DNA of 64,000 nt from Candidatus Saccharimonadota bacterium. GTDB lineage: Bacteria > Patescibacteriota > Saccharimonadia > Saccharimonadales > Saccharimonadaceae. How positions within the stretch are numbered: position 1 is the first letter of the stretch; the number at the start of each line of letters is the position of its first letter. The translations under genes and the position numbers were made by a program. This document shows positions 1-64,000 of the stretch, piece by piece. Below the pieces are notes generated by a model, which worked only from the letters and a program-made list of their open reading frames with translations, searched no databases and was not told the DNA's origin. Where the stretch lies: NCBI GenBank assembly GCA_030537075.1, contig JAUNOS010000001.1:94079-158078 (forward strand), in the 5' to 3' direction.

Positions 1-422
1 GTCTTGCTGACTTCGGCCGAGATGTAATTGTTGAGACCCTGCAAGCTATAGCCCATGTTGGAATTTTCCTTGATCTTCCAGTCGAGTTTGCCCAGGTATT
101 GGTCCACCAGGTCAATGTGAGCGCCAGAGGTAATGTCGCGAATTTTCTGGTGCTGGTCGCGGTAGATGATATAGGCCTTGGCGGTTTTTTTGAACTTCGA
201 ATCAATCAACACGTCCTCGACGATATCTTGAATTTCTTCGACACCCGGCACTGTGCGCGCCGTGCGCTTCTCGAGCCGCGACAGCACTTTTTTCGTCAGT
301 TTTTCTGCCTCTTTGTGGTCAAATTCACCTGTCGCCAGACCAGCTTTTTCGATGGCTGCGGTAATTTTTGCTGGCTGAAATGTTACTCGTCTACCGTCGC
401 GTTTTTTAATAGTTTTTTGCAT
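1..422 (-). CDS. nrdD: Anaerobic (class III) ribonucleotide reductase, N-terminal part, cut by window edge
   Basis: Only about 140 N-terminal residues are in the window; the gene reads leftward off the edge from an ATG at 422. Residues 1-95 look like an ATP-cone, the allosteric nucleotide-binding domain of ribonucleotide reductases (opening MQKTIKKRDGRR, later GVEEIQDIVEDVL). Residues 119-133 read ENSNMGYSLQGLNNY, which I recognise as the linker into the catalytic barrel of NrdD-type enzymes. The enzyme reduces ribonucleoside triphosphates to deoxy forms using a glycyl radical made by NrdG. Two NrdR-type boxes overlap its promoter, which fits control by the NrdR repressor. Another ATP-cone reductase class is possible because the catalytic residues lie outside the window. 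Confidence 0.8.
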   Translation of the reverse strand, partial: MQKTIKKRDGRRVTFQPAKITAAIEKAGLATGEFDHKEAEKLTKKVLSRLEKRTARTVPGVEEIQDIVEDVLIDSKFKKTAKAYIIYRDQHQKIRDITSGAHIDLVDQYLGKLDWKIKENSNMGYSLQGLNNYISAEVSK

Positions 423-515
423 GCCCCCTCCTTGAACCTGCATTTTTGGCGTCACGAAACACACCAGGGCCCTCCGCCCCAGATATTATTTGTTGGCGTC
501 TCTTTGTATTACGGT

Positions 516-531
516 ACACTATATATAGTGC
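516..531 (-). promoter_or_regulatory. NrdR box 1 (proximal to nrdD)
   Basis: The sequence ACACTATATATAGTGC matches the known NrdR palindrome ACACWATATATAGTGT in all but the last base. It lies downstream of the predicted -10 (543-548), around the probable transcription start. NrdR is the ATP-cone repressor of ribonucleotide reductase genes. Confidence 0.8.
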
Positions 532-542
532 TTATGTCTTAC

Positions 543-570
543 TGTATACCCCGTATATAGTGTGTGTCAA
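543..570 (-). promoter_or_regulatory. nrdD promoter
   Basis: On the minus strand there is a -35 TTGACA (565-570), a 16-base spacer and a -10 TATACA (543-548). The distal NrdR box lies in the spacer, so a bound repressor would block RNA polymerase. The predicted leader to the ATG at 422 is about 110 bases. Confidence 0.55.
548..563 (-). promoter_or_regulatory. NrdR box 2 (between -35 and -10)
   Basis: ACCCCGTATATAGTGT matches the NrdR consensus well in the right half and poorly in the left half. Its start is 32 bases from the start of box 1, about three helical turns, which is the usual phasing for paired NrdR boxes. Confidence 0.7.
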
Positions 571-611
571 GCCATTGTCGCGCTATATGTGTTGTGGAAT
601 TTACTCATAGA

Positions 612-641
612 TAAAATAAAAACACCCCCTAAGGGATGTTC
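612..641 (-). terminator. Rho-independent terminator after tRNA-Asn
   Basis: On the minus strand a short stem (AACATCCC / GGGGTGTT, one G-U pair) is followed by a T-rich run (TTTTATTTTAT). It sits just past the CCA end of the tRNA. Confidence 0.65.
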
Positions 642-647
642 TTATCT

Positions 648-967
648 TGGCTCCGGCAGCTGGGCTCGAACCAGCGACCTATTGGTTACACTTTACCTTA
701 TACTTTCGCACAAGCGTGGACTATCTCATCATCCGTTTATAAACGGAGCAGGGCGCTATTTGGATGAGTATTGTTGGGCTCACATCCTAGTCTCTGAACC
801 TTCCGAAGTCCTACTGTCCATAGAGACAATATCCCAACTTCGGCTTGGCTGCGGATTACCATAGTTATACACCGTAGGCTTCCCGCAATTCACCCTGTTT
901 TTCATAACAAGTTACCCTGTTACGCTGCCTTTGACAGCCAACCGCTCTACCACTGAGCTATGCCGGA
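648..967 (-). tRNA. tRNA-Asn(GUU) interrupted by a group I intron
   Basis: The exons are 934-967 (34 bases) and 648-688 (41 bases, CCA encoded). When joined they give a complete cloverleaf: acceptor TCCGGCA/TGCCGGA, D arm GCTC/GAGC, T arm CTGGTTCGAGCCCAG, and an anticodon loop CTGTTAA with anticodon GUU. The first exon ends after U35 and the second supplies U36. The exon boundary follows from a 5-pair P1 helix with the usual U-G at the splice site. Splicing two bases earlier would give a UGU loop, but that lacks P1 support. Confidence 0.85.
689..933 (-). other. Group I intron in the tRNA-Asn anticodon loop
   Basis: This 245-base intron has no reading frame. Core elements in minus-strand order: P (AATTGCGGGAA, 880-890), Q (AATCCGCAGCC, 847-857), R (GTTCAGAGACTA, about 788-799) and S (GATAGTCC, about 719-726). 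P4 can form from TGCGG/CCGCA and P7 from GACTA/TAGTC. P1 pairs exon GCUGU with the internal guide GCAGC, with U-G at the splice site, and the last intron base is G, as expected for omega-G. The R and S motifs resemble those of the tRNA introns of subgroup IC3; the subgroup is my estimate. Confidence 0.85.
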
Positions 968-1017
968 ATAGGTACGTTCGCCCCATCAGGACGAATACCC
1001 TTGTATTGTAGCGTATT

Positions 1018-1353
1018 TTAGTCGGTATGTAAAGTCCGCACGCCGAGTTCAATCTCTCGGTGACAATTAGCGCACACCATCACACACTTATCAAGTTCCT
1101 TCTGAATTTTTTCCCATGATCGCGTCATGCCTTTTTGACTAATGGCAAACTCCTTTGTCGAAGGATCAACATGGTGAAAATCCAATACACCAACGTGCTT
1201 ACTGTATCCGCAACACATACATTTTCCACCCATATATGCAACCGCTCGACGCTTTAATTCACGGCGACGACGGGCCACCGCCGCAATGAGATATTCACGC
1301 CGATCAGCATAAGTACGCGTATCTTTTGCTACCATACTAATATGGTATATCAC
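1018..1353 (-). CDS. Small HNH endonuclease-like protein
   Basis: This 111-residue protein has a zinc-ribbon HNH fold signature: C45-x2-C48, LDFHHVD with H60 and H61, and C94-x2-C97-H98. The N terminus is basic (residues 28-37 rich in Arg and Lys), suiting DNA binding. The GTG start at 1353 overlaps the TGA stop of the upstream wHTH gene, which suggests translational coupling; an ATG at 1335 is an alternative start. The gene lies immediately upstream of the intron-bearing tRNA on the same strand. Small HNH proteins of this kind occur as homing nucleases and in phage or restriction contexts. A link to intron mobility is possible, but the gene is not inside the intron. Confidence 0.75.
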   Translation of the reverse strand: MIYHISMVAKDTRTYADRREYLIAAVARRRRELKRRAVAYMGGKCMCCGYSKHVGVLDFHHVDPSTKEFAISQKGMTRSWEKIQKELDKCVMVCANCHREIELGVRTLHTD

Positions 1354-1718
1354 CCTGGTGTATCCGTCAAGTTTGGCTTTACAATCTCCAGCGCCTGCCG
1401 CAGCACCTCCACCTCTTGCTGCTGTGCCTCATCGGTCGCGCCCTCGCGTCGGGCGATTTCCCGCTCCAGCTCATGCCACCACGGACGATCATTAGCTGCT
1501 GTCGGCCCATTACCATTCATCACCTCCAGCGAACGTATAGCTCCATCTTTCTTTATAAGGTGGCCGCTCGCCACGAGATTGTCAATATGTTTTGCCACCG
1601 TCGAAACTGACTTATAGCCTAGCGCTCGCATAATTTCACGATATGTCGGGCTATAGCCATTGCCCTTTATAAACCCATCGATGAAATCAAGCAAGGTTTT
1701 TTGCTTCTTGGTAAGCAT
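1350..1718 (-). CDS. LexA-type winged-helix DNA-binding protein without protease domain
   Basis: Residues 1-62 match the LexA DNA-binding domain (MLTKKQKTLLDFIDGF, then GYSPTYREIMRALGY and STVAKHIDNLVASGHL). The remaining 60 residues are a charged, probably helical tail. The Ser/Lys autoprotease domain of true LexA is absent, so RecA-triggered self-cleavage is not expected. The gene overlaps the preceding membrane-protein gene by 32 bases and the HNH gene by 3 bases, forming a compact minus-strand unit. It could be a small transcription regulator; its targets cannot be seen here. Full-length LexA is about 200 residues, this protein 122. Confidence 0.8.
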   Translation of the reverse strand: MLTKKQKTLLDFIDGFIKGNGYSPTYREIMRALGYKSVSTVAKHIDNLVASGHLIKKDGAIRSLEVMNGNGPTAANDRPWWHELEREIARREGATDEAQQQEVEVLRQALEIVKPNLTDTPG

Positions 1719-3120
1719 ACACCCCTCCTCTTGTCATTACCCAAGCAACCATGCAGATGATGGTCAGATAAATATGCAGTGCATTCGGTAATCCACTGAA
1801 AAAATTCCACTGCACCAGAAAACCAGCCAGCACAGCCCACATCCATGGCTCACGGTGCACCGCCCAGAATACACCGATGATACCAGCCAGAAAGAGCATC
1901 AAGCCGATGACTCCCAGCTCCAATAGTACTGACAAATACTCATTTTGGACAATTTCAAACTCCCAGCCGGCGGAGCGATCAAATTGATACATGGCACGAC
2001 CCGCCCCGCCAGCACCAACGCCACGCATGACCGTAAGGGGGTCTTGCGACCACGTGTGTATTGCTCGGGTGTTCAGAGTTGTTCTCTCATCCGTTGAGCG
2101 CTGTACATAACCATCAAACAGTGCTCTTTGAGGTGCTGCTGGTTCTATCTTTTCTGGCGGTGCCTGGGATGCGTCATCTGCGGGCAGGCGTGCTGCCTTG
2201 GGCAGGCTAATCTTACCAAGCGTCAGATGATTTACTGACTTAGCAATGGCATCATACCACCCATCGCTCACCCGAGGATTAAGCTCAGTAAATAGCCCAT
2301 GCCATACCATGCCGGCACCACATCCGACAGTGAAGACTGTTAGTATGACGGTTAGTAATCGCCGCAAAGACACTGTATAGTGGCGCCAGGCGATAAAACT
2401 CAGGACGACAACCGCCGCAGCGACAGCAAACAGCGCGCCACGACTCAAGGTCAAGTAGAGCGCCATGATCATTAGCAGAAGCGAGGCAATCTCTAGACGA
2501 GAAGCTAAGCCACGCAACAATCGGTGAAGCACCAGAACAATTGGCAGAATAAGTAAGCTTCCCAGGAATTGTGGCTCTATAGCAAACACGCTCGGCCGCA
2601 CAAAACCAAAGCCGCGCGCCAGACAGCCTGCGCATAATCCCCAGTCAGTCCATGCGCCGTAGACGACTTGTAGTATCGCGAGGATGCTTACTCCGGTGGC
2701 AGATATTATCAAAAGTCTGGTCGCCGTATATATTACTCGGCGCATATGCTGCATACTAAGCACAACCAAAAGACAGCACCACAAAATACACCACACCCCA
2801 ACCTGTAGTGCGCCGCGAGTGAGATTCACCGTCCAGAGTAGACTTATCAGTTGCCAACAAACAAAGATTAATCCAGCCCATGCCGCCGGATGCCTCAGAA
2901 GCCGCTTGCGCGCATGCCACACACTCGCCACGCCCGACAGAGCAAAGGCACACACATAGAGCAGCGTGACGGACATCTCGATATTCGTACCGCTCGTCCG
3001 AGCCAAATGAATGTTTGGTACGTATGAAAACCATATTGTGATCGGCGCAAGCAAAAAAACTCGCTCGGGGAGGGTGAGCCCCAAAATGTGGCGCCATACA
3101 TTACTTATCCGCTGCATCAT
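1687..3120 (-). CDS. O-antigen ligase / Wzy polymerase-like membrane protein
   Basis: This 477-residue protein has about 10-12 hydrophobic segments and a large extracytoplasmic loop at roughly residues 270-385, the layout of the Wzy_C / O-antigen ligase family. A conserved-looking region follows the loop (VGAGGAGRAMYQFD, then VQNEYLSVLLELGVIGL). Family members polymerise or transfer lipid-linked glycans outside the membrane. The gene is last of a minus-strand set with a GT4 transferase and a priming transferase and overlaps the GT4 stop by 20 bases. A Wzy-like enzyme next to an ABC exporter is compatible with a ligase role; which of the two activities it has cannot be told from the sequence. 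Confidence 0.8.
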   Translation of the reverse strand: MMQRISNVWRHILGLTLPERVFLLAPITIWFSYVPNIHLARTSGTNIEMSVTLLYVCAFALSGVASVWHARKRLLRHPAAWAGLIFVCWQLISLLWTVNLTRGALQVGVWCILWCCLLVVLSMQHMRRVIYTATRLLIISATGVSILAILQVVYGAWTDWGLCAGCLARGFGFVRPSVFAIEPQFLGSLLILPIVLVLHRLLRGLASRLEIASLLLMIMALYLTLSRGALFAVAAAVVVLSFIAWRHYTVSLRRLLTVILTVFTVGCGAGMVWHGLFTELNPRVSDGWYDAIAKSVNHLTLGKISLPKAARLPADDASQAPPEKIEPAAPQRALFDGYVQRSTDERTTLNTRAIHTWSQDPLTVMRGVGAGGAGRAMYQFDRSAGWEFEIVQNEYLSVLLELGVIGLMLFLAGIIGVFWAVHREPWMWAVLAGFLVQWNFFSGLPNALHIYLTIICMVAWVMTRGGVYAYQEAKNLA

Positions 3121-4243
3121 ACTTCCTTACCAGCGACATAAACTGGCGTTTAAAGTGTGCTGTCGAAAAGCGCCGCGCAGACTGTGTCACGGTCGTCGTA
3201 TCGAATGTCATACGTTCAAAGCGTCGCAGCGCCTCAACCAGACTTGCAGTGGTCTGTTCTGCAAAAAATACCCCATTCTTACCGTCTTCGATATAGTCCA
3301 TTGCACCTCCTCTCTGGTAAGCAATGACTGGCACGCCGGCACTTAGCGCCTCAATTGGAGCGATACCAAATGGCTCCAGGCTTGGGAAGATAAACCCCTT
3401 GGCACGACTTACGAGCGCCGCCAACTCCTCGGCATTAGTGACCGTCGGGATGAATTCGATATTTTCATCGCCACTCGCCAACTTGACGAGCGCATCATGT
3501 TCAGCGCCACCACCAACCAGCTTGAGGCGCTGACCCGTCTGAAGACATGCCGCCACCGCTAAGTCGAGTCGCTTCCAGTTCACCTGACGCGACGTTGAGA
3601 TAAAAAAGTCATCCTTCTCATCGCTTGGCCGAAACTTGTCGACATCAACCGGCGGAAACACCACTGTCGCCTTCCGATGATAATACTTCTCGATTTCCGC
3701 CGCTGAATATGATGAATTCGCGAGCAGGACATCGGGTCGTTGAGCATAATTATAGTCCAACTTTCGCAGCGGACCAACTAATAGCCTAAAGAAGAATCGC
3801 ACTACTGGATTGAAGGCCCCGAAGCCGGGATTCTTAACATACTCATCATACATCCCCCAGAAGTACTGTGTCGGCGGGCCCTGAAGGTAACTGATATGTA
3901 ACTGGTCTGGACGTGTCTTGATACCCTTGCTTTCAGCGGTCGTGATAGAGATGATGATATCAAATTCCCGAAGCTTCAGTCGTGAAAAATACATCGCCCG
4001 CGGGATGGACAGGATTTTACGCAGCCGCGCTGGCAGCCAGTTCACCCAACCCGTGCGAACATCCCTACCGCAAAACCAGTTAACTTCCCTTTCTGAGTAC
4101 TGCGACGTAAAGATTGGCGCCTCAGGGTAAAGCTCGGCAACTGTTTTCACTACTTTTTCAGCGCCGCCATAGGTTGTCAGCCAGTCAGTCACAATGGCTA
4201 CCTTCTTACCCCTTAAACAGGCCGGATTGCGCAACTCGCTCAC
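3101..4243 (-). CDS. Glycosyltransferase, GT4 family
   Basis: This 380-residue protein has a GT-B fold. The N-terminal domain opens KKVAIVTDWLTTYGGAEKVV (residues 14-33), with the glycine-rich acceptor-side loop typical of GT4. The C-terminal nucleotide-sugar domain has STSRQVNWKRLDL (about 217) and the E-x7-E motif in EPFGIAPIEAL (about 294). It likely adds a sugar from a nucleotide donor to the lipid-linked repeat unit on the cytoplasmic face. Its ATG touches the stop of the priming transferase gene at 4243, indicating one operon. The sugar specificity cannot be read from the sequence. Confidence 0.9.
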   Translation of the reverse strand: MSELRNPACLRGKKVAIVTDWLTTYGGAEKVVKTVAELYPEAPIFTSQYSEREVNWFCGRDVRTGWVNWLPARLRKILSIPRAMYFSRLKLREFDIIISITTAESKGIKTRPDQLHISYLQGPPTQYFWGMYDEYVKNPGFGAFNPVVRFFFRLLVGPLRKLDYNYAQRPDVLLANSSYSAAEIEKYYHRKATVVFPPVDVDKFRPSDEKDDFFISTSRQVNWKRLDLAVAACLQTGQRLKLVGGGAEHDALVKLASGDENIEFIPTVTNAEELAALVSRAKGFIFPSLEPFGIAPIEALSAGVPVIAYQRGGAMDYIEDGKNGVFFAEQTTASLVEALRRFERMTFDTTTVTQSARRFSTAHFKRQFMSLVRKYDAADK

Positions 4244-5658
4244 TATTTAGCTCCTCGTCGAAAGATCACAGAAAATACCGTCTTGAATAAAATTTGAATA
4301 TCTAGCTTCAGCGACCAATTTTGAACATAATAGACATCCAGGCGACGACGTTCCTCGAAGCTTATATCGCGACGACCTGACACCTGGGCTAGGCCGGTGA
4401 GCCCCGACTTTACTGCGAGGATGATGCTTTTACGGTTGTATTGATTGATCTCCTGAGGGATTAGGGCGCGAGGGCCGACCAGTGAAATATCACCCTTAAG
4501 AATATTAAACAGCTGCGGCAATTCGTCAAGTGACGTTGCTCGCAAAAACTTCCCCAACCGAGTTACCCTTGGGTCATTGTCTAGCTGATCACCATTCTTG
4601 CGGTACTGCTCCGCCAACTCTGGTCGGCCCATTTTCTCAAATGCCTGTTCCGGAGTAAGTCCATCGTATATTGCTTTTTGTGAGCGAAATTTATAAATCT
4701 TAAACGGGCGATTAAATCGAGTCAGGCGTGTTTGGCGGAAAAACACCGAGTCCCTCGGAGAAGAAAGCTTCATGATTAGGACTATCAGTATCATAGCCGG
4801 CAAGAACACCACCAACGCAAGTAAGCTACATACAATATCCATCAATCGCTTATAAAAACGACCCATACCAAATAGCTTGGTAATTTTAATATCAATAACT
4901 GGCAGACCGCCAATAATCTCTACACTGTTAAGCTGTGAAAGCAGGCGATCCTGCTGCGGCACAAACATATAGCCGAGGTGGTGCTCAATCGCGAAACTAT
5001 AAATCTCCTCTGAACGCGCCAAATCCGTCTGGATAATAACATCGGGGTGTGCCTCTAGGGCGTCCTTGAATTTAGGAAAGGCCCGATATGGAATCTCCTG
5101 CGGCAATATGTCTGGACGCACTACCACCCCCACTACTTCATACCCGTAGCTCTTGTTGGTGTGGAAAAATTGTGCCAGTTCAATCGTGCGCTGTGAATTA
5201 CCAACGATAAGCACGCGCTGCTGCCCAACACCATGATACACTAGTGCCCGACTGATGACGCGAACAATCTCGCGCCCCAAAATCATAATGACAAAATTAA
5301 TCCCAACAAAGTATACCGCGATGATACGCACCGGGAAGATATCCTCGCCAGTGAAAAACTCATATGATATCATTGCCATCACGCTCACGAGCGAGGCCAC
5401 GAGTACGCGACCATATTCGCGCGAACGATAGATAAATACCGAGCGGTCATACAGGCCCGACAAGAAGTTAACAGTAAGCCACAGTGGCACCAACGTCACA
5501 ACTAGTAAAACAAAGCTTCGAATCTCTGGGGTAAAGTAATAGGGGCTAGAGCTGATATGAATTCGATAGTAGTAGGCCAATGAGAATGAAATCACCACAG
5601 CTAACACATCTGTCGCGACAAGTGCCACCCTTAAAAACAGAGAGCCTTCCGTTTTCAT
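4243..5658 (-). CDS. Polyprenyl glycosylphosphotransferase (priming transferase, WbaP/CpsE type)
   Basis: This 471-residue protein starts with four or five membrane segments (residues 10-120), then a CoA-binding-like Rossmann domain (RVLIVGNSQRTIEL, about 144-230). The C-terminal bacterial sugar transferase domain begins at FYKRLMDIVCS (about 267) and contains FRQTR, FKIYKFRS, TSLDELPQLFNIL and GDISLVGPR. The enzyme transfers a sugar-1-phosphate to undecaprenyl phosphate and so starts assembly of each glycan unit at the membrane. An AT-rich -10-like TAAAAT lies about 8 bases before the ATG. It is first of three genes running to 1687. Confidence 0.93.
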   Translation of the reverse strand: MKTEGSLFLRVALVATDVLAVVISFSLAYYYRIHISSSPYYFTPEIRSFVLLVVTLVPLWLTVNFLSGLYDRSVFIYRSREYGRVLVASLVSVMAMISYEFFTGEDIFPVRIIAVYFVGINFVIMILGREIVRVISRALVYHGVGQQRVLIVGNSQRTIELAQFFHTNKSYGYEVVGVVVRPDILPQEIPYRAFPKFKDALEAHPDVIIQTDLARSEEIYSFAIEHHLGYMFVPQQDRLLSQLNSVEIIGGLPVIDIKITKLFGMGRFYKRLMDIVCSLLALVVFLPAMILIVLIMKLSSPRDSVFFRQTRLTRFNRPFKIYKFRSQKAIYDGLTPEQAFEKMGRPELAEQYRKNGDQLDNDPRVTRLGKFLRATSLDELPQLFNILKGDISLVGPRALIPQEINQYNRKSIILAVKSGLTGLAQVSGRRDISFEERRRLDVYYVQNWSLKLDIQILFKTVFSVIFRRGAK

Positions 5659-5723
5659 CTCTTTTTATTTTATCACTTCACCCTTTAAAAGTCTTTATTT
5701 GTTTTTATACAATAGGAGTGTAG

Positions 5724-5729
5724 TATAAT
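5724..5729 (+). promoter_or_regulatory. -10 element of leaderless GT2 gene
   Basis: A perfect TATAAT lies 8 bases before the ATG at 5738, so transcription should begin at or next to the start codon. There is no room for a ribosome binding site downstream of the predicted start of transcription. Confidence 0.6.
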
Positions 5730-5737
5730 GACTATAT

Positions 5738-6859
5738 ATGCCTCACTTAAAGCCTCTTGTTAGTATCATCATTCCCGTCTATAATGTCTACCCCTACCTT
5801 AATGATTGCGTTACATCAGTCGTTGAGCAAAGCTATCAAGACTTAGAGATTATCCTTGTGGATGATGGCTCGCCAGATAAGTCGGGCCAGCTTTGTGATG
5901 CATGGGGTAAAACAGATCATCGCATCAAGGTTATTCATCAAAAAAACGCTGGTTTAAATATGGCGCGTCGTACAGGCTTTACAGCATCAACCGGTGATTA
6001 TATCACCTTCCTTGACTCAGACGATCTCTTTCATAGAGATGCCATGAAAAATACCGTTGCGGTCGTGCTAAAGGAGGGTGTTGATGCGGTCATGTTCCAG
6101 TTTAAAGAGTTCTCTGATCAAGTTATGCCAAAAAATGAACTGTCAGGGCGCCTCAATACTAAATACGAGATCAGAACGTCTGTCGAAGACGCCTTCCGAC
6201 TCCTAATCACCAACACTTATGACAATTTTTATCCCATGACAGCCTGGGGTAAACTATATAGTCGTCAACTTATTCAGCATGTTGACTGGAAACGGTCTAA
6301 CCTTAGGGCTTTCGAAGATAATTTCTTTACGCCTCAGGTTTTCGATACTATACAAAGCTTTGCTTTTTTAGAACAGCAACTTTACTTTTATCGACGTAAT
6401 GACCTCAACTCGAACGTACTTTCAAAAACCATTACTGGCAATACCCTCAACGGCAAGCCTATTGGCTACCTTGAATACCTGTCCGTTCTTCGTGGATACT
6501 GGCGAACGTTCCTTGAAAAGCATGCTATTCCCCTAGATGTCGACCTGGACGAGTTTTGGCTCAGTAATATGCTATGGCGCTTTAACAACCTCACAAAAGA
6601 ACATCTACTATGCGAAGAGAATAATATCAACTACCTGCCAGAGCTAATAGAATATCTTCTTCTGCGCTATGGTCGTGACATTGGCCAGAAGCAAGCCACT
6701 ATTGACCAGCTAACCCATCGGGTTGCCCTGCTCGAAGAGCGCGCCGCACATGTTCAGTCTCTTGAAGCAGAGTTGTCTCGTCTAAAAACAGTGCGGGGCT
6801 CGGCACGGAATGCAGCCTCCCAGCTGAAGCGTCGTATCGTGAAAAAACCGAGTGTTTAA
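5738..6859 (+). CDS. Glycosyltransferase, GT2 family, with C-terminal coiled coil
   Basis: This 373-residue protein has a GT-A domain at residues 6-220: VSIIIPVYNVYPYL, then LVDDGSPDKSG, and the metal-binding DSDD at about 94-97 within FLDSDDLF. The last 70 residues contain a heptad-like helix (LTHRVALLEERAAHVQSLE) ending in a basic tail, perhaps for oligomerisation or membrane contact. It probably adds a sugar to the surface glycan. The gene stands alone on the plus strand between two minus-strand transferase operons, with its own leaderless-type promoter and a bidirectional terminator just after the stop. Confidence 0.9.
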   Translation: MPHLKPLVSIIIPVYNVYPYLNDCVTSVVEQSYQDLEIILVDDGSPDKSGQLCDAWGKTDHRIKVIHQKNAGLNMARRTGFTASTGDYITFLDSDDLFHRDAMKNTVAVVLKEGVDAVMFQFKEFSDQVMPKNELSGRLNTKYEIRTSVEDAFRLLITNTYDNFYPMTAWGKLYSRQLIQHVDWKRSNLRAFEDNFFTPQVFDTIQSFAFLEQQLYFYRRNDLNSNVLSKTITGNTLNGKPIGYLEYLSVLRGYWRTFLEKHAIPLDVDLDEFWLSNMLWRFNNLTKEHLLCEENNINYLPELIEYLLLRYGRDIGQKQATIDQLTHRVALLEERAAHVQSLEAELSRLKTVRGSARNAASQLKRRIVKKPSV

Positions 6860-6871
6860 CTCGGTTTTTTA
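6842..6871. terminator. Bidirectional terminator
   Basis: A hairpin (AAAACCGAGT, loop GTTTA, ACTCGGTTTT) has an A-run before it and a T-run after it, so it can end transcripts of both the plus-strand GT2 gene and the convergent minus-strand GT gene. The arms include the GT2 stop codon. Confidence 0.8.
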
Positions 6872-6884
6872 TAACTCTCCTCTA

Positions 6885-8234
6885 TTACGAGAGGCCTTCG
6901 TGTATATCCTTTGCGCGCTGAGTCCAGGTATGACCTTGGGCCTGCTTTAGTAGGGCCGCGCGGGCCTTGATGCTTTTTCTTGCTATTATTGCTTTGTCGA
7001 TGTTTGCCTCGAACTCTTTGTTATCCTTTGACATAAAGACATATTCATATCCTCTACACTCTTGAAGATCCCGGGTACAGACAGTGGGCACCCCAGCTGC
7101 CATATATTCAAACAGTTTGACCGGGGAAGTTGCTTTCGCAATCTCGCCTCTGACGAAAGGAATTATGGCGCAATCAAAGAATAATGAGTACGAGGCCAAA
7201 TCGTTATAGTCTTTTGGTCCGAGGTAGTGAACATTCGGCAGCAACTCAAGATGTTTCAGTGCATCGCCGTAATCAATACCAATATACACAAACTCAATAT
7301 CCGAGCGCTTCCGGGCTAGCGTATTGAGCATGTCGTAGTCAATCCATGGCGCAATTGCACCATAATAACCAACCACTGGTCGCTCGTTGGCTAAGATTTT
7401 TTTAAAGTCCTTCGCCGGCTTTGCCTTACTATGCTGCTTGAAGTCGAAGTGGTCAATATTGACCGCATTCTTAGCGACGACAATCTTCGATCCAGTATAG
7501 TGCTCCTTCACTTGCTCCAATAAAACATCAGAGGTGACTGTTACTAGTGCTGGCTTTATTTTTGGCAGTGCGTTCCATATCAGGCGCTGATGATACAGAT
7601 CCCCTGAAATGTCCTCATGTAATTCATCAATGTAGTCATAGATCACTTTCATCCCGACCGTTTTCTCAAAACGAAGAATATCTTCAACTGAAATGCTAGC
7701 GATCGTGCTAAGCTGCATAAAATACACTTCTTTTCCTAAACCCCGGAATGAGTCTAGGAGTTCTGGATTATTGATAGTCACAAGAGAGTCATTAATTTTC
7801 CGCAAATTATGCAGATAATTAGTACACTCTAGAAACACAACAAAATAACCCAACTTAGCAAACTCAACGGCAAGATGATGTGGTCGCTGCTTTAACTCGA
7901 CATCCCACGGAATGGAATTAACCACCATCACCCTATCAAAGCCAGCCGACAGCGACTGCAGCTCTTTCATAAGGGGTCGTAATACCCGACGACGCCTGGC
8001 GCCACTCAGCTTTTTTGCCTGGCGCGCCACCCCCTTGACAGCGGCCCGACGCTTACTACTGACTGGAAATAGACTATTAAATGCATTGCCCATTTTGTCG
8101 GCTAGACGAAAGCGCTTCGATGAGACAAGCAGCTTCAGCTCGGCGTTCTCGCGTTCAAGCGCTGCCTTTTCTCTTTTTAGCTCATCAATCTCCGCCTGGG
8201 CCTTATCCACCCCCTGCTTTGCCGATTTTTTCAT
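6885..8234 (-). CDS. GT4-like glycosyltransferase with N-terminal coiled coil
   Basis: This 449-residue protein has a strongly heptad-like start (residues 8-40, AEIDELKREKAALERENAEL), then a basic linker, then a GT-B transferase. VMVVNSIPWDVELKQRPHHLA (about 103-123) opens the acceptor domain, and SPVKLFEYMAAGVPTV (about 370-385) is the donor-site helix with the conserved Glu. It belongs with GT4-like transferases whose first domain reads QRPHH. Its ATG directly abuts the TAG stop of wecB upstream, so the two are co-transcribed. The coiled coil mirrors that of the neighbouring GT2 protein, so the two could interact; that is inference. Confidence 0.85.
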   Translation of the reverse strand: MKKSAKQGVDKAQAEIDELKREKAALERENAELKLLVSSKRFRLADKMGNAFNSLFPVSSKRRAAVKGVARQAKKLSGARRRRVLRPLMKELQSLSAGFDRVMVVNSIPWDVELKQRPHHLAVEFAKLGYFVVFLECTNYLHNLRKINDSLVTINNPELLDSFRGLGKEVYFMQLSTIASISVEDILRFEKTVGMKVIYDYIDELHEDISGDLYHQRLIWNALPKIKPALVTVTSDVLLEQVKEHYTGSKIVVAKNAVNIDHFDFKQHSKAKPAKDFKKILANERPVVGYYGAIAPWIDYDMLNTLARKRSDIEFVYIGIDYGDALKHLELLPNVHYLGPKDYNDLASYSLFFDCAIIPFVRGEIAKATSPVKLFEYMAAGVPTVCTRDLQECRGYEYVFMSKDNKEFEANIDKAIIARKSIKARAALLKQAQGHTWTQRAKDIHEGLS

Positions 8235-9341
8235 CTAGGCCTCCTTAAACTTACTGATAATCGCATCGACAATTCGTTCACTAGCATGACCATCGCCGTA
8301 CGGATTCTGTGCCTTACTCATCGCTGCATATACCGCGTCATCGGACAATAACTGATGTGCCGCTGCATATACCGCGTCCTCATCAGTACCCACCAACTTC
8401 AGGGTGCCGGCCTCAACACCCTCTGGGCGCTCAGTCGTATCACGAAGCACCAGCACCGGCTTGCCCAAGGATGGAGCCTCCTCTTGGACCCCGCCACTGT
8501 CGGTCATAATGATGTGCGACTTCTCCATGAAGTTATGGAAGTCAACAACACCCAGAGGCTCGATCAGCCTAATGCGATCATTATCACCAAGAATCTCCTG
8601 AGCAACGCTCTGAACCTTTGGATTTAAGTGCACCGGATATACAGCTTTTACATCAGGAAACTCATCCAGAATTCGCTTAATCGCTCTAAAGATATTTCGC
8701 ATTGGATCACCAAGATTTTCCCTACGGTGAGCAGTAACTAAGATCATTCTGTCACCACCTATCCAGTCAAAAATAGGGTGGCTGTAGTCATTTGACACTG
8801 TTGCCGCCATGGCATCAATTGCCGTATTCCCTGTTACATACACCTCCTGGCCCTTATTATTAAAACTTTGAAGGTTTGCCTTGCTCTGTTCTGTCGGCGC
8901 AAACAACATATCAGACATGCAGTCAATCAGCTGACGATTAATCTCCTCTGGAAATGGTGAGTATTTATCATAGGTGCGCAGTCCAGCTTCGACATGACCA
9001 ATCGCTGACTGTTGATAATATGCAGCAAGTGCTGCAGTCATAGAGGTGGTCGTATCCCCATGCACTAGAACAATATCTGGGCGCTCTTTCTGAATCACCT
9101 CATCCATACCCTCAAGGATCTTCGAGGTAATGATTGATAGTGTCTGATTTGGCTGCATAACATCAAGGTCATAATCCGGCGTAATATTAAACACCTCCAA
9201 GACCTGATCAAGCATCTGGCGATGCTGAGCTGTCACACAAACAATTGATTTAATTTCCGATCGCCGTTCAAGTTCTTTGACGACCGGCGCCATCTTGATT
9301 GCCTCAGGACGGGTACCGAATACACTCATTACCTTTATCAT
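8235..9341 (-). CDS. wecB: UDP-N-acetylglucosamine 2-epimerase (non-hydrolysing)
   Basis: The 368-residue product converts UDP-GlcNAc to UDP-ManNAc for surface polymer synthesis. Family hallmarks: VFGTRPEAIKMAPV at the N terminus, VHGDTTTSMTAALAAYY, GHVEAGLRT, PFPEEINR, VTAHRRENLG and SDSGGVQEEAP. The start MIKVMSVFGTRPEA at 9341 fits the family; an in-frame ATG at 9374 would add 11 non-conserved residues. The downstream GT4-like gene follows without a gap. The presence of the epimerase suggests that the glycan made here contains ManNAc or a derivative. Confidence 0.95.
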   Translation of the reverse strand: MIKVMSVFGTRPEAIKMAPVVKELERRSEIKSIVCVTAQHRQMLDQVLEVFNITPDYDLDVMQPNQTLSIITSKILEGMDEVIQKERPDIVLVHGDTTTSMTAALAAYYQQSAIGHVEAGLRTYDKYSPFPEEINRQLIDCMSDMLFAPTEQSKANLQSFNNKGQEVYVTGNTAIDAMAATVSNDYSHPIFDWIGGDRMILVTAHRRENLGDPMRNIFRAIKRILDEFPDVKAVYPVHLNPKVQSVAQEILGDNDRIRLIEPLGVVDFHNFMEKSHIIMTDSGGVQEEAPSLGKPVLVLRDTTERPEGVEAGTLKLVGTDEDAVYAAAHQLLSDDAVYAAMSKAQNPYGDGHASERIVDAIISKFKEA

Positions 9342-9479
9342 ATACTTATGATACCATGTTTTTTGATAAAGCAATAATTATCACAAAAACACAAAGCAGG
9401 ATATCGTTAGATATACCACAGGGTTTGATACTTAAGCATTTTTGTGATAGACTGTGAACTAAATATTAATTTATTAGTT

Positions 9480-10019
9480 ATGAAAAAACACACACTCACA
9501 CGCAGGCAAAAGTTTATACTCTCTATTGTCATTCTTTTTATGGCGGCGGCAATATCGCTCGCCGTATATTCCCTCCTTGATAAAAAACCCCTCGCAGAGA
9601 CCATGCCACCAGCCATTAGTCCGTCGAGCGAGCCAGCGAAGCAAGATAGAAACCCCTCGCAAGAAACAACCCCTTTTAAGCGTGAACGCGAAAAGCCAGC
9701 TTTACAAACCGAAACCCCACCAACTACTCAATCTTCTAGCCTATCAGGGACGATAACCTATAAATCAGTCGTCGATGGACAACTCGTTATTCGCACAACC
9801 ATTGACCAGGTCTTACCTTCTGGCACCTGTGAGCTTTACATGACACAGGGTTCTTATCGCTTGACAAAAAACTCCAGTATTCAGCCAAACCCTTCTTCGT
9901 CGTCTTGCATGGGCTTTACCATACCAATATCAACCCTTGCTACTGGTCGGTGGACTATCGAGATTATATTACACAGCAACAACAAAACAGGTAAAATAGT
10001 GGGGCATGTAATGCTTTGA
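9480..10019 (+). CDS. Hypothetical membrane-anchored exported protein
   Basis: The 179-residue product has a basic start (MKKHTLTRRQKF), one hydrophobic anchor (residues 12-33), a Pro/Ser/Thr/Lys-rich linker (about 40-85), and a folded domain of about 95 residues with two cysteines (GTCELYM and SSSSCMGF) that could form a disulfide outside the cell. The domain opens SGTITYKSVVDGQLVIRTTI, suggesting a beta-sandwich. ATG 9480 is preferred over the in-frame ATG at 9444 because it begins the anchor. The next gene starts 10 bases downstream, so both are probably co-expressed as exported proteins. I do not recognise the family. Confidence 0.6.
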   Translation: MKKHTLTRRQKFILSIVILFMAAAISLAVYSLLDKKPLAETMPPAISPSSEPAKQDRNPSQETTPFKREREKPALQTETPPTTQSSSLSGTITYKSVVDGQLVIRTTIDQVLPSGTCELYMTQGSYRLTKNSSIQPNPSSSSCMGFTIPISTLATGRWTIEIILHSNNKTGKIVGHVML

Positions 10020-10029
10020 TGGAGGTTTT

Positions 10030-11748
10030 ATGACACTCAACTTAACACGAAAGAATATATTACTTCCGGTCGCTGCACTCACACTACTAATCGCTACCTT
10101 ACTCCTCCTTTCCTGGTTACTAACGTTGCCACTGCGTGCGGCAAATCTCTCGGCATTTGATCCTGGCAATATAATGTCAGATTCCGTCATGTCCAACAAA
10201 GATACTATGTCTGTCGAGCATATACAAACTTTCCTGAGAAGTAAAAATCCTTGCAATAATACCAATATCAAACTTGCCCAGCGCTATCCTCATCTTACTT
10301 ATAATATTAGAAACGGCAAGTTCGTCTGTATGGCAGAAGAAACTTTTAATGGCGAAACCGCCGCGCAGATTATCTGGCAGGCTGCGCAAGATTACACTAT
10401 CAACCCCCGCGTTATTATCGTACTGCTCGAAAAAGAGCAAGGCCTCATCACTGATACATGGCCAAATCACATACAGTACCGGTCGGCAACGGGCTTCGGC
10501 TGCCCCGATACCGCAGCATGTGATTCCCAATATTATGGCCTAAAAAACCAGATTCGTCATGCCGCCAAGTTATTCCGCTCTGTACTCGATGGTGGCTGGA
10601 CGAACTACCCAGTAGGCCCCAACTATATTCGCTTCAGTCCAGTTGCTACCTGTGGCGGGACTACGGTGAATGTTAAAAACCGCGCAACCTCTGCCCTTTA
10701 CCGCTACACTCCTTATCAACCAAATCAGGCGGCCCTCAGGGCTGGCTATGGACTTGGTGATAACTGTAGCGCCTACGGTAATCGTAATTTTTACGCCCTC
10801 TTTCACGACTGGTTTGGATCAACAACCGATATTGTTTGGGAGAAAATGAGTCAACCCCGCTGGATGAGTATTGCCAAGGATACTAGAAAGATGGACCTTT
10901 CAGATCAAAATTGGCAAAGTGACGCACTACTGGCAGGTCGCCACGTTCATTTTACCAGCAAGACCACTCTTAATGGTGTAGTATATCTACGCACCAGCCA
11001 AGATGATAGTCAACGCCTAGATCGAGGGGTCGCCCTCACCTCACTAGCGGAGATTCCGTTCGTGCCTATAGAAAACCCCCGCTGGATGACAATCACCTGT
11101 CCTGCTGTTCATAAAATAAGCCCCAATACTGGAATTTCCGATACTTTCATCCTCCGCCGGGGACGCGTAGTTAAGTTTACCTCAAAAACAACCGTCAACG
11201 GGGTCACCTACCTTCGAACAGAGATGGATTCTCGTATAAACAACAATCTAGCCGTGGCTATTGACTGCGTTAATACATCGGAAAAAACCGAAACCATAAA
11301 ATTTGACACCCCCCGTAAGCTTTTTATTCCGAGGGGCTCAAGTTTTATTGACATCCGCACACAAACTAAAGCAGTTGTAGAAAAAAACACCTCTTTCTTA
11401 TTTAGTCGGAAGTTCTCCTTCAATAACGTTATTTACTACCAGACGAGTGCCGACTTCGACACAAATAGACTTATTGGCATAGCGGCAGACGCGACCGAGG
11501 AGCATGTCAATTTTGTGCCAATGAGTAGTCCTCGCTCGCTAACCCTACGCAAAGATATTTCGAAGACAGATTTAGCATCTGGAAACATAGTAGGGCCAGT
11601 TATCCCCGCTGGAACAACCAGGCCATTTATTGATAAATACCAGCTTCGTGGTCGCTGGTATCTCCGAACAAAAACAGACTATGATGCAAATGCTCAGTCT
11701 GGTATACCACTTGAGCTACTTAAGGACGCGCCCCAGGCTGGCAATTAG
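10030..11748 (+). CDS. Secreted wall-associated protein: lysozyme-like domain plus SH3/GW-like repeats
   Basis: The 572-residue protein has a signal or anchor segment (residues 10-36). The N-terminal domain (about 40-265) resembles a domain common in actinobacterial secreted proteins often labelled haemagglutinin or glucosaminidase-like: FDPGNIMSD, ETAAQIIWQAAQDYTINPRVIIVLLEKEQGL with a candidate catalytic Glu. About four repeats of 70 residues follow (PRWMSIAKD, PRWMTITCP, PRKLFIPRG, PRSLTLRKD), each ending in a V-x-YLRT-like strand, like GW/SH3 cell-wall-binding modules. It may bind or cut peptidoglycan, its own or the host's. A GGAG site precedes the ATG. Hydrolytic activity is inferred from the fold only. 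Confidence 0.65.
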   Translation: MTLNLTRKNILLPVAALTLLIATLLLLSWLLTLPLRAANLSAFDPGNIMSDSVMSNKDTMSVEHIQTFLRSKNPCNNTNIKLAQRYPHLTYNIRNGKFVCMAEETFNGETAAQIIWQAAQDYTINPRVIIVLLEKEQGLITDTWPNHIQYRSATGFGCPDTAACDSQYYGLKNQIRHAAKLFRSVLDGGWTNYPVGPNYIRFSPVATCGGTTVNVKNRATSALYRYTPYQPNQAALRAGYGLGDNCSAYGNRNFYALFHDWFGSTTDIVWEKMSQPRWMSIAKDTRKMDLSDQNWQSDALLAGRHVHFTSKTTLNGVVYLRTSQDDSQRLDRGVALTSLAEIPFVPIENPRWMTITCPAVHKISPNTGISDTFILRRGRVVKFTSKTTVNGVTYLRTEMDSRINNNLAVAIDCVNTSEKTETIKFDTPRKLFIPRGSSFIDIRTQTKAVVEKNTSFLFSRKFSFNNVIYYQTSADFDTNRLIGIAADATEEHVNFVPMSSPRSLTLRKDISKTDLASGNIVGPVIPAGTTRPFIDKYQLRGRWYLRTKTDYDANAQSGIPLELLKDAPQAGN

Positions 11749-12843
11749 AAAATCACTGCTGAATTGCACCTGCCGTCGAATTCGTACCTGCGGCTTCCGC
11801 TTCATTGTTTTTTCTAGAGCACCACAAACAGCGTGGCCGTTGGCGTCAAGGGGCAAAAACTGTGGACACAAGCCAACTTGTTCGGCATATCTCAATAGCT
11901 TTTCATCCCATAAAAAGCCGATAGTAGGAATGTCTAAAGCATGAGCAATAATGTGGGTATGCATCCGAAACCCGACAATTATATCATAGGAAGCAATCTG
12001 CGTAACGAGCTGCTCAGGAATCTGTGGCGAAAGTGCGATCGCAGCGGCATCAATGCCGAGCTCACGACATGCGCCCATAATATAGCCAATATCTTCACCA
12101 GCCCCGTTGCTATAAATTTCCCACCTGAATCCATTAGATTCACAGTAGGCGATTATATCTAAAAGTAATGTTTTCATGTAGGCATTTCCGACCTCTGGAT
12201 TACTTCTATGGGTTGTCCACGGGCTCATAATATTTATCCCAACACGCACCACTCCGTTCCCCCCTTGCCGCCTCGTGACGCGCCAATATTTACCAAGCTC
12301 CACTACTGGATCCATTACTCTCGTGGGCACAACCCCGTTGTGTAATTTCTTTGGCAGTATTTCTCCGACAGCGTCTCTTGTTGATATATGCTTAACTACA
12401 GATCGACTAAGAATGGAGATTATCTTTGCACTATGAGAAGCGCTACTCTCGCCAAAGCCGCATGCGTTAAATATAACGGGGATATCCATCCTATCAGCTT
12501 CTCTAACTACTACATCTATTGCTCGAATAAAGTAATCTATAAACAGTTGGCCACCAACAAATACAATTACATCAATCTGATGTCTTTTAAGTAATAGCCG
12601 GAGCTGTTTTTTGACAAGTCGAGCTCTTGCAATATCTGACGATATATATTTTGCAATTAATGCATCACTGAAGGATAGTAGCCAGTCGGTATCATCACTA
12701 TAGGTGACTCGTCCTGACAGGTCTAGCCCGTGGATAACTGCATCAGGAATGTCTGCTCGAATCATTCTTTCGACAGTTTGATAAATAACACCATCACCAA
12801 GATTTGTTGAATATCGTTCGCCGACCAATAGTATATTTTTCAC
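11716..12843 (-). CDS. Polysaccharide pyruvyl transferase family protein (CsaB-like)
   Basis: The 375-residue protein opens NILLVGERYSTNLGDGVIYQ, the usual start of the family. It has FVGGQLFIDYF (about 95) and the C-terminal donor-site region GFRMHTHIIAHALDIPTIGF (about 290-310). Members transfer pyruvate from phosphoenolpyruvate to sugars of surface glycans, adding negative charge; some members of the fold have other activities. The gene is last of the minus-strand wzm-wzt-GT32 group, 6 bases after the GT32 stop, and overlaps the convergent wall-protein gene by 33 bases. Pyruvylated wall glycans can serve as anchoring sites for SLH-domain proteins, but no SLH protein is visible here. Confidence 0.85.
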   Translation of the reverse strand: MKNILLVGERYSTNLGDGVIYQTVERMIRADIPDAVIHGLDLSGRVTYSDDTDWLLSFSDALIAKYISSDIARARLVKKQLRLLLKRHQIDVIVFVGGQLFIDYFIRAIDVVVREADRMDIPVIFNACGFGESSASHSAKIISILSRSVVKHISTRDAVGEILPKKLHNGVVPTRVMDPVVELGKYWRVTRRQGGNGVVRVGINIMSPWTTHRSNPEVGNAYMKTLLLDIIAYCESNGFRWEIYSNGAGEDIGYIMGACRELGIDAAAIALSPQIPEQLVTQIASYDIIVGFRMHTHIIAHALDIPTIGFLWDEKLLRYAEQVGLCPQFLPLDANGHAVCGALEKTMKRKPQVRIRRQVQFSSDFLIASLGRVLK

Positions 12844-12849
12844 AACATC

Positions 12850-13689
12850 CTACTCGACTTTCTTCCAGCTGCCAGCAAAATGATGAATAGTGTGACTGTT
12901 CTTTGTGAGGGTAATTTCGCCTGTGCTCCATGACTTCGGACAAAAATAATCACTCGGATATAACACGAAGTCATCAGTGCGCTGGAGTGTGTTGTCCATC
13001 CTGATACCGTACCGCTCGCGAGTCATTCTTGTGATTGTTACGGTGTTTGCGTTAAGATCAAAACTACCGTCAGCAAGAATAAATGGCCGATCGTTGTCAT
13101 AATACGTTTTTAGATAGCGTATCCAGGCATTACCGGCAGTAGCAGCCATCATCCCCGTAGGCATTAACGTCTGATCGGGATCTCCTGTTTCAAAACTAGT
13201 AAAGGCTGGGTTGTCGAGAAATGCATCAAGCGGTTTCAATATCTCCACATCACTGTCGACATAGATGCCGCCAAACTTATCCAGCAGATCAAGACGCATA
13301 TAATCAGTCACAAAGGCCCACTTTTTTGATTGATAAGCCTCACGGATATAGCGATTAACCGTTATATCGTAGTTTTTTTCATTCCATTCGACAATGAGAT
13401 AATCCGGACAATGCTTTTTCCAGCTAGCAATATATCGTTCAACCGATGCTGGCTTTTTATTGCCACCTACCCAAATGTAATGAATTATCTTTGGAATTGC
13501 TGTCTGCTTTTTCAGATAAAACCGTCCGATCATGCGCTTCGTTTTATTAAAGCGCCGCCACACCATGCAGTGCTCAAATGTCGCGGCAGGTTTAATATAA
13601 TATTTTCTAACCAACGATTTTATAAGCTGTTTAAGGGCATCTTTTACACCAGGTGTTGTATCATAGTTGAGATCACGTAGTCTTCTCAT
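12850..13689 (-). CDS. Glycosyltransferase with DXD sugar-binding motif (GT32-like)
   Basis: The 279-residue protein has IPKIIHYIWVGG (about 65-76), the classic opening of capsular GT32-like transferases, then WAFVTDYMRLDLLDKFGGIYVDSDVEIL (in two parts about 134-161) carrying the DSD metal-binding motif. The preceding 60 basic residues are unassigned and may contact the membrane. It probably transfers a hexose to the growing glycan. It overlaps the wzt stop by 17 bases, so it belongs to the export operon. Confidence 0.88.
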   Translation of the reverse strand: MRRLRDLNYDTTPGVKDALKQLIKSLVRKYYIKPAATFEHCMVWRRFNKTKRMIGRFYLKKQTAIPKIIHYIWVGGNKKPASVERYIASWKKHCPDYLIVEWNEKNYDITVNRYIREAYQSKKWAFVTDYMRLDLLDKFGGIYVDSDVEILKPLDAFLDNPAFTSFETGDPDQTLMPTGMMAATAGNAWIRYLKTYYDNDRPFILADGSFDLNANTVTITRMTRERYGIRMDNTLQRTDDFVLYPSDYFCPKSWSTGEITLTKNSHTIHHFAGSWKKVE

Positions 13690-14908
13690 TGACGACCTCC
13701 GTCAAAAACTCTTCTCGTGGCTTCCATAGATTATCATACGGATGCGGCGATTGTTTATTAATAATTTCAAACTTGATGCAATCATTGATCAATAAATAAT
13801 CCTCCGTTCTATCCCTCTTCTTAATAGCCGCTTGAACACCGAATACTCCATCGGGAAAGATGTCCTGTAGGGCCAGAGTGAGCTTCACTGGTCGATTTTT
13901 AGCAAGCACAAACTTCCCGCCTTTTAGTTTCTCGTCGGTTACCCATCGATATACCGGCTCCCCCGTGTCTTTTTGAATAACAAAAGTAAAGACCGGATCA
14001 ACGATGTCACTTTTTGTTTCAATAGTGACAGTAAAGTGTAGTTGTTGGTTTTTTCTCTGATAGGCTATGTCGATTGATATATCCCGCTTTTTAGTACCGA
14101 TCTTGTTGTCTTCCGGTTTTTGTGCGGCCTGCTCCTTGGGTTTCTCGATTTCCTGCATATTCAAGCTGCGGTATAGCTGAGCGATTTCGCCAGGCTTTCC
14201 AATTGTCATCTCATGACCCTTGTCTATAAGGGCTGCCCTGTTGCAAAACTTGATGACGTGATCCATAGAGTGTGTCACCAAAATAACTGTCTTTTTTCGC
14301 TTCTTTAGTTCGGCAAAATACTGAAAGCATTTTCGCTGGAATGATTCGTCGCCAACCGCAAGCACCTCATCCAATACCAGAATGTCCGCATCGGCTTTGA
14401 TAGCAATAGAAAACGCCAACCGCACCTGCATACCGCTCGAGTAATTCTTCAGCTTCTGATCCATAAATTCGTCAAGCTCAGCAAAGGCAACGATATCATC
14501 GTACATATCAGCCATCTCCTCGCGCGAAAAGCCAAGCAGTGCCCCGTTCATATAAACATTTTCTCGACCGGTCAGTTCTGGATTAAAGCCAACGCCCAGC
14601 TCAATAAACGGCACTAACTTTCCGTTAACGGTAATCTTACCGCTATCGGGCTGATAAATCTGCGAGATAAGTTTCAGTAGAGTCGACTTACCCGAGCCAT
14701 TGCGCCCGACGATGCCGAAAAAATCACCTTTCTCTACCGTAAAACTAATATCTCTCAACACCTGTTGCTGCTTATAGCCCTTTATGCCCTTAAGGTGATT
14801 GATGACAGCTTGCTTGATACCGTTTGCTTGCTCTGTTGGTAGTCGGAAGCTCTTGCTGATATGACTGACCTTTAGCGCAATATTACTTCGACTGTCTACC
14901 CCCGCCAT
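13673..14908 (-). CDS. Polysaccharide ABC exporter, ATP-binding subunit (Wzt/TagH type)
   Basis: The 411-residue protein has an ABC ATPase at residues 10-245: Walker A GRNGSGKSTLLKL (about 69-81), signature YSSGMQVRLAFS (about 149), Walker B ADILVLDEVLAVGD (about 168-181) and an H-loop in TVILVTHSMD. Residues 285-395 form a beta-rich domain like the Wzt C-terminal glycan-binding domain, which in known exporters recognises the finished chain before transport. With the permease at 14908-15732 (overlap 1 base) it makes a complete exporter for a lipid-linked polysaccharide or teichoic-acid-like polymer. Confidence 0.93.
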   Translation of the reverse strand: MAGVDSRSNIALKVSHISKSFRLPTEQANGIKQAVINHLKGIKGYKQQQVLRDISFTVEKGDFFGIVGRNGSGKSTLLKLISQIYQPDSGKITVNGKLVPFIELGVGFNPELTGRENVYMNGALLGFSREEMADMYDDIVAFAELDEFMDQKLKNYSSGMQVRLAFSIAIKADADILVLDEVLAVGDESFQRKCFQYFAELKKRKKTVILVTHSMDHVIKFCNRAALIDKGHEMTIGKPGEIAQLYRSLNMQEIEKPKEQAAQKPEDNKIGTKKRDISIDIAYQRKNQQLHFTVTIETKSDIVDPVFTFVIQKDTGEPVYRWVTDEKLKGGKFVLAKNRPVKLTLALQDIFPDGVFGVQAAIKKRDRTEDYLLINDCIKFEIINKQSPHPYDNLWKPREEFLTEVVNEKTT

Positions 14909-15732
14909 TACATAATCTCCGCAAATTTTTTAGAATTCCTTGTAAAATACCAAATGCCCACTATCAGTATTAGCACAGTTGCCATGACCGGTACAAGCAT
15001 AGCGATACTGCTCGTCTGCACCTCCCATGTAGTCGGCACTGTCGTTGGCGAGATAAGATTGTGTCGTGCATCCTGAATTGTCTGAGCGAGCGGATTGAGC
15101 ATAAGTATCTGACTTACTGATACGCCAAAAAGTTCCCGGCCCGCCACCATACTGAGAGGGTAAAATACTGGCGTTGCATAAAACAACATCTGAGCAAACA
15201 CCTCCCAAATATGCCCGATATCGCGAAACTTAACGTACAGGGTTGATAGAATAAGCGAACAGCCAAACGCTAGCAAAAATAACTGCAGGATATTTAAAGG
15301 GACCAAAAAAACAAGGCTGGTAAACTGAATCCCCGTTACTATGGCAAAAATAATAACAACAGCCAGGTTGATACTGAGTGAGATGAGAGAGCTAGTCATA
15401 GCCGATAAAATGATAATATACTTTGGGAAGTTGATTTTCCTAAGAATGTCTCCGCGGCCAACAATTGACTGCATACCAACACTCGTTGCTTCTGAGAAAA
15501 ACGCCCACAGGGCAATTCCCAGAAGTAGCACGATAGGGTACTGCGGCGTGCCGTCAGTGAACTTCAAAAAATGAACAAACACCGTATACATCACCACAAA
15601 GAGTAGTAAGGGTTTCAATACCGACCAGACCACCCCCAAAAAGGAGCCTTGGTAGCGTAACTTGAAATCGGTTTTCACAAGTTCATACAACAAAACTCTG
15701 TTTTGTTTACTCAACAGACCTCTTCTTTTCAT
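14908..15732 (-). CDS. Polysaccharide ABC exporter, permease subunit (Wzm/TagG type)
   Basis: The 274-residue ABC-2 permease has six hydrophobic segments and the amphipathic start seen in the family (residues 13-40, LVKTDFKLRYQGSFLG, then VWSVLKPLLLF). It pairs with the Wzt-type ATPase that follows. The -10 box TATAAT on the minus strand (15741-15746) lies 8 bases before the ATG, so the operon appears to be leaderless. It is the first gene of the unit wzm-wzt-GT32-pyruvyl transferase. Confidence 0.93.
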   Translation of the reverse strand: MKRRGLLSKQNRVLLYELVKTDFKLRYQGSFLGVVWSVLKPLLLFVVMYTVFVHFLKFTDGTPQYPIVLLLGIALWAFFSEATSVGMQSIVGRGDILRKINFPKYIIILSAMTSSLISLSINLAVVIIFAIVTGIQFTSLVFLVPLNILQLFLLAFGCSLILSTLYVKFRDIGHIWEVFAQMLFYATPVFYPLSMVAGRELFGVSVSQILMLNPLAQTIQDARHNLISPTTVPTTWEVQTSSIAMLVPVMATVLILIVGIWYFTRNSKKFAEIM

Positions 15733-15740
15733 ATAGGATT

Positions 15741-15746
15741 ATTATA
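15741..15746 (-). promoter_or_regulatory. -10 element of the wzm operon
   Basis: TATAAT on the minus strand lies 8 bases before the wzm ATG. The divergent GT2 gene has its own TATAAT at 15784-15789 on the plus strand, so two leaderless-type promoters diverge within about 50 bases. Confidence 0.6.
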
Positions 15747-15783
15747 ACATAAGGCGCCTGTTGTTTTTCATAGAGTAGAAGAA

Positions 15784-15789
15784 TATAAT
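15784..15789 (+). promoter_or_regulatory. -10 element of second GT2 gene
   Basis: TATAAT lies 9 bases before the ATG at 15799, again leaving no space for a ribosome binding site. Confidence 0.55.
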
Positions 15790-15798
15790 ATATTTCGT

Positions 15799-16833
15799 AT
15801 GAAGAGGCCGACCCTTAGTATTATTATTCCTATATATAATGCCGCTCCACATCTTGATAACATCGTACGTCCCATTCTGAATGAAAGTTTTCAAGATTTT
15901 GAACTCATACTGGTAGATGATGGCTCGCAAGACAACTCCCTGGCCATAATAAACGAATATGCCGCATCGGACGGTCGAGTTGTGGTGCTCTCTAAGTCTA
16001 ATGGCGGCCCGTCAAGTGCACGCAACCTCGGCCTTAGCAAGGCTCGTGGCACCTATATTCAATTTTACGACTCAGACGATACGATAACCCCTGGTGCGTT
16101 ACTCACAATCATGGATGCCATGACGTCAACAGGGGCGGATATAGTTATATCCGGCTGGCAATTACGACGCATACGGCCGAAGTCAACCATCGATATGTCA
16201 CCGAAACAATCTTTCATTGATAATAATATAATAGAATTTGTCCTGTTATCTATCGGAAGAGACGGGTCTCTATACAATCTATGGAATAAGCTTTTTAGGG
16301 CCGATTTAATCCATAAACATGGGCTCCGTTTCCAGGAAGATGTTTCATTTGGTGAAGATCTCATGTTTGCATTCTCATACTTCAAACATGTTAAACGAAT
16401 ACAGATCATAGCAGATGTAACATACAGCTATCTCGTTAATAGTGAGTCGAGTGTTTTCCGACAATCTTCCATAGTCCCGAAATATCGCAAAATCAATGAT
16501 GCTGCACTTAAGGACTTTGTCGGTAGAGAGTCAAGTGAAAAAATATTCGACTTACATCAATGGGTGCGTTGGCGCTGGCTACTTTCATACTGGATGTTAG
16601 TAGATAAATCTAATCTAAGAATTAGTGAAAAAATTAATCACATAAAACAACTTCGTTATAGTGACCTCGCTATAGCAAAGACAACTCAATATATAACGCC
16701 TAAGATGAGGCTTCTGGAGAAGATAATACATCGACTTGCCCTTCACCCCCTAGTTGCACTAGCCTTCGCAAGGATTCTTAACCTCGTTAAGCTGACTGGC
16801 ATCTATTTGTCAGCTATGAGGCATAGAAACTAG
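15799..16833 (+). CDS. Glycosyltransferase, GT2 family
   Basis: The 344-residue protein is a GT-A transferase: LSIIIPIYNAAPHLD (residues 6-20), LVDDGSQDNSL (about 40), NGGPSSARNLGLSKARG (about 72-88), and the metal motif YDSDD (about 93-97). SFGEDLMFAF (about 188) supplies the probable catalytic acidic pair. The C-terminal 100 residues are basic with a hydrophobic helix near the end (about 310-335). It resembles the first GT2 protein in domain order but lacks its coiled coil. It lies divergent from the export operon and ends 6 bases from the convergent jag gene. Confidence 0.9.
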   Translation: MKRPTLSIIIPIYNAAPHLDNIVRPILNESFQDFELILVDDGSQDNSLAIINEYAASDGRVVVLSKSNGGPSSARNLGLSKARGTYIQFYDSDDTITPGALLTIMDAMTSTGADIVISGWQLRRIRPKSTIDMSPKQSFIDNNIIEFVLLSIGRDGSLYNLWNKLFRADLIHKHGLRFQEDVSFGEDLMFAFSYFKHVKRIQIIADVTYSYLVNSESSVFRQSSIVPKYRKINDAALKDFVGRESSEKIFDLHQWVRWRWLLSYWMLVDKSNLRISEKINHIKQLRYSDLAIAKTTQYITPKMRLLEKIIHRLALHPLVALAFARILNLVKLTGIYLSAMRHRN

Positions 16834-16839
16834 CCTAGC

Positions 16840-17301
16840 TTACGAACTCTTCTGCGAAATCACCAAATGCCGTGCACGGCCTTCGCCTTCAGAGTGGGTT
16901 TCGATATCACTATATTCACTTGCCACATGATGCACCACCCAACGATCAGCAGCATTCAGCTCCACGATACGCGAATCGCCAGTACGTCGCACCTCTTCAA
17001 TCCAGCCACGCGCCTTCTCGGCAATCTTCTCCGCATGCTGCTTCTTATAGTCAGCGATATCTATATTCACCCGCACCAGCGCCGCGTCGCGATTACGCAG
17101 TGTTGCTGATACGACCGTCTGGAGACTGCGCAGCGTCTCGGCACCGCGACCGATAAGCAGACTATTGCGCTCATTTGACGGGACCGTGGCCTTGATGACA
17201 TCATTCTCTAGCGTGACATCAACATCAACGTTAAGATCAAAGAACGCCAGGAAGTCCTCGAGGTATTTTTTGACAAATTCCATACTTGCGATCTGGTCCA
17301 T
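16840..17301 (-). CDS. jag: Jag/KhpB-like RNA-binding protein (KH + R3H), no Jag-N domain
   Basis: The 153-residue protein has a KH-like domain (residues 25-75, with LLIGRGAETLRSLQ as the GxxG loop variant GRGA) and an R3H domain (about 90-150, including VELNAADRWVVHHVASEY and ending RARHLVIS). Jag/KhpB binds RNA with KhpA and influences envelope growth in Firmicutes. The Jag-N domain found in many homologues is absent, since the KH part starts almost at the N terminus. It follows yidC after 8 bases, the widespread order rpmH-rnpA-yidC-jag. Confidence 0.9.
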   Translation of the reverse strand: MDQIASMEFVKKYLEDFLAFFDLNVDVDVTLENDVIKATVPSNERNSLLIGRGAETLRSLQTVVSATLRNRDAALVRVNIDIADYKKQHAEKIAEKARGWIEEVRRTGDSRIVELNAADRWVVHHVASEYSDIETHSEGEGRARHLVISQKSS

Positions 17302-17309
17302 ACTTCCTC

Positions 17310-18248
17310 CTAGTCCTTCGCTTTAATTCGCGTAATGTTCGCCTCAGGCGCTGCTGCCGCACGCTGCGACGCCTTTGGCTTTGATCCAGCGGCTGACACC
17401 TTTGTCTTCGCCGGCTTTTCACGAGCCAGCGCCTGCATCTCCTCGCCATCTTGCTTCAGAATAATCGCGTTTTGAATATATGCCGCGACGTTCGAAGTCG
17501 CCATATACAGCGCCAGTGCGCCCGGCAGACTGATCATGATCATAAACAGCATGATGGGCATAAATTTCATCATCTTACGCATCATAATGGCATTAATCTC
17601 AGCGCTATCCGCCTCTTTGCCCTGGGCAGCCTCGGCCATCACATCACGCAGACGCTTCTTACTTTCGGTACTTGGCGACATCTGCTTCGAGAGGAAATAT
17701 TGCAGCACTGCCGCGATAAGCGCCAGAACAAGGAGTCCGACTGAGACACCCTGAGGTGACACCGCATGCCGCGTCAAATCCATCAACCCGAGAAAATTCT
17801 GGTTAAACTGCTCTGGATGCGCCAGTAACTGCTTCACCGGCTCCCAGCCCTCCATGAAATCATAGGTATATTTACCAAGCGACGCGCGATCCGCCACAAA
17901 AATCTGCACCACGCGGTAAATACCGATCAAGATCGGTAGCTGCACTAGTAGCACGCCGATAGAACCAAACATACTGATATTATGCTTTTTATAGAGATCC
18001 ATCATCGCCATAGCCTGCGCCTGACGGTTGTTTGCATACTTTTTCCTCAGCTTTATAAGCTCGGGTTGCATCTTTCGCATTGCTTTTGCCTGATGGAGTT
18101 GCTTTTTCACCATCGGCCACAACAAGAAGCGGATAATTACGGTAAATATCACCACACTCACCCCGAAGTCACCACCCGGAATAAGTGCATAAATCGCCAT
18201 CAACAAGTTCAATGTCGGCTGGACAATAAGCACATCAAAAATATTCAT
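17310..18248 (-). CDS. yidC: Membrane protein insertase YidC/Oxa1
   Basis: The 312-residue short-form YidC lacks the large periplasmic domain of proteobacterial homologues. The first hydrophobic segment is at residues 8-28 and the insertase core spans about 28-245, including FLLWPMVKKQLHQAKAM, the positively charged cytoplasmic hairpin, and QLPILIGIYRVVQIF. The tail is basic and Ala/Lys-rich (KTKVSAAGSKPKASQRAAA) and may touch ribosomes. It inserts Sec-dependent and independent proteins, such as the many small membrane proteins encoded in this window. The -10 TATAAT (18255-18260, minus) is 6 bases before the ATG, so an internal leaderless promoter may add to transcription from rpmH. Confidence 0.95.
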   Translation of the reverse strand: MNIFDVLIVQPTLNLLMAIYALIPGGDFGVSVVIFTVIIRFLLWPMVKKQLHQAKAMRKMQPELIKLRKKYANNRQAQAMAMMDLYKKHNISMFGSIGVLLVQLPILIGIYRVVQIFVADRASLGKYTYDFMEGWEPVKQLLAHPEQFNQNFLGLMDLTRHAVSPQGVSVGLLVLALIAAVLQYFLSKQMSPSTESKKRLRDVMAEAAQGKEADSAEINAIMMRKMMKFMPIMLFMIMISLPGALALYMATSNVAAYIQNAIILKQDGEEMQALAREKPAKTKVSAAGSKPKASQRAAAAPEANITRIKAKD

Positions 18249-18254
18249 AGCCCC

Positions 18255-18260
18255 ATTATA
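18255..18260 (-). promoter_or_regulatory. -10 element before yidC
   Basis: TATAAT on the minus strand ends 6 bases before the yidC ATG, inside the 24-base gap after rnpA. Confidence 0.5.
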
Positions 18261-18272
18261 TCAGAGGTGCGA

Positions 18273-18620
18273 CTATTTATATAGTCCAGCGGTCGAAAAG
18301 GCGTGTGTCACCATCCGCTTGACTTCTGCGTGTGGCATAGAAAAAATTTCCGGCGAGAAAACCATCACTGCGACATCAGTATGGCCCTTGAGGCGCGGGA
18401 GCTCCAGGCGGATAATTTCGTATATGCGTCGACGGATGCGGTTGCGTCTCACGGCCGACTTAAACACCTTTTTACTCACCACGACCGAAAACCGACTCGA
18501 AGCACGGCGCGGATTGGTGATATATTTCACCGTCATCTGCGACGACCGCACGGCCTGACCTTTCGCGTATACGTAGCGCAGGCTCCCATGACCGTGAAAT
18601 CGGTGTTTTTGCTCCAACAT
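18273..18620 (-). CDS. rnpA: Ribonuclease P protein component
   Basis: The 115-residue product is the protein subunit of RNase P, which with its RNA matures tRNA 5' ends. MLEQKHRFHGHGSLRYVYAKG opens like other RnpA proteins, and the RNR-like motif is at KSAVRRNRIRRRIYEI (about 64-79). An ATG at 18650 would add ten residues that do not match the family, so 18620 was chosen. It lies between rpmH and yidC on the same strand, as in most bacteria. Confidence 0.93.
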   Translation of the reverse strand: MLEQKHRFHGHGSLRYVYAKGQAVRSSQMTVKYITNPRRASSRFSVVVSKKVFKSAVRRNRIRRRIYEIIRLELPRLKGHTDVAVMVFSPEIFSMPHAEVKRMVTHAFSTAGLYK

Positions 18621-18676
18621 ACTTTCAAGTATAACAAAAATCCCCCTCAAGTGTGAGCGGGATTTGTTTCTGCTAC

Positions 18677-18814
18677 CTAGATAGCAATCTTTGCGCGGCC
18701 CTTCAGGCGACGACGCTTCAACACGGCGCGACCAGCCTTGGTCGAGACACGAGCACGGAAGCCGTGCGTCTTGGCGCGGTGTCGAGTATGAGGTTGAAAT
18801 GTTCGCTTTGGCAT
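18677..18814 (-). CDS. rpmH: 50S ribosomal protein L34
   Basis: A 45-residue basic protein, read directly from the sequence: [19 protein letters not shown] at the N terminus and [14 protein letters not shown] at the C terminus. It matches the length and motifs of L34. It is the first gene of the rpmH-rnpA-yidC-jag unit and diverges from dnaA across the origin. Confidence 0.97.
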
Positions 18815-19040
18815 ATCGTTACTAAGTGTACCTATTTTTTGGATTTTTTGCAAGTAGTGCAGCGGTTTTCCACGGCTTGACCATCTTTTTCCACATATTA
18901 TACAGGGGTAGTGACTGTCTGTGGAAAAACCTACCCCTGTTAGCCCTGCTTCATTTAGAATGGCGCCTGTGCTTGTGGAAAACTCCCCTCCTCTGCTATA
19001 GTGAGTTGTAAGAGTTAGTTGTTACGGAGGGAGTAATCGT
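18815..19040. other. oriC: Origin of replication, part 1 (rpmH-dnaA intergenic)
   Basis: The 226-base gap contains DnaA-box-like nonamers: TTTTCCACG (18866-18874), TTTTCCACA (18887-18895), TGTGGAAAA (18920-18928) and TGTGGAAAA (18974-18982), close to TTATCCACA. A perfect 10-base inverted repeat (ACAGGGGTAG 18902-18911 / CTACCCCTGT 18931-18940) brackets the third box. Together with the dnaA-dnaN gap this makes a typical bipartite oriC. The unwinding element is not obvious; the T-rich stretch at 18833-18850 is a candidate. Confidence 0.8.
18825..18853 (-). promoter_or_regulatory. rpmH operon promoter
   Basis: On the minus strand there is a -35 TTGCAA, a 17-base spacer and a -10 TACACT (18825-18830), 10 bases before the rpmH ATG. 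Confidence 0.5.
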
Positions 19041-20390
19041 GTGAATAGTCGCGCTATCTGGCAGGGTGTGTTGGGTGAGATCGAGCTTACCATCCCCTCT
19101 TCGTCTTTTACCGCCTGGTTTAAGCCAACTGAATTAGAGATTATATCACCATCAGAGGTGGCTGTTATCGTGCCAAATATTTTCGTTAAGGCACAGCTGG
19201 AGAAGAAATTCCACCAACAGATCGCAGATGGGCTGGAAAAGAACGGCATTACCGGGGCGGCCATTCACTTTGTCGTCAAGTCAGAAAACCGCAAGCCCCG
19301 CATCAACCGCGACGCACAGCCCAGCCAGTCAGCGCAACCAGCAGCGCCACTCATTACTCCCCGCCAAAAAACTCCCGGCAACCTCAACCCGCGCTATACC
19401 TTTGACAATTTTATCGTTGGCTCCAGTAACGACCTCGCCTACGCCGCTTGCCAGGCCGTCGCCAGCAATCCTGGCACGAAATACAACCCCCTTTACCTCT
19501 ACGGTGGGTCTGGTCTCGGTAAAACCCACCTGATGCAGGCAGTCGGTAATGAGATTATCAAAAAGCAGCCGTCAGCCCGTGTGCTATACACCACGACCGA
19601 AGCTTTCGTGAATGAATTTCTCGATTCCATTCGCTTCAAGAAACGCGGCTTCTCTGATAAATATCGTAACGTTGATGTTCTTATCGTCGACGACATGCAA
19701 TTTATCGCTGGTAAAGAAAAGACGCAGGATGAGTTCTTCCACACTTTCAATGACCTACATCAGAACAATAAACAGATTATCATCAGCTCCGACAAGCCGC
19801 CAAAAAGCATCCCTACTCTGACCGACCGCCTCCGTAGTCGTTTCGAATGGGGTATGGCCATCGATGTACAGATGCCCGACTATGAAACACGCTCTGCTAT
19901 CGTCACCGCCAAGGCTAGCCAAAGCGGCGTCGAGCTCGATAGTGGCGTCGTCGAATTCTTAGCAACCAATTTTAAGACAAACATTCGCGAGCTCGAGGGG
20001 GCCCTCAACCAGCTCCTGGCTTATGCCGAGATGCAAAATATCGCCATTGACGCCGAGACCGCCGAAGGGCTTCTCGGTAATATCAAGCGCGCTCGGCCGC
20101 ATCATATTACTGCCAAGCAAATCATCGACAAAACCGCTCGCTACTTCGGCGTAGACGTCAAGGATATCTGCTCGCCAAAACGCGATAAATTTATCATGCT
20201 GCCGCGCCAAATCGCCATGTATCTGCTTCGAAGCGAGCTAAAGATGAGTTTTCCGAAAATCGCGCAGGAGCTAGGACGCAAAGATCACACTACCGCCATG
20301 CATTCAGTCGAAAAAATCACCAAAGAAAGCCTAACAAATACCGCCCTCCGCGAGCAAATTAATGACGTGCGGGATAAATTATATGTGTAA
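19041..20390 (+). CDS. dnaA: Chromosomal replication initiator DnaA
   Basis: The 449-residue protein binds DnaA boxes and opens oriC. Domain I is at residues 1-85, linker about 90-115. The AAA+ domain (about 115-330) has Walker A GGSGLGKTHLMQA, Walker B VDVLIVDDMQFI and the arginine-finger region TDRLRSRFEWG. Domain IV (about 340-449) has the DnaA signature GRKDHTTAMHSVEKI. The start is GTG at 19041 with a strong GGAGG site 10 bases upstream, in contrast to the leaderless pattern of many neighbours. Confidence 0.97.
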   Translation: MNSRAIWQGVLGEIELTIPSSSFTAWFKPTELEIISPSEVAVIVPNIFVKAQLEKKFHQQIADGLEKNGITGAAIHFVVKSENRKPRINRDAQPSQSAQPAAPLITPRQKTPGNLNPRYTFDNFIVGSSNDLAYAACQAVASNPGTKYNPLYLYGGSGLGKTHLMQAVGNEIIKKQPSARVLYTTTEAFVNEFLDSIRFKKRGFSDKYRNVDVLIVDDMQFIAGKEKTQDEFFHTFNDLHQNNKQIIISSDKPPKSIPTLTDRLRSRFEWGMAIDVQMPDYETRSAIVTAKASQSGVELDSGVVEFLATNFKTNIRELEGALNQLLAYAEMQNIAIDAETAEGLLGNIKRARPHHITAKQIIDKTARYFGVDVKDICSPKRDKFIMLPRQIAMYLLRSELKMSFPKIAQELGRKDHTTAMHSVEKITKESLTNTALREQINDVRDKLYV

Positions 20391-20649
20391 AGCCTGTGGA
20401 CAGGCAGTGAAAAAGCCGTGGACGGATGGCGCAGAAGATTTGCACAATCTGTGGATGAGTGCGACGAGCCTCGCCGACTTGAGGCTAACTCACCAATTAT
20501 CCACTCTATTCCCCGCAGGTCATCCACTGGATATTCCACACATCTCTACCAGCATTCCACCCCTGTTTATTTACCCGTTTTCCCCGGTTTCCACACCACC
20601 TATTATTATCAAGACCACGTAAAAAATAAGAAAGAGGTATAATAAGACT
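20391..20649. other. oriC: Origin of replication, part 2 (dnaA-dnaN intergenic)
   Basis: The 259-base gap is dense in DnaA-box-like sites: CTGTGGACA (20394-20402), TGTGGATGA (20450-20458), TTATCCACT (20497-20505), TCATCCACT (20520-20528) and TATTCCACA (20532-20540), plus weaker TTCCAC sites at about 20554 and 20590. An AT-rich stretch (20600-20645) follows, suitable for unwinding, and carries the dnaN promoter. Confidence 0.8.
20638..20643 (+). promoter_or_regulatory. -10 element of dnaN
   Basis: TATAAT ends 6 bases before the dnaN ATG, so the transcript probably begins at the start codon. Confidence 0.6.
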
Positions 20650-21750
20650 ATGAAGCTTACCGTCACTCAGGAAAATCTCGCTAAGGCACTGTCAAATATC
20701 GGACGCGTTGCCTCCAGTCGTAACCAACTGGCTATCCTGAACAATATCCTCCTTCGCACGGACGGCTCTCGCCTACTGGTGGCGGCGACAAATATGGAGA
20801 TCGCCTCGACACAGTACATCGGCGCTAAGATCGAGAAGCCTGGCTCCATCACTATCCCTGCGAGGCTGGCGAGTGAGTTCGTCTCGAGCCTCCCATCTGG
20901 CACAGTAACTCTGGAGGTCAAGCAAGATCACCTTCATATCACCGCTGAGAAATTTTCTTCAGTCATCAATGGCGTGGTGGCAGATGAGTTTCCGGAGCTG
21001 CCAACGGTGGATGAGACGGCAGCCCTCCGCCTAGAGCTCTCGACAGACACCTTTAAAAAGGCAGTATCACAGACCATCATCGCTACCTCTGGTGACGCTA
21101 CGCGTGCTGTCTTGACAGGTGTGTACTGGCATACGGTGGACGGTATGCTCTACCTGGCGGCGACTGACGGTTATCGACTAAGTGAAAAACAGTTGATGGC
21201 GTGTGAGGGTGAGGTGTCGGCCATTATTCCTGCCTCGACGCTTCAGGAAGTGTTGCGCAGCCTCGAGAGCGATACCGACACTATTACGATGTTTATCGAT
21301 GAGACGCAAGCAAGTTTTTGCACTGCCGAGCAAGAGATCGTTAGCCGGCTGATCGATGGGAAGTTTCCAGACTATCGGCAACTTATCCCGAAGGAGTCTG
21401 AGACGACCGTGTCTATTCAGAGGGCAGATTTTTTGCGCATCACTAAGGTGGCGAGCCTATTTGCGCGTGACTCGGGCGGCGGGATTACACTGAAGGCGGA
21501 TAAGGAGACTTCGCTGCTGTCGATCCACTCCATCGCTTCAGAGCTTGGCGAAAACACCTCTGAGGCGGCGGCTGAGGTATCGAATGATGGCGAAGTGACG
21601 CTCAACTCTCGCTATCTTACCGAGGCGCTGACGATGACTGATGGCGAGACGGTTGCCTTCTCGTTCAGTGGTAAGATTTCACCGTGCGTTATCCGCGAAG
21701 CAGCGAAGCAGCCTGACTGCATGCATATTATTATGCCGCTGAAGCGTTAA
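20650..21750 (+). CDS. dnaN: DNA polymerase III sliding clamp (beta subunit)
   Basis: The 366-residue ring-forming clamp tethers DNA polymerase to DNA. The N-terminal domain starts MKLTVTQENLAKALSNIGRV, and the second domain has VLTGVYWHTVDGMLYLAATDGYRLS in the family position (about 157-181). The C terminus ends DCMHIIMPLKR, matching the conserved xxxMPxRL-type end. The length is normal. It overlaps the convergent 172-residue gene by 4 bases. Confidence 0.96.
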   Translation: MKLTVTQENLAKALSNIGRVASSRNQLAILNNILLRTDGSRLLVAATNMEIASTQYIGAKIEKPGSITIPARLASEFVSSLPSGTVTLEVKQDHLHITAEKFSSVINGVVADEFPELPTVDETAALRLELSTDTFKKAVSQTIIATSGDATRAVLTGVYWHTVDGMLYLAATDGYRLSEKQLMACEGEVSAIIPASTLQEVLRSLESDTDTITMFIDETQASFCTAEQEIVSRLIDGKFPDYRQLIPKESETTVSIQRADFLRITKVASLFARDSGGGITLKADKETSLLSIHSIASELGENTSEAAAEVSNDGEVTLNSRYLTEALTMTDGETVAFSFSGKISPCVIREAAKQPDCMHIIMPLKR

Positions 21751-22265
21751 TTGAGTTTATATTCGGCAACGAGCTCACCATTCGATAGCTCGAACCTTAG
21801 TAGCTTACGCACCCCACTGTATGTACCTTCTGACTTGAATGGGGTGATGAGCTTGACGATAAGCTCGCGGGAGTCGTCAATGTATAGCCGGAATGAATAC
21901 ATGGAAATCGATAATTTTGTATCAACGAGGAACTGCAAAGAATCTTTCTTGATGCTGACTCGGTCGGACAATTGCTTACCGTATTTACTGATAGCAAGGT
22001 AGCTAATATATTCGCTTACGAAAGCAATGTCATCTCCGGGAATACCACGATCAACGAGCTGTTGAATACCAAGGATAAGCAGCTGATCTCCCGTTGTGCC
22101 CCCGGTGACCTGATTGGAGATCTCCTCGCCCGATATGTTGTCCTTGATTATAAGTGGTTGCTCGGGCTGCTCTCGGCGTAACGTAAGCGACCATGATATG
22201 AGGCCACCCACTATCAGTAGGAGACTCATAACAGCAAGTATAACCAACAATCTCCTACTGCGCAT
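21747..22265 (-). CDS. Hypothetical single-pass membrane protein of the secretion-system operon
   Basis: The 172-residue protein has a short basic start (MRSRRLLV), one hydrophobic anchor (residues 6-27) and an exported domain of about 140 residues without cysteines. SDRVSIKKDSLQFLVD and YSFRLYIDDSRELIVKL suggest mixed alpha/beta structure. Its start overlaps the end of the C39-like peptidase gene by 11 bases and it is the last gene of the minus-strand block 37.4-21.7 kb. That position and topology suggest a small accessory envelope part of the secretion system. I do not recognise the family. Confidence 0.6.
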   Translation of the reverse strand: MRSRRLLVILAVMSLLLIVGGLISWSLTLRREQPEQPLIIKDNISGEEISNQVTGGTTGDQLLILGIQQLVDRGIPGDDIAFVSEYISYLAISKYGKQLSDRVSIKKDSLQFLVDTKLSISMYSFRLYIDDSRELIVKLITPFKSEGTYSGVRKLLRFELSNGELVAEYKLN

Positions 22266-23586
22266 AGAGTGCTCCTAGATGGTGGTGCATTTTTGCGGCG
22301 ACGGCGTCCTGGTCATATTCCTGCAAAACCTTGCGGGAGGCATTTGAAGAGGTTGAGCCGGCAGGGTCGCCAACAAGCCACTTCCCCTCCGCTGTTCTTT
22401 TGTATATCACAATGATATGTCCGCCATTGGTGAAGGGGCGCCCTCCCCTGCCAGAGGTATATACTACGGCTCCTTTGTCGAGTGCAGTGTTCACTTTATT
22501 TTTAAGAGACTGGTAGCTTTCATTTTTTGCCTGCGCGCTTAAATTCTCTCCCCTAAGGCCATATTCCTGTACCATCATGCGCTGGATATTATTTGTATTA
22601 GAACCAATACCAGGAACCTCCCCTCCATATTTTCTAACATTGGCAACAATTGCATCTGGTGTGATACTCTGTTTTTTGAGCGTTGATAGGATCATTGCCG
22701 CTGACACCACGCCACAGGCGGAGCTACAGAAGTTACCGCTTGAATATCGAAGATTTTTCCAACTACCCTCACACTGTGAATAGGCAGCAAAAGTTGCCGG
22801 AACCCCTTCTGGCTTACAGTCGGCAACTGCCGTCGAGTCACCCATGTATGCCAAGAAAGCGAGAGCCCCAGGGTTACGATTCTTGAGTTGGCGTGATTTC
22901 GAGTGACCACCAAATGGGTCAAGATAGATCCAGTCCCCGCCCATATGGCCGTCGTCAATACCCTGCATGACGTACCCCGATTTCGTATAGTCTAACCCCG
23001 CTCTCTTATAAAGATGTCCACGGTTGTATGCCAGGAACGCCTGTCCTTTCTCTGCCGTTGTCATACTAGCGGAAATATCAATTCTATACACGTCTTTTGC
23101 CATTTTTCTGAAGTGTTCGGCAGCATAAATAGCATCTTCTTCAAGAGTGTCTCCGATGCGTACGCCATCTATACTAACTTTCTTTCCTAACGGCTCTCCG
23201 TCGGCAATACTTTTTTTAGGATCCATACCGCCCTCCCTGTAGTGTAGTGCTGCAAGCATAACCGCCGGAACTTTGGTTGCCCTTTCTGCTGCTGTATAAG
23301 CCGATAGATTCTTTTGGAATTTTTCTTTAACTTTAAAGTTGTCAAATAATGTTCTTGTGATGGATGGCAGGGGTTGCATAGGCTGTGAGGTAATCGGCCT
23401 TTCGCCAGCTGGAGTATTTGATAACGAAGGGGCGACACATGACGTCTCGGACACTCCTTCTTTATAAAAGTATATAGAGTTCTTCCCGTAGTCACGCTCC
23501 TCGAGTGCGTATACAGCGGCAGTGGTTTGGATGGTAAGCAAGATAGAGAGAGCTACTATTAGCGATGTATACAATATTTTTTTCAT
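22255..23586 (-). CDS. Secreted protein with lysozyme-like and C39-like peptidase domains
   Basis: The 443-residue protein has a signal peptide (residues 1-30, ending about TAAVYA). An alpha-helical domain at about 95-230 (PAVMLAALHYREGG, AFLAYNRGHLYKRAG) looks lysozyme-like with a candidate Glu in HYREG. The C-terminal part (275-440) is papain-like: FCSSACGVVSAAM with candidate catalytic Cys, GGHIIVIYK with His, and VGDPAG with Asp. It may cut peptidoglycan or process exported proteins. Its start overlaps the stop of the 147-residue gene by 4 bases. With the M23 protein upstream it could replace VirB1 as wall-opening enzyme of the secretion system. Substrate unknown. Confidence 0.7.
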   Translation of the reverse strand: MKKILYTSLIVALSILLTIQTTAAVYALEERDYGKNSIYFYKEGVSETSCVAPSLSNTPAGERPITSQPMQPLPSITRTLFDNFKVKEKFQKNLSAYTAAERATKVPAVMLAALHYREGGMDPKKSIADGEPLGKKVSIDGVRIGDTLEEDAIYAAEHFRKMAKDVYRIDISASMTTAEKGQAFLAYNRGHLYKRAGLDYTKSGYVMQGIDDGHMGGDWIYLDPFGGHSKSRQLKNRNPGALAFLAYMGDSTAVADCKPEGVPATFAAYSQCEGSWKNLRYSSGNFCSSACGVVSAAMILSTLKKQSITPDAIVANVRKYGGEVPGIGSNTNNIQRMMVQEYGLRGENLSAQAKNESYQSLKNKVNTALDKGAVVYTSGRGGRPFTNGGHIIVIYKRTAEGKWLVGDPAGSTSSNASRKVLQEYDQDAVAAKMHHHLGALYAQ

Positions 23587-24026
23587 GAGGATAGGTCCTT
23601 TATGAGCGATTGAGGGGCATTTTCAGGTAGCTGCGACTGATCAATTGGTCCATGTGGCTGTGCAAAGAATTTTACCACAGGCCCAGAGCTACCTAACTCT
23701 ATTATACAAAACCATGATCGATTCTGTCCACGAGGGTCTTCGTCGAGAAAGGTGATAGTTGCAGTGAGCCAACCTTCCCTGTAGTGCTTTATGTCATTAG
23801 GGTCGATGTAAATGGGTTTTTCCGTAGCCCTATTTAATATGCCTGGGTTGCTTTTTATATATTCATTAATGGACTGTGATATAGATACATTACTAAAGAG
23901 GGTGGGATCGGGGGGTGACTGTTTTTTTCGGATAATAGTGAACACTAAGACTGCTGCCGCAAGGAGGATGATAGCGGTGATTATCATGATAGTTAAAGTC
24001 TTATTTTTTGTAGTTACTATAGTCAT
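23583..24026 (-). CDS. Hypothetical membrane-anchored protein
   Basis: The 147-residue protein has one N-terminal membrane segment (residues 11-33, TIMIITAIILLAAAVLVFTII) after a short polar start and about 110 extracytoplasmic residues. Motif-like stretches are DPNDIKHYREGWLTATITFLD and SWFCIIELGSSGPVV; a cystatin or NTF2-like small fold is imaginable but not supported by a clear motif. It lies 1 base from the M23 protein gene and overlaps the next gene by 4 bases, so it is tightly co-expressed with the secretion-system enzymes. Confidence 0.6.
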   Translation of the reverse strand: MTIVTTKNKTLTIMIITAIILLAAAVLVFTIIRKKQSPPDPTLFSNVSISQSINEYIKSNPGILNRATEKPIYIDPNDIKHYREGWLTATITFLDEDPRGQNRSWFCIIELGSSGPVVKFFAQPHGPIDQSQLPENAPQSLIKDLSS

Positions 24027-24027
24027 A

Positions 24028-27000
24028 TTATGTACACCTATAATTATTTGGCGCTGGCGTTGGCAGAACAGACATCGGGTCTACGGATGACTTGAGATTA
24101 CCGTAGCTTGGAAAATCATTTGCTCGGGAGACGACGATGTGAAGGTGGACTGGCGATGAGGCATACACCCGACCGGTCTTTCCGCCCTTGGCAACTTCTT
24201 GGTTTGCCTTGACCTTATCCCCTACCTTTACACTTATGCTACTGAGGTGTTGGTATATATAATACATACCCTTTGTTGTGCGAACGTGAACATACTTTCC
24301 TGCTGCACCGCCGTCTCGTGCAGCGATAACCTCACCATCATGCATCGCATAGACCGGTGCATTAGGTATGCCAACATTAATATCCATACCAGCATGCTTA
24401 CCAAGTGATCCGACATTTCTTCCCCAGCACGGTCCCGGGCGCAAAGCCTCTTTCACCGGCCATACCCACCCCTCTTTGTTTAGTGGATCATTCGCGACTG
24501 GGCCGGTGGTGTCTGATGGTGAGCCACTCGCACTGCCGCCATCTGTCGCTTCGTCGCTGCCTTCTGGTAGATTACCCGCCTCCTTGATATAGAGTGGATT
24601 TTCAGTATCGTCCGCCGCAGTAGCCAGCATACCGCCAACCACTTTTTCGAGGGCGCACGGGTCGGCTTTTTTATAGGTATGAATCAGGTCATCGGAGTCG
24701 AGAGACAAACTTTCTTCGCGGGCGGCTGCAGATGCGGCGCAGAATTCTGGCGTATAAGTCGCTGGGTCTACCTCAAACGTTGCTTTGTCGGCATAGCCAT
24801 AGGTCGGCATCCCGAAGGCTTTAAGCTTCATAAGTTCAACCTGAGCTGACTGTGCAGCTGCTGGTCGTGGCGCTAGGCTGGCAAGAATGTTTCCTGGTGT
24901 ACTGAGGAGGAATTTTAATGATGATGAGCTCTGCATTATAGTTGTAGCAAGGACTCGGTTAGCGACTGATCCGTACAGTGAAGGATTAAAGAGCTTAGCG
25001 AACGTTGTCTGCTGTTCAAATTCATCGCGGCGCTGCTCCTCTTTTTCATTCACAACCGCCATAATTTCTTTGTCGGACATAAGGGCGCCGCCCGCGCCAT
25101 CCGCTGGCCCTGCTTGGTTTTCTAGATTTTGTCCGCTCTCCATGGACGAATTACCGGCAATTTGCATCGCAGCTGCGTGCTGTTCGTAGTTGTCTACGCC
25201 CTTTGCATCCGGCCCAAGCTCCGGTACATTGAAAATACTGGCAACGAAACCCTCGATAATCTTCTGGAGTGCCTCAAGCCCAATATCGACCCCCGGTAGC
25301 TTTTTCACCAATTCCCACAGCGGTCCAGTAATGGCTGATGTGACACTGTCGACCGCATCGAAGATTAAACCAACGGTACTATTCCAAGCCTGTGCTATAG
25401 TTGCCAGGGTGTTCCACCACGGATTTTGCTTGAGCTTTGTAAAGTCACGCAGCGTCTGTTTCTCTGGACAAATGGTCTCACCGGGCGGAAGCTTTACGAG
25501 AACCTCTTTCCCATCTACGATGCAGGGGCGCGTAACGGCGTCTTTATTAAAGACAGCCCCGGGTGTGTAGTAGAGGCCAAAGTAAGGAGATTTCTCGGCG
25601 CCGTTATACATATCAGAGAAAATTCCAAGGGTTTCAAGGCTAATTTTTCCAAGCTTTACCTGATCTTTTGCAACGACAGGGCTACTATCTTCGTTAAAGG
25701 CAGCGCCGACGGCGTTTTGTGACATCATGTTAAAGTAGATGTATTCAATAAGGCGGTCATCAATAACGCCGACCACGCCAAACACAAAATCAAGAAGTCC
25801 TGCCGCCGCCAGGCCACCAACCACCTTCTGCATGATAGTTTGGGATATTTTTTTACCGGTACTCTGAGCAGCCTCTTCAACCGCTTCTTTTGCCCCGCCG
25901 ATTGACGCTTTTTTTGACTGCGCGCGACGCAGTTGATCCTCGGCTGCCTTGCGCTCATCCGAGCCCTCAGGTGCCTTGTCGACGGCCTCCTGCGCTTCTT
26001 GGATTTTTTGGTCAATATCTCCACTAATACTATCAATCGTTCGCCTACAGTCGAGAGTGTTTTTCCCCTGGAAGCAGCCTATATAGGTAGCAATACGTGG
26101 TGCAATTCTGCCGACGGTACTTTTTAGTATGGAGGCTTTAATCTTCGCCTTCTTCTCGGCGATATTCTTTGATGTCTCATCAGGAATGATATTAAACCGT
26201 GTCACGCCGTATTTACGCATGAGGATTTTTTTCGAAACAAAGCGAAGGACATAATTTCTCCCATGTGCCTGCCTTACCATCTGGTTGATAACGCGCCGAG
26301 CATCCTTGTGTCCTTTAAGTTGTTTTGAGACGGTATGCGTCGCCTTACCGACATCTTTGTCTCTGAGGTTCTCTAGAGTGAGAGAAAATTCAGTAGCGCG
26401 TCCGCCGAGCCCCGTTTTCCCAGTGGCATTCAGTACTACCTTCACTCCGCGCCCCTGTTTTTCAAATTTGGCGTCTAATTTTTTCGTAAACCAGGCAGAA
26501 TATTTTGTCGAACCGAGGTGGCAAAGCAACCCGCCGCCACGACAAAACACGAGATTGTCATCGCCCGGATAAGCCTCTTTCATAGCCATCATCGCCAGCC
26601 AGCGCGTCACCATATATTCAACGCGCTGCTCTACGGCGTACTCGGGGATCTGCGACATTTTTTCGATAACTGGCTCTAAAAATACATCAAGCTTCATGAT
26701 GCTAGCGATGAACGGCATAGAGCCGACGATAAACATCAGCAGTGCACCGATGACAAGGGAGGCGCCTTTGTTTTTACCTAGTGGCCCCTTGAAAACGACT
26801 TTTGACATCTCTTTGACGACGCCTTTGTGGCGTTTTTTACGCTCACGATACTCCTGGGGGTTGTATCTGAACTGGTTCGAGGCTTCTTCACCGTCGCGTA
26901 CGGCATCTGCGGCGTTTGCCCCACCGTTTCTCCTGGCTTCGCGCCCCCCTGCCCCCACATGGTCGAGCGCCGCCTGTTCGTGCGCAGCCAACTGCTTGGC

Positions 27001-27060
27001 GGATATCTCATTCGCCGGATTTAGCTCGTCAGTATCAGAGTTTTTGGTCGCCAGGGGCAT
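24028..27060 (-). CDS. Large T4SS-associated membrane protein with C-terminal M23 peptidase
   Basis: The 1,010-residue protein has a charged cytoplasmic N terminus, a membrane segment at about 103-130 (ASLVIGALLMFIVGSMPFIA) and further hydrophobic stretches at about 412-440. A long helical/coiled region (about 290-400) follows the first segment. The C-terminal domain (about 890-1000) is an M23/LytM endopeptidase: GKHAGMDINVG supplies His and Asp, and SPVHLHIVV is the HxH zinc motif. It probably cuts peptidoglycan cross-links at the secretion site or in a partner cell wall. It sits 3 bases after virB4 and belongs to the same operon. Confidence 0.8.
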   Translation of the reverse strand: MPLATKNSDTDELNPANEISAKQLAAHEQAALDHVGAGGREARRNGGANAADAVRDGEEASNQFRYNPQEYRERKKRHKGVVKEMSKVVFKGPLGKNKGASLVIGALLMFIVGSMPFIASIMKLDVFLEPVIEKMSQIPEYAVEQRVEYMVTRWLAMMAMKEAYPGDDNLVFCRGGGLLCHLGSTKYSAWFTKKLDAKFEKQGRGVKVVLNATGKTGLGGRATEFSLTLENLRDKDVGKATHTVSKQLKGHKDARRVINQMVRQAHGRNYVLRFVSKKILMRKYGVTRFNIIPDETSKNIAEKKAKIKASILKSTVGRIAPRIATYIGCFQGKNTLDCRRTIDSISGDIDQKIQEAQEAVDKAPEGSDERKAAEDQLRRAQSKKASIGGAKEAVEEAAQSTGKKISQTIMQKVVGGLAAAGLLDFVFGVVGVIDDRLIEYIYFNMMSQNAVGAAFNEDSSPVVAKDQVKLGKISLETLGIFSDMYNGAEKSPYFGLYYTPGAVFNKDAVTRPCIVDGKEVLVKLPPGETICPEKQTLRDFTKLKQNPWWNTLATIAQAWNSTVGLIFDAVDSVTSAITGPLWELVKKLPGVDIGLEALQKIIEGFVASIFNVPELGPDAKGVDNYEQHAAAMQIAGNSSMESGQNLENQAGPADGAGGALMSDKEIMAVVNEKEEQRRDEFEQQTTFAKLFNPSLYGSVANRVLATTIMQSSSSLKFLLSTPGNILASLAPRPAAAQSAQVELMKLKAFGMPTYGYADKATFEVDPATYTPEFCAASAAAREESLSLDSDDLIHTYKKADPCALEKVVGGMLATAADDTENPLYIKEAGNLPEGSDEATDGGSASGSPSDTTGPVANDPLNKEGWVWPVKEALRPGPCWGRNVGSLGKHAGMDINVGIPNAPVYAMHDGEVIAARDGGAAGKYVHVRTTKGMYYIYQHLSSISVKVGDKVKANQEVAKGGKTGRVYASSPVHLHIVVSRANDFPSYGNLKSSVDPMSVLPTPAPNNYRCT

Positions 27061-27063
27061 ACC

Positions 27064-28920
27064 CTACACTCCCCCGTACCCACCTATCGGCGTTTCGGAT
27101 GGCATCTGCTGGCGCGAGACCGGACTGGTGTTTATTAGATTGTACTCGGTGTCGCTGGCCTGAATCTGGATATGAACATGGTTCTGGCCGGCGAAAAATA
27201 GCCCTTGACCCACCGGAAAGTTCGCCAGGCGCTTCTGCTCCTCTTCGGTGAGCTTAAACACCTGTGACAAAACATCCACGGCGCTGGTCGACTGCTTCAG
27301 GAGAAGCTGCATCGAAGAGTTGGCGACGATGGCGCGCCCCATCTTGCTCCCCATAAAGTCCTCGACGTCCTGGGTGATGGTGGTGAGTCCCAGCTGATAC
27401 TTACGAGCGCGTTTCGCCAGGCTAAACAAGAAGTTCGCCGAATCGTCATACCGCATCAGCTGCCAAGCCTCGTCCACGATAAGCATGCGCTTTTTCTGGT
27501 CGGTGCGGGTGATATTCCAGATGTGGTTCAGTACGATATACATCGCAGTTGGTCGCAGCTCGTCCTCGAGGTCGCGGATATTGAACACCACCATGTTATT
27601 ATTTATGTCAATATTTGACTGCTGCGAGAAGATGCCGGCAAAGGTACCTGTGGTAAACTTCCTCAGGCGCTGTGCCAGGCTCGGGCCGGTGCCGCCCATG
27701 TGGAGCAAGGTATCATACAGATCAGAGATAGTCGGCGGTTGAGAATTATGCGTCAATGGATCTGAGGTGATGCCGACGCGTGCGTAGGTATCGATGAGCG
27801 CCTGGTCGATATCCGCTTCCTCGGCTGCACTCAGTCCAGTGGTCATCTGGCCATCGCTACTGACCGTACTGCCCAGCATCTGTCGCAGTAGGCCATGCAG
27901 CGTTACGAGGTTAGCGCGCAGGGCGTCATCCGCCTCTTCAGTATCGATAACGCGCGGCAGGTCGAACGGATTGATGCGAGTGTCGCTGCTGAGGCTCAGG
28001 CGGATGTAGCTGCCGCCTACTGCGTCAGACAGCTTCTGATACTCATTTTCTGGGTCGATGATAACGATGTCAGCGCCCATCATCATACTACGCAGTGCCT
28101 CCAGCTTCACCGTGAAGGACTTACCGGCACCAGATTTGGCGAACACTACCATATTTGCGTTTTCCAGAGAGAAGCGGTCGAAAATCACTAAGCCGTTGTT
28201 ATGCATATTGATACCATAAAGCACGCCCTTGCCATCGGTCAGGTCGGCCGAGGTGAATGGGAAGCTGGTAGAGATGGCGCCGGTGTTCATGTTGCGGCGA
28301 ATCTGTAGTTGGTCGGTCAACTGTGGAATGGTGCTGTTCAGACCCTGTTCTTGCTGGGCTGAAGCCACTTTCGAAAAGACCAACTGCTGCCCAAAGATGG
28401 TCTCAATCTTGTGCTGAATGAAACTCAGTTCGTCTAGGCTGTCGGCGTATACCGTGATGTAGAGCCCATAGCGGAAGAATTTCTCTGAACCGATCTGCAG
28501 CTGGTCGCGCAGCTCCTCGGCATCTTGCAGCGCCGCCTCCATACCGGGGTCACGCACCTTCCCTTTCTCGGAATTGATGCTCAGGCTGGCCTCTAGCTGC
28601 GTCACTTTCTTGCGGAGATTATTGAGCACGATCTGGGTATCGACCGGATAGATAAACATACTGATATCCAGCACCTCGTCGATATTAATGATGGAACTGA
28701 GCCATCCAGTGTAGATCTGGCGCGGATAGCCGTACACATACATAGTGCGGCCATATTTGGAACCGAGACGGAAGTGATCTGACTTGAGCTCTAGGCTGCT
28801 CGGTGCGATAAAGTCGCGCAGTGTCCGCACACCGGTCAGAAAGGCTTGCTCGACCTCTGCCTGTTCGCGCGCTCGCTGCTGCGCCGCGATATCGATAGCG
28901 TCTCGTTTCTTCCTCGCCAT
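27064..28920 (-). CDS. virB4: VirB4/TraC-type secretion ATPase
   Basis: The 618-residue protein powers a type IV secretion or pilus system at the membrane. Walker A is VVFAKSGAGKSFTVKLE (about 258-274), and IIDPENEYQKL follows in the family position. Walker B is KRMLIVDEAWQLMRYDD (about 477-493), and LTTITQDVEDF is the usual downstream motif. The N-terminal part (40-230) fits the VirB4 N-terminal fold. Its ATG shares a base with the stop of the upstream gene, whose product resembles a separate TraC N-terminal piece. Confidence 0.95.
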   Translation of the reverse strand: MARKKRDAIDIAAQQRAREQAEVEQAFLTGVRTLRDFIAPSSLELKSDHFRLGSKYGRTMYVYGYPRQIYTGWLSSIINIDEVLDISMFIYPVDTQIVLNNLRKKVTQLEASLSINSEKGKVRDPGMEAALQDAEELRDQLQIGSEKFFRYGLYITVYADSLDELSFIQHKIETIFGQQLVFSKVASAQQEQGLNSTIPQLTDQLQIRRNMNTGAISTSFPFTSADLTDGKGVLYGINMHNNGLVIFDRFSLENANMVVFAKSGAGKSFTVKLEALRSMMMGADIVIIDPENEYQKLSDAVGGSYIRLSLSSDTRINPFDLPRVIDTEEADDALRANLVTLHGLLRQMLGSTVSSDGQMTTGLSAAEEADIDQALIDTYARVGITSDPLTHNSQPPTISDLYDTLLHMGGTGPSLAQRLRKFTTGTFAGIFSQQSNIDINNNMVVFNIRDLEDELRPTAMYIVLNHIWNITRTDQKKRMLIVDEAWQLMRYDDSANFLFSLAKRARKYQLGLTTITQDVEDFMGSKMGRAIVANSSMQLLLKQSTSAVDVLSQVFKLTEEEQKRLANFPVGQGLFFAGQNHVHIQIQASDTEYNLINTSPVSRQQMPSETPIGGYGGV

Positions 28921-29882
28921 TAGTACATTCCTCCGTATGGTGACTGCCCTTCACCCTTGCGCACATAGGTCGTCGCTAATTCCTGCTGACTAGCCCCGAG
29001 CGGTTGCTGCGGTGCCGTGTCAGGGTTATATGAGCTGTAGAACAATTCACCCAGCTGCTTTGTATTCAGCTGGTTACTTTTCACGCCCATCTGAAACAGT
29101 CCGCTCATCACGGCATCAACGCGGTTTTTTATCTCATCCTTGGCTTTTTCGTAAGCCACTTGGTCAATTTTTGTCACGGCAACGTCCTTCTTTCCACCGA
29201 AGAAGCTATCGAAAAGACCCTTGGCCTGCTGCTTGATGGCTTTCATATCACCAGACGGGTAAAATGGCACCACGATATAAAAACTCTTATCCATAATATT
29301 TGCCTCCTGGGACAAGACATCGATAAAGTTCATATAATCATCCATCAAAACATTCAGCAGCATATTATCCTGGTTACGGCGCAGATTGGCGAGCTGGTCC
29401 AGATATGGCCCGATATCGACGCGGCGCGAGCGGATGAGAACTTGCACAGGAAAATACAGCGAGTTAAGGAAGTTTTGGTAAGAAAATTCCACCCCCTCGC
29501 GTTCTCGGGAGCTCATGAGGTCGAAGTTGATGGATTGGCACTGAACGACGGCGCGAAAACTCCCATCATTCATGATGATCATATTTTCGCGCATCTCCGA
29601 GAAAAGGAGGGACTTTTGGGTGCTCATTGGGCCTTTTTGCTGTTGCGATTGGGCTGGCTGGGTTGGCTGCGGCGGCGCAGGCTGCGCCGTGGCTGGTTGC
29701 TGTGGCTGTGGGGTAAAATCTGGCGACTGCGGCGGCATCACTGGGGGTTGTGGCAGTTGCTGCATAGCTGGCTCGGCAGGCGGAAACACCCCGGGGGTTG
29801 GGGCTGGTGGAACAGACGGCTGGGGTGCCGCATCTGGTAGATTGTACTGCTGATGTGTCTCTGGTTGCATATATTCTCCCAC
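28920..29882 (-). CDS. TraC N-terminal-like T4SS protein with Pro/Gln-rich leader
   Basis: The 320-residue protein begins with about 95 residues rich in Pro, Gln and Ala (disordered). From about residue 97 it resembles the N-terminal domain of TraC/VirB4 ATPases: MRENMIIMNDGSFRAVVQC, QSINFDLMSSRERE, and FPVQVLIRSRRVDI. No nucleotide-binding motif is present. The pair made with the downstream ATPase suggests that an ancestral domain was split or duplicated, as in other CPR and Gram-positive conjugation systems. It lies directly between prgI and virB4 with 0 to 1 base spacing. Confidence 0.8.
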   Translation of the reverse strand: MGEYMQPETHQQYNLPDAAPQPSVPPAPTPGVFPPAEPAMQQLPQPPVMPPQSPDFTPQPQQPATAQPAPPQPTQPAQSQQQKGPMSTQKSLLFSEMRENMIIMNDGSFRAVVQCQSINFDLMSSREREGVEFSYQNFLNSLYFPVQVLIRSRRVDIGPYLDQLANLRRNQDNMLLNVLMDDYMNFIDVLSQEANIMDKSFYIVVPFYPSGDMKAIKQQAKGLFDSFFGGKKDVAVTKIDQVAYEKAKDEIKNRVDAVMSGLFQMGVKSNQLNTKQLGELFYSSYNPDTAPQQPLGASQQELATTYVRKGEGQSPYGGMY

Positions 29883-30803
29883 CTAGTGAAGCGAAATGAC
29901 CACTTCCTCCCCTTCCTGTTCTTGTCGTTGGATACGGTTCGCCTCTCGTTGGATGGACGCCACCGAGAGGTCGCTATGGTTTCGCGCTAGATCTATTATA
30001 GCAGGTGACACAGGGTCGGTACTAGTGGACCGCTCGGACCTCGGTGCCTCATGAGGCCGAGGGTGAGGTGTCACGGTTGTCCGCTCGCTGACGGGTGAAA
30101 TCACTGACTGGCGCATGCTAGGATATGGATTGATGGTGAGCGGCTGCTCCTGGTTGTCGCTGGCTGTGTCCTGCTGTGGCGTCTCGGAGCTGGTGCTTGC
30201 GGCAATGTGCTGTGCCTGGCGCATACGCAGACTGATATCCTCGCGACGCTGTGCCTCTGCCTTATCGATAAGGCTGTCGATGTGTCTTCCTGTTGTGCTA
30301 TTTACATCAAGTAGATCTTCTGTCGCCTGCGCCTCATGATACAAATCGGACTGCATAGACGAAAACTGCGGATCGGTCACACCGCGGACCGACCAGCCAT
30401 GACTGTCCACCAGAGTGGCGAGATATGACAGACGACGATTGACCTCGGCCGAGTCATATCCCTTCGAGTAGCTCTTCTCTTCTACTTTTGGTGCGGTCAC
30501 CTCGACAAGGCGCTCTACGCCATCAGGTCGCCACAGACGCTGTTGGGGCTTGGTGATAAATGAGATAAGCGCCGCAAAATACACCTCCATCGGCTGGTCC
30601 TTGCGTAGTGGCAGCGCTAAAATACCGAAAAAGATGGCAAATGGCAGTGGGATGATGGCCAGCGGTAGCAGAACATTATATAGGCCGAACGCCGCGCCGA
30701 ACATCGCTACAGAGATGACTAAAAAGATAAACTGCTTGAAACTAAACGGCCCCAGCAGCTTGTCTTCAGCTTCCACATCCTGAGGAACTTTGTATACAGC
30801 CAT
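29883..30803 (-). CDS. prgI: PrgI family protein (VirB3-like)
   Basis: The 306-residue protein has a typical PrgI start: MAVYKVPQDVEAEDKLLGPF (residues 1-20), FSFKQFIFLV, two closely spaced membrane segments (about 25-70) and KPQQRLWRPDG. PrgI is the VirB3-like inner-membrane partner of VirB4. The 200-residue tail is polar and Ser/Thr/Arg-rich, longer than in most PrgI proteins (about 115), with a predicted helical region at 160-185. The -10 TATAAT (30811-30816) lies 7 bases before the ATG, so prgI probably starts its own leaderless transcript within the operon. Confidence 0.9.
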   Translation of the reverse strand: MAVYKVPQDVEAEDKLLGPFSFKQFIFLVISVAMFGAAFGLYNVLLPLAIIPLPFAIFFGILALPLRKDQPMEVYFAALISFITKPQQRLWRPDGVERLVEVTAPKVEEKSYSKGYDSAEVNRRLSYLATLVDSHGWSVRGVTDPQFSSMQSDLYHEAQATEDLLDVNSTTGRHIDSLIDKAEAQRREDISLRMRQAQHIAASTSSETPQQDTASDNQEQPLTINPYPSMRQSVISPVSERTTVTPHPRPHEAPRSERSTSTDPVSPAIIDLARNHSDLSVASIQREANRIQRQEQEGEEVVISLH

Positions 30804-30810
30804 GAGTTAT

Positions 30811-30816
30811 ATTATA
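30811..30816 (-). promoter_or_regulatory. -10 element of prgI operon
   Basis: TATAAT on the minus strand ends 7 bases before the prgI ATG. It would drive prgI, the TraC-like gene, virB4 and the genes beyond. Confidence 0.55.
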
Positions 30817-30833
30817 GCAAATTTAGCGCTATG

Positions 30834-33365
30834 CTAGAATGTACCATCTTTAATTTTTCGGAGAAGAGGCTCTGAGCCATCAACGATGCGTGAATTGATA
30901 TTTTCTGATGTAAGAGCTTGCTCTGCCGAGCGCTGGAAGCGTTCAATTCCCTCCTGGAATTTAGTCTGATATTCGCTGGAGCGTGCAAGATAATCAGCAT
31001 CACTCTCGCCAGGTTTTTGAACGCGAGGCTGTGGAGCGGACTTCATAGCCTCGATGATGAGAGAGAGGCCTTGAGGGTCGGTACTTGCGGTTTGCTCAGC
31101 GTTAAACTTACCATTTGCAACCCATTCCTGGACGTGGTTAATGAGGTCACTATGTGAGCGTATTGCGCCTCTGGCGATATCATCGATAAGTTTGCCACCC
31201 ATGAATGCCGCCTTATTCTTTACGCCAGACTTTGCAAGAGCGCCAGCAATAGTGGTTCGGAACTCGCTCAATGTACTACCAGAAATTTCGACAATTTCCT
31301 TAACTTGATCCACTGTGCCAACTGCGATCTGCTCCTCAATAGCTGCCTCTTGAGTAAAGACATTGTTGGCGTTAAAGACACGAGTAATCCCATTCTTCGT
31401 TGCCGTAACAGTACCGCCCTTGGCGTGGGTCTGTCGTTCATCGGAAGAAAGATTAAAGTGCTTAATAAGCTCAGCTCCCTCCTGGACTGACTTCCCGTAT
31501 TCTTGGCGCATGGTAGCAACCGCTGAGGCGGCAGCGGCATCAGCTCCGTACTGATAGATACCGCCAGCTGCCTTCTGCATACTTTCACTTGCGAGCAATT
31601 TCTCGGCGAATTCTTTATTATGGACCCGCTCGGCATTATTTTTACGCATGCCAGCTATAGCAATGTCTTGTGCGAGCGTCTGGATATTAGACACTTGCTG
31701 ATTGAGCGCTTTAAGCTCCCTACCTCTGAGATTTTTGACAATATCAGCCGGAATTTTGCCGGCCTGTGCCTCCATATATCGAGCTGCAGCCTGAGTCTCT
31801 AGCAGTGATGCGCGCTCGTTTTCGTAGCGGCTCTTTAAGTCGAGCTTTTTAAACCTCTCCGACTCATGATAGGCATTTTCTAGCATTTTTTCCGTTCGCG
31901 CCAAGTTGTCCTTCCGCGCCCGTGACCGGTGGTCGAGGTTTCGTCGCAGGCGGTTGACTGGATTGATAGGATTTGCCAGCTTCCTATTTCTCTGGATAGC
32001 AGCGTTTTCCTTGGCCCAGTTCATCGAGCGGTCGAAGAGACCCTTGCGCTTGTCGTTCATGATACCGGCGAAGCGGTTCAGGACGCCGCCGCTCAGCTTC
32101 ATCAGGAGCGGCGCGATAGCAAGCGGCGCGATATGCACCAGCATGCCAAGGATATACATCACTGCAGCATTGGCACCGCTGGCGTTTTGCATGATGATAG
32201 TGCCCGCTAGTTGTGCACCGCCAAATACTGCCGAGAAGGCTGGGAAAAATACGAGCATTGCCAGGAAGGACTCTTTCCATTTGTCGAACCACTTCTCTGT
32301 TCCAGGCAAAAGGTAGGCGACAAAGGCAAGCGGTGAAATGGTAATAAGGATGACGATAAGTGCCTGGCGGGCTGCTAGCACCACGATGACGATAAGAACG
32401 ATAAGCGCGGCACCGATGAGCGCTGGGCCGATAAACCAAAGGAGCTCTGTCGCAAAGGTTATGCCCGCGACGGTACCAGTTCCTCCGGCTAGGATAGCCC
32501 CTAGGACTTCACCCCATCCTGCAGGTGATGTCTGCTGACTTGTCCCTACCGTTGCGACGGTATTGCGGATATTTAAGAACATCTCTTGGAGTGCGCCTCC
32601 GAAGACATTTGAAATATCAAGCAACGCGGCGCACACAAGAAACGAGATATTAACTGTGATAGCGGCGATGATGAGGCGCGGGAGCATTTTCTTGATGCCG
32701 TAGTTGGAAACGCCAGCCGACGTCACCTGCGAATAGATGATGATAAGGAACATGATGATAAAGGCGGCGTTCGCAAAGTTGCGGACGATGTCCCATGCGA
32801 TATATAGTCCACTTTTCGTGTTATCTACCTCGAGGCGTGGAATTTCCAAAAAGCCCTTTAGGAGATTGTTAAACATCCAGTCCACGCCGCCAGCAAGGAA
32901 GCGAGTGGTCGGACAGATGAACCACCCCAGTCCACCTTCGACGCTACAGGAGTTGGTGGCGCCAGTTTCCGGAGGGCTAATGGTGATGCTTTTCGTGTAG
33001 CTCAGTGCGTAGGTGCTCGAAGGCGTCAGAGTATAGGTGGAGACGTAGGCGGTCGTTGCACTGGCGACATCGGTCGCTTCCTTGAAATGAATGAGGGTTA
33101 TCTCCTGCAGGCTCGCGGCCGCACTACTGGCGTAGACGAGCTGATTTTCGAGGTTGAACGACTTGAGCTTTTGCTCGTCGGACAGTCGCTCGAAGGTTTT
33201 TTCCTCGTAGACGATTTTACCGTCGTCCCATTTGGCTTCAGCCGCGAACGTTGTCGTCGCCATGAGGGTACTCGAAACCAGACCGATGAGGAGCCCCGCG
33301 GTCAGCAGCAGAAACAATCGCGATCTACTCATGACGGATCGCCCAATCGTCGTTAACCACTCCAT
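30834..33365 (-). CDS. VirB6/TrbL-like polytopic T4SS protein 1
   Basis: The 843-residue protein has a signal or anchor segment (residues 15-40), an extracytoplasmic region (about 45-150), six or so membrane segments (about 165-430) and a long charged cytoplasmic tail (about 440-843). Core motifs shared with the second copy at 34405-37419: GGLGWFICP, RNFANAAFIIMFLIIIYSQVT, YGIKKMLPRLIIAA and TISPLAFVAYLLPGTE. VirB6-like proteins form the inner-membrane channel platform. The tails of the two copies differ, so they may recognise different partners. A strong hairpin lies between this gene and the small gene upstream. Confidence 0.85.
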   Translation of the reverse strand: MEWLTTIGRSVMSRSRLFLLLTAGLLIGLVSSTLMATTTFAAEAKWDDGKIVYEEKTFERLSDEQKLKSFNLENQLVYASSAAASLQEITLIHFKEATDVASATTAYVSTYTLTPSSTYALSYTKSITISPPETGATNSCSVEGGLGWFICPTTRFLAGGVDWMFNNLLKGFLEIPRLEVDNTKSGLYIAWDIVRNFANAAFIIMFLIIIYSQVTSAGVSNYGIKKMLPRLIIAAITVNISFLVCAALLDISNVFGGALQEMFLNIRNTVATVGTSQQTSPAGWGEVLGAILAGGTGTVAGITFATELLWFIGPALIGAALIVLIVIVVLAARQALIVILITISPLAFVAYLLPGTEKWFDKWKESFLAMLVFFPAFSAVFGGAQLAGTIIMQNASGANAAVMYILGMLVHIAPLAIAPLLMKLSGGVLNRFAGIMNDKRKGLFDRSMNWAKENAAIQRNRKLANPINPVNRLRRNLDHRSRARKDNLARTEKMLENAYHESERFKKLDLKSRYENERASLLETQAAARYMEAQAGKIPADIVKNLRGRELKALNQQVSNIQTLAQDIAIAGMRKNNAERVHNKEFAEKLLASESMQKAAGGIYQYGADAAAASAVATMRQEYGKSVQEGAELIKHFNLSSDERQTHAKGGTVTATKNGITRVFNANNVFTQEAAIEEQIAVGTVDQVKEIVEISGSTLSEFRTTIAGALAKSGVKNKAAFMGGKLIDDIARGAIRSHSDLINHVQEWVANGKFNAEQTASTDPQGLSLIIEAMKSAPQPRVQKPGESDADYLARSSEYQTKFQEGIERFQRSAEQALTSENINSRIVDGSEPLLRKIKDGTF

Positions 33366-33449
33366 TACCTACATTTTAGCATTTTATGGTGAAAAAGTCA
33401 ATGGTTTTCAGTATATTCAAGGTGATAATAAGTAGAGAGGAGGGTCGGT

Positions 33450-33482
33450 CCAAGCGGGGCGACTGCGCGTCGCCCCGCTTGG
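33450..33482. repeat. Strong GC-rich intercistronic hairpin
   Basis: A perfect 14-base inverted repeat (CCAAGCGGGGCGAC / GTCGCCCCGCTTGG, loop TGCGC) sits 7 bases after the stop of the 120-residue gene and upstream of the VirB6-like gene. There is no T-run on either side, so it is more likely an mRNA processing or stability element, or a partial attenuator, than a classical terminator. Confidence 0.75.
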
Positions 33483-33489
33483 AGGGTGG

Positions 33490-33852
33490 TTAGAAGAAGA
33501 GGTTGACGGCGAAATCATCACCATCATAACCCAGGCGAAGAACGACTCGCTTCAGCGCGGGGTCGATCTCCTTAAGCTTCTTTTCCAGGGTGTGGTGTGC
33601 ATCCTGAGAGTGAGCAACAAAAGAGATTTCATCCTTGGTCATTCCCTGAGGGGTGACGTCGGCGTGGTACTCTGCCTTCAGGCCCCGTGAGGCGACGAAT
33701 TGCCGTCTCAGCTGCCACGCGATCTGGTCAGCCATGTGCTTCAGGTTAGCAGGGTCACTGAACTTCCTCAGGGCATTGTCATGCTTCTTGAGAAGCTCCT
33801 CCCTATTTTTTGCAATCTCATCCTGGAGGGTGGGGTCATCAAAGAATCCCAT
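33490..33852 (-). CDS. Small conserved hypothetical protein, MGFFDDP family, copy 2
   Basis: The 120-residue soluble protein begins MGFFDDPTLQDEI, continues with a basic helical region, and has LRRQFVASRGLKAEY and LKRVVLRLGYDGDD near the end. It is a diverged tandem copy of the gene at 33915-34283; shared features are the MGFFDDP start, KQFIAS/RQFVAS in the middle and an LRRV/LKRV strand near the C terminus. The AAGGAGAT site 5 bases before 33852 fixes this start rather than the ATG at 33867. It has no membrane segment or known domain. Its place between two VirB6-like genes suggests a cytosolic accessory of the secretion system. Confidence 0.65.
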   Translation of the reverse strand: MGFFDDPTLQDEIAKNREELLKKHDNALRKFSDPANLKHMADQIAWQLRRQFVASRGLKAEYHADVTPQGMTKDEISFVAHSQDAHHTLEKKLKEIDPALKRVVLRLGYDGDDFAVNLFF

Positions 33853-33914
33853 GACATCTCCTTTCAAAATTTGATAGCAGAGTGAGCGGGATAGCCACTA
33901 TCGCTTTATCTCGA

Positions 33915-34283
33915 TTAGAATTCGAGGTCAAGCCTAAGACGAGTACTTTCGTACTCATCACACAGTGACACCCTCCTGAGTGTGTTGTCAAACCTACAGA
34001 GAACCCGCTGAAGCGCACCTAGGCAGTGTTGGCTCTCGAGAATCAAGGACTTGGTATTGTAGTTGATCCCAAACTCTTCCCCGAGGTCTACACTGTAGAG
34101 GTCATATCTAACCCCTTCGCTTGCAATGAATTGTTTCTGTAGTTGAGTCTTCACGTGCTCCACGATGCGGTTCAGGTTGTCTTTTGAGCAAAATCTGTGG
34201 ATGGTCTGCTGCTCATCTTGTACTCGCCGCTCTTGGCGTGATTTGGCTTCATGGATTAGCCTGGGGTCATCAAAGAATCCCAT
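33915..34283 (-). CDS. Small conserved hypothetical protein, MGFFDDP family, copy 1
   Basis: The 122-residue soluble protein begins MGFFDDPRLIHEAKSRQ; a helical charged segment leads to LQKQFIASEGVRYDLY and a strand-rich C terminus (NTLRRVSLCDE, STRLRLDLEF). A GGAGG site lies 5-9 bases before the ATG. It heads a two-gene unit with its own promoter (34356-34384). The two copies are clearly related but under about half identical, so the duplication is old. Function unknown; a chaperone or coupling role for the adjacent secretion system is only inference. Confidence 0.65.
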   Translation of the reverse strand: MGFFDDPRLIHEAKSRQERRVQDEQQTIHRFCSKDNLNRIVEHVKTQLQKQFIASEGVRYDLYSVDLGEEFGINYNTKSLILESQHCLGALQRVLCRFDNTLRRVSLCDEYESTRLRLDLEF

Positions 34284-34355
34284 GACCTACCTCCTCTCTA
34301 CTTGTAAATGTTCGCTTTTGGACAATTTGTCAAAAATCATCTACAAAAGCTGATA

Positions 34356-34384
34356 TATATATCAATACATGAATGAAATGTCAA
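34356..34384 (-). promoter_or_regulatory. Promoter of the MGFFDDP gene pair
   Basis: On the minus strand there is a -35 TTGACA (34379-34384), a 17-base spacer and a -10 TATATA (34356-34361), about 70 bases before the first ATG. Unlike many promoters here it leaves a real leader with a ribosome binding site. Confidence 0.6.
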
Positions 34385-34404
34385 TAGTTTTTTGTCAAAA
34401 AGTA

Positions 34405-37400
34405 TCAATCAACATGAATGCCATTTGCACGGAAGGTTGCAGCGATGGCGCCGTTGACTTCAACCTTGGTTTCTTCGCCTTCAACCGCCTTTCGTGCGGA
34501 CTGCCTAACATTTTCGAGTGCTGTCGCGCGGTGCGGTCCTCTGTCATTGTCAATAGCCTCAAAGGTATACTTAGTCTTGCTCGGGCTCTTCACTAGCTGC
34601 TCTGGTGTCACGTTGCCTTCAGCGGCATTTTTAACAGTAGCCCTTGCGAGGCCCGCCTCGCCCACTGTCTGGCCAGACATCATCTCATCACCAAACCCGA
34701 CGCCGTACACCTCTCCGTCCTCTTTCTTATAGGCTATGGTGATCATACGCTGTAAGAGTATTTTATCGCTTCCCTCGGAAAGACCTGCGAGTGCTTTGCG
34801 TCGGTCACCAAAGCCACCAGTTGCACCGACTTTGTCGATAGCGGCAGCGCGAACGGCTCGCGAGACGGTCCGCTCTTTGCCATTTTTATCCTTTTGCTTA
34901 CCAGTTTTAGCAATTTGCACAGCGTCCTCAGTAGACATCGTGCGCATGGTGAGTTGGGCCATGTCTACCTGCTCTTCGAACAACTTATCTAGTTGCGCTT
35001 CAGCTATCGAGGCTCCGGCGTCAAAGCCAAGTTGGCGGCCAGCCCATGACTGGTCGAGCTTACGAAAAGCATTGCCAGGAAGTGCCATAAGATTGCCCGC
35101 CCCCTTGAGCGCCAAGCGGCTCAGGCCTGCCTTATCATCTCCACTCGCCGAAACGCGCCGACCGAAACGCGCAAGCATGCTGTTTCCCGCTCGTCGGTTC
35201 GCCTGTCGTCGTGCGGCATCAAGCTTAAACTTGCGCTGCACTTCAGCAAACCGCGAGGAGCTTTTAGCTTTCTCTCCGACACCGGCTGTCGCTCGACCAG
35301 CTGCACCACTTAGCTTAGCACCCAGCTCGCCAGTGGCATTTAGTGCCCCCTGAAGGAGTTTTGGCGTCATAATAAGCGGGATAACACTGACGCCGAGCGC
35401 AGTAATAGACATCCAAAATTCACCTGATGCAGTGCTTGCAATAATACGACCGGCGAGCGTCCCGCCTCCATAAAGTAGAGAGATGATAGGGTAAACGAGC
35501 AGCAGCCCCCAGAACATCTTTAGCCATCTACGGAAGAGTGACTCAGTATTCGGAAGAAGGTAGGCGACAAAGGCGATAGGTGCGACCGCCGTCAGGATGA
35601 CGATGGCGGCTTGGCGCCCGATAAGAATGATGATCGTGATAAGGATGGCGAGAGTCGCGGCAGCCAAAACAGGTCCAGAGATTGCAAGAAGACCGATGAC
35701 TGCGACCCCACCAAGTGCGGCGCCGGCCAGGGCTGCCCCTCCGGCATTTCCTTTCAGCGCCTCACCGATGAGCCCCTTCCATTCGGGCATCTTCCCTCCA
35801 GGTGCGATACCGTCAAGTAATCCCTTGACAGAGGCCCCTATAATTTGTGATATATCAACCATAATTTGGCTGATTAAATAAGACATATTAACAAGCACGG
35901 CAGCGATAATGAGACGAGGAAGCATTTTCTTGATACCATAAGAGCTGATACCTGCGCCAGTTACCTGGGAATATATAATTACCAAAAAAGCAATGATGAA
36001 GGCGGCGTTAGCAAAATTGCGAAAAATCTCCCAGGCAGTTTGGACTCCAGAGTTTGCTCGGAGGTAGCCAATATTTATCTTCAGTGCGCCTTCTATTACC
36101 TGAAAAGCCTGATCTGAAAGATCAGCAAGCGTGTTCATCAGCGGACAGATAATCCAGCCAAAGCCGCCTTCTATATTACAAGCTGACTCCTCTCCCTGGG
36201 TGCCACCAGCTCCTTCTGGGGGCGATGTACTCACGCCTGGGTCTACTTGTTCAACTGATGCAGCGGCACTGAGTGAGTCTTCCGCAAGTTTTTTGGTAAG
36301 ATTACCGGCCTTGTCTGGAAATTTGTTTTTCATGCATGCAAGAAGTACATCCGCAGTCGGTGTATATGCGACGGTATTTCCTGGCGTATAGGGCCCTGAT
36401 CCCTGCTTCGTCGTACATTCGTTCCATGCTTTTGCTACTTTCTTTTGGCAGTCGCTGAGGGATTCGTTGTCTATGGCGCCGCCGATGGTGTGCTCAGAGG
36501 ATGGGCAGATAGTTTCGTAAAACTTAGACGCCCCAGCTTCGATCTGTCGTTGTCTTGTTTGAGCTGCTGCATTGCCAACTTTTTGCCGCACCACCTCAGC
36601 ATACGCAGCTGACTTCTGGCTGACATTATTCGCAATGTCTAAACATTTAATGTCTCTTGATTCCGCGCTAAGGCTAAATCTGTCATCAGGGCTCGGCATA
36701 TAATACCACTGCTCCTTTACGGAGCCGTCCGACGTCACCACACGAACTGCTCGAGTGTTTGAGTTGGCCCGTTCGTCAGCAGAGCCCCCCCTGGGCTCTG
36801 CCTTGCAGCGTGATTGCAACAAATGGAGTGCATCGACGTAAATGAGCGCATCGGCCGAGAGGGTTCGCTTCGAGGCCTTGCTTTGCAGCCATTTTACTGC
36901 GCTATCTTTCGCATCTCTTAGAATCTTCAATTTTCCTGGTGAATTGCCACTTTGTATGAAGTCGTTACAGGTATACCCCTTGTTCTGGTCTTCTTTAAGG
37001 TGGGGTATTGCGCCGAGTGAACAGTATGTCTCGACAACACTGAGACCTGTTGATAGGGTGTTTAATATAGCGGTTGGCACTTCTTTTTCGCAGCCAAAAA
37101 ATCCGTCCTCCGAGTCGGTGAGGTGTCCTACATGCACTTTGTCATTCCTGCCCCAGTTGTAGCTTTGGATCTCGCCAAGCGTCCTTTCAGAAAAAGCAGC
37201 TCCACCCCAGAAGCCATTACTAATACATTGACCCGCTGCAGAGATAACGGCCACTTCTCTAACCTGCTTAAGTTCGGCTTCGGTTGGCTGAACAGTGATG
37301 GTTTGCGCCTGAGCGTTAGTCTGGAAAACGAGGGCGACAGTGAGCATAATTAGGAGTGCAACAATACTAAACAGAAGTCTAGTGGAGGATGTACGATACC

Positions 37401-37419
37401 GCTGTAGCATAAGCTTCAT
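34405..37419 (-). CDS. VirB6/TrbL-like polytopic T4SS protein 2
   Basis: The 1,004-residue protein has a signal segment (residues 12-38), a large extracytoplasmic region with about 16 cysteines (40-425), membrane segments (about 430-700) and a long basic, Ala-rich cytoplasmic tail (700-1004). The membrane core has IEGGFGWIICPLMNTL, FRNFANAAFIIAFLVIIYSQVT and IKKMLPRLIIAAVLVNMSYL, very close to the first copy, and also APIAFVAYLLPNTE. The extracytoplasmic part is far longer than in copy 1, which suggests contact with the wall or a partner cell. A TATCAT-like -10 lies shortly upstream of the ATG. It opens the minus-strand secretion-system block. Confidence 0.85.
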   Translation of the reverse strand: MKLMLQRYRTSSTRLLFSIVALLIMLTVALVFQTNAQAQTITVQPTEAELKQVREVAVISAAGQCISNGFWGGAAFSERTLGEIQSYNWGRNDKVHVGHLTDSEDGFFGCEKEVPTAILNTLSTGLSVVETYCSLGAIPHLKEDQNKGYTCNDFIQSGNSPGKLKILRDAKDSAVKWLQSKASKRTLSADALIYVDALHLLQSRCKAEPRGGSADERANSNTRAVRVVTSDGSVKEQWYYMPSPDDRFSLSAESRDIKCLDIANNVSQKSAAYAEVVRQKVGNAAAQTRQRQIEAGASKFYETICPSSEHTIGGAIDNESLSDCQKKVAKAWNECTTKQGSGPYTPGNTVAYTPTADVLLACMKNKFPDKAGNLTKKLAEDSLSAAASVEQVDPGVSTSPPEGAGGTQGEESACNIEGGFGWIICPLMNTLADLSDQAFQVIEGALKINIGYLRANSGVQTAWEIFRNFANAAFIIAFLVIIYSQVTGAGISSYGIKKMLPRLIIAAVLVNMSYLISQIMVDISQIIGASVKGLLDGIAPGGKMPEWKGLIGEALKGNAGGAALAGAALGGVAVIGLLAISGPVLAAATLAILITIIILIGRQAAIVILTAVAPIAFVAYLLPNTESLFRRWLKMFWGLLLVYPIISLLYGGGTLAGRIIASTASGEFWMSITALGVSVIPLIMTPKLLQGALNATGELGAKLSGAAGRATAGVGEKAKSSSRFAEVQRKFKLDAARRQANRRAGNSMLARFGRRVSASGDDKAGLSRLALKGAGNLMALPGNAFRKLDQSWAGRQLGFDAGASIAEAQLDKLFEEQVDMAQLTMRTMSTEDAVQIAKTGKQKDKNGKERTVSRAVRAAAIDKVGATGGFGDRRKALAGLSEGSDKILLQRMITIAYKKEDGEVYGVGFGDEMMSGQTVGEAGLARATVKNAAEGNVTPEQLVKSPSKTKYTFEAIDNDRGPHRATALENVRQSARKAVEGEETKVEVNGAIAATFRANGIHVD

Positions 37420-37455
37420 ATTCTATATGATACCACATTTCACACAGCGGTATTA

Positions 37456-37493
37456 ACTGAAAAACCAGGCATGCCACTTGCGGGCATGCCTGG
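37456..37493 (-). terminator. Rho-independent terminator after the lipoprotein gene
   Basis: An 11-base stem (CCAGGCATGCC / GGCATGCCTGG, 37465-37475 and 37483-37493) is followed on the minus strand by TTTTTCAG. It lies 18 bases past the stop of the gene at 37512. Confidence 0.85.
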
Positions 37494-37511
37494 CTGAGTC
37501 ACCTAGGTAGG

Positions 37512-38822
37512 CTACCTAATCCCACCAGTTACCGGCTTGACTCCTATAGGAAAGGCGGTTTTTAGCCGCTCTTTTGTCTTTACGTCAAGCATATGACCCT
37601 CTTGATCATGAAGGGTTTGTTCGTAGTATTTCCCCTTTGGTCCATTCCAGCTGTCAAACTTCCCATTTGGCGACTCCCTATCTGCGCCAATTGGCGCGAC
37701 GGCCTCGGCTATCGCGAAGACGACACAAAATTGCCTGCCATTGAGTGTTAAATTAACATCAAACAGTGTACGCTCCGTCACTTTATCACCAAGGTTAGTG
37801 TCTCTTATCTGGACTGTGTAGAAATCATCCTCAGATATAGGCTCTGCGCTCTCTACGGTAAGATTGCTTATATTTGATACAGTCGAGGCGTTCTTGATAG
37901 GCTCATAAAGCATGTTTATGAAGTCGTTGGTTTCGTTTGGGTCGATCCCTACCTGCTCATGAGCTCCCTCCCCGAGCGCAGCCTGCATTTGCCAAAATGA
38001 CAAAAGAAAGACGCCATCGGCCCTCTTGCGATCAAGGGGCTCTCCCTCAACCGGCGTACGAGAGCCTCCCTCTGCTTGTCCTAACGCGTATTCGACAGGG
38101 GTAATGAGTGAGTTCCTGACAAAGAGCGTTGTTCCATCAACGCCACCATCCTCTTTGCGTACCGCAAGAGTCCTCTCGATACTAGTAAATGCAGGGTTGG
38201 TCCTGCCATTCTCAGAGGCGTCTTGGGTGTAGCCAAAAAAATTCCTGCGATTAATAGCGCCATCGACACCCATCGCTACCCGGAAAGTTGCGGCAGTCTC
38301 GTGGAGTCTTCTGCGGGTAATTGTCTGACCGTTCCATTCATTGCCCCAGCGTAGATATACGTCGGCGTAGGAGTCTGTGTAGAGTGGCGCAATAGTCTTA
38401 TCGATATATTCGTGGGCCTTTATGGTATCTGGATGATTGTATCGAGGTTCTCCGCCGACGATTTCTGCTGATCCTGTCGGTGTCTCTGAGCTCTTTTCGG
38501 CGCTCGATGATGGACTGCTTGGTGTCGGCGTATCTGGCGCCTTTGAGGTAGCCTTTTCCGTCGATGATGTCTCGGTTGAGCTGCTCTCGCCTGTTGCTTT
38601 AGGGGTGGCGGTGGTTGATGAGGTTGACACTTCTGGTGTAGCCTCTACGTTATGAGCGCTGCAGCCTGCGAGACCACCAGCGAAGGTCACCAGGGCGAGT
38701 CCCGTTGCGCCGAGCTTTTTAAGTCCTTCTGCTGTACGACGGAAGAAATTACCTACTCTATTTTTCAAAGAATCACTTGGGTTACGCTCTCTCATAACGC
38801 TTGGGATTCCCTTCTCTGGCAA
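37512..38822 (-). CDS. Hypothetical lipoprotein with Ser/Thr-rich stalk
   Basis: The 436-residue protein has a basic start, a hydrophobic segment (about 38-52) and a lipobox LAGCS (Cys at about 54). Residues 60-125 are almost all Ser, Thr, Pro, Lys, Glu, a flexible stalk across the wall. The C-terminal 300 residues form a folded domain with NHPDTIKAHEYIDKTIAPLY, GRTNPAFTSIERTL and EQVGIDPNETNDFI. I do not recognise the domain. The gene has its own terminator and faces away from the ATPase gene. An ATG at residue 10 (MRERNP) is an alternative start. It is probably displayed on the cell surface, near the secretion-system genes. Confidence 0.65.
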   Translation of the reverse strand: MPEKGIPSVMRERNPSDSLKNRVGNFFRRTAEGLKKLGATGLALVTFAGGLAGCSAHNVEATPEVSTSSTTATPKATGESSSTETSSTEKATSKAPDTPTPSSPSSSAEKSSETPTGSAEIVGGEPRYNHPDTIKAHEYIDKTIAPLYTDSYADVYLRWGNEWNGQTITRRRLHETAATFRVAMGVDGAINRRNFFGYTQDASENGRTNPAFTSIERTLAVRKEDGGVDGTTLFVRNSLITPVEYALGQAEGGSRTPVEGEPLDRKRADGVFLLSFWQMQAALGEGAHEQVGIDPNETNDFINMLYEPIKNASTVSNISNLTVESAEPISEDDFYTVQIRDTNLGDKVTERTLFDVNLTLNGRQFCVVFAIAEAVAPIGADRESPNGKFDSWNGPKGKYYEQTLHDQEGHMLDVKTKERLKTAFPIGVKPVTGGIR

Positions 38823-38932
38823 AGCCAGTAACTATATTAATGATATCCTCGAGGCGCCCGCTCAGTTGCACCGGAGATGGCGCCGATTAGCCTGATTGTA
38901 GCATATTTTTTAAAAAATGTAAATAGACCGTA

Positions 38933-40072
38933 CTACAGTAGCGGTTGCTGGGGTGTGTCAAATAGCTCAGTCAGTAGAGTGTCTGGCGATAGTATGGAAA
39001 AATGGGCCTCGGGGTATGCTCGCGAAAATGCTGCTGGTACCCGTGGCTTTTTCATGCCATATTTACACTCCATGCCGCGCAGCACTCCAGACTCCTCCTC
39101 CACAAGGTCGACTTCTGCCCCACCATCCCCTCGCCAGTAAAATGATCGCACGCGACGTGAAGCTGCCTGTAGGTACTTCAGGCGTTCGATGATGCAAAAA
39201 TTCTCCCATAGCGCACCAGTGTCATCTCGTAGCTCAAGCGGCTTAAAATCATCGATGAGCGCATTGCGGATGCCAAGGTCGGTGAAATAGACTTTGCGTA
39301 GCCTGCCGACTTCTGCACGCTGGTTGCGCCTATACTGGTTGCGTCGAAAGATGATAAAAGCCTTCTCGAGGAGGTCGATATAGCGCTTTACCGTGTCGTT
39401 CGTAATGCCAAGTGAGCGCCCGAGCTCACTATAGTTAACCTCGCTGCCAATCTGATATGCGAGCAGGCGCAAGAGGTCATTGATGATGGTGTGGTCATAT
39501 ATCACGTGGGGCGCGAATGCATCGCGATACAGATAGTTGGTTGCGATCGCAGACAGTCGGTCATATGCTTCTTCTGCCGGCAGTGACCACATGCCAGGAT
39601 AGCCGCCTCGCAGCATCATGACCTTGGCGTAGGAGAGATACTCCGACGGCGCCTGGGCCACCTCTCCCAAGCTGAGGGGCTGGAGGGGGATTTCGACACT
39701 ACGCCCAGTGAGGGGCTCGGTAATTTTGTTTGAGAGGTCGAGGCTGGAGGAGCCGGTGACCAGAAGGCGAATGTCGGGGTAGGTGTCATGAAGCAACTTC
39801 AGGCTGATACCAATGTTCGTCACGCGCTGGGCCTCATCTATGATTACCAAGTCTGCATCCCCTAGATACGACTTAAGCTCTATAGCTGACTTTTCAGTGA
39901 GACTACTCACGACAGTAGGGTCATCGCAGTTGAGATAGAGAGGTTGTTTATAGCGTTTGGCTATCTGCTTCGCCAAGGTTGTCTTGCCGACCTGGCGAGC
40001 ACCATACAGTATTGCGACCATGCCGCTATCAAGCGCCGTGATAACTTTTGACTGGATGTGACGCTGCAACAT
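38933..40072 (-). CDS. AAA+ ATPase with DUF4143 domain
   Basis: The 379-residue protein has Walker A LYGARQVGKTTLAKQIA (about 20-36), Walker B DADLVIIDEAQRV (about 72-84), sensor-like LLVTGSSSLDL and, from about 190, the DUF4143 domain (YSELGRSLGITNDTVKRYIDLLE, a winged helix, and WRGDGGAEVDLV, a nuclease-like DxxV strand). Such ATPases are common accessory genes of unknown role in bacteria and archaea. The start at 40072 (MLQRHIQ) fits the family and a TATACT -10 lies 6 bases before it. An ATG at 40126 falls in the upstream repeats and is unlikely. Confidence 0.85.
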   Translation of the reverse strand: MLQRHIQSKVITALDSGMVAILYGARQVGKTTLAKQIAKRYKQPLYLNCDDPTVVSSLTEKSAIELKSYLGDADLVIIDEAQRVTNIGISLKLLHDTYPDIRLLVTGSSSLDLSNKITEPLTGRSVEIPLQPLSLGEVAQAPSEYLSYAKVMMLRGGYPGMWSLPAEEAYDRLSAIATNYLYRDAFAPHVIYDHTIINDLLRLLAYQIGSEVNYSELGRSLGITNDTVKRYIDLLEKAFIIFRRNQYRRNQRAEVGRLRKVYFTDLGIRNALIDDFKPLELRDDTGALWENFCIIERLKYLQAASRRVRSFYWRGDGGAEVDLVEEESGVLRGMECKYGMKKPRVPAAFSRAYPEAHFSILSPDTLLTELFDTPQQPLL

Positions 40073-40078
40073 GGGGCA

Positions 40079-40107
40079 AGTATAGCAAAAATATTCGTTT
40101 TTGTCTA
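40079..40107 (-). promoter_or_regulatory. Promoter of the DUF4143 ATPase gene
   Basis: On the minus strand there is a TAGACA-like -35, a 17-base spacer and a -10 TATACT (40079-40084), 6 bases from the ATG, so the transcript is probably leaderless. The -35 region is the last, diverged unit of the tandem repeat at 40086-40175. Confidence 0.55.
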
Positions 40108-40175
40108 GTGACTTGGTAAAAAACATTCGTTTAACGCTAGTCAGATGGCAAAAAACATTCGTTTAACGCTAGTCA
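40086..40175. repeat. Tandem direct repeat upstream of the ATPase gene
   Basis: Two exact 26-base units (40118-40143 and 40150-40175, ending in AACGCTAGTCA) are spaced 32 bases, and a diverged third unit lies at about 40087-40112. The period of about three helical turns suggests repeated operator sites or duplication of the promoter region. Confidence 0.75.
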
Positions 40176-40196
40176 CCTCTGTTAAAAAATGATAAG

Positions 40197-40224
40197 AAAA
40201 TACCCCAGCATTGATACTGGGGTG
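40197..40224 (-). terminator. Terminator after tRNA-Asp
   Basis: A stem ACCCCAG / CTGGGGT with an 8-base loop is followed on the minus strand by ATTTTCTTAT, just past the tRNA 3' end. Confidence 0.65.
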
Positions 40225-40236
40225 ATATTACTCTTC

Positions 40237-40314
40237 TGGCGCGCCCGACCGGATTCGAACCGGCGATCTCCTCCGTGACAGGGAGGCGTGATAGGCCAAC
40301 TTCACTACGGGCGC
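40237..40314 (-). tRNA. tRNA-Asp(GUC)
   Basis: Acceptor GCGCCCG/CGGGCGC with encoded CCA, anticodon arm CCTCC-CTGTCAC-GGAGG giving anticodon GUC, T arm CCGGTTCGAATCCGG. A complete cloverleaf with no intron. Confidence 0.93.
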
Positions 40315-40410
40315 ATGACTTTCTGTAGTCTAGCAGACTTTCGCAACTTTTTCAAGAAATTATTTGCTTTTTTCTACAGGGTATTTTACAATTAGACGCA
40401 GGAATTACCT

Positions 40411-40788
40411 ATGCGAAACATAAATATCACACACCTCATCATCGCAGCGGCCCTGGTGGGCGTCGCGGTATTCGTGGTGAGTCAGCCGGTGCTAGCAGCG
40501 AACTGTGGCGGCGCCGAGACCTCTGTCATCGACTGCGGTGGCAAGACTGGCCAAGAAGCCATCGTCGAGGTTATCAAGACCGTCATCGGTATCCTTTCCG
40601 TCGGCGTCGGTATCCTGGCGGTCGGCACCACCATCCTTGGCGGCATCCTCTACTCTATGTCGGGCGATAATCCCGAGCAGTTGAAACGAGCGAAAACCAT
40701 CTGGATGAATACCGTTATCGGGCTCATCCTCTTTACATTCCTCGTGGCTATCACTAACTTTTTGGTACCAGGAGGGGTCTTCGGATGA
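40411..40788 (+). CDS. VirB2-like small pilin/TrbC-type protein 1
   Basis: The 125-residue protein has a signal peptide (residues 1-30, ending VLAAN) and two membrane segments (about 52-80 and 95-120) joined by a short charged loop (GDNPEQLKRAKTIW). This is the VirB2/TrbC fold: two hydrophobic helices with a positive loop. Cys33 and Cys43 precede the first helix. It heads an array of six such genes. VirB2-type subunits assemble into conjugative pili or adhesive filaments. A TTGCTT/TACAAT promoter with a 17-base spacer lies just upstream, at about 40367-40395. Confidence 0.8.
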   Translation: MRNINITHLIIAAALVGVAVFVVSQPVLAANCGGAETSVIDCGGKTGQEAIVEVIKTVIGILSVGVGILAVGTTILGGILYSMSGDNPEQLKRAKTIWMNTVIGLILFTFLVAITNFLVPGGVFG

Positions 40789-41237
40789 CGAAGTTGAAAC
40801 AAATGATTCTTAGCCTAGCACTGGTGCTGGTCGCGGCTGGTGGTGTGATCATGGCAGCTCCCCAGCCCGCTCAGGCGGCATCAGACTGCGACCGGCACGG
40901 TATGCTGCTGACGCTGAAGCCGTGGTATTACAATCTGACCGAGGGGACGCCCCCAAACTGTAAGGTGCAGCCATTTGGCACCACGCTCGACCAGCAGCGT
41001 AAGTTTGTCTGGACGGTGGTGCTAAACATCGTCGAAGATTTACTACAGGTGGCGGGTTATGTGGCAGTGGCCTTCGTTATTTACGGTGGTTTTCTGTATC
41101 TCACCAGCTCCGGCTCGCCTGATGCGGCCGCCAAGGGGATGAAGACGGTGCTGAGCGCGGTTATCGGTCTGGTTATCGCCATTATGGCTATCGGCCTGGT
41201 AAATCTAGTAGCAAATGTAGGATTGGGGTTAAATTAG
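40785..41237 (+). CDS. VirB2-like small membrane protein 2
   Basis: The 150-residue protein has a signal peptide (1-32, ending AQAAS), a spacer domain with two cysteines (about 33-70) and two membrane segments (about 85-108 and 122-147) around the loop SGSPDAAAKGMKTV. Its ATG overlaps the previous stop (ATGA), so translation is coupled. It is the most diverged member of the array and lacks the NTILYAVIG motif. It could be a minor or base subunit. Confidence 0.75.
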   Translation: MTKLKQMILSLALVLVAAGGVIMAAPQPAQAASDCDRHGMLLTLKPWYYNLTEGTPPNCKVQPFGTTLDQQRKFVWTVVLNIVEDLLQVAGYVAVAFVIYGGFLYLTSSGSPDAAAKGMKTVLSAVIGLVIAIMAIGLVNLVANVGLGLN

Positions 41238-41238
41238 G

Positions 41239-41526
41239 ATGAAATATGTCATTGCTCAGGTGCTAGGGAGTGCAGATAGCCTCGGGGTGCCGAAAAACGA
41301 ATTGACGGTGAATAATCTCGGCAGTATATTGAACGTTGTTTATCTTATCGCGGGGGCTATCGCTGTCCTGATGATCGTTATCGCGGGTATCAATTTTACC
41401 ACTGCGGGTGGCGACGCCAACAAGGCCGCCAAGGCGAAAAACACCATTCTCTACTCTGTTATTGGTATCATTATCATCAGCAGCGCCTTTGCTATTACTA
41501 ACTTTGTGATAAAAGGAGTAAAATAA
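41239..41526 (+). CDS. VirB2-like small membrane protein 3, no signal peptide
   Basis: The 95-residue protein has two membrane segments (about 32-53 and 70-92) and the array motif GGDANKAAKAKNTILYSVIG between them. Unlike the other five array members it starts without a signal peptide (MKYVIAQVLGSADSLG). The gene follows the previous stop after 1 base. It may be inserted directly by YidC/SecYEG, with a role distinct from secreted pilins. Confidence 0.75.
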   Translation: MKYVIAQVLGSADSLGVPKNELTVNNLGSILNVVYLIAGAIAVLMIVIAGINFTTAGGDANKAAKAKNTILYSVIGIIIISSAFAITNFVIKGVK

Positions 41527-41529
41527 CCC

Positions 41530-41910
41530 ATGAAAAAACTTTTTGCCCTCTGTTTCGTCGCTGTTTCGATGATGGTCACCATGGCGGTGGCACCGCTGAC
41601 GCCAGTCGCTGCCCAGAACCTCTATGCTGGCTGCGAGAATGCGAATGTTGATAGAGATAATCCTATTTGTAGCAATCGAGGGGCAGACGCGACAGACACC
41701 TTTAAGAATGTCATCAATGTCATCCTCACCATCCTTGGCATCGTTTCGGTTATCATGATAGTGGTTGGTGGGTTTCAGTACACCACCTCTGGCGGCGATT
41801 CGAACAAGGTGGCAGCCGCGAAAAATACCATTCTCTACGCGGTCATCGGCGTGGTGGTGGCCCTGCTCGCGGCCTTTATCGTCCAGTATGTGGTAAATAA
41901 TGTGAAGTAA
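41530..41910 (+). CDS. VirB2-like small pilin-type protein 4
   Basis: The 126-residue protein has a signal peptide (1-29), a short extracytoplasmic part with two cysteines (CENANVDRDNPIC) and two membrane helices around TTSGGDSNKVAAAKNTILYAVIG. It has the same core as members 3, 5, 6 and the copy at 47.5 kb. The next gene has a GAGAGGAG site. Confidence 0.8.
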   Translation: MKKLFALCFVAVSMMVTMAVAPLTPVAAQNLYAGCENANVDRDNPICSNRGADATDTFKNVINVILTILGIVSVIMIVVGGFQYTTSGGDSNKVAAAKNTILYAVIGVVVALLAAFIVQYVVNNVK

Positions 41911-41930
41911 ACTCAGAGAGGAGACATAAC

Positions 41931-42308
41931 ATGAAGCGAATACGAACGTTTATAACATCAGCGGTGGCCAGCCTGGCAGTAGTGGCTGCCCTGCTCAGCC
42001 CAGTGCTAGTGCCGAGCACGGCTGAGGCGCAGATACAGAAGGGCATCAATGCAGCCAGGACGGATGATATGTCGTCAGCGGTGGAGCCTGAGAGTATCGT
42101 GCAAAAGGTAGTAAACATCATCCTGTTCGTGCTGGGCGTGCTGGCAGTCATCATGATCATTGTCGGTGGCTTTCGGTATGTGACCTCTGGTGGCGACTCA
42201 AATAAGCTGACCAGCGCGAAAAATACCATTCTCTACGCGGTCATCGGTCTCATCGTGGCGCTTTTCGCCTATGCTATCGTCAACTGGGTTGTCAAGCAGG
42301 TGCAATAG
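41931..42308 (+). CDS. VirB2-like small pilin-type protein 5
   Basis: The 125-residue protein has a signal peptide (1-33, ending AEAQI), a short charged linker without cysteines, then two membrane helices around VTSGGDSNKLTSAKNTILYAVIG. An AGAGGAG site precedes the ATG by about 8 bases. Confidence 0.8.
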   Translation: MKRIRTFITSAVASLAVVAALLSPVLVPSTAEAQIQKGINAARTDDMSSAVEPESIVQKVVNIILFVLGVLAVIMIIVGGFRYVTSGGDSNKLTSAKNTILYAVIGLIVALFAYAIVNWVVKQVQ

Positions 42309-42366
42309 TGGTAAAATCATAGTCGAAATAATAACATTAAACGATAAAGAATAAGGAAGAATAAGA

Positions 42367-42750
42367 ATGAATAAGTTGAAACTTATGATCGCTGGTCTGC
42401 TGATGGTGCCGACATTGGCATTTGCTGTGGCGCCAGTGGCGGACGCGCAGACAAAGGATCTAAACTTGCGTGGTGGTGTCGAAAGTGCAAAGGGCGAGGG
42501 TTCGGCCGATAAGGTCGATAACCCAAGCGACCTGGTGAAAAGTGCCGTTAATATTGTTCTATACGTGGTTGGTGTGCTGGCGGTTATCATGCTGATCTGG
42601 GGCGGTATCACTTATACCACCTCAGCTGGCGACTCAAACAAGGTGACTAGCGCCAAGAATACCATTCTGTACGCAGTTATCGGTCTGGTGGTGGCTATCT
42701 TTGCTTATGCCATCGTAAACTTTGTCTTGACGAGTGCCAGCGGTAGCTAA
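42367..42750 (+). CDS. VirB2-like small pilin-type protein 6
   Basis: The 127-residue protein has a signal peptide (1-26, ending ADAQT), a Lys/Asp/Gly-rich linker and two membrane helices around TTSAGDSNKVTSAKNTILYAVIG. It is the last of the array and is followed by a bidirectional terminator. A weak AAGGAAG site lies upstream. Confidence 0.8.
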   Translation: MNKLKLMIAGLLMVPTLAFAVAPVADAQTKDLNLRGGVESAKGEGSADKVDNPSDLVKSAVNIVLYVVGVLAVIMLIWGGITYTTSAGDSNKVTSAKNTILYAVIGLVVAIFAYAIVNFVLTSASGS

Positions 42751-42767
42751 AACAGATCAAGCATCTA

Positions 42768-42803
42768 CGAAAAAATCCCGGCCTAGTCGCCGGGATTCTT
42801 TTT
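42768..42803. terminator. Bidirectional terminator between pilin array and hsp20
   Basis: A stem AATCCCGGC / GCCGGGATT is flanked by AAAAAA upstream and TTTTTTT downstream, so it serves both the plus-strand array and the convergent hsp20 gene. Confidence 0.88.
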
Positions 42804-42838
42804 TTGTCTTGAATTGTCGTCGAATGAGCGCGGGAGTC

Positions 42839-43315
42839 TTAGAGAACCTGGATCTTCTTGGCCTTTTCCTGCTTTACCTTCTCGAAGGTGATGGTCAGGA
42901 CACCGTCCTTGAGCTCTGCCTTAACACCCTCTTCATTGACGGCGACTGGCAGCGCCAGGGTGCGGCTGAACTCGCCCCAGTAGCATTCCTGAATGTGCCA
43001 GTTGCTGACTTCCATGTCATCGCCGCTCGACAGGGTGCCAGAGATGGTCAGGATACCGTCAGAGATGCTGACATCCAGGTCATTACGGTCGACACCAGCG
43101 GTGCGTGCCTTGATGATAAGCTCAGTCTCGGTCTCGAAAACGTCAACTGCCAACTGACCCATCAGGTCGTCTGCCTCGTCTTCCCAGTTATCCTCAGCAG
43201 CTGGTGCCATCGGCATCGCCTGTGGCTGCGCGGTCTCCTCGGCTGCTAAGTCATCATTCAAGAAGGCGGCCGTCAGCTCGTCTTCTATCAACAGATCATC
43301 GTTTTTTCGTGCCAT
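42839..43315 (-). CDS. hsp20: Small heat shock protein, Hsp20 family
   Basis: The 158-residue protein has an alpha-crystallin domain at about residues 62-150: LAVDVFETETELIIKARTAG, DLDVSISDGILTISG, and EFSRTLALPVAVNEEGVKAEL ending LTITFEK. The first 55 residues are acidic and variable, as in the family. It holds unfolding proteins in soluble oligomers. A GGAGG site 5 bases before 43315 decides this start over an in-frame ATG at 43348. The C-terminal IxI-type anchor is replaced by KKIQVL. Confidence 0.93.
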   Translation of the reverse strand: MARKNDDLLIEDELTAAFLNDDLAAEETAQPQAMPMAPAAEDNWEDEADDLMGQLAVDVFETETELIIKARTAGVDRNDLDVSISDGILTISGTLSSGDDMEVSNWHIQECYWGEFSRTLALPVAVNEEGVKAELKDGVLTITFEKVKQEKAKKIQVL

Positions 43316-43417
43316 ATTTTCCTCCACTTTATTTGGCTCATTTGACAATGTTATCTATAAGTATAACTAGTATATGCGGTATAATCAAGAGGAAGCGGTA
43401 AAAACGTAAAAATTACA

Positions 43418-44077
43418 ATGCTTGACACCCTGCTTTCGCTCATTGCTCCCCACCACTGTTATCACTGCCAGAAAACCGGTGAAATTATCTGTCGTGATTG
43501 TAAAAAATACATCATGCGTCAGCGCTTTATGGGCTGTGTGCGCTGTGGTCCCCGTTGTCGTCGGGCGCAGCATCAGGGCTTGCCCTACTCATCCATTCAC
43601 TGCCTGTTGCGGCGCCGCGGTGCGGTAAAGGTGCTTATCGATGCCTATAAATTTCAGCGGGCCCGCGCGGTCGGTGAGGTACTGGCTGATCTGTTTCATG
43701 AGCTTGCCCCAGCGCTTCCTGGGGATGCCGTTATCGTCCCCATCCCGACCGCCCCGCGTAATGTCAAGCGACGCGGCTATGATCATATGAAGCGGGTGGC
43801 GCGGCGATTTGCGAGGCAGCGCCACCTGCCCTACTCGCCCCTGTTGGTGCGGCGCAGTAATGTCACGCAGCATTTCGCGAAAACGGCCGAAGAACGCCGA
43901 GCCCAGGCGGGGAGTTTCTTCACCGTCGGGGGTGAGATTAACCCAGAAGCGACCTACGTGCTACTTGACGATATTTACACCACCGGTTCGACGGTGGAGG
44001 CGGCGGCGCGCACGCTCCGAGAGGCGGGTGCCGAGACGATATGGGTTATCGTGCTGGCGCGGCAAGGGACGGTCTAA
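43418..44077 (+). CDS. comF: ComF family phosphoribosyltransferase-like protein
   Basis: The 219-residue protein has an N-terminal zinc ribbon (CYHCQKTGEIICRDC at about 14-28, then CVRCGPRC) and a phosphoribosyltransferase-like domain with the PRPP loop YVLLDDIYTTGSTVEAA (about 181-197). Also typical are YKFQRARAVGEVLADL and VPIPTAPRNVKRRGYDH. ComF is needed for DNA uptake in competent bacteria. With the pilin-like genes nearby this may support DNA uptake as a nucleotide source. It overlaps the convergent rlmH by 4 bases. Confidence 0.9.
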   Translation: MLDTLLSLIAPHHCYHCQKTGEIICRDCKKYIMRQRFMGCVRCGPRCRRAQHQGLPYSSIHCLLRRRGAVKVLIDAYKFQRARAVGEVLADLFHELAPALPGDAVIVPIPTAPRNVKRRGYDHMKRVARRFARQRHLPYSPLLVRRSNVTQHFAKTAEERRAQAGSFFTVGGEINPEATYVLLDDIYTTGSTVEAAARTLREAGAETIWVIVLARQGTV

Positions 44078-44526
44078 TCGTGATGATACCCACTGCCCCG
44101 CTCGATTTCCTGGGCGCGGTAGAGTTGCTCGGCCAGGATGAGGCGTACTAGCTGGTGCGGAAAAACTAGGCGGGAGAGTGACCAGGTGAGGTCGGCGCGC
44201 TGGCGCAGGGCCTCGGTGACGCCGTAGGCACCACCGATGATGATGACGAGGCGCTGCTGGGTGTGGCTGGTGATGAGGCCCGACAATTCAGGCGACGACA
44301 GATTTTTACCCCGTTCATCCAGCAGTAGCACGAAATCCATGTCCTTCAGGCGGGAGAATAGCCGCTCAGACTCTTCCTGGCGCGCTCTGTCGCCTTCAAA
44401 ACTCGAATGTGGGAGAATGACCATCTCCGCCGCGAACGGCCCCCTCAGGCGCTCTAAAAAGCGCCGAATGCCTGGCTCGACCCATGGTTCATGCTTTTTG
44501 CCGATAGTAAGGATGGTGATTTTCAT
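44074..44526 (-). CDS. rlmH: 23S rRNA (pseudouridine1915-N3)-methyltransferase
   Basis: The 150-residue SPOUT methyltransferase methylates pseudouridine 1915 in helix 69. Motifs are LLLDERGKNLSSPELSGLI, IIIGGAYGVTEAL (SAM-binding knot) and LILAEQLYRAQEI ending SGYHHD, matching the conserved C-terminal PYHK/YHH-like end. The length is normal. The start overlaps the stop of the upstream GDSL lipoprotein gene by 4 bases. Confidence 0.94.
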   Translation of the reverse strand: MKITILTIGKKHEPWVEPGIRRFLERLRGPFAAEMVILPHSSFEGDRARQEESERLFSRLKDMDFVLLLDERGKNLSSPELSGLITSHTQQRLVIIIGGAYGVTEALRQRADLTWSLSRLVFPHQLVRLILAEQLYRAQEIERGSGYHHD

Positions 44527-45455
44527 CTTTTTCCCCCCTTGAAAACAAGTGAGCCACCGAGGGATGGATGGTTATGTGGTGCGGTCTGGGTGATGAGCCG
44601 TTTTGCAATTTCTCTAGCCTGCGCCTCATAGCTCGTGGGATGGCCGACATTGCTGCCGCCGAGCTGGACACCGGTCCCGAGGGTAGCGCAGACGTCGGAC
44701 CATTGCTCTGCAGGTACGATGACGATGCGCTCCCCGCCCACTTCAGCGGCGGTTTCGTGCATTACGGTGTTTACCTCATCTACCAGCGCCTCTATAAAAA
44801 GCGCGGTATACTTACCGACACCGACCGGGCAATAGGGCCGGATGGGTGTGGAATATTCAGTGAGGTAAAGTATGCCGCGAGGGTGCATACGGTCGAGGAT
44901 GTCGCGGTATAGTTGGACCAGTTTGGCGCGATACCCCTCGTCGTGCAGCTGCCGAAAAGTGTCGACGACTATGGCAGCGTCCGGCGTGCATTCGTCAGTT
45001 TTACAAGCAGCAAACACCTCTTTCAGGTCAAGGAAATTGACACCCAGCGACAGGATAACCGCGTCGGTATCCTCGGTGATAGCGTCAATTTGCGGCGGCT
45101 GGTGGTGCTGCTCGCGGTACATATCGTCGACGCCTGCGCCGCGGCAGCCCACTTCGGCGATGTTAGTGACGCCGTACGTGCGCAGCACATCTGCCAGCGA
45201 GCCGTTGAGGCTGCGCTGACACCCCTGTTCGGTGCCGGGTTCATGCTGACCCACTCCTGAGCCAGCGGAGATTGAATCCCCCATGGTCACGACATCAAAG
45301 TCGGCCGCGCGGTCGGGAGACAAAAACGGCTCTTGGCTGCTCGGGATACCGCAACTGACCAGCGCTAACGCGCAGGCGGCAAGTTGCCTGAGGCGTCGCT
45401 GCCATTTCGGCCCCTGTTCGACTGGCGTGGTGGTATCCGGTCTTTCCATAGCCAT
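44523..45455 (-). CDS. GDSL/SGNH hydrolase, probable lipoprotein
   Basis: From ATG 45455 the product has 310 residues: a polar start, a hydrophobic stretch and a lipobox-like LVSC (Cys at about 35), then an SGNH fold. Block I is TMGDSISAGSG with the nucleophilic Ser, block III is ILSLGVNFLD with Gly/Asn, and the catalytic His is in NVGHPTSYEAQ near the end. Such enzymes remove acyl groups from lipids or glycans outside the cell. The frame stays open to 45650 but that part overlaps rhuM, so starts at 45488, 45455 or 45449 are the candidates; no clear ribosome site decides among them. The substrate could be host wall glycan (inference). Confidence 0.8.
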   Translation of the reverse strand: MAMERPDTTTPVEQGPKWQRRLRQLAACALALVSCGIPSSQEPFLSPDRAADFDVVTMGDSISAGSGVGQHEPGTEQGCQRSLNGSLADVLRTYGVTNIAEVGCRGAGVDDMYREQHHQPPQIDAITEDTDAVILSLGVNFLDLKEVFAACKTDECTPDAAIVVDTFRQLHDEGYRAKLVQLYRDILDRMHPRGILYLTEYSTPIRPYCPVGVGKYTALFIEALVDEVNTVMHETAAEVGGERIVIVPAEQWSDVCATLGTGVQLGGSNVGHPTSYEAQAREIAKRLITQTAPHNHPSLGGSLVFKGGKR

Positions 45456-45492
45456 ACCATACCGAAAAGGCAGTGAATGTGCAAGCATAAGC

Positions 45493-46536
45493 CTAGCGTT
45501 TGTTTTGGGCGTCTTGTTCGAGTCGATCAAAGTCGTTTTGATAGGCGCGGTCTTGTAGGGTGCGGAATTTCTTAAATTCGCCCAGTGCATGCTCATCGGC
45601 TTGTGATTTGGAAATGTTACCTGCTTTTTCGAGGATTTGCCTATCGTCAAGCTTCAGGAACGCATCCAGTCGCTTCGCCCAGTCTTCCATGGTCATCGGA
45701 ATCTGACGCCGCGCGCGAGATTCGGCAAGGTCCAGAAAAGCGCTGACAAGCCGCCCGAGATCGTCTAGTTCGCCCTGAGTAAGGTAATTTTTTCCGACTG
45801 TCACATCGCTGGGAAGAATTTTACCCTCTGGTCCGCGCGCCCAGGTGGTGAGACCCATGTGGGGTTTGGCGGCATCAGCGCGTGACGTGATAAGCTCGGC
45901 TGCCGTCTGACCGTGGACGGCATAGTGGAGTTTGTTTTGCACCGTGGCAAAGAAGCGCTTGGTGGTTGGTGTATCCTTGCTATAGTCCACGCTTGTGGCG
46001 TAGATATCGGTAATTTTTTGGTAAAAGAGACGCTCAGAGAGGCGAATTTCGCGAATTTCTTCTAGCAGGCGCTCGAAATAGTCTTCACCGAGGAAGGTGC
46101 CGTTTTCCATCCGCTGACGGTCGATAACGTACCCCTGGATAGCGAAATCCCGCAGAACTCGGGTGGCCCACTGGCGGAACTGCGTGGCGCGCACAGAATT
46201 GATGCGGTAGCCCACGGAGATGATTGCATCGAGGTTGTAGTGGTCAATATTACGGTTCACTTGCCGTCCGCCCTCGATGCGAACTATCCGGAATTTCCGG
46301 AGAGTTGCTGTTTGCGTTAGCTCATCAGAAGCATAGATATTGCCCAAATGTTCACTAATAGTACGCACATCGACACCGAACAGCTCGGCCATCAGTTTTT
46401 GTGTTAGCCAGATGGTGCCGTCTTCGTAACGTACCTCGATATCAGAGCCATCCTTCCCAGCGGTAAAGACCAAAAAATCCGTCGTCGAATGACGGATGTG
46501 CTGATTGGGTGAGTGTGAATTGCCTTGATGTCCCAT
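45493..46536 (-). CDS. RhuM family protein
   Basis: The 347-residue protein matches the RhuM / virulence-protein family: TIWLTQKLMAELFGVDVRTISEHLGNI (in parts about 41-67) is a helix-turn-helix, followed by GGRQVNRNIDHYNLDAIISVGYRI and RATQFRQWATRVL, the hallmark motif. The C-terminal half has FFATVQNKLHYAVHG and TVGKNYLTQGELDDL. These proteins are widespread, often in mobile or defence-rich regions, and their role is unclear. It lies between tRNA-Ser and a lipoprotein gene, a common insertion setting, but no integrase is visible. Confidence 0.9.
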   Translation of the reverse strand: MGHQGNSHSPNQHIRHSTTDFLVFTAGKDGSDIEVRYEDGTIWLTQKLMAELFGVDVRTISEHLGNIYASDELTQTATLRKFRIVRIEGGRQVNRNIDHYNLDAIISVGYRINSVRATQFRQWATRVLRDFAIQGYVIDRQRMENGTFLGEDYFERLLEEIREIRLSERLFYQKITDIYATSVDYSKDTPTTKRFFATVQNKLHYAVHGQTAAELITSRADAAKPHMGLTTWARGPEGKILPSDVTVGKNYLTQGELDDLGRLVSAFLDLAESRARRQIPMTMEDWAKRLDAFLKLDDRQILEKAGNISKSQADEHALGEFKKFRTLQDRAYQNDFDRLEQDAQNKR

Positions 46537-46594
46537 ATAGCCCCAGGAATGATTATCCCAGATAACACGAATGATTCGGGGGTTGGAATTACCG

Positions 46595-46684
46595 TGGCGG
46601 AGAGAGAGGGATTCGAACCCTCGAAGACCGTGAGGCCTTACCGCTTTTCGAGAGCGGCCAGTTCAACCACTCCTGCACCTCTCC
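46595..46684 (-). tRNA. tRNA-Ser(CGA)
   Basis: 90 bases including CCA, class II with a long variable arm. Acceptor GGAGAGG/TCTCTCC, anticodon arm CCGCT-CTCGAAA-AGCGG with anticodon CGA, T arm GAGGGTTCGAATCCCTC. Confidence 0.92.
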
Positions 46685-46740
46685 TCGCCGCTGCTTATTA
46701 TAGCAAAAAACGCCGCTTGATGCGACGCTTTGATAATCTA

Positions 46741-46817
46741 TGGTACACCCGGCACGATTCGAACGTACGACCTTTGGCTCCGCAAGCCAACGCTCTATCC
46801 AGCTGAGCTACGGGTGC
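46741..46817 (-). tRNA. tRNA-Arg(GCG)
   Basis: 77 bases including CCA. Acceptor GCACCCG/CGGGTGT, anticodon arm TTGGC-TTGCGGA-GCCAA with anticodon GCG. The D arm GCTCAGCTGGATAGAGC resembles bacterial tRNA-Arg(ACG). Most bacteria read CGN with ACG converted to ICG; here the gene already encodes G34. Confidence 0.88.
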
Positions 46818-46926
46818 ATACAGCCGTTCGGACAAGTCCGATTGGCTATAACAAAACTATAAGGTGCTTTCGCGCCCATACGGCGTGAACTGTTTTATGA
46901 TAGCACATCGTGCCGGCCCCGACAAG

Positions 46927-47469
46927 CTAAAGCTTGATAGCGCGGATGAATTTTTCGAGAGCGTCAGGCTTGACTTCTTGCATCGGTAGTCGCGAGCCCA
47001 GCATGTCGACGATCGCCTCGCCTTCCGCCTCTGAAAAATAGATGGTCAGAGCTGGAGAAAAGCGCTTGACCGGGAGGAGGACGGCGGCGTGCTGCTGACC
47101 ATCACGCATCAGGCCAAAGGCGCGAAATTCACTAAAATCATGCAGCTTGTCGGCGACATAGACGCCCTTTGGGCTGATAGCGTAATTCACTAAACTTGCG
47201 GGCTTGGTGGCCAGAAGCGCCAGTGCTACTGCCATGATGGGTAGCAGGATGGTGAAAGTCCAGCTTTTAAAAACAAAGAGAGACAGTGCCATGAGCCCCA
47301 GTACGACCACGACGAAGATGATATACCAAGCGGCCGGTCGATGAGTCGTCGGCCCTTCGGTCGCTTGCCAAGCGATGGGCTGCGTTAAGTCAGTCGCTGC
47401 TGATGTGGACTGCTCAGAGGTTGGTGCAATGCTTGTGTCTGGCTCGGGGGTCTGTGACGCTGTATCCAT
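46927..47469 (-). CDS. Hypothetical two-pass membrane protein
   Basis: The 180-residue protein has a disordered Thr/Ser/Pro-rich start (1-45), a two-helix membrane hairpin (about 47-88: AAWYIIFVVVVLGLMALSLFV, TILLPIMAVALALLA) and a cytoplasmic domain with YAISPKGVYVADKLHDFSEF and PALTIYFSEAEGEAIV, resembling PH-like DUF domains of small bacterial membrane proteins. No enzymatic motif is visible. It lies between tRNAs and a pilin-like gene. Confidence 0.65.
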   Translation of the reverse strand: MDTASQTPEPDTSIAPTSEQSTSAATDLTQPIAWQATEGPTTHRPAAWYIIFVVVVLGLMALSLFVFKSWTFTILLPIMAVALALLATKPASLVNYAISPKGVYVADKLHDFSEFRAFGLMRDGQQHAAVLLPVKRFSPALTIYFSEAEGEAIVDMLGSRLPMQEVKPDALEKFIRAIKL

Positions 47470-47510
47470 ATCACCAGTATACCATGAGCGGCATGTGTAA
47501 GAAATGATCG

Positions 47511-47918
47511 CTAGACATTTGTGCCAGTGCCACCATCCAGCGCAATGTTCAGCACAAAGCGGATGATAGCATAAGCAAAGAGGGCGACGAGCAGCCCGAT
47601 GATGGCATACAGAATGGTGTTTTTAGCAGCTGTCACAGCGTCTTTATTGCCACTCGAGGTCACATAGCGGAAGCCGCCGAAGATGAGCATGATAACACTC
47701 AGGATGCCGATGGCGTAGAGCATGGTGTTAATGATGGTCTTGATGATGGAATTGTCACCATTTGCGAAATTCGTCGGGACGCCATCACCCCTGGCAGCGC
47801 CAACACCGCCCTGGGCACCGCCCTCACCCAGCGCCAGCACTGGGGTGCTTTGTACCGTGCTTAGTCCTAGCGTGGTAGCGATAACGAGACTAGTGATAAT
47901 GCCAAAAAACTTCTTCAT
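47511..47918 (-). CDS. VirB2-like small pilin-type protein 7 (separate from the array)
   Basis: The 135-residue protein has a signal peptide (about 1-29), a Gly-rich linker (GEGGAQGGVGAARGDG) and two membrane helices around VTSSGNKDAVTAAKNTILYAIIG. It is the same family as the array at 40.4-42.8 kb but is encoded singly on the opposite strand 5 kb away. ATG 47918 (MKKFFGIITS) begins the signal peptide; the frame extends 12 residues further upstream without resemblance. Confidence 0.8.
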   Translation of the reverse strand: MKKFFGIITSLVIATTLGLSTVQSTPVLALGEGGAQGGVGAARGDGVPTNFANGDNSIIKTIINTMLYAIGILSVIMLIFGGFRYVTSSGNKDAVTAAKNTILYAIIGLLVALFAYAIIRFVLNIALDGGTGTNV

Positions 47919-48025
47919 AAGTATAATTATGGTCTGTCGGCGGTAAAATGTCAATGGTTCGGGCGCGAACGACTAGCACTGAGGCCACTTTTATGCTATA
48001 CTACGGCAGTCTGTACGGTACACTT

Positions 48026-48118
48026 GGAGGATTACCCAAGTGGCTGAAGGGGACGGTTTGCTAAATCGTTAGTCCGGGGAGACCTGGAGCGGGAGTTCGA
48101 ATCTCCCATCCTCCGCCA
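48026..48118 (+). tRNA. tRNA-Ser(GCU)
   Basis: 93 bases including CCA, class II. Acceptor GGAGGAT/ATCCTCC, loop TTGCTAA with anticodon GCU, long variable arm, T arm GGGAGTTCGAATCTCCC. Confidence 0.92.
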
Positions 48119-48137
48119 AGCATCGTACGGGCAATCC

Positions 48138-48225
48138 GGAAGGGTGACCGAGTGGTTGAAGGTACCGGTCTTGAAAACCGGCGTGCGGCAACGTACCGAG
48201 GGTTCGAATCCCTCCCCTTCCGCCA
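48138..48225 (+). tRNA. tRNA-Ser(UGA)
   Basis: 88 bases including CCA, class II. Acceptor GGAAGGG/CCCTTCC, anticodon arm CCGGT-CTTGAAA-ACCGG with anticodon UGA. It follows tRNA-Ser(GCU) after 19 bases, so they share a transcript. Confidence 0.93.
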
Positions 48226-48239
48226 GAGACACGCTCAAA

Positions 48240-48272
48240 AGACCCCCTCGTGATAGGCGAGGGGGTTTGCTT
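48240..48272 (+). terminator. Terminator after the tRNA-Ser pair
   Basis: A stem ACCCCCTCG / CGAGGGGGT with a 7-base loop is followed by TTGCTTATG, a weak T-run. It also lies just past the stop of the convergent DUF218 gene. Confidence 0.65.
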
Positions 48273-48942
48273 ATGATGTTGCTTTTGTGCGAGGTAAACA
48301 CTTTCGAAGGGCTCCTACGCAGCTGCCGAGGAGCGACTCACGCCCCTCCAGTTGCTCTATGGCCTGTTCTTCTGAAAGACGGCGACGCTTGAGCCAGAGA
48401 TCAAGAGTGAGCGCACCGTAGGCGGCGGTGAGCGCACCTTGTACGACTCGCTCCCGAGGTGGGATGGGATATAGAGGAGATTCTGGTGTTGTATGCAGAC
48501 CGAGGATGTCCGCCATCCAGCGTGCCCGCGCCATATGGGTTGGGTCTGTCAGGAGCGGAAGGGGTCGTTCTGGCGAATAATCTTCAGGACGTAGCAGACC
48601 TTGCTTGATGGAGTTCGTGAAGTTCTCAATGGTGCTAATCGATGTAGCTTCGCACAATATCACCTCTCGCGGAACGCCCTTTCCTGCTATAATATCGATC
48701 ATTTGCGGCGCAATAGGCTCGACGCCCTCAGAGGCAACTCCTTCAGCCAGCACGGCATAGCCGCCGCTTACGAGAAGTACCGCCTCGCGACCTAGTTGTT
48801 TGCAAAGCGCAGGGTATATAGCAGCTGCGTGTTCGGCGCGACGTATACTCGGCTCGGCAAGGGTGCCGTCAGAATGGGTGGCGCCGCCAAGCACCATCAT
48901 ATCGGGTCGCAGTGTTGGCTGATGGTTGTCTGGTAAAATCAT
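48271..48942 (-). CDS. YdcF/SanA-like DUF218 domain protein
   Basis: The 223-residue protein has MMVLGGATHSDGTL (about 15-28), EPSIRRAEHAAAIY, VLLVSGGYAVLAEG and VILCEATSISTIENF, the recurring motifs of the DUF218 fold. The C-terminal third is helical and charged. Family members (ElyC, SanA, YdcF) are linked to envelope maintenance, but this one lacks a membrane anchor. A TATATT -10 (48950-48955) sits 7 bases before the ATG, so it is probably leaderless. Confidence 0.8.
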   Translation of the reverse strand: MILPDNHQPTLRPDMMVLGGATHSDGTLAEPSIRRAEHAAAIYPALCKQLGREAVLLVSGGYAVLAEGVASEGVEPIAPQMIDIIAGKGVPREVILCEATSISTIENFTNSIKQGLLRPEDYSPERPLPLLTDPTHMARARWMADILGLHTTPESPLYPIPPRERVVQGALTAAYGALTLDLWLKRRRLSEEQAIEQLEGRESLLGSCVGALRKCLPRTKATS

Positions 48943-48963
48943 GAAACATAATATAGCACATAA

Positions 48964-48992
48964 TTGACAAATAAAAAAGCATAGGCTTATGA
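48964..48992 (+). promoter_or_regulatory. Promoter, TTGACA with 17-base spacer, for gene at 49132
   Basis: TTGACA (48964-48969) and TTATGA (48987-48992). The region closely matches the promoter at 50155-50183 (AAAAAGCATA in the spacer of both), suggesting co-regulation of the two small transcription units. The leader to the ATG at 49132 is about 130 bases. Confidence 0.6.
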
Positions 48993-49131
48993 GACAGTGT
49001 CGCTGTCCAACGATGACCAGGGTTCGCGCTTATGATTGCGGCCGCCCGTGTATCGGTATATACTGGGAAAAATAGTAATGCGGATCTGATGAGGTCAAGG
49101 AGTGGCGGATCCTGCAAGGAGTTTTGGTTTT

Positions 49132-49707
49132 ATGGAGAATAAGCATATCATAGATGTCGATACGCTCCCAGAGGGAATTGATGATGACATGAGGTACCCA
49201 GTCTGGCTTTTCCATCGTAGCTCTCATCCCGATTGTCGTGATACAAACAGCGCGGACCCCCCTCGGGGAGATAGTGACGAGACAGACGAGAACTACATAG
49301 CCGCCATCGGTATAGTCAGCAGGTTGCGGCGTAAGCTGCTGGGGGCTGCAACCTATCTAACGCACGAAGGGGCTGCCTATGTCCTGTCGTCTGATGAAGG
49401 GTCACCATGTAGTCCGGAAGAAGTGGTGGAACGTCGCAATAGTGGTGAGATCCTCGGCGTGTCAGATCATGGCCAGTGGTTGTATCCCGACTTTCAGTTT
49501 AAGGATGGTAAACCTTCGCCTTTCATGCAGGAGGCGCATCAGCACTTTTGTGAAATTATGAACAACACTAAGCCGGACAGGTGGCACACCCTTGACTTTT
49601 TCCTTGGTCACTATCGTCGGCTCGGCGGTCAGACAATTGCTTCCTGTCTTTGGAATGAAGCCAGGGATGATGACATTCGCTTTATTATCGAAAACACCCG
49701 TATTTAG
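49132..49707 (+). CDS. Hypothetical soluble protein
   Basis: The 191-residue acidic protein without membrane segments starts MENKHIIDVDTLPEGIDDDM, with an AAGGAG site about 10 bases upstream that favours 49132 over the frame start at 49102. Regions with character are YVLSSDEGSPCSPEEVVERR and DRWHTLDFFLGHYRRLG. I recognise no family. It may form a unit with the 100-residue gene 42 bases downstream. Confidence 0.55.
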   Translation: MENKHIIDVDTLPEGIDDDMRYPVWLFHRSSHPDCRDTNSADPPRGDSDETDENYIAAIGIVSRLRRKLLGAATYLTHEGAAYVLSSDEGSPCSPEEVVERRNSGEILGVSDHGQWLYPDFQFKDGKPSPFMQEAHQHFCEIMNNTKPDRWHTLDFFLGHYRRLGGQTIASCLWNEARDDDIRFIIENTRI

Positions 49708-49749
49708 GGCACGGGATAGGTAAATTACAGTCATAAGAAAGGAAAAGAT

Positions 49750-50052
49750 ATGGAAAAGTATTACCATGACGAAGACGGCGGCGAGTATGGGTATCCCATT
49801 GAGCCAGACAGCGAAGAAAGGGTGAATCGGGAGCTGTATAGCGCTGCAGAGAGGCTCCTGGAGCTTACTGGCGGCAGTGTTAAGGACGCACAGTCGGCGC
49901 TGCGGATGGTGGCTGGAGTGTCAAGCAGGCAGCCAGAGCCTTGGCCTGTTGGACTAACGACGCCAGACTATCTCGAGCAAGAATTTACGATTATACGATT
50001 ACCAACTCCTCGTCGCTCGCTCCTTACTGACGAGCCAAGCCCCAGCTCATAA
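49750..50052 (+). CDS. Small hypothetical protein
   Basis: The 100-residue protein starts MEKYYHDEDGGEYGYPIEP, with a helical middle (ELYSAAERLLELTGGSVKDAQSALRM, in parts) and a Pro/Ser-rich end. An AAAGGAAAAG site lies about 6 bases before the ATG. No recognised domain or membrane segment. It follows the 191-residue gene closely on the same strand. Confidence 0.5.
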   Translation: MEKYYHDEDGGEYGYPIEPDSEERVNRELYSAAERLLELTGGSVKDAQSALRMVAGVSSRQPEPWPVGLTTPDYLEQEFTIIRLPTPRRSLLTDEPSPSS

Positions 50053-50154
50053 CTCTTCAGGAGTCTCTTTTGGTGGCTCGTCAAGGGGTTTTATAGCGGG
50101 CATTGGTGCGGTGTCTTGGATGTAGCCCTGGAGGTAGCAAAGATTGACACATAC

Positions 50155-50183
50155 TTGACAAATTAAAAAGCATATGCTAATAT
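50155..50183 (+). promoter_or_regulatory. Consensus-like promoter TTGACA-17-TAATAT
   Basis: -35 TTGACA (50155-50160) and -10 TAATAT (50178-50183) with a 17-base spacer, the closest match to the sigma-70 consensus that I saw in the window. It drives the gene at 50233. Confidence 0.65.
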
Positions 50184-50232
50184 GGTGGTATGGCTGCAGC
50201 GAGGAAGGCTGCGGACAAAGATAAACACGCAT

Positions 50233-50586
50233 ATGAATTACATCTCACAACTAACCACCATTATCACCATGATCTTTGGTCTGACAACCACTGTCGGTGT
50301 CTTCTTGCATGATACAAATGTGGACAAGGCGTTTGTATCAGCCTGGAAGACGCTGCACTACGCGGTGCGGACCGAGGCGGATGATCACAAGCCTGGCTCG
50401 ACGCCGCACACCCACGCTGAGCACGGTGAGTTTTCGAAGGTACTCAAAGACGGCAAGGCACATCCCCGCTCCACACCACGCAGCAGTGATCGCAAGCACC
50501 TCCATCACAAGCTCGCCTCGCGCAGTGGCGACACTGATTTTGATGGGCACCGGTTGACGGTAGACCCCTTGACTATGACGCGCTGA
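50233..50586 (+). CDS. Small hypothetical protein, His-rich
   Basis: From ATG 50233 the protein has 117 residues: one hydrophobic segment (about 6-24, LTTIITMIFGLTTTVGVFL), then a polar tail rich in His, Asp and Ser (DDHKPGSTPHTHAEHGEFS, DRKHLHHKLASRSGD). It could be a small membrane protein with a metal-binding tail. The frame is open from 50182, but its GTG/ATG start there would lie on top of the -10. It overlaps the end of valS by 14 bases. Moderate doubt whether it is a real gene. Confidence 0.45.
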   Translation: MNYISQLTTIITMIFGLTTTVGVFLHDTNVDKAFVSAWKTLHYAVRTEADDHKPGSTPHTHAEHGEFSKVLKDGKAHPRSTPRSSDRKHLHHKLASRSGDTDFDGHRLTVDPLTMTR

Positions 50587-53128
50587 TAACTGCCAGTTCT
50601 GCCACCAGCCGTTCAATGAGCTTCCCCTGCTCCGCCAGCTGCTCTCGAGTCTCTTCTACCAGATGGGCCGGTGCCTTCTCGACATAGGTTGGATTCGCCA
50701 GGCGAGCCTCCAGCGACTGCCGTTTCTGCCGCGCTTCGGCCAGACGGATCTCTAGCTCAGTCTGGTGCTGGTAGAGCGTCTCCTCGTCGATATCCAGCCA
50801 CGCTTCCCTGTTGGCAGCTGCCAGGCGCAGACCGCGCGGTTGGTCGGTGTGCTCGATGGCCTCCAGACGCATCAGGTGCTTGATGGTATCCAGGTTGTCA
50901 GCGATGAGCCCGTCAGTGCCGTATAGCAAGCGGTATTTTTTATTTCCTGGCAGCTCCGCGATAACCCAGCGACCCTCGGTGATGAGGGATTTTAATTGTT
51001 CAAACTGTTCTGCAGCGATAGGGTCGTAGCTTTCAGGGGTCGGCCACTTTTCACGCATCAGTATGCCAGTCGTGTAGTTCAGCGTCTGCCATATGGTTTC
51101 GGTGACAAACGGTGCGAACGGATGGGCCATTTGTAGGCTGGTGGCCAGTACCCAGCTGAGCAGTGGGCGGTTGATGGCGGTTTTTGACGCCTCGATGTAC
51201 CAGTCGGCCACATCATCCCAGATGGCGTGATAGACGGTCTCGGCGGCTTCTGAGAAGCGGTATTGCTCGAGCCTGACGGCAGTGTCATTTACGGCGTTGT
51301 TCAGCTGGCGGATAATCCAGTGGTCGGCTGGGGTTTGCGGCTCCAGGTCGACGATTTGGTGGTTGTCGCCAATTTGTGCCTCGACAAAGCGGGCGATATT
51401 CCACAGCTTGTTGCAGAAATTACGCGCTGCGATGACCGCACCCCTGTTAAATGCCTGGTGCTGGGCTGGTGCCCGGCCAGTGATGATACCCATGCGAGTG
51501 GCGTCAGAACCAAATTCGGACACCAATTCCATTGGATTGATGACATTGCCCTTTGACTTGGACATTTTTTGGTTGTGTTCGTCGTTCACCATGCCGTGCA
51601 GATAGACGTCTTTGAACGGCACCTGACCGGTGCGATACAAGCTGAGCATAATCATTCGGGCCACCCAGGCACGCATGATATCCATGCCGGTTTCCATGAG
51701 GCTGGTCGGGAAATATTTGGCCAATTCCCCGCCGTCCAGATAATCGGTGGTAATGAACGGCCACTGCCCAGACGAGAACCAGGTGTCAAAGGTATCCTCT
51801 TCTCTGATATATGTTGTGTCATTTACAACAATTCTCTGCTCGCTGGTGCGTGTATCAAAGATCCAGTCCGATGGGTCGGCTTCATTGACAAAGGCTGGAA
51901 TAGGAATGCCCCACGGGATTTGGCGGGAAATGTTCCAGTCTTTGAGCTGCTCCAGGTAGGCGATGAGTTCCTTGCGCTTGGAGGCTGGATGGAAAGTGAT
52001 CTCTCCCCTTTCCAGTGCCTCGATGGCTGGACGGGCTAGCGGCTGCATCTTGATAAACCACTGGTCTTTGATCATCGGTTCGATGACGCTGCCACATTTG
52101 TAGCAGTGGCCGACCGCGTGCTCGATGTCAGTTTCACCATGCAGGAATTCACCCTCTTTCAGGGCCTTCAGTACTTCGGCACGTGCTTCGGTGGTGGTAA
52201 GGCCCAGGAAGCGTTCAGGGACGTTCACCATCTTGCCTTCGTGGCTAATGACCTGGAGGCGTGGCAGATCATGTCGCTCGCCGATCTCAAAGTCGTTCGG
52301 GTCGTGTGCCGGGGTGATTTTTACTGCCCCGGTGCCATAGGTCATGTCGACGTATTCGTCGGCGATGATAGGAATTTCGCGGTTCACCAGTGGCAGCAGG
52401 ATGCGCGTACCGATGAGATGCTTGTAGCGCTCGTCATCTGGATGCACGGCGACTGCGGTGTCGCCCAGCATGGTCTCAGGGCGTGTGGTAGCGACGATAA
52501 TCTCGCCGATCTTATCCAGGGTCGGATAGGCGATATGCCACAACTTCCCCTTCTCTGTTCGGTGCTCAACTTCGATGTCTGCAAAGCTGGTTTGGTGGGT
52601 GGTACAGTAGTTAACGATGCGTTCACCGCGGTAGATCAAATCATCATCCCACAGCTTCTTGAACGTGTCATACACCGTGCGAATCACCTTCTCGTCAAGG
52701 GTGAAGGTTTGGTGACGCCATGAGGCGCTTACCCCCAGGGCGCGTAATTGCAACTCCATGTTGCCCCGCTTTTCTTGGACGAAATCCCACACCTGGCTAT
52801 ACAGCTGTTCACGGGAGAAGTCAAAACGGCTCTTTCCCTGTTTTTCGAGTTCTTTTTCGTAGACCACCCAGGTCTCGAAGCCAGCGTGGTCGGCGCCAGG
52901 GATAAATACCGCGTCGTCACCCTTCATGCGGTGGTAGCGGATCATGATGTCTTTCAGGTTCATATCCAGTGCGTGGCCGATGTGAAGATTGCCATTGGCA
53001 TTTGGTGGTGGCATGACGATGGAGTATGGGGCGCCTTCGCCAGTCGGTTCAAAACCGCCGCTGGTCTCCCAGAGGGCGTAAATAGTTGGCTCGTACTCGT
53101 TTGGTGTGTATTGTTTCGCAAGCTGCAT
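50573..53128 (-). CDS. valS: Valyl-tRNA synthetase
   Basis: The 851-residue class I synthetase charges tRNA-Val. The HIGH motif is in NGNLHIGHALDMN (about 40-52), the editing domain at about 190-340 (VATTRPETMLGDTAVAVHP), the KMSKS motif is NQKMSKSKGNVINP (about 514), and the anticodon-binding domain follows. The C-terminal 65 residues form the coiled-coil arm typical of ValRS (ETLYQHQTELEIRLAEARQ). The length is normal. The leader upstream carries a nested hairpin that may be regulatory. Confidence 0.97.
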   Translation of the reverse strand: MQLAKQYTPNEYEPTIYALWETSGGFEPTGEGAPYSIVMPPPNANGNLHIGHALDMNLKDIMIRYHRMKGDDAVFIPGADHAGFETWVVYEKELEKQGKSRFDFSREQLYSQVWDFVQEKRGNMELQLRALGVSASWRHQTFTLDEKVIRTVYDTFKKLWDDDLIYRGERIVNYCTTHQTSFADIEVEHRTEKGKLWHIAYPTLDKIGEIIVATTRPETMLGDTAVAVHPDDERYKHLIGTRILLPLVNREIPIIADEYVDMTYGTGAVKITPAHDPNDFEIGERHDLPRLQVISHEGKMVNVPERFLGLTTTEARAEVLKALKEGEFLHGETDIEHAVGHCYKCGSVIEPMIKDQWFIKMQPLARPAIEALERGEITFHPASKRKELIAYLEQLKDWNISRQIPWGIPIPAFVNEADPSDWIFDTRTSEQRIVVNDTTYIREEDTFDTWFSSGQWPFITTDYLDGGELAKYFPTSLMETGMDIMRAWVARMIMLSLYRTGQVPFKDVYLHGMVNDEHNQKMSKSKGNVINPMELVSEFGSDATRMGIITGRAPAQHQAFNRGAVIAARNFCNKLWNIARFVEAQIGDNHQIVDLEPQTPADHWIIRQLNNAVNDTAVRLEQYRFSEAAETVYHAIWDDVADWYIEASKTAINRPLLSWVLATSLQMAHPFAPFVTETIWQTLNYTTGILMREKWPTPESYDPIAAEQFEQLKSLITEGRWVIAELPGNKKYRLLYGTDGLIADNLDTIKHLMRLEAIEHTDQPRGLRLAAANREAWLDIDEETLYQHQTELEIRLAEARQKRQSLEARLANPTYVEKAPAHLVEETREQLAEQGKLIERLVAELAVISAS

Positions 53129-53161
53129 GGCGTATCCCTTATCCGTTTCTCATCTGTTTTT

Positions 53162-53244
53162 CACGTGGAAAAAGACACAAAGCGAGCACTAAGGCAAAAT
53201 TTCACATGGAAATGCCCGGCGCGGTTCGGTTTTGTCTCCACGTG
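53162..53244 (-). promoter_or_regulatory. Structured leader of valS
   Basis: Inverted repeats CACGTGGA (53162-53169) / TCCACGTG (53237-53244) extend with GACA and AAA pairs into a long outer stem. An inner hairpin GGC-(AAAA)-TTTC / GAAA-TGCC lies at about 53192-53215. Nothing here matches the T-box core GGTGGNACCGCG. The element may be a promoter-region operator or a leader structure of valS. Confidence 0.5.
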
Positions 53245-53303
53245 TTTATGTTACCTTTCATTATACCATAATGCCAGCAAGGGAAAAAGTCAGGGGGGCT
53301 GGT

Positions 53304-54239
53304 CTAGCGGCGACCTGAGCGGAGCGCTTGGTAGGTGCGGTAGAGCCAGTAGGGCAGGGAGCGGAGCGGTAAGTCCCAGGCGCCGGCAAAGGTGACGTCG
53401 TGTCCGCCGAAGGAGCGCTTGAAGCGAGTAAAGCCAGCCCACGGATGACTTGGCGGTGCGTTGTCAGGCGCGATGCCGTACAAGTCGACCGTGGTCAGGC
53501 CGCGTTTTTGCGCGTCGATGATGGCTTCAGCCAGTAGGGCGGTGCCCGCATTTAGTTTGCGGTGTTCGGGCTGGCTAGAGGCGCCTGCGTGGGCATAGTA
53601 CAGTGTGGTGTCGCTGGAGTAGAGCAGGGCGGCAGCGATGGGCTGGTCGTCAAGCGTGGCATACCACAGCTGGGCAGCGCCGCGCGGAAATAGGATCTTG
53701 GCTTGCTGGCGGAAATAGGCGTCAGAGTGGGGGCGGATACCGGTGCGCTGGGCCACCTCGTGGACAAAGGTCAGCAGAATGTCGATATCTTGTGGGTTGG
53801 TGGAATGGTGAACAGTAACACCTTTTTTATGATAATTGCGGTAAATGTTGCGCACCGGTTGTGCCATCTGAGCGATGAGCTCGTCGGTCGGCTGTGTCAG
53901 GTCGAGCAGGTGCGAATGCTCTGGCTGCAGCTGCTGGTAGGTTACCTTGCGCCAGTGGCGGGTGCGAAGATAGTCGGCGTAGGTCGGATCGGTTGGCTCG
54001 ACACGCACAAAGGTCGCGCGGTGTTGGCGGCCGAGCTGCACGAGTGACTCAAGTGCCGCCGTAAAGGCTGCCTCGTCGCGTGCGGTCGGGCCATACGGGC
54101 AGTAGAGGCGGGTGTGTCCAGTGCCACGCTCCAGGACAGCGAGATATTCCCAGCCCTCGCCGGACCGCCGAAACGTGGTGCGCCCCAGGGCTTCTTGGAA
54201 GGCTTGCCAGGACTCAGATTGTAGAAAGTGTTGGTTCAT
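53304..54239 (-). CDS. FemX/FemAB-like peptidyltransferase
   Basis: The 311-residue protein has a FemAB/GNAT-related double fold: QSESWQAFQEALGRTTF at the N terminus, YCPYGPTARDEAAF, VRVEPTDPTY, PVRNIYRNYHKKGV (about 125), and PIAAALLYSSDTTLYYAHAGA (about 208) in the C-terminal fold. Fem enzymes use aminoacyl-tRNA to build interpeptide bridges on lipid II. The GGAG site 9 bases before 54239 favours this start over 54254. Neighbours tsaD and murE-like are consistent with a tRNA/cell-wall theme. A cross-bridge is implied, but the amino acid is unknown. Confidence 0.9.
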   Translation of the reverse strand: MNQHFLQSESWQAFQEALGRTTFRRSGEGWEYLAVLERGTGHTRLYCPYGPTARDEAAFTAALESLVQLGRQHRATFVRVEPTDPTYADYLRTRHWRKVTYQQLQPEHSHLLDLTQPTDELIAQMAQPVRNIYRNYHKKGVTVHHSTNPQDIDILLTFVHEVAQRTGIRPHSDAYFRQQAKILFPRGAAQLWYATLDDQPIAAALLYSSDTTLYYAHAGASSQPEHRKLNAGTALLAEAIIDAQKRGLTTVDLYGIAPDNAPPSHPWAGFTRFKRSFGGHDVTFAGAWDLPLRSLPYWLYRTYQALRSGRR

Positions 54240-54258
54240 CGTTGTAATCTCCACAACA

Positions 54259-55452
54259 TTAGGTTGCTGTCATTGCTAAACTGGGCTGGACCTCAAAGTC
54301 GTAGGGGTCGCTCGGTGCGTCGATCTGGGCGCGGTAGTAGCCTAAGGTGGCGATCATGGCGGCGTTGTCGGTGCAGAGCTGGATGGGCGCGTAGTCAATG
54401 TCGATGGGCAGAGCCTCGCGCAGCTGACGGCGCAGTTCTTGATTGGCGGCCACTCCGCCGGCGATAACCACTGAAGCCGGCTGGAAATCATCGAACGCTT
54501 GGCGGGTTTTGTTCACCAAGGTTTTGATGGCGGTGTACTGGAATGAGGCCGCCATATTGTGCCGTAATTCGTCGTCTACGAGGCTAGGAAGCTGGTGCGA
54601 GGGAAACGTAAAGTCCTTGCCCACTTCGCGCTGAACAGCTCTCAGAACGGCTGTCTTAAGGCCAGAGAAGGAAAAATCGTACTTGCCTTGGAGCCGGGCG
54701 GTGGGGAGCTGGAAGGTGTGCGGATCGCCGGACGTAGCGGCTTTGGAGATGGCCGGGCCGCCAGGGTAGGGGAGGCCAAGGATTTTGGCGACTTTGTCGA
54801 AGGCTTCGCCAACGGCGTCGTCTTGGGTTTGGCCGATGAGCTCATAGTCCCCGTGACTGCGGAACAGCACCAACTGAGAGTGTCCGCCAGAGACGATAAG
54901 GGAGAGGAGGGGGAAGGTGGGCTGGCGTGCAGGCAGGGTGAGCGGCGCTGGTGACTTAGGGGCCGCCTCGGAGTACTCTTTACGGGTGGCTTCGCCAGCC
55001 CGTGGCGTTCGGCTGACGGGGCTTGACGCGCCCGTCACAGCCTCCTCAGCAACCCCTAAGCCACCAGCGCCCCCGTCCGCCTGCTCAACGACGAAATTGG
55101 CGTAGACATGAGCCTCGACATGATGTATTTTGAAGAGCGGTTTATCGTGGATGACGGCCAGGGTGCGGGCGGCCAGGCTGCCGACTAACAGGGAGCCAAT
55201 TAACCCCGGTGCATAGGTGACGGCGATGGCGTCGATGTCGTCCCAGGTGCAGCCAGCGTCACTCAAGGCCTTATTTACCACGGGGTTGATGACCTCGAGG
55301 TGGCTGCGCGCGGCAATTTCCGGGATCACCCCGCCATATTCGGCGTGGATGTCGATCTGCGAATTGACGACATTGCTCAGCAGGCGCCGGCCGTTCTCAA
55401 CTACCGCCGCCGCTGTTTCATCACAGCTGGACTCGATTCCCAAAATCCTCAT
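54259..55452 (-). CDS. tsaD: tRNA N6-adenosine threonylcarbamoyltransferase, with in-frame insertion
   Basis: The 397-residue protein makes t6A37 on ANN-decoding tRNAs with TsaB/TsaE. Core motifs: RILGIESSCDETAAAVVENG at the start, KIHHVEAHVYAN with the metal-binding H111 and H115, and LIVSGGHSQLVLF, VGEAFDKVAKILGLPYPGGPA, SFSGLKTAVLR and AGGVAANQELR. Homologues have about 340 residues. Here residues about 124-175 are an extra low-complexity Ala/Pro/Ser stretch directly after the metal site, coded by a palindromic DNA segment (54944-55071). The reading frame is intact. A -10 TATAAT lies 11 bases before the ATG. Confidence 0.95.
   Translation of the reverse strand: MRILGIESSCDETAAAVVENGRRLLSNVVNSQIDIHAEYGGVIPEIAARSHLEVINPVVNKALSDAGCTWDDIDAIAVTYAPGLIGSLLVGSLAARTLAVIHDKPLFKIHHVEAHVYANFVVEQADGGAGGLGVAEEAVTGASSPVSRTPRAGEATRKEYSEAAPKSPAPLTLPARQPTFPLLSLIVSGGHSQLVLFRSHGDYELIGQTQDDAVGEAFDKVAKILGLPYPGGPAISKAATSGDPHTFQLPTARLQGKYDFSFSGLKTAVLRAVQREVGKDFTFPSHQLPSLVDDELRHNMAASFQYTAIKTLVNKTRQAFDDFQPASVVIAGGVAANQELRRQLREALPIDIDYAPIQLCTDNAAMIATLGYYRAQIDAPSDPYDFEVQPSLAMTAT
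54944..55071. mobile_element. Palindromic insertion element inside tsaD
   Basis: Terminal 19-base inverted arms with one mismatch (54944-54962 and 55053-55071) frame two inner stem-loops: ACGGG-GGC/GCC-CCCGT at about 54975-55000 and TGACGGG/CCCGTCA at about 55013-55037. The 128-base element therefore folds as a branched hairpin. It is translated in frame as part of TsaD. The form resembles the Rickettsia palindromic elements that insert in genes without breaking them. No transposase is present. Confidence 0.7.
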
Positions 55453-55522
55453 ACGTGGGTTTAATTATAGCAGATATGTCGTGACATATGGCTGCAGCAC
55501 GAAAGATGGTAAAATAGAAACT

Positions 55523-56809
55523 ATGAAGACCAAGTTGGTGAAATTTGTCAGGCGGGCCCTGCCGTCAGGGGCGGTGAAACATTTGGAGGGCGGCTACCGG
55601 CGGACTCGAGTGAAGCTGGCCAGCGCCCGTTACGGAAATCCGTCAAAGCACCTGCGCGTTATCGCGGTGACAGGAACGAACGGCAAGACGACGACCGCCT
55701 GCTATATTAACGAAATCCTCAAAGAGGCGAAATTTAAGACGGCGATGTTCACTACGGCGCTGATCGAGGTGGATGGCAAGGCGCAGATTAACGATCTGAA
55801 CGCCACAGTGGCGACGACGGCGCGGATGCAGCGCTTTTTCCGTGATGCTCGGCGGGCGGGCGTCGACTATGTGGTGCTGGAGGTGACCAGCCACGCGCTG
55901 GACCAGCATAAGCTGGACGGCGTGCCTATCGAGGCGGCGGTGATGACGAATTTGACGCAGGACCACTTGGATTATCATAAGACGATGGAGGAGTATGCGG
56001 CGGCAAAGGCCAAGTTGTTTAAGCTGCGGCCGCGGTTTATCGTGCTGAACCGGGATGATGAGTGGTACTCGTATTTTGACCAGTTTGCAGCAGAAGACCA
56101 AAAGATGAGCTATGGAACGCACAAGGAAGCCGAGGCGCGTATCATGCGGACGAAGCTGTACCGCAAGGGAACAGAGGCCGATCTGGTCATCGACCATCAG
56201 ACGCACCTAGAGTTGGCGACAAACTTGCCGGGTGAGTTCAATGTGATGAATCTGACAGCAGCGACAGCGCTGGCGTATCTGCTGGGCGTGAAGTTGCAGG
56301 ATATTCAGGAGGGCGTAGCGAATGTCGAGGCGGTGCCAGGCAGGTTCGAGCGAGCGGTTGAGGGGCTGGGTTACGATGTGATCGTCGACTATGCGCATAC
56401 GCCGGATGCGCTGGAAAAGCTACTGGCGACGGCGCGGGATATCGCCAAGGGGCGGGTTATCCTGGTATTTGGCGCGACGGGCGACCGCGATAAGGCGAAG
56501 CGACCTATCATGGGCGAGATCGCGGCGCGCGGGGCGGATCGGATTTTTCTGACCGATGAGGAGAGTTATAACGAAGATCCAGAGGAGATTCGGGCGATGC
56601 TGCGCGAGGGGATTCAGCGGGCTGGTGGTGATGCGAAGACGACGGAGATTGCTGATCGGCGCGAGGCGATCGAGCGGGCGCTGGGCTGTGCGAAGAAGGG
56701 CGATATGGTGCTCATCACTGGCATGGGGCACGAGCAGTACCGCATCGTGAATGGCGAGCGGCTGCCGTGGAATGACACGCGGGTGGTGCAGGAGATTGTG
56801 GGGCGGTAG
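55523..56809 (+). CDS. murE: MurE-like UDP-MurNAc-tripeptide synthetase
   Basis: From ATG 55523 the protein has 428 residues. It has the Mur ligase ATP loop VTGTNGKTTTACY (about 50-62), EVTSHALDQHKLDGV and NLTQDHLDYHKTMEEY (central domain), DYAHTPDALE and GATGDRDKAKRP, then the C-terminal domain with GMGHEQYRI. The N-terminal UDP-binding domain of classical MurE (about 480-500 residues) is much reduced. The amino-acid specificity loop, DNPR in meso-DAP enzymes, reads TDEESYNEDP here, so the usual DAP motif is missing. Other Mur-like ligases of teichoic or lipid pathways are possible. A TAAAAT box 7 bases before the ATG suggests a leaderless transcript. Confidence 0.85.
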   Translation: MKTKLVKFVRRALPSGAVKHLEGGYRRTRVKLASARYGNPSKHLRVIAVTGTNGKTTTACYINEILKEAKFKTAMFTTALIEVDGKAQINDLNATVATTARMQRFFRDARRAGVDYVVLEVTSHALDQHKLDGVPIEAAVMTNLTQDHLDYHKTMEEYAAAKAKLFKLRPRFIVLNRDDEWYSYFDQFAAEDQKMSYGTHKEAEARIMRTKLYRKGTEADLVIDHQTHLELATNLPGEFNVMNLTAATALAYLLGVKLQDIQEGVANVEAVPGRFERAVEGLGYDVIVDYAHTPDALEKLLATARDIAKGRVILVFGATGDRDKAKRPIMGEIAARGADRIFLTDEESYNEDPEEIRAMLREGIQRAGGDAKTTEIADRREAIERALGCAKKGDMVLITGMGHEQYRIVNGERLPWNDTRVVQEIVGR

Positions 56810-56879
56810 GACTCCGCGGTTTGCGTCAGGCGTTTGTCTCTGTTACAATTTTTTGCATAAGCATAACAAGGGGGTGCGT

Positions 56880-59800
56880 ATGCGGATGAGGTTGATACTG
56901 GGCGTAATTGGAGTGATAATTCTCGCCTGTACCGCTCCACCGACAGAGGCCAGTACCGCCTCCGAGTATGATGATTTGGTCGAAAAAGTGACGACCAAGA
57001 CGCTTATTCATCACATCGATAACTATTATGGTAAGTCGTGCGGCTCACCGACGGAGGATTATGCGGAGCGGTGGCTGCATCAGTTTAAGCGCCAAAAAGA
57101 AAACGATCGTGAAAATCACCCCGCTGCCGTCGCGAGTCTTATGAAGGCGATTAACTCGCCAAAGGGCGCGTATGCAGTGATGTATGACCAGCGAAATGCA
57201 CATGATAACACCTCAAATCCGTACTTTTTGAGGGTTATCTGGACAGAAGACGGTCGCGATAATTTGACCGTTAAATTTCGGTGGAATGGTGGAAAACGCG
57301 AGATATATCTCGATAGGAAGTCAGGGACGCATAATGGAGTCCATGCTGCGGTAGTCGCCAGTCCACTGTTAATACAAGGGCGGAGCCCGTACTGCGAGCC
57401 GGAGTTCTTGTGGGGATACACCCACGATTATAGCTCTTGGCTACAAGCGACAGAAAATACCAGCACGAAGCTGTTTACTTCCACTTTCGACGTAGAATAT
57501 CCAAGTGGGTACGAGGGCGCTCGTGTGCCAGACCGAAAAGAGGCACTGAGCTGGAAGCCGACTTCGTCTGCCTATGATGATCTTATGGATCATATTACTA
57601 CAGATAAATTGGTGAATTATGTCAGAAATTATTATGGTAAGTCATGTGGTTTTGCGCACGTTGACTACGGTGACAGGTGGTATGAACTGTTTCAGAGGCC
57701 GTATAATAGCACATATCCTGTGCACCATATGGCGAGAGAGAGTTTAGCGCGGGCAATCTCTCAAGGTGACTATGCGATTACCTACATTCAGCAAAATACT
57801 GGTGATAATAAAACAAAACCCTACATGTTAGCAGTGTTTTGGACAGAAAAGAAGGGTGAGTTCTATCTAGAGTTTATGGGAGAGGCGCCTCGGCGGTATT
57901 TAGGGACGAGGCGAACTAAGGGCACACATGGAACTCTGCGCGCAGCGCTAATCGCAAGTCCTCGGCTTGTAAGTACAAGGGGTGGATGTGCTCCTGAGCT
58001 TCTGGGGGCGAATTATCGCTGGAACTATTCGACGGCTTGGACCCCCTTCTTCCAAATGGTGGAGCCAGCCTATACCCAGTTTATTGACCCGATGAAAATT
58101 TATAAATCTACCTTTCGCGTGAAGTATCCAGAGGGTTATCGAGGAAAGAGGGTCCCTGGCCCCACTGATATTCGCTACCTCGCCCTCGGCGACTCTTTCT
58201 CCAGCGGCGAGGGTGACACCGAAAGAAATGGTGCTACGGGTGAGAAATATTACCGATACGGCACAGACGTGAATGAGGATAAGAAGAAGGGTAGACTGAA
58301 GGAAAAATGCCATGTTAGTACCCGCTCGTATCCGTATAGATTGGCGCAACAGATGGGTCTCGGGAGTGGACCGTCGGCCGAGTGGGCGTCGGTTGCTTGT
58401 AGCGGCGCGACTATTTATGACATGAACGGTGACAATGCCGAAGGCTACGAGGGGCAAGATAGTCCGCTGGGGCGGCTGCACGGACAGGAAAACAAGAAAG
58501 TCCTCCAGGGTATGGCGCTGAACGAGATGATCCCTGGTCGTGTCAAGCAAATAGAATTCGTCAAGAAGTACCAGCCAAAGGTTATTACGCTGACGGCGGG
58601 CGGGAATGATGTTGATTTTGGTGGGAAAATTACTTCTTGTGCCCATTATATTAAAAGCATAGGAACATGTGATTGGGCCAAAGATGAGATGGAGACTCTG
58701 GGGTCGCAGATCAGAGGTCAATTCGATCGACTTGTTGGGCTATATAAAGAGCTAAAGTCGGCAAGCCCCAAATCAAAAATATATGCAATTGGATACCCAC
58801 AGTTTATAACGGACGCGGAGCCGGCTGCATGCGGGCTTAATGCTGGAGCTATAGATTTGGACGAGAGAAGAATGATCGTTCGTGCGACTCAGTATATGAA
58901 CGAGGTGATAGAGGCTGCAGCGCGTAAGGCTGGGATAAAATACGTAGACATTTCAAATGCACTCAGTGGTGGTAGGATGTGCGAAAAAGGACAGGCTTAT
59001 ATGACAGGCATCGTCGGGCTGGGCGAGCAAGAAAGCTACCACCCAAATAGCCCAGGGCACAATAAAATACACGCCGAAATAAAGAAGCAGCTTAATCACG
59101 AGAGCATGATCACCTATAGCGGGTATCCAACTGCGGGAGATGAATCGGTAAATGCGCCATCATCAATCTATTTTGATAAGGGCGTACCTTCGTCTGTGAA
59201 CACTACAATGCTAGCGAATGCTAAACCTTCAAAGGGCAGTCAGCAGAAAATTGCGCTAGCAAGCAACTCGCTACAGCCTGGCAGTTCGGTCCGTATCGAG
59301 ATTCGATCTAAACCGACGGAGCTGGGCAGCTATACCGTGTCGAATGAGGGAGCTTTACAACAAACAATAACCATCCCCGATAACATTCCTACTGGTTACC
59401 ATACCCTGTTTGTCTATGGTAAATCCGCAAGTGGCGAGGATATCAAGATTACTCAGACTCTGCTAGTAACGGGCAAGAGCAAGGAGGACCTTGATGACGA
59501 TGGGGTAAAAGATATCAATCAGCCCTGTGGCGCATTCATCCAAGCCGCCAACAAAGACGAAGACCTAGACACCATCGATGACGCCTGCGACCCAGAAATC
59601 ACCGAGCCAGTCATCTACTCTGCCCGAAATGGCAAAGCAGAACTTGGCGAGGACGAGGATCGGATTTATCTTTTCCGCAACACACGAGCCAGTGAACTAA
59701 CGGGCATCACAAATGACTATGTTGATAAGTCAAAGAATAAAGACAATAACGATGCACTTGTTGGTTATGCCGCGAGCGAAGAAACACGTGGATTGGCATT

Positions 59801-60014
59801 TGAGAAATTAATCACCATGGAGGAAGCCGATGTCGACAATGATATCGCCAAAGGTACTCCAATCATCCTGGCGAAAGACACAAACGAAAAGTGTTACGCC
59901 CTGAAGCCGGAAGACTACCTATCGCCAGTACTGAAACCAGGATCGAAAGACTACAAGCCGCGAGGATTAACAAAACTAAGTCATTTACCGAAAGGGGTGA
60001 GTTGTGAAGAGTAA
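56880..60014 (+). CDS. Large secreted SGNH hydrolase with duplicated N-terminal domain and swappable C-terminal module
   Basis: From ATG 56880 (GGGGGTG site upstream) the protein has 1,044 residues. A signal peptide or lipobox (LILGVIGVIILACTAP) opens it. Two related repeats follow (about 27-205 and 228-420; YDDLVEKVTTKTLIHHIDNYYGKSCG versus YDDLMDHITTDKLVNYVRNYYGKSCG, in parts). The SGNH domain (about 425-745) has YLALGDSFSSGEGD, TLTAGGNDVDFGG and YHPNSPGHNKIH, giving Ser, Gly/Asn and His. An Ig-like strand-rich domain (about 770-855), a Ca-binding-like stretch DLDDDGVKD / DEDLDTIDDACD and a final acidic module (about 905-1044) end the protein. The last 495 bp are repeated exactly downstream. 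It likely deacylates a surface glycan or lipid of itself or a neighbour cell. Confidence 0.85.
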   Translation: MRMRLILGVIGVIILACTAPPTEASTASEYDDLVEKVTTKTLIHHIDNYYGKSCGSPTEDYAERWLHQFKRQKENDRENHPAAVASLMKAINSPKGAYAVMYDQRNAHDNTSNPYFLRVIWTEDGRDNLTVKFRWNGGKREIYLDRKSGTHNGVHAAVVASPLLIQGRSPYCEPEFLWGYTHDYSSWLQATENTSTKLFTSTFDVEYPSGYEGARVPDRKEALSWKPTSSAYDDLMDHITTDKLVNYVRNYYGKSCGFAHVDYGDRWYELFQRPYNSTYPVHHMARESLARAISQGDYAITYIQQNTGDNKTKPYMLAVFWTEKKGEFYLEFMGEAPRRYLGTRRTKGTHGTLRAALIASPRLVSTRGGCAPELLGANYRWNYSTAWTPFFQMVEPAYTQFIDPMKIYKSTFRVKYPEGYRGKRVPGPTDIRYLALGDSFSSGEGDTERNGATGEKYYRYGTDVNEDKKKGRLKEKCHVSTRSYPYRLAQQMGLGSGPSAEWASVACSGATIYDMNGDNAEGYEGQDSPLGRLHGQENKKVLQGMALNEMIPGRVKQIEFVKKYQPKVITLTAGGNDVDFGGKITSCAHYIKSIGTCDWAKDEMETLGSQIRGQFDRLVGLYKELKSASPKSKIYAIGYPQFITDAEPAACGLNAGAIDLDERRMIVRATQYMNEVIEAAARKAGIKYVDISNALSGGRMCEKGQAYMTGIVGLGEQESYHPNSPGHNKIHAEIKKQLNHESMITYSGYPTAGDESVNAPSSIYFDKGVPSSVNTTMLANAKPSKGSQQKIALASNSLQPGSSVRIEIRSKPTELGSYTVSNEGALQQTITIPDNIPTGYHTLFVYGKSASGEDIKITQTLLVTGKSKEDLDDDGVKDINQPCGAFIQAANKDEDLDTIDDACDPEITEPVIYSARNGKAELGEDEDRIYLFRNTRASELTGITNDYVDKSKNKDNNDALVGYAASEETRGLAFEKLITMEEADVDNDIAKGTPIILAKDTNEKCYALKPEDYLSPVLKPGSKDYKPRGLTKLSHLPKGVSCEE
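59520..60014 (+). repeat. 495-bp exact repeat, copy 1 (3' end of SGNH gene)
   Basis: Line-by-line comparison with 60419-60913 shows no difference over 495 bases. It encodes the Ca-binding-like stretch from QPCGAFIQ and the C-terminal module ending KGVSCEE. Identity stops within a few bases on either side. Confidence 0.95.
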
Positions 60015-60345
60015 AGAAACAATTAATGATAGTATACCTAGTAAATTATTAAAGAAAAAAGCTGCCAGCAGAAAAAGACAGTTAGCTGGTCTATGCATTC
60101 AAACTTTTACTGGGCTTCTAGCTGTGTTTTGGCTATACAGTTGGATGATAGCGCACCTGATAAGCGACCAAACCTCTATGCTTTATAAAATTAAAGCAGG
60201 AGTAATAGTTCTGTGCTCGCTAGTAAATGTCTTCCTGCTTAAAAAATGGTGGCAGCGACTTATCTGGATACTAATTACCCTGCTTTTTGTTGCAATCTTA
60301 ACTTATTGGATTGGCTGGGACTTGTATAGTGATATACGTTTTTAG
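60004..60345 (+). CDS. Small membrane protein, family A copy 1 (candidate immunity/partner)
   Basis: The 113-residue protein has a basic start (about 1-26), then three hydrophobic segments (about 27-50, 59-77, 83-103). Its end, KKWWQRLIWILITLLFVAIL then YWIGWD, matches the other two family A copies. The GTG start lies inside the last codons of the SGNH gene (overlap 11 bases), with GGGGTGAG as ribosome site also encoded by the module end. Tight coupling of a secreted module and a small membrane protein suggests a protein pair. Immunity is inference; anchoring or export help is also possible. Confidence 0.75.
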   Translation: MKSKETINDSIPSKLLKKKAASRKRQLAGLCIQTFTGLLAVFWLYSWMIAHLISDQTSMLYKIKAGVIVLCSLVNVFLLKKWWQRLIWILITLLFVAILTYWIGWDLYSDIRF

Positions 60346-60361
60346 CAGTAAAAAAGAACTT

Positions 60362-60913
60362 ATGGTTATGGCATCAAATCATGAAGATATTGACGAAAAC
60401 GGCACATCAGACAAAAACCAGCCCTGTGGCGCATTCATCCAAGCCGCCAACAAAGACGAAGACCTAGACACCATCGATGACGCCTGCGACCCAGAAATCA
60501 CCGAGCCAGTCATCTACTCTGCCCGAAATGGCAAAGCAGAACTTGGCGAGGACGAGGATCGGATTTATCTTTTCCGCAACACACGAGCCAGTGAACTAAC
60601 GGGCATCACAAATGACTATGTTGATAAGTCAAAGAATAAAGACAATAACGATGCACTTGTTGGTTATGCCGCGAGCGAAGAAACACGTGGATTGGCATTT
60701 GAGAAATTAATCACCATGGAGGAAGCCGATGTCGACAATGATATCGCCAAAGGTACTCCAATCATCCTGGCGAAAGACACAAACGAAAAGTGTTACGCCC
60801 TGAAGCCGGAAGACTACCTATCGCCAGTACTGAAACCAGGATCGAAAGACTACAAGCCGCGAGGATTAACAAAACTAAGTCATTTACCGAAAGGGGTGAG
60901 TTGTGAAGAGTAA
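60362..60913 (+). CDS. Orphan C-terminal cassette of the SGNH protein
   Basis: The 183-residue frame starts at ATG 60362 (or 60368) with MVMASNHEDIDENGTSDKN, a Ca-binding-like stretch comparable to DLDDDGVKD of the SGNH protein. From CAGCCCTG onward it is an exact copy of the SGNH 3' end (495 bp). It lacks signal peptide, repeats and SGNH domain, so it is unlikely to be exported alone and looks like a silent cassette or a stored alternative tip. It lies after family A copy 1 and its end overlaps the family B gene. Confidence 0.8.
   Translation: MVMASNHEDIDENGTSDKNQPCGAFIQAANKDEDLDTIDDACDPEITEPVIYSARNGKAELGEDEDRIYLFRNTRASELTGITNDYVDKSKNKDNNDALVGYAASEETRGLAFEKLITMEEADVDNDIAKGTPIILAKDTNEKCYALKPEDYLSPVLKPGSKDYKPRGLTKLSHLPKGVSCEE
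60419..60913 (+). repeat. 495-bp exact repeat, copy 2 (orphan cassette)
   Basis: Identical to 59520-60014 with an offset of 899 bases. Perfect identity over 495 bases indicates very recent duplication or gene conversion, in contrast to the decayed fragments at 61880 and 62352. Confidence 0.95.
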
Positions 60914-61256
60914 GAAAATAATACAAAATATAATATTAGTCGCTGCCATGACTACTGTGCCGCTACTCGTGGTGCGAGGCGATACATATCAGATCGGGTT
61001 GATTATGGAGTTTATTGCGGCTGTGGTCAGCCTGTCGTTGTTATTTACTTCTGCGAACAGAAAAAAGAATTTTCCACTTTCACATATGGCGGCTATTTTG
61101 TGGCTATTTATTCCTGTATCATTTTTACTCCTGTTGCAAACATCTTTGTTTGGGAGTGGCTTTGAGGGTCTCTCTAATTGGGCAATAAGTGGACTCATAG
61201 TTGGTATCATCGCCATAATATTGACAAGTATTCAGCTGTTCAGGGTGAATCGTTAA
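60903..61256 (+). CDS. Small membrane protein, family B copy 1
   Basis: The 117-residue protein has four hydrophobic segments (about 8-24, 30-48, 60-82, 90-112), with WLFIPVSFLLLL in the third and an end LFRVNR. The start MKSKKIIQNIIL at GTG 60903 overlaps the stop of the orphan cassette by 11 bases, the same junction as family A copy 1. The sequence is otherwise unrelated to family A. It pairs with the copy at 61989. Function unknown; possible partner or immunity protein for the cassette. Confidence 0.75.
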   Translation: MKSKKIIQNIILVAAMTTVPLLVVRGDTYQIGLIMEFIAAVVSLSLLFTSANRKKNFPLSHMAAILWLFIPVSFLLLLQTSLFGSGFEGLSNWAISGLIVGIIAIILTSIQLFRVNR

Positions 61257-61279
61257 TGGGGCTTGATAGGGGGTGAATT

Positions 61280-61555
61280 GTGAAGAATAGAAGAATATTG
61301 AATATTGCCTCTCAATGCATATCAATGGCACTGATTGCAGTTTGGGTATGTGGTTATTTCTGTGGATATTACATAAACTCCCCGACATTCCCTCTCTACA
61401 AGTGGGTGGTGGGTGCTATCGTAGTGACATCATTGGTTAATGCGGCAGTCAATAAGAACCTATGGCAACGGCTAGCATGGTCAGTTATCGCTCTATTTTT
61501 TATAATATTCTTAGCATCCTGGATTATATGGGACGGAAATAGGTTTCAATTTTGA
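61280..61555 (+). CDS. Small membrane protein, family A copy 2
   Basis: The 91-residue protein has three hydrophobic segments (about 9-30, 38-58, 63-83) and the family A end NKNLWQRLAWSVIALFFIIF, then WIIWD. The GTG start is preceded by GGGGGTGAATT, which can be read as the tail of the cassette (GVNCEE), so a cassette once stood upstream and only its last codons survive. The start MKNRRILNIASQC resembles the MKNRTKSIRN start of copy 3. Confidence 0.75.
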   Translation: MKNRRILNIASQCISMALIAVWVCGYFCGYYINSPTFPLYKWVVGAIVVTSLVNAAVNKNLWQRLAWSVIALFFIIFLASWIIWDGNRFQF

Positions 61556-61586
61556 CAAATAAACTAGATGCTTGCCGGGATGCGCC

Positions 61587-61862
61587 GTGAAGAATAGAAC
61601 TAAATCCATCAGAAACACATTTCAATGCATAGTGATACTTGTTGTCATAGCCTGGCTGGGCGGCTTCTTGATGGGGTATTCTACGATAGAAACGGAAAGT
61701 ATCTTTAGGGTTAGTCTTATCGCTATTGTATTTTTGATTTTTGTGGCGATCTTTACTAGTAACAAATGGTGGCAGCGGGCCGTGTGGAGCATCGCCTTCC
61801 TGATGTTTCTAGTGATTTTGATACTTTGGATAGGATGGGATCAAGCTCAGTTTCAATTTTGA
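61587..61862 (+). CDS. Small membrane protein, family A copy 3
   Basis: From GTG 61587 (MKNRTKSIRNTFQC) the protein has 91 residues and three hydrophobic segments, ending NKWWQRAVWSIAFLMFLVIL, then WIGWDQAQFQF. The frame extends upstream to a TTG at 61572 but the GTG aligns with the other copies. The preceding junction is degraded. The copy is about half identical to copy 2. Confidence 0.75.
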   Translation: MKNRTKSIRNTFQCIVILVVIAWLGGFLMGYSTIETESIFRVSLIAIVFLIFVAIFTSNKWWQRAVWSIAFLMFLVILILWIGWDQAQFQF

Positions 61863-61879
61863 CAGCGAATAGAGGGCGT

Positions 61880-61999
61880 ATGTGTCCAAAACCAGAAGAC
61901 TACCTATCTCCAGCACTGAAACCGGGGTCTAGTGGCTACAAGTCACGAGGATTAACAAAATTAAATAATTTACCGAAGGGGGTGAAGTGTGAAGAATAA
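61880..61999 (+). pseudogene. Decayed 3' fragment of the cassette
   Basis: Encodes KPEDYLSPALKPGSSGYKS and RGLTKLNNLPKGVKCEE, about 80% identical in protein to the end of the exact cassette. No upstream part remains except a short unrelated open stretch. The fragment ends with the same coupling junction and overlaps the family B copy 2 start. Confidence 0.8.
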
Positions 62000-62333
62000 T
62001 AAAATTATACAGAACACGATATTAGTATTTATGATGGCTGTGGGTGCTGTCGCCGTTTTCATAGATGAGATTAACAACTTCCTGGTGGGCATTTCTCTTA
62101 TAGGAATATCTGCTTTAGTTAGTTGTAGTATTTTAGCGATTAAACGCAAAGGTTTTCTTACATACACTATTATAGCCGCATGGCTTTTTATACCTACAAC
62201 TTTTCTACTGGGTTTTCTTGGTATGTTTAACACAAATCTTGATAACTTTCTCGATTGGGCGAGGGTATGCTTTGCTGTTGGAGTGATAGCAATACCCCTT
62301 ACGGGCGTTCACTTATTTAGAGTAAATCGCTGA
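61989..62333 (+). CDS. Small membrane protein, family B copy 2
   Basis: The 114-residue protein has four hydrophobic segments, start MKNNKIIQNTILVF, third-helix motif AAWLFIPTTFLLGF and end HLFRVNR, matching family B copy 1. The GTG start overlaps the cassette fragment by 11 bases with ribosome site GGGGGTGA. The order cassette end then family B repeats the layout at 60.4-61.3 kb. Confidence 0.75.
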   Translation: MKNNKIIQNTILVFMMAVGAVAVFIDEINNFLVGISLIGISALVSCSILAIKRKGFLTYTIIAAWLFIPTTFLLGFLGMFNTNLDNFLDWARVCFAVGVIAIPLTGVHLFRVNR

Positions 62334-62351
62334 GAGATTTGAGAGCACCTT

Positions 62352-62495
62352 ATGCGAACACACAACGCTAAAGCCACCCATAATGAAATAATTGAACCTA
62401 TACTCTACACCACTCGCAACGGCAGGTCGTCGCCTGGTGAAGATGAGGATCGGATTTATCTCTTCCGAAACACTAGAGCCAGCGAGCTAACGGGT
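62352..62495 (+). pseudogene. Decayed middle fragment of the cassette, fused to the murF 3' end
   Basis: Encodes EPILYTTRNGRSSPG and EDEDRIYLFRNTRASELTG, matching the centre of the exact cassette (EPVIYSARNGKAELG, EDEDRIYLFRNTRASELTG). Similarity ends at CTAACGGG (about 62494), where murF sequence begins. The fragment has no start or end of its own. Confidence 0.8.
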
Positions 62496-63773
62496 GCTTT
62501 GCGCGAAAAACGCCCGCTTTTTCTTCAGCCACTCCGGTGATTGGCGGACGAGCTGCTGGCTGTCTGTTGGGCGTTTTAGGAGTGGCTTCAGGGCTTCTTC
62601 GAGGTAGATGCCGCCCTGGGAGCCTTTAAAGAGAAAGATGGTATCTTTGTGGGCGAGTGCTTTGAGGAGGGAGATGGCCTCGGGGGCGGTGTCAAATGAG
62701 GTAACGGTGCAGCCGCCAGCTTCGGCAGCTGGGGCGAGGTGGCGACGGGCATTTGGGCCGACAGTGATGACGTGGGCTAAGTGCTTCGGGTCGCAGAGGG
62801 TGCCTAGGGCGCGATGTTCGGCCTCGGTGGTGTCGCCTAGCTCGTTCATGTCGCCGAGGACGGCGATTTTGGTGGCAGCGGGCAATTGGTACAGCGCCTG
62901 CAGGGCTGAGCTCACGGCCAGCGGACTGGAATTGTACGAATCATCAATCAGTGTGGCGCCATTCATGCCTTCCAGGACATTCATGCGGCCCGGAACAGGG
63001 GTGAAGGCCTCCAGGGCGGTGATGACACTTTCGATGTCTAGCTCAAACTCCAGGGCCACTGCAGCGGCTCCAGAAGCGATGCGGAGCTGGTGGGGGGCGA
63101 CCACGGGCATGAGAAAGCTGCGCGAGGTCTGGTCGCCGCGCGTCAGGGTGCAGGTGTAGCCCTTGCCAGGGGTGAAAGTGCCGCTGATGTGGTACTCGGC
63201 ACCTGGCTCGGTGCTGTAGGAGATAACGCGCTCCGAGTCGGCGAAGGCGGCAAATTCGGGGCTGATGTCGTCGCGGTTATAAAGTGTGGTGACGCTGCGA
63301 GAGGAGAGGGCGAATTCTTCTTTGGCGACTGTTTCGAGATTGCCGAAAAATTCCATGTGCTCGGGGGAGATAGCGGTCACCACCAGGACGTCAGGGCGGG
63401 CGTAGCGGCCAAAGGTGGCCATTTCGCCGGGGTGGTCGATGCCGAATTCCTGGACGATGACGTTGATGTCGTGAAATTGTCCAGCGGCGCGGTAGGCGCG
63501 GCGAAGGGTGGTGATCCAATCGCTGATAGAGCGGGGATTTTGAGGCCCCTCTATGCCGAGAATTTCCAGTGGCGCGCTAAATTCGCTATTGCGATTACCT
63601 CTGTTGGTGCGGACTTTTTTGGCGCTAGAGAGGATATCGACAATGGTTGACTTGGTGGTGGTTTTACCGACACTGCCGACGACGGCCACCAGGCGGATAT
63701 GCGGGTTGGTGCGGAAAAAGCGCCGCATGATGCGCACCAGCACCCAAGCGATGAAAGATTTGAACAATGTCAT
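62487..63773 (-). CDS. murF: MurF-like UDP-MurNAc-tripeptide-D-Ala-D-Ala ligase
   Basis: The 428-residue Mur ligase has an ATP loop VVGSVGKTTTKSTI (about 31-44), EFGIDHPGEMATFGRYARPDV, TAISPEHMEFFGNLETVAKEE and DDSYNSSPLAVSSAL in the central domain, then LGDMNELGDTTEAEHRAL at the start of the C-terminal domain. A short hydrophobic segment (4-20) replaces the usual N-terminal UDP-binding domain. It should add D-Ala-D-Ala in wall synthesis. The stop codon and last few residues (STR) come from the cassette fragment, so the true C-terminus may have been altered. A TATAAT box 6 bases before the ATG gives a leaderless transcript. Confidence 0.88.
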   Translation of the reverse strand: MTLFKSFIAWVLVRIMRRFFRTNPHIRLVAVVGSVGKTTTKSTIVDILSSAKKVRTNRGNRNSEFSAPLEILGIEGPQNPRSISDWITTLRRAYRAAGQFHDINVIVQEFGIDHPGEMATFGRYARPDVLVVTAISPEHMEFFGNLETVAKEEFALSSRSVTTLYNRDDISPEFAAFADSERVISYSTEPGAEYHISGTFTPGKGYTCTLTRGDQTSRSFLMPVVAPHQLRIASGAAAVALEFELDIESVITALEAFTPVPGRMNVLEGMNGATLIDDSYNSSPLAVSSALQALYQLPAATKIAVLGDMNELGDTTEAEHRALGTLCDPKHLAHVITVGPNARRHLAPAAEAGGCTVTSFDTAPEAISLLKALAHKDTIFLFKGSQGGIYLEEALKPLLKRPTDSQQLVRQSPEWLKKKRAFFAQSTR

Positions 63774-63779
63774 GGGTTT

Positions 63780-63785
63780 ATTATA
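63780..63785 (-). promoter_or_regulatory. -10 element of murF
   Basis: TATAAT on the minus strand, preceded by GC, ends 6 bases before the ATG (leaderless type). Confidence 0.6.
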
Positions 63786-63797
63786 GCAAGAGTGGGG

Positions 63798-64000
63798 CTA
63801 GTGTGCACGGAGTTCAGTGAGCTCCTTATCGGTCACGACGCGGCCTTCCACTAATTTCAGCGCTGTTTCACCGACGGCACGATGTTCACCGAGGAGCTTA
63901 TCAAGTTCCGCATCGCGGTTCGCCTTTGCCTCGTCATACAACCTCTGCGCCTTATCTGCTGGGTTCGGATAGCCCTGCCGTTCAGCGAGCCAGGTCAGCT
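63798..64000 (-). CDS. Hypothetical protein, C-terminal part, cut by window edge
   Basis: The last 66 residues of a minus-strand gene entering from the right edge. It is charged and helical (LYDEAKANRDAELDKLLGEH, LKLVEGRVVTDKEL) with stop TAG at 63798. No domain can be assigned from this part. It ends 24 bases before the murF start. Confidence 0.6.
   Translation of the reverse strand, partial: LTWLAERQGYPNPADKAQRLYDEAKANRDAELDKLLGEHRAVGETALKLVEGRVVTDKELTELRAH

Follow-up and report, generated by a model that had tools for sequence, protein, structure and literature searches.

A group I intron inside the anticodon of the sole detected tRNA-Asn gene of a Saccharimonadaceae genome, with a flanking HNH gene as its proposed homing partner

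How does a bacterium obtain its asparagine tRNA when the gene is cut within the anticodon, and how did the interrupting element come to lie there? These questions are raised by the window analysed here, a stretch of 64,000 nucleotides from a Candidatus Saccharimonadota genome, in which a tRNA-Asn(GUU) gene (positions 648-967, minus strand) is split by a group I intron between U35 and U36. An earlier note had already proposed a tRNA-Asn(GUU) interrupted at this point, and its coordinates and intron length of 245 nt are correct; the strand, which it left unstated, is minus. The 5' exon of 34 nt (934..967, minus) ends in CUGU, corresponding to C32 U33 G34 U35, and pairs with the 3' exon in the acceptor and anticodon stems. 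The 3' exon (648..688, minus), delimited with ARAGORN on the spliced sequence, starts with UAACC (U36 A37 A38 and onwards) and runs to the discriminator G, the CCA being encoded at 650-648 (minus). The intron itself (689..933, minus), defined by its RF00028 match, by covariation and by the empty sites of relatives, begins with CAAAGGCAGC, ends with AAAGUG, has its omega-G at 689 and contains no homing-endonuclease ORF.

The reading of the gene depends on where it is cut. No tRNA was detected by ARAGORN in no-intron mode on the unspliced gene, and joining of the exons at U35|U36 yielded a complete tRNA-Asn(gtt). In intron mode, the same program labels the gene tRNA-Thr(tgt), because the sequence CUGU|...|UAA allows two cutting registers; the P1 U.G pair and the intron's last base, a G, settle the register as U35|U36. 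In genomes with such an intron, a standard tRNA finder would thus report tRNA-Asn as missing or add a false extra tRNA-Thr(TGT).

The Rfam model Intron_gpI (RF00028) matches positions 945-697 (minus) with 74.9 bits (E = 3.5e-17; gathering score 50), and this covariance-model match, together with the ARAGORN call on the spliced product, upholds the earlier identification. Structural support was sought in an alignment of 14 homologous introns from the same site in Saccharimonadia-type genomes. RNAalifold on these homologues gave 83 pairs, of which 39 show double-sided changes, while the named group I structure, including the P3 and P7 pseudoknot, was paired in 95.5% of cells, with double-sided changes at 34 pairs. 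These last two values were reached by none of 500 shuffles, slid controls paired in about 36-43% of cells, and the folding z-score was -3.5 relative to shuffles; the structural signal is far beyond chance. P3, P4, P5, P6, P7, P8 and P9 are each paired in 83-100% of cells, with covariation.

The P, Q, R and S core, the P1 guide and the omega-G described in the earlier note are all present, and the core covaries across the 14 homologues. P1 (924..938, minus) is formed by exon GCUGU (938-934) and the internal guide GCAGC (928-924), with a U.G pair at the 5' splice site that is kept in 14 of 14 homologues; five of the six P1 pairs are invariant, and the sixth, the last, covaries with changes on both sides. 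The guide motif GCAG also occurs in nearly all of at least 85 tRNA-Asn introns, described below. The Q element AAUUGCGGGAA (880..890, minus), identified from sequence and the RF00028 alignment, is the 5' strand of P4, which is invariant in the 14 homologues. The R element GUUCAGAGACUA (788..799, minus; sequence and RF00028) is the 5' strand of P7 and pairs in all 14 with the S element GAUAGUCC (718..725, minus; sequence, RF00028 and covariation), the 3' strand of P7 and guanosine site. The omega-G, at the intron end ...GUG|UAACC, is likewise conserved in 14 of 14.

Does this intron belong with the familiar bacterial tRNA introns, as the earlier note assumed? Its assignment to group I holds, and "the same class" is too broad in view of a covarying hairpin of P7.1 type. 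The introns of tRNA-Leu, tRNA-Ile and tRNA-Arg are of subgroup IC3, which is defined by the absence of P7.1 and P7.2 between P7 and P3, P7.1 being an IA-type feature. In the window intron, a hairpin with double-sided changes at four of four pairs (762..787, minus) sits exactly there, between the 5' strand of P7 and the 3' strand of P3; P7.1 and P7.2 are named as class features in the cited part of one review (PMC3984707). With this P7.1-like hairpin as the basis, we describe the tRNA-Asn intron as IA-like and not IC3. Among the introns that occupy this site elsewhere, viral and archaeal ones, as well as a few cellular ones, have a shorter R-S spacing of 18-47 nt.

We then compared 198 genomes of the same family, nine of which carry the tRNA-Asn intron. 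An intact tRNA-Asn was recovered by pattern in none of the nine carriers and in 127 of the 189 others (Fisher 7e-5), an exclusivity test of limited sensitivity given that the pattern missed 62 of the 189 intronless genomes. The same intron as in the window is found in G027, another member of the family, and in contig L145. Uninterrupted tRNA-Asn genes in five genomes of the same genus have exons that match those of the window up to the junction (the comparison used BLAST coordinates; a multiple alignment fitted the tRNA badly). Syntenic empty sites are marked by a conserved neighbour, a gene for a LexA-like regulator (1350..1718, minus; N-terminal match to TIGR00498 at 1.7e-14, below cut-off). 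The gap between this gene and the tRNA holds a 336-bp ORF in the window, and in genomes G141 and G125 an intact tRNA-Asn lies approximately 45 bp from the lexA-like gene, a gap so short that both the intron and the ORF must be absent.

This ORF, missed by the earlier note, is a free-standing HNH endonuclease gene encoding 111 amino acids (1018..1353, minus), which precedes the 5' end of the tRNA by 50 bp on the same strand, and is proposed here as the homing partner of the intron. Its product matches the HNH endonuclease family PHROG 2255 (1.9e-32), the Pfam HNH match being sub-threshold at 0.017, and across homologues the catalytic and zinc-binding CxxC residues H60, H61, C94, C97, H98, C45 and C48 are invariant, with N96 nearly so. 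Copies of at least 60% identity occur in five of the nine intron carriers and in none of the 189 other family genomes (Fisher 5e-8), and all five lie within a few hundred bases of tRNA-Asn. The position of the gene is not fixed, since G000, G166 and G177 have it upstream on the tRNA strand and G008 and G004 have it downstream and convergent, the G004 copy being broken by a stop codon and a contig end; the upstream arrangement recurs outside the family in G233 and G375. No HNH is found nearby in the remaining four carriers or beside many short introns elsewhere; it is therefore not needed for maintenance of the intron, and may have been lost after the intron became fixed.

More distant relatives of this HNH also occur near other tRNA genes. 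A second one, at 45%, lies between an uninterrupted tRNA-Leu(TAA) and a tRNA-Cys in the window's own genome (G000:C3:122508-122774; L021:1207-1413), and similar distant HNHs are found near other tRNA-like matches in other genomes of the family. Furthermore, group I introns of three Saccharimonadia-type loci (L238, L239 and L240) were placed in tRNA-Met(CAT) by ARAGORN, with a distant HNH relative near two of the three.

In the cited parts of two sources (PMC3984707, PMC10448857), collaborative homing denotes a free-standing endonuclease and an ORF-less intron that share one target, with the cyanophage psbA intron and its free-standing endonuclease, T3/T7-like phages and the ICP1 terminase among the cases. 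At our locus, a free-standing endonuclease gene stands beside a gene with an ORF-less intron, is linked to intron-bearing alleles and is absent at empty sites. We propose, with a probability of about 0.8, that the intron is active and is made mobile by the flanking HNH, which would cut the empty tRNA-Asn site; this reading is supported by the linkage of HNH and intron, by the empty sites of relatives and by homologues of the HNH encoded within introns at the same site. The structure predicts the two-step guanosine pathway: folding of the transcript would bring exon GCUGU and guide GCAGC together as a helix, an external guanosine would attack after U35, and the 5' exon would then attack after the omega-G and join U35 to U36, restoring the GUU anticodon. 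The intron would have arrived at the tRNA-Asn site as a mobile element. From the sequences compared, we infer that the flanking HNH would cleave tRNA-Asn genes that lack the intron, at the insertion point or close to it, and that repair from an intron-bearing copy would transfer the intron and the HNH gene together.

In order to establish how widely this site is occupied, a pattern for the tRNA-Asn 3' splice junction was searched in one genome per species and in IMG/VR, matches being accepted where the acceptor and anticodon stems matched and the 5' exon ended in CUGU. Insertion at U35|U36 was found in at least 85 contigs (at least 56 cellular and 29 viral), the cellular hosts including many Patescibacteria, Nitrospirota, Omnitrophota, Cyanobacteria and two Pacearchaeota. 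The insertion site within the tRNA-Asn anticodon, called less familiar in the earlier note, is not rare, as dozens of other lineages share it; nor is splitting of the anticodon unusual per se, the classic tRNA-Leu(UAA) intron doing the same. About 75 further pattern matches were rejected, many being other, uninterrupted tRNAs and the rest lacking a recognisable 5' exon or having other host tRNAs. Of 19 contigs scanned, 12 exceeded the Rfam threshold for Intron_gpI, among them a Pacearchaeota, two cyanobacteria, Nitrospira and several viral contigs; in those below it, assignment rests on the match of exon, guide and core motifs. Among the matches listed, all 18 cellular introns of at least 423 nt encode the same HNH family, the ORF starting 6-89 nt past the 5' splice site. 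In L066 the guide sequence follows the HNH ORF, which therefore lies in the P1 loop.

The viral examples comprise 29 IMG/VR contigs (L177-L180, L182-L185, L189-L192, L194, L196-L198, L201, L205-L209 and L212-L218) in which an insert of 192-239 nt that has the same P1 guide divides tRNA-Asn at U35|U36; several contain tRNA clusters, and in 15 of the 29 an HNH lies outside the intron within 1 kb. DNA similarity searches with the window intron and that of its Saccharibacteria relative L117 against isolated phages gave no match, and the viral tRNA-Asn introns gave short core matches only, which in the four phage records inspected fall in or between phage genes where no tRNA is annotated. Unannotated intron-core matches of this kind were seen in Vibrio phage 1.187.O (L300), Kolpuevirus (L301) and Escherichia phage VTCCBPA_211 (L302), the settings being the inside of a split terminase gene, the vicinity of a replicative helicase gene, and the space between DNA polymerase and helicase genes.

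Two Pacearchaeota contigs (L062:1884-2213 and L066:894-1388) have tRNA-Asn genes that group I introns interrupt at the same anticodon position; the P1 loop of one of these introns encodes an HNH fragment. Among the neighbouring genes are those for aIF-2 beta, which exceeds its NCBIfam cut-off, and for an arCOG04150-related archaeal KH protein; neither the genome of L062 nor that of L066 yielded an intact tRNA-Asn.

The presence of one HNH family within some introns and beside others leads to the question of how the flanking genes arose. The window intron clusters with introns of the Candidatus Saccharibacteria contigs L117 and L145, and groups (0.989) with other Saccharimonadia-type introns, some of which have an internal HNH (L233, L234 and L237). 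The introns of G008, G004 and G091, although from the same family, form a separate group close to an intron from Buchananbacteria (0.965), suggesting that this site was reached a second time. In the HNH tree, internal and flanking members are mixed and the deep branches are poorly resolved. Flanking copies turn up in no fewer than three separate groups, namely Saccharimonadia-type genomes, Kaiserbacteria (contig L164) and viral contigs. It is possible, if appreciably short of even odds, that the flanking HNH is a formerly intron-encoded gene that was moved or exchanged between P1 loop and flank (turnover of the homing endonuclease gene) and was not independently recruited. Closely related introns with the HNH inside (L233, L234, L237) or outside (window, L223, L293) are in keeping with such turnover, as is the grouping of flanking L164 and L076 with internal L120 at 98/84. 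Against this, the internal HNHs of Saccharimonadia-type genomes form their own group apart from the flanking ones, resolution of the tree is poor, and the hypothesis that all flanking HNHs share one origin was tested and not rejected (p-AU 0.142).

A broader suggestion, which we hold tentatively and would place not far below an even chance, is that U35|U36 of tRNA-Asn is a cross-domain homing site, targeted by one HNH lineage and occupied by several different group I ribozymes in Patescibacteria and further bacteria, in phage-like viruses and in DPANN archaea, with the HNH gene switching repeatedly between P1 loop and flank.

An unlikely alternative to collaborative homing is that the intron is an ordinary one, now immobile, and that the HNH is unrelated to it or lies beside it by accident, given that free-standing HNH genes are common near tRNA genes. 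The four family carriers without a close HNH would fit this explanation, as would the more distant HNH relatives elsewhere in this and related genomes, such as that at C3:122508-122774. It accords poorly, however, with the confinement of close HNH copies to carriers, where they are always adjacent, with the same HNH family inside introns at exactly this site in other phyla, and with the recurrence of flanking HNHs in at least three separate groups.

The remainder of the genome bears on whether the intron is active. The assembly comprises 810,516 bases in five contigs (not closed), is 99.75% complete and contains one group I intron. Its 44 other Rfam tRNA matches cover every amino acid except asparagine, and a degenerate pattern allowing up to two mismatches found no intact tRNA-Asn anywhere in the genome, so that neither search gave a second intact copy; the reading as a decayed pseudogene is rejected on account of the intact exons and the covariation. 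With the sole tRNA-Asn gene found interrupted, in vivo splicing would be required, provided that nothing is missing from the assembly, and the activity that the earlier note had made conditional on a single gene follows under the same proviso. That the gene is decayed or non-functional, or mis-assembled with the true tRNA-Asn absent from the assembly, is very improbable: the genome is in five contigs, but the exons make a perfect tRNA, the ribozyme core is intact, eight more family genomes have the same architecture and no intact copy, and completeness is high.

Near a contig end of this genome (G000:C5:1671-1977; L059) lie two odd extra tRNAs, a 69-nt tRNA-Leu(TAA) and one called as Phe(AAA), a pair that is possibly part of a mobile element.

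The insertion site is not claimed as new, as a 2025 preprint by Nakagawa et al., which by its title reportedly concerns group I introns at a novel tRNA site in Patescibacteria, may already describe tRNA-Asn 35/36. In the literature searched, where that preprint is known to us by title, we met with no earlier description of an HNH partner flanking a bacterial tRNA intron, of archaeal tRNA genes with group I introns (the published archaeal group I introns found being all in rRNA), or of viral contigs with an intron in tRNA-Asn. As treated in the cited part of Hausner et al. (2014; PMC3984707), bacterial group I introns of tRNA-Leu(UAA), tRNA-fMet, tRNA-Ile and tRNA-Arg resemble ours in being short, mostly ORF-less and patchily distributed ribozymes of the anticodon loop; ours differs in its host (tRNA-Asn(GUU)), its site (35/36), its P7.1 (IA-like, not IC3) and its flanking HNH. 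The collaborative homing cases named in the cited parts of PMC3984707 and PMC10448857 likewise combine an ORF-less group I intron with a free-standing endonuclease gene that adjoins the interrupted one, but are in phage genomes, whereas the present case involves a bacterial chromosome, a tRNA gene and an HNH family that is also intron-internal. Group I introns are known from DPANN archaea including Pacearchaeota, and the 39 archaeal ones that Nawrocki et al. (2018; PMC6125680) describe all interrupt rRNA genes; L062 and L066 share the Pacearchaeota hosts and differ in that their introns interrupt tRNA-Asn.

With these observations, archaeal genomes and viral contigs join the hosts in which tRNA genes contain group I introns. 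The cited part of PMC10448857 treats the origin of collaborative homing arrangements as an open question, and an HNH that is inside, beside or absent at one identical site in many genomes makes this question testable; if the site is indeed a cross-domain homing site, its occupants would be natural intermediates of composite mobile introns being built or taken apart. For the bacterium itself, the arrangement means that, provided the assembly is complete, the cell would need the ribozyme to produce its sole asparagine tRNA, and that a site within the anticodon tolerates no imprecise loss of the intron.
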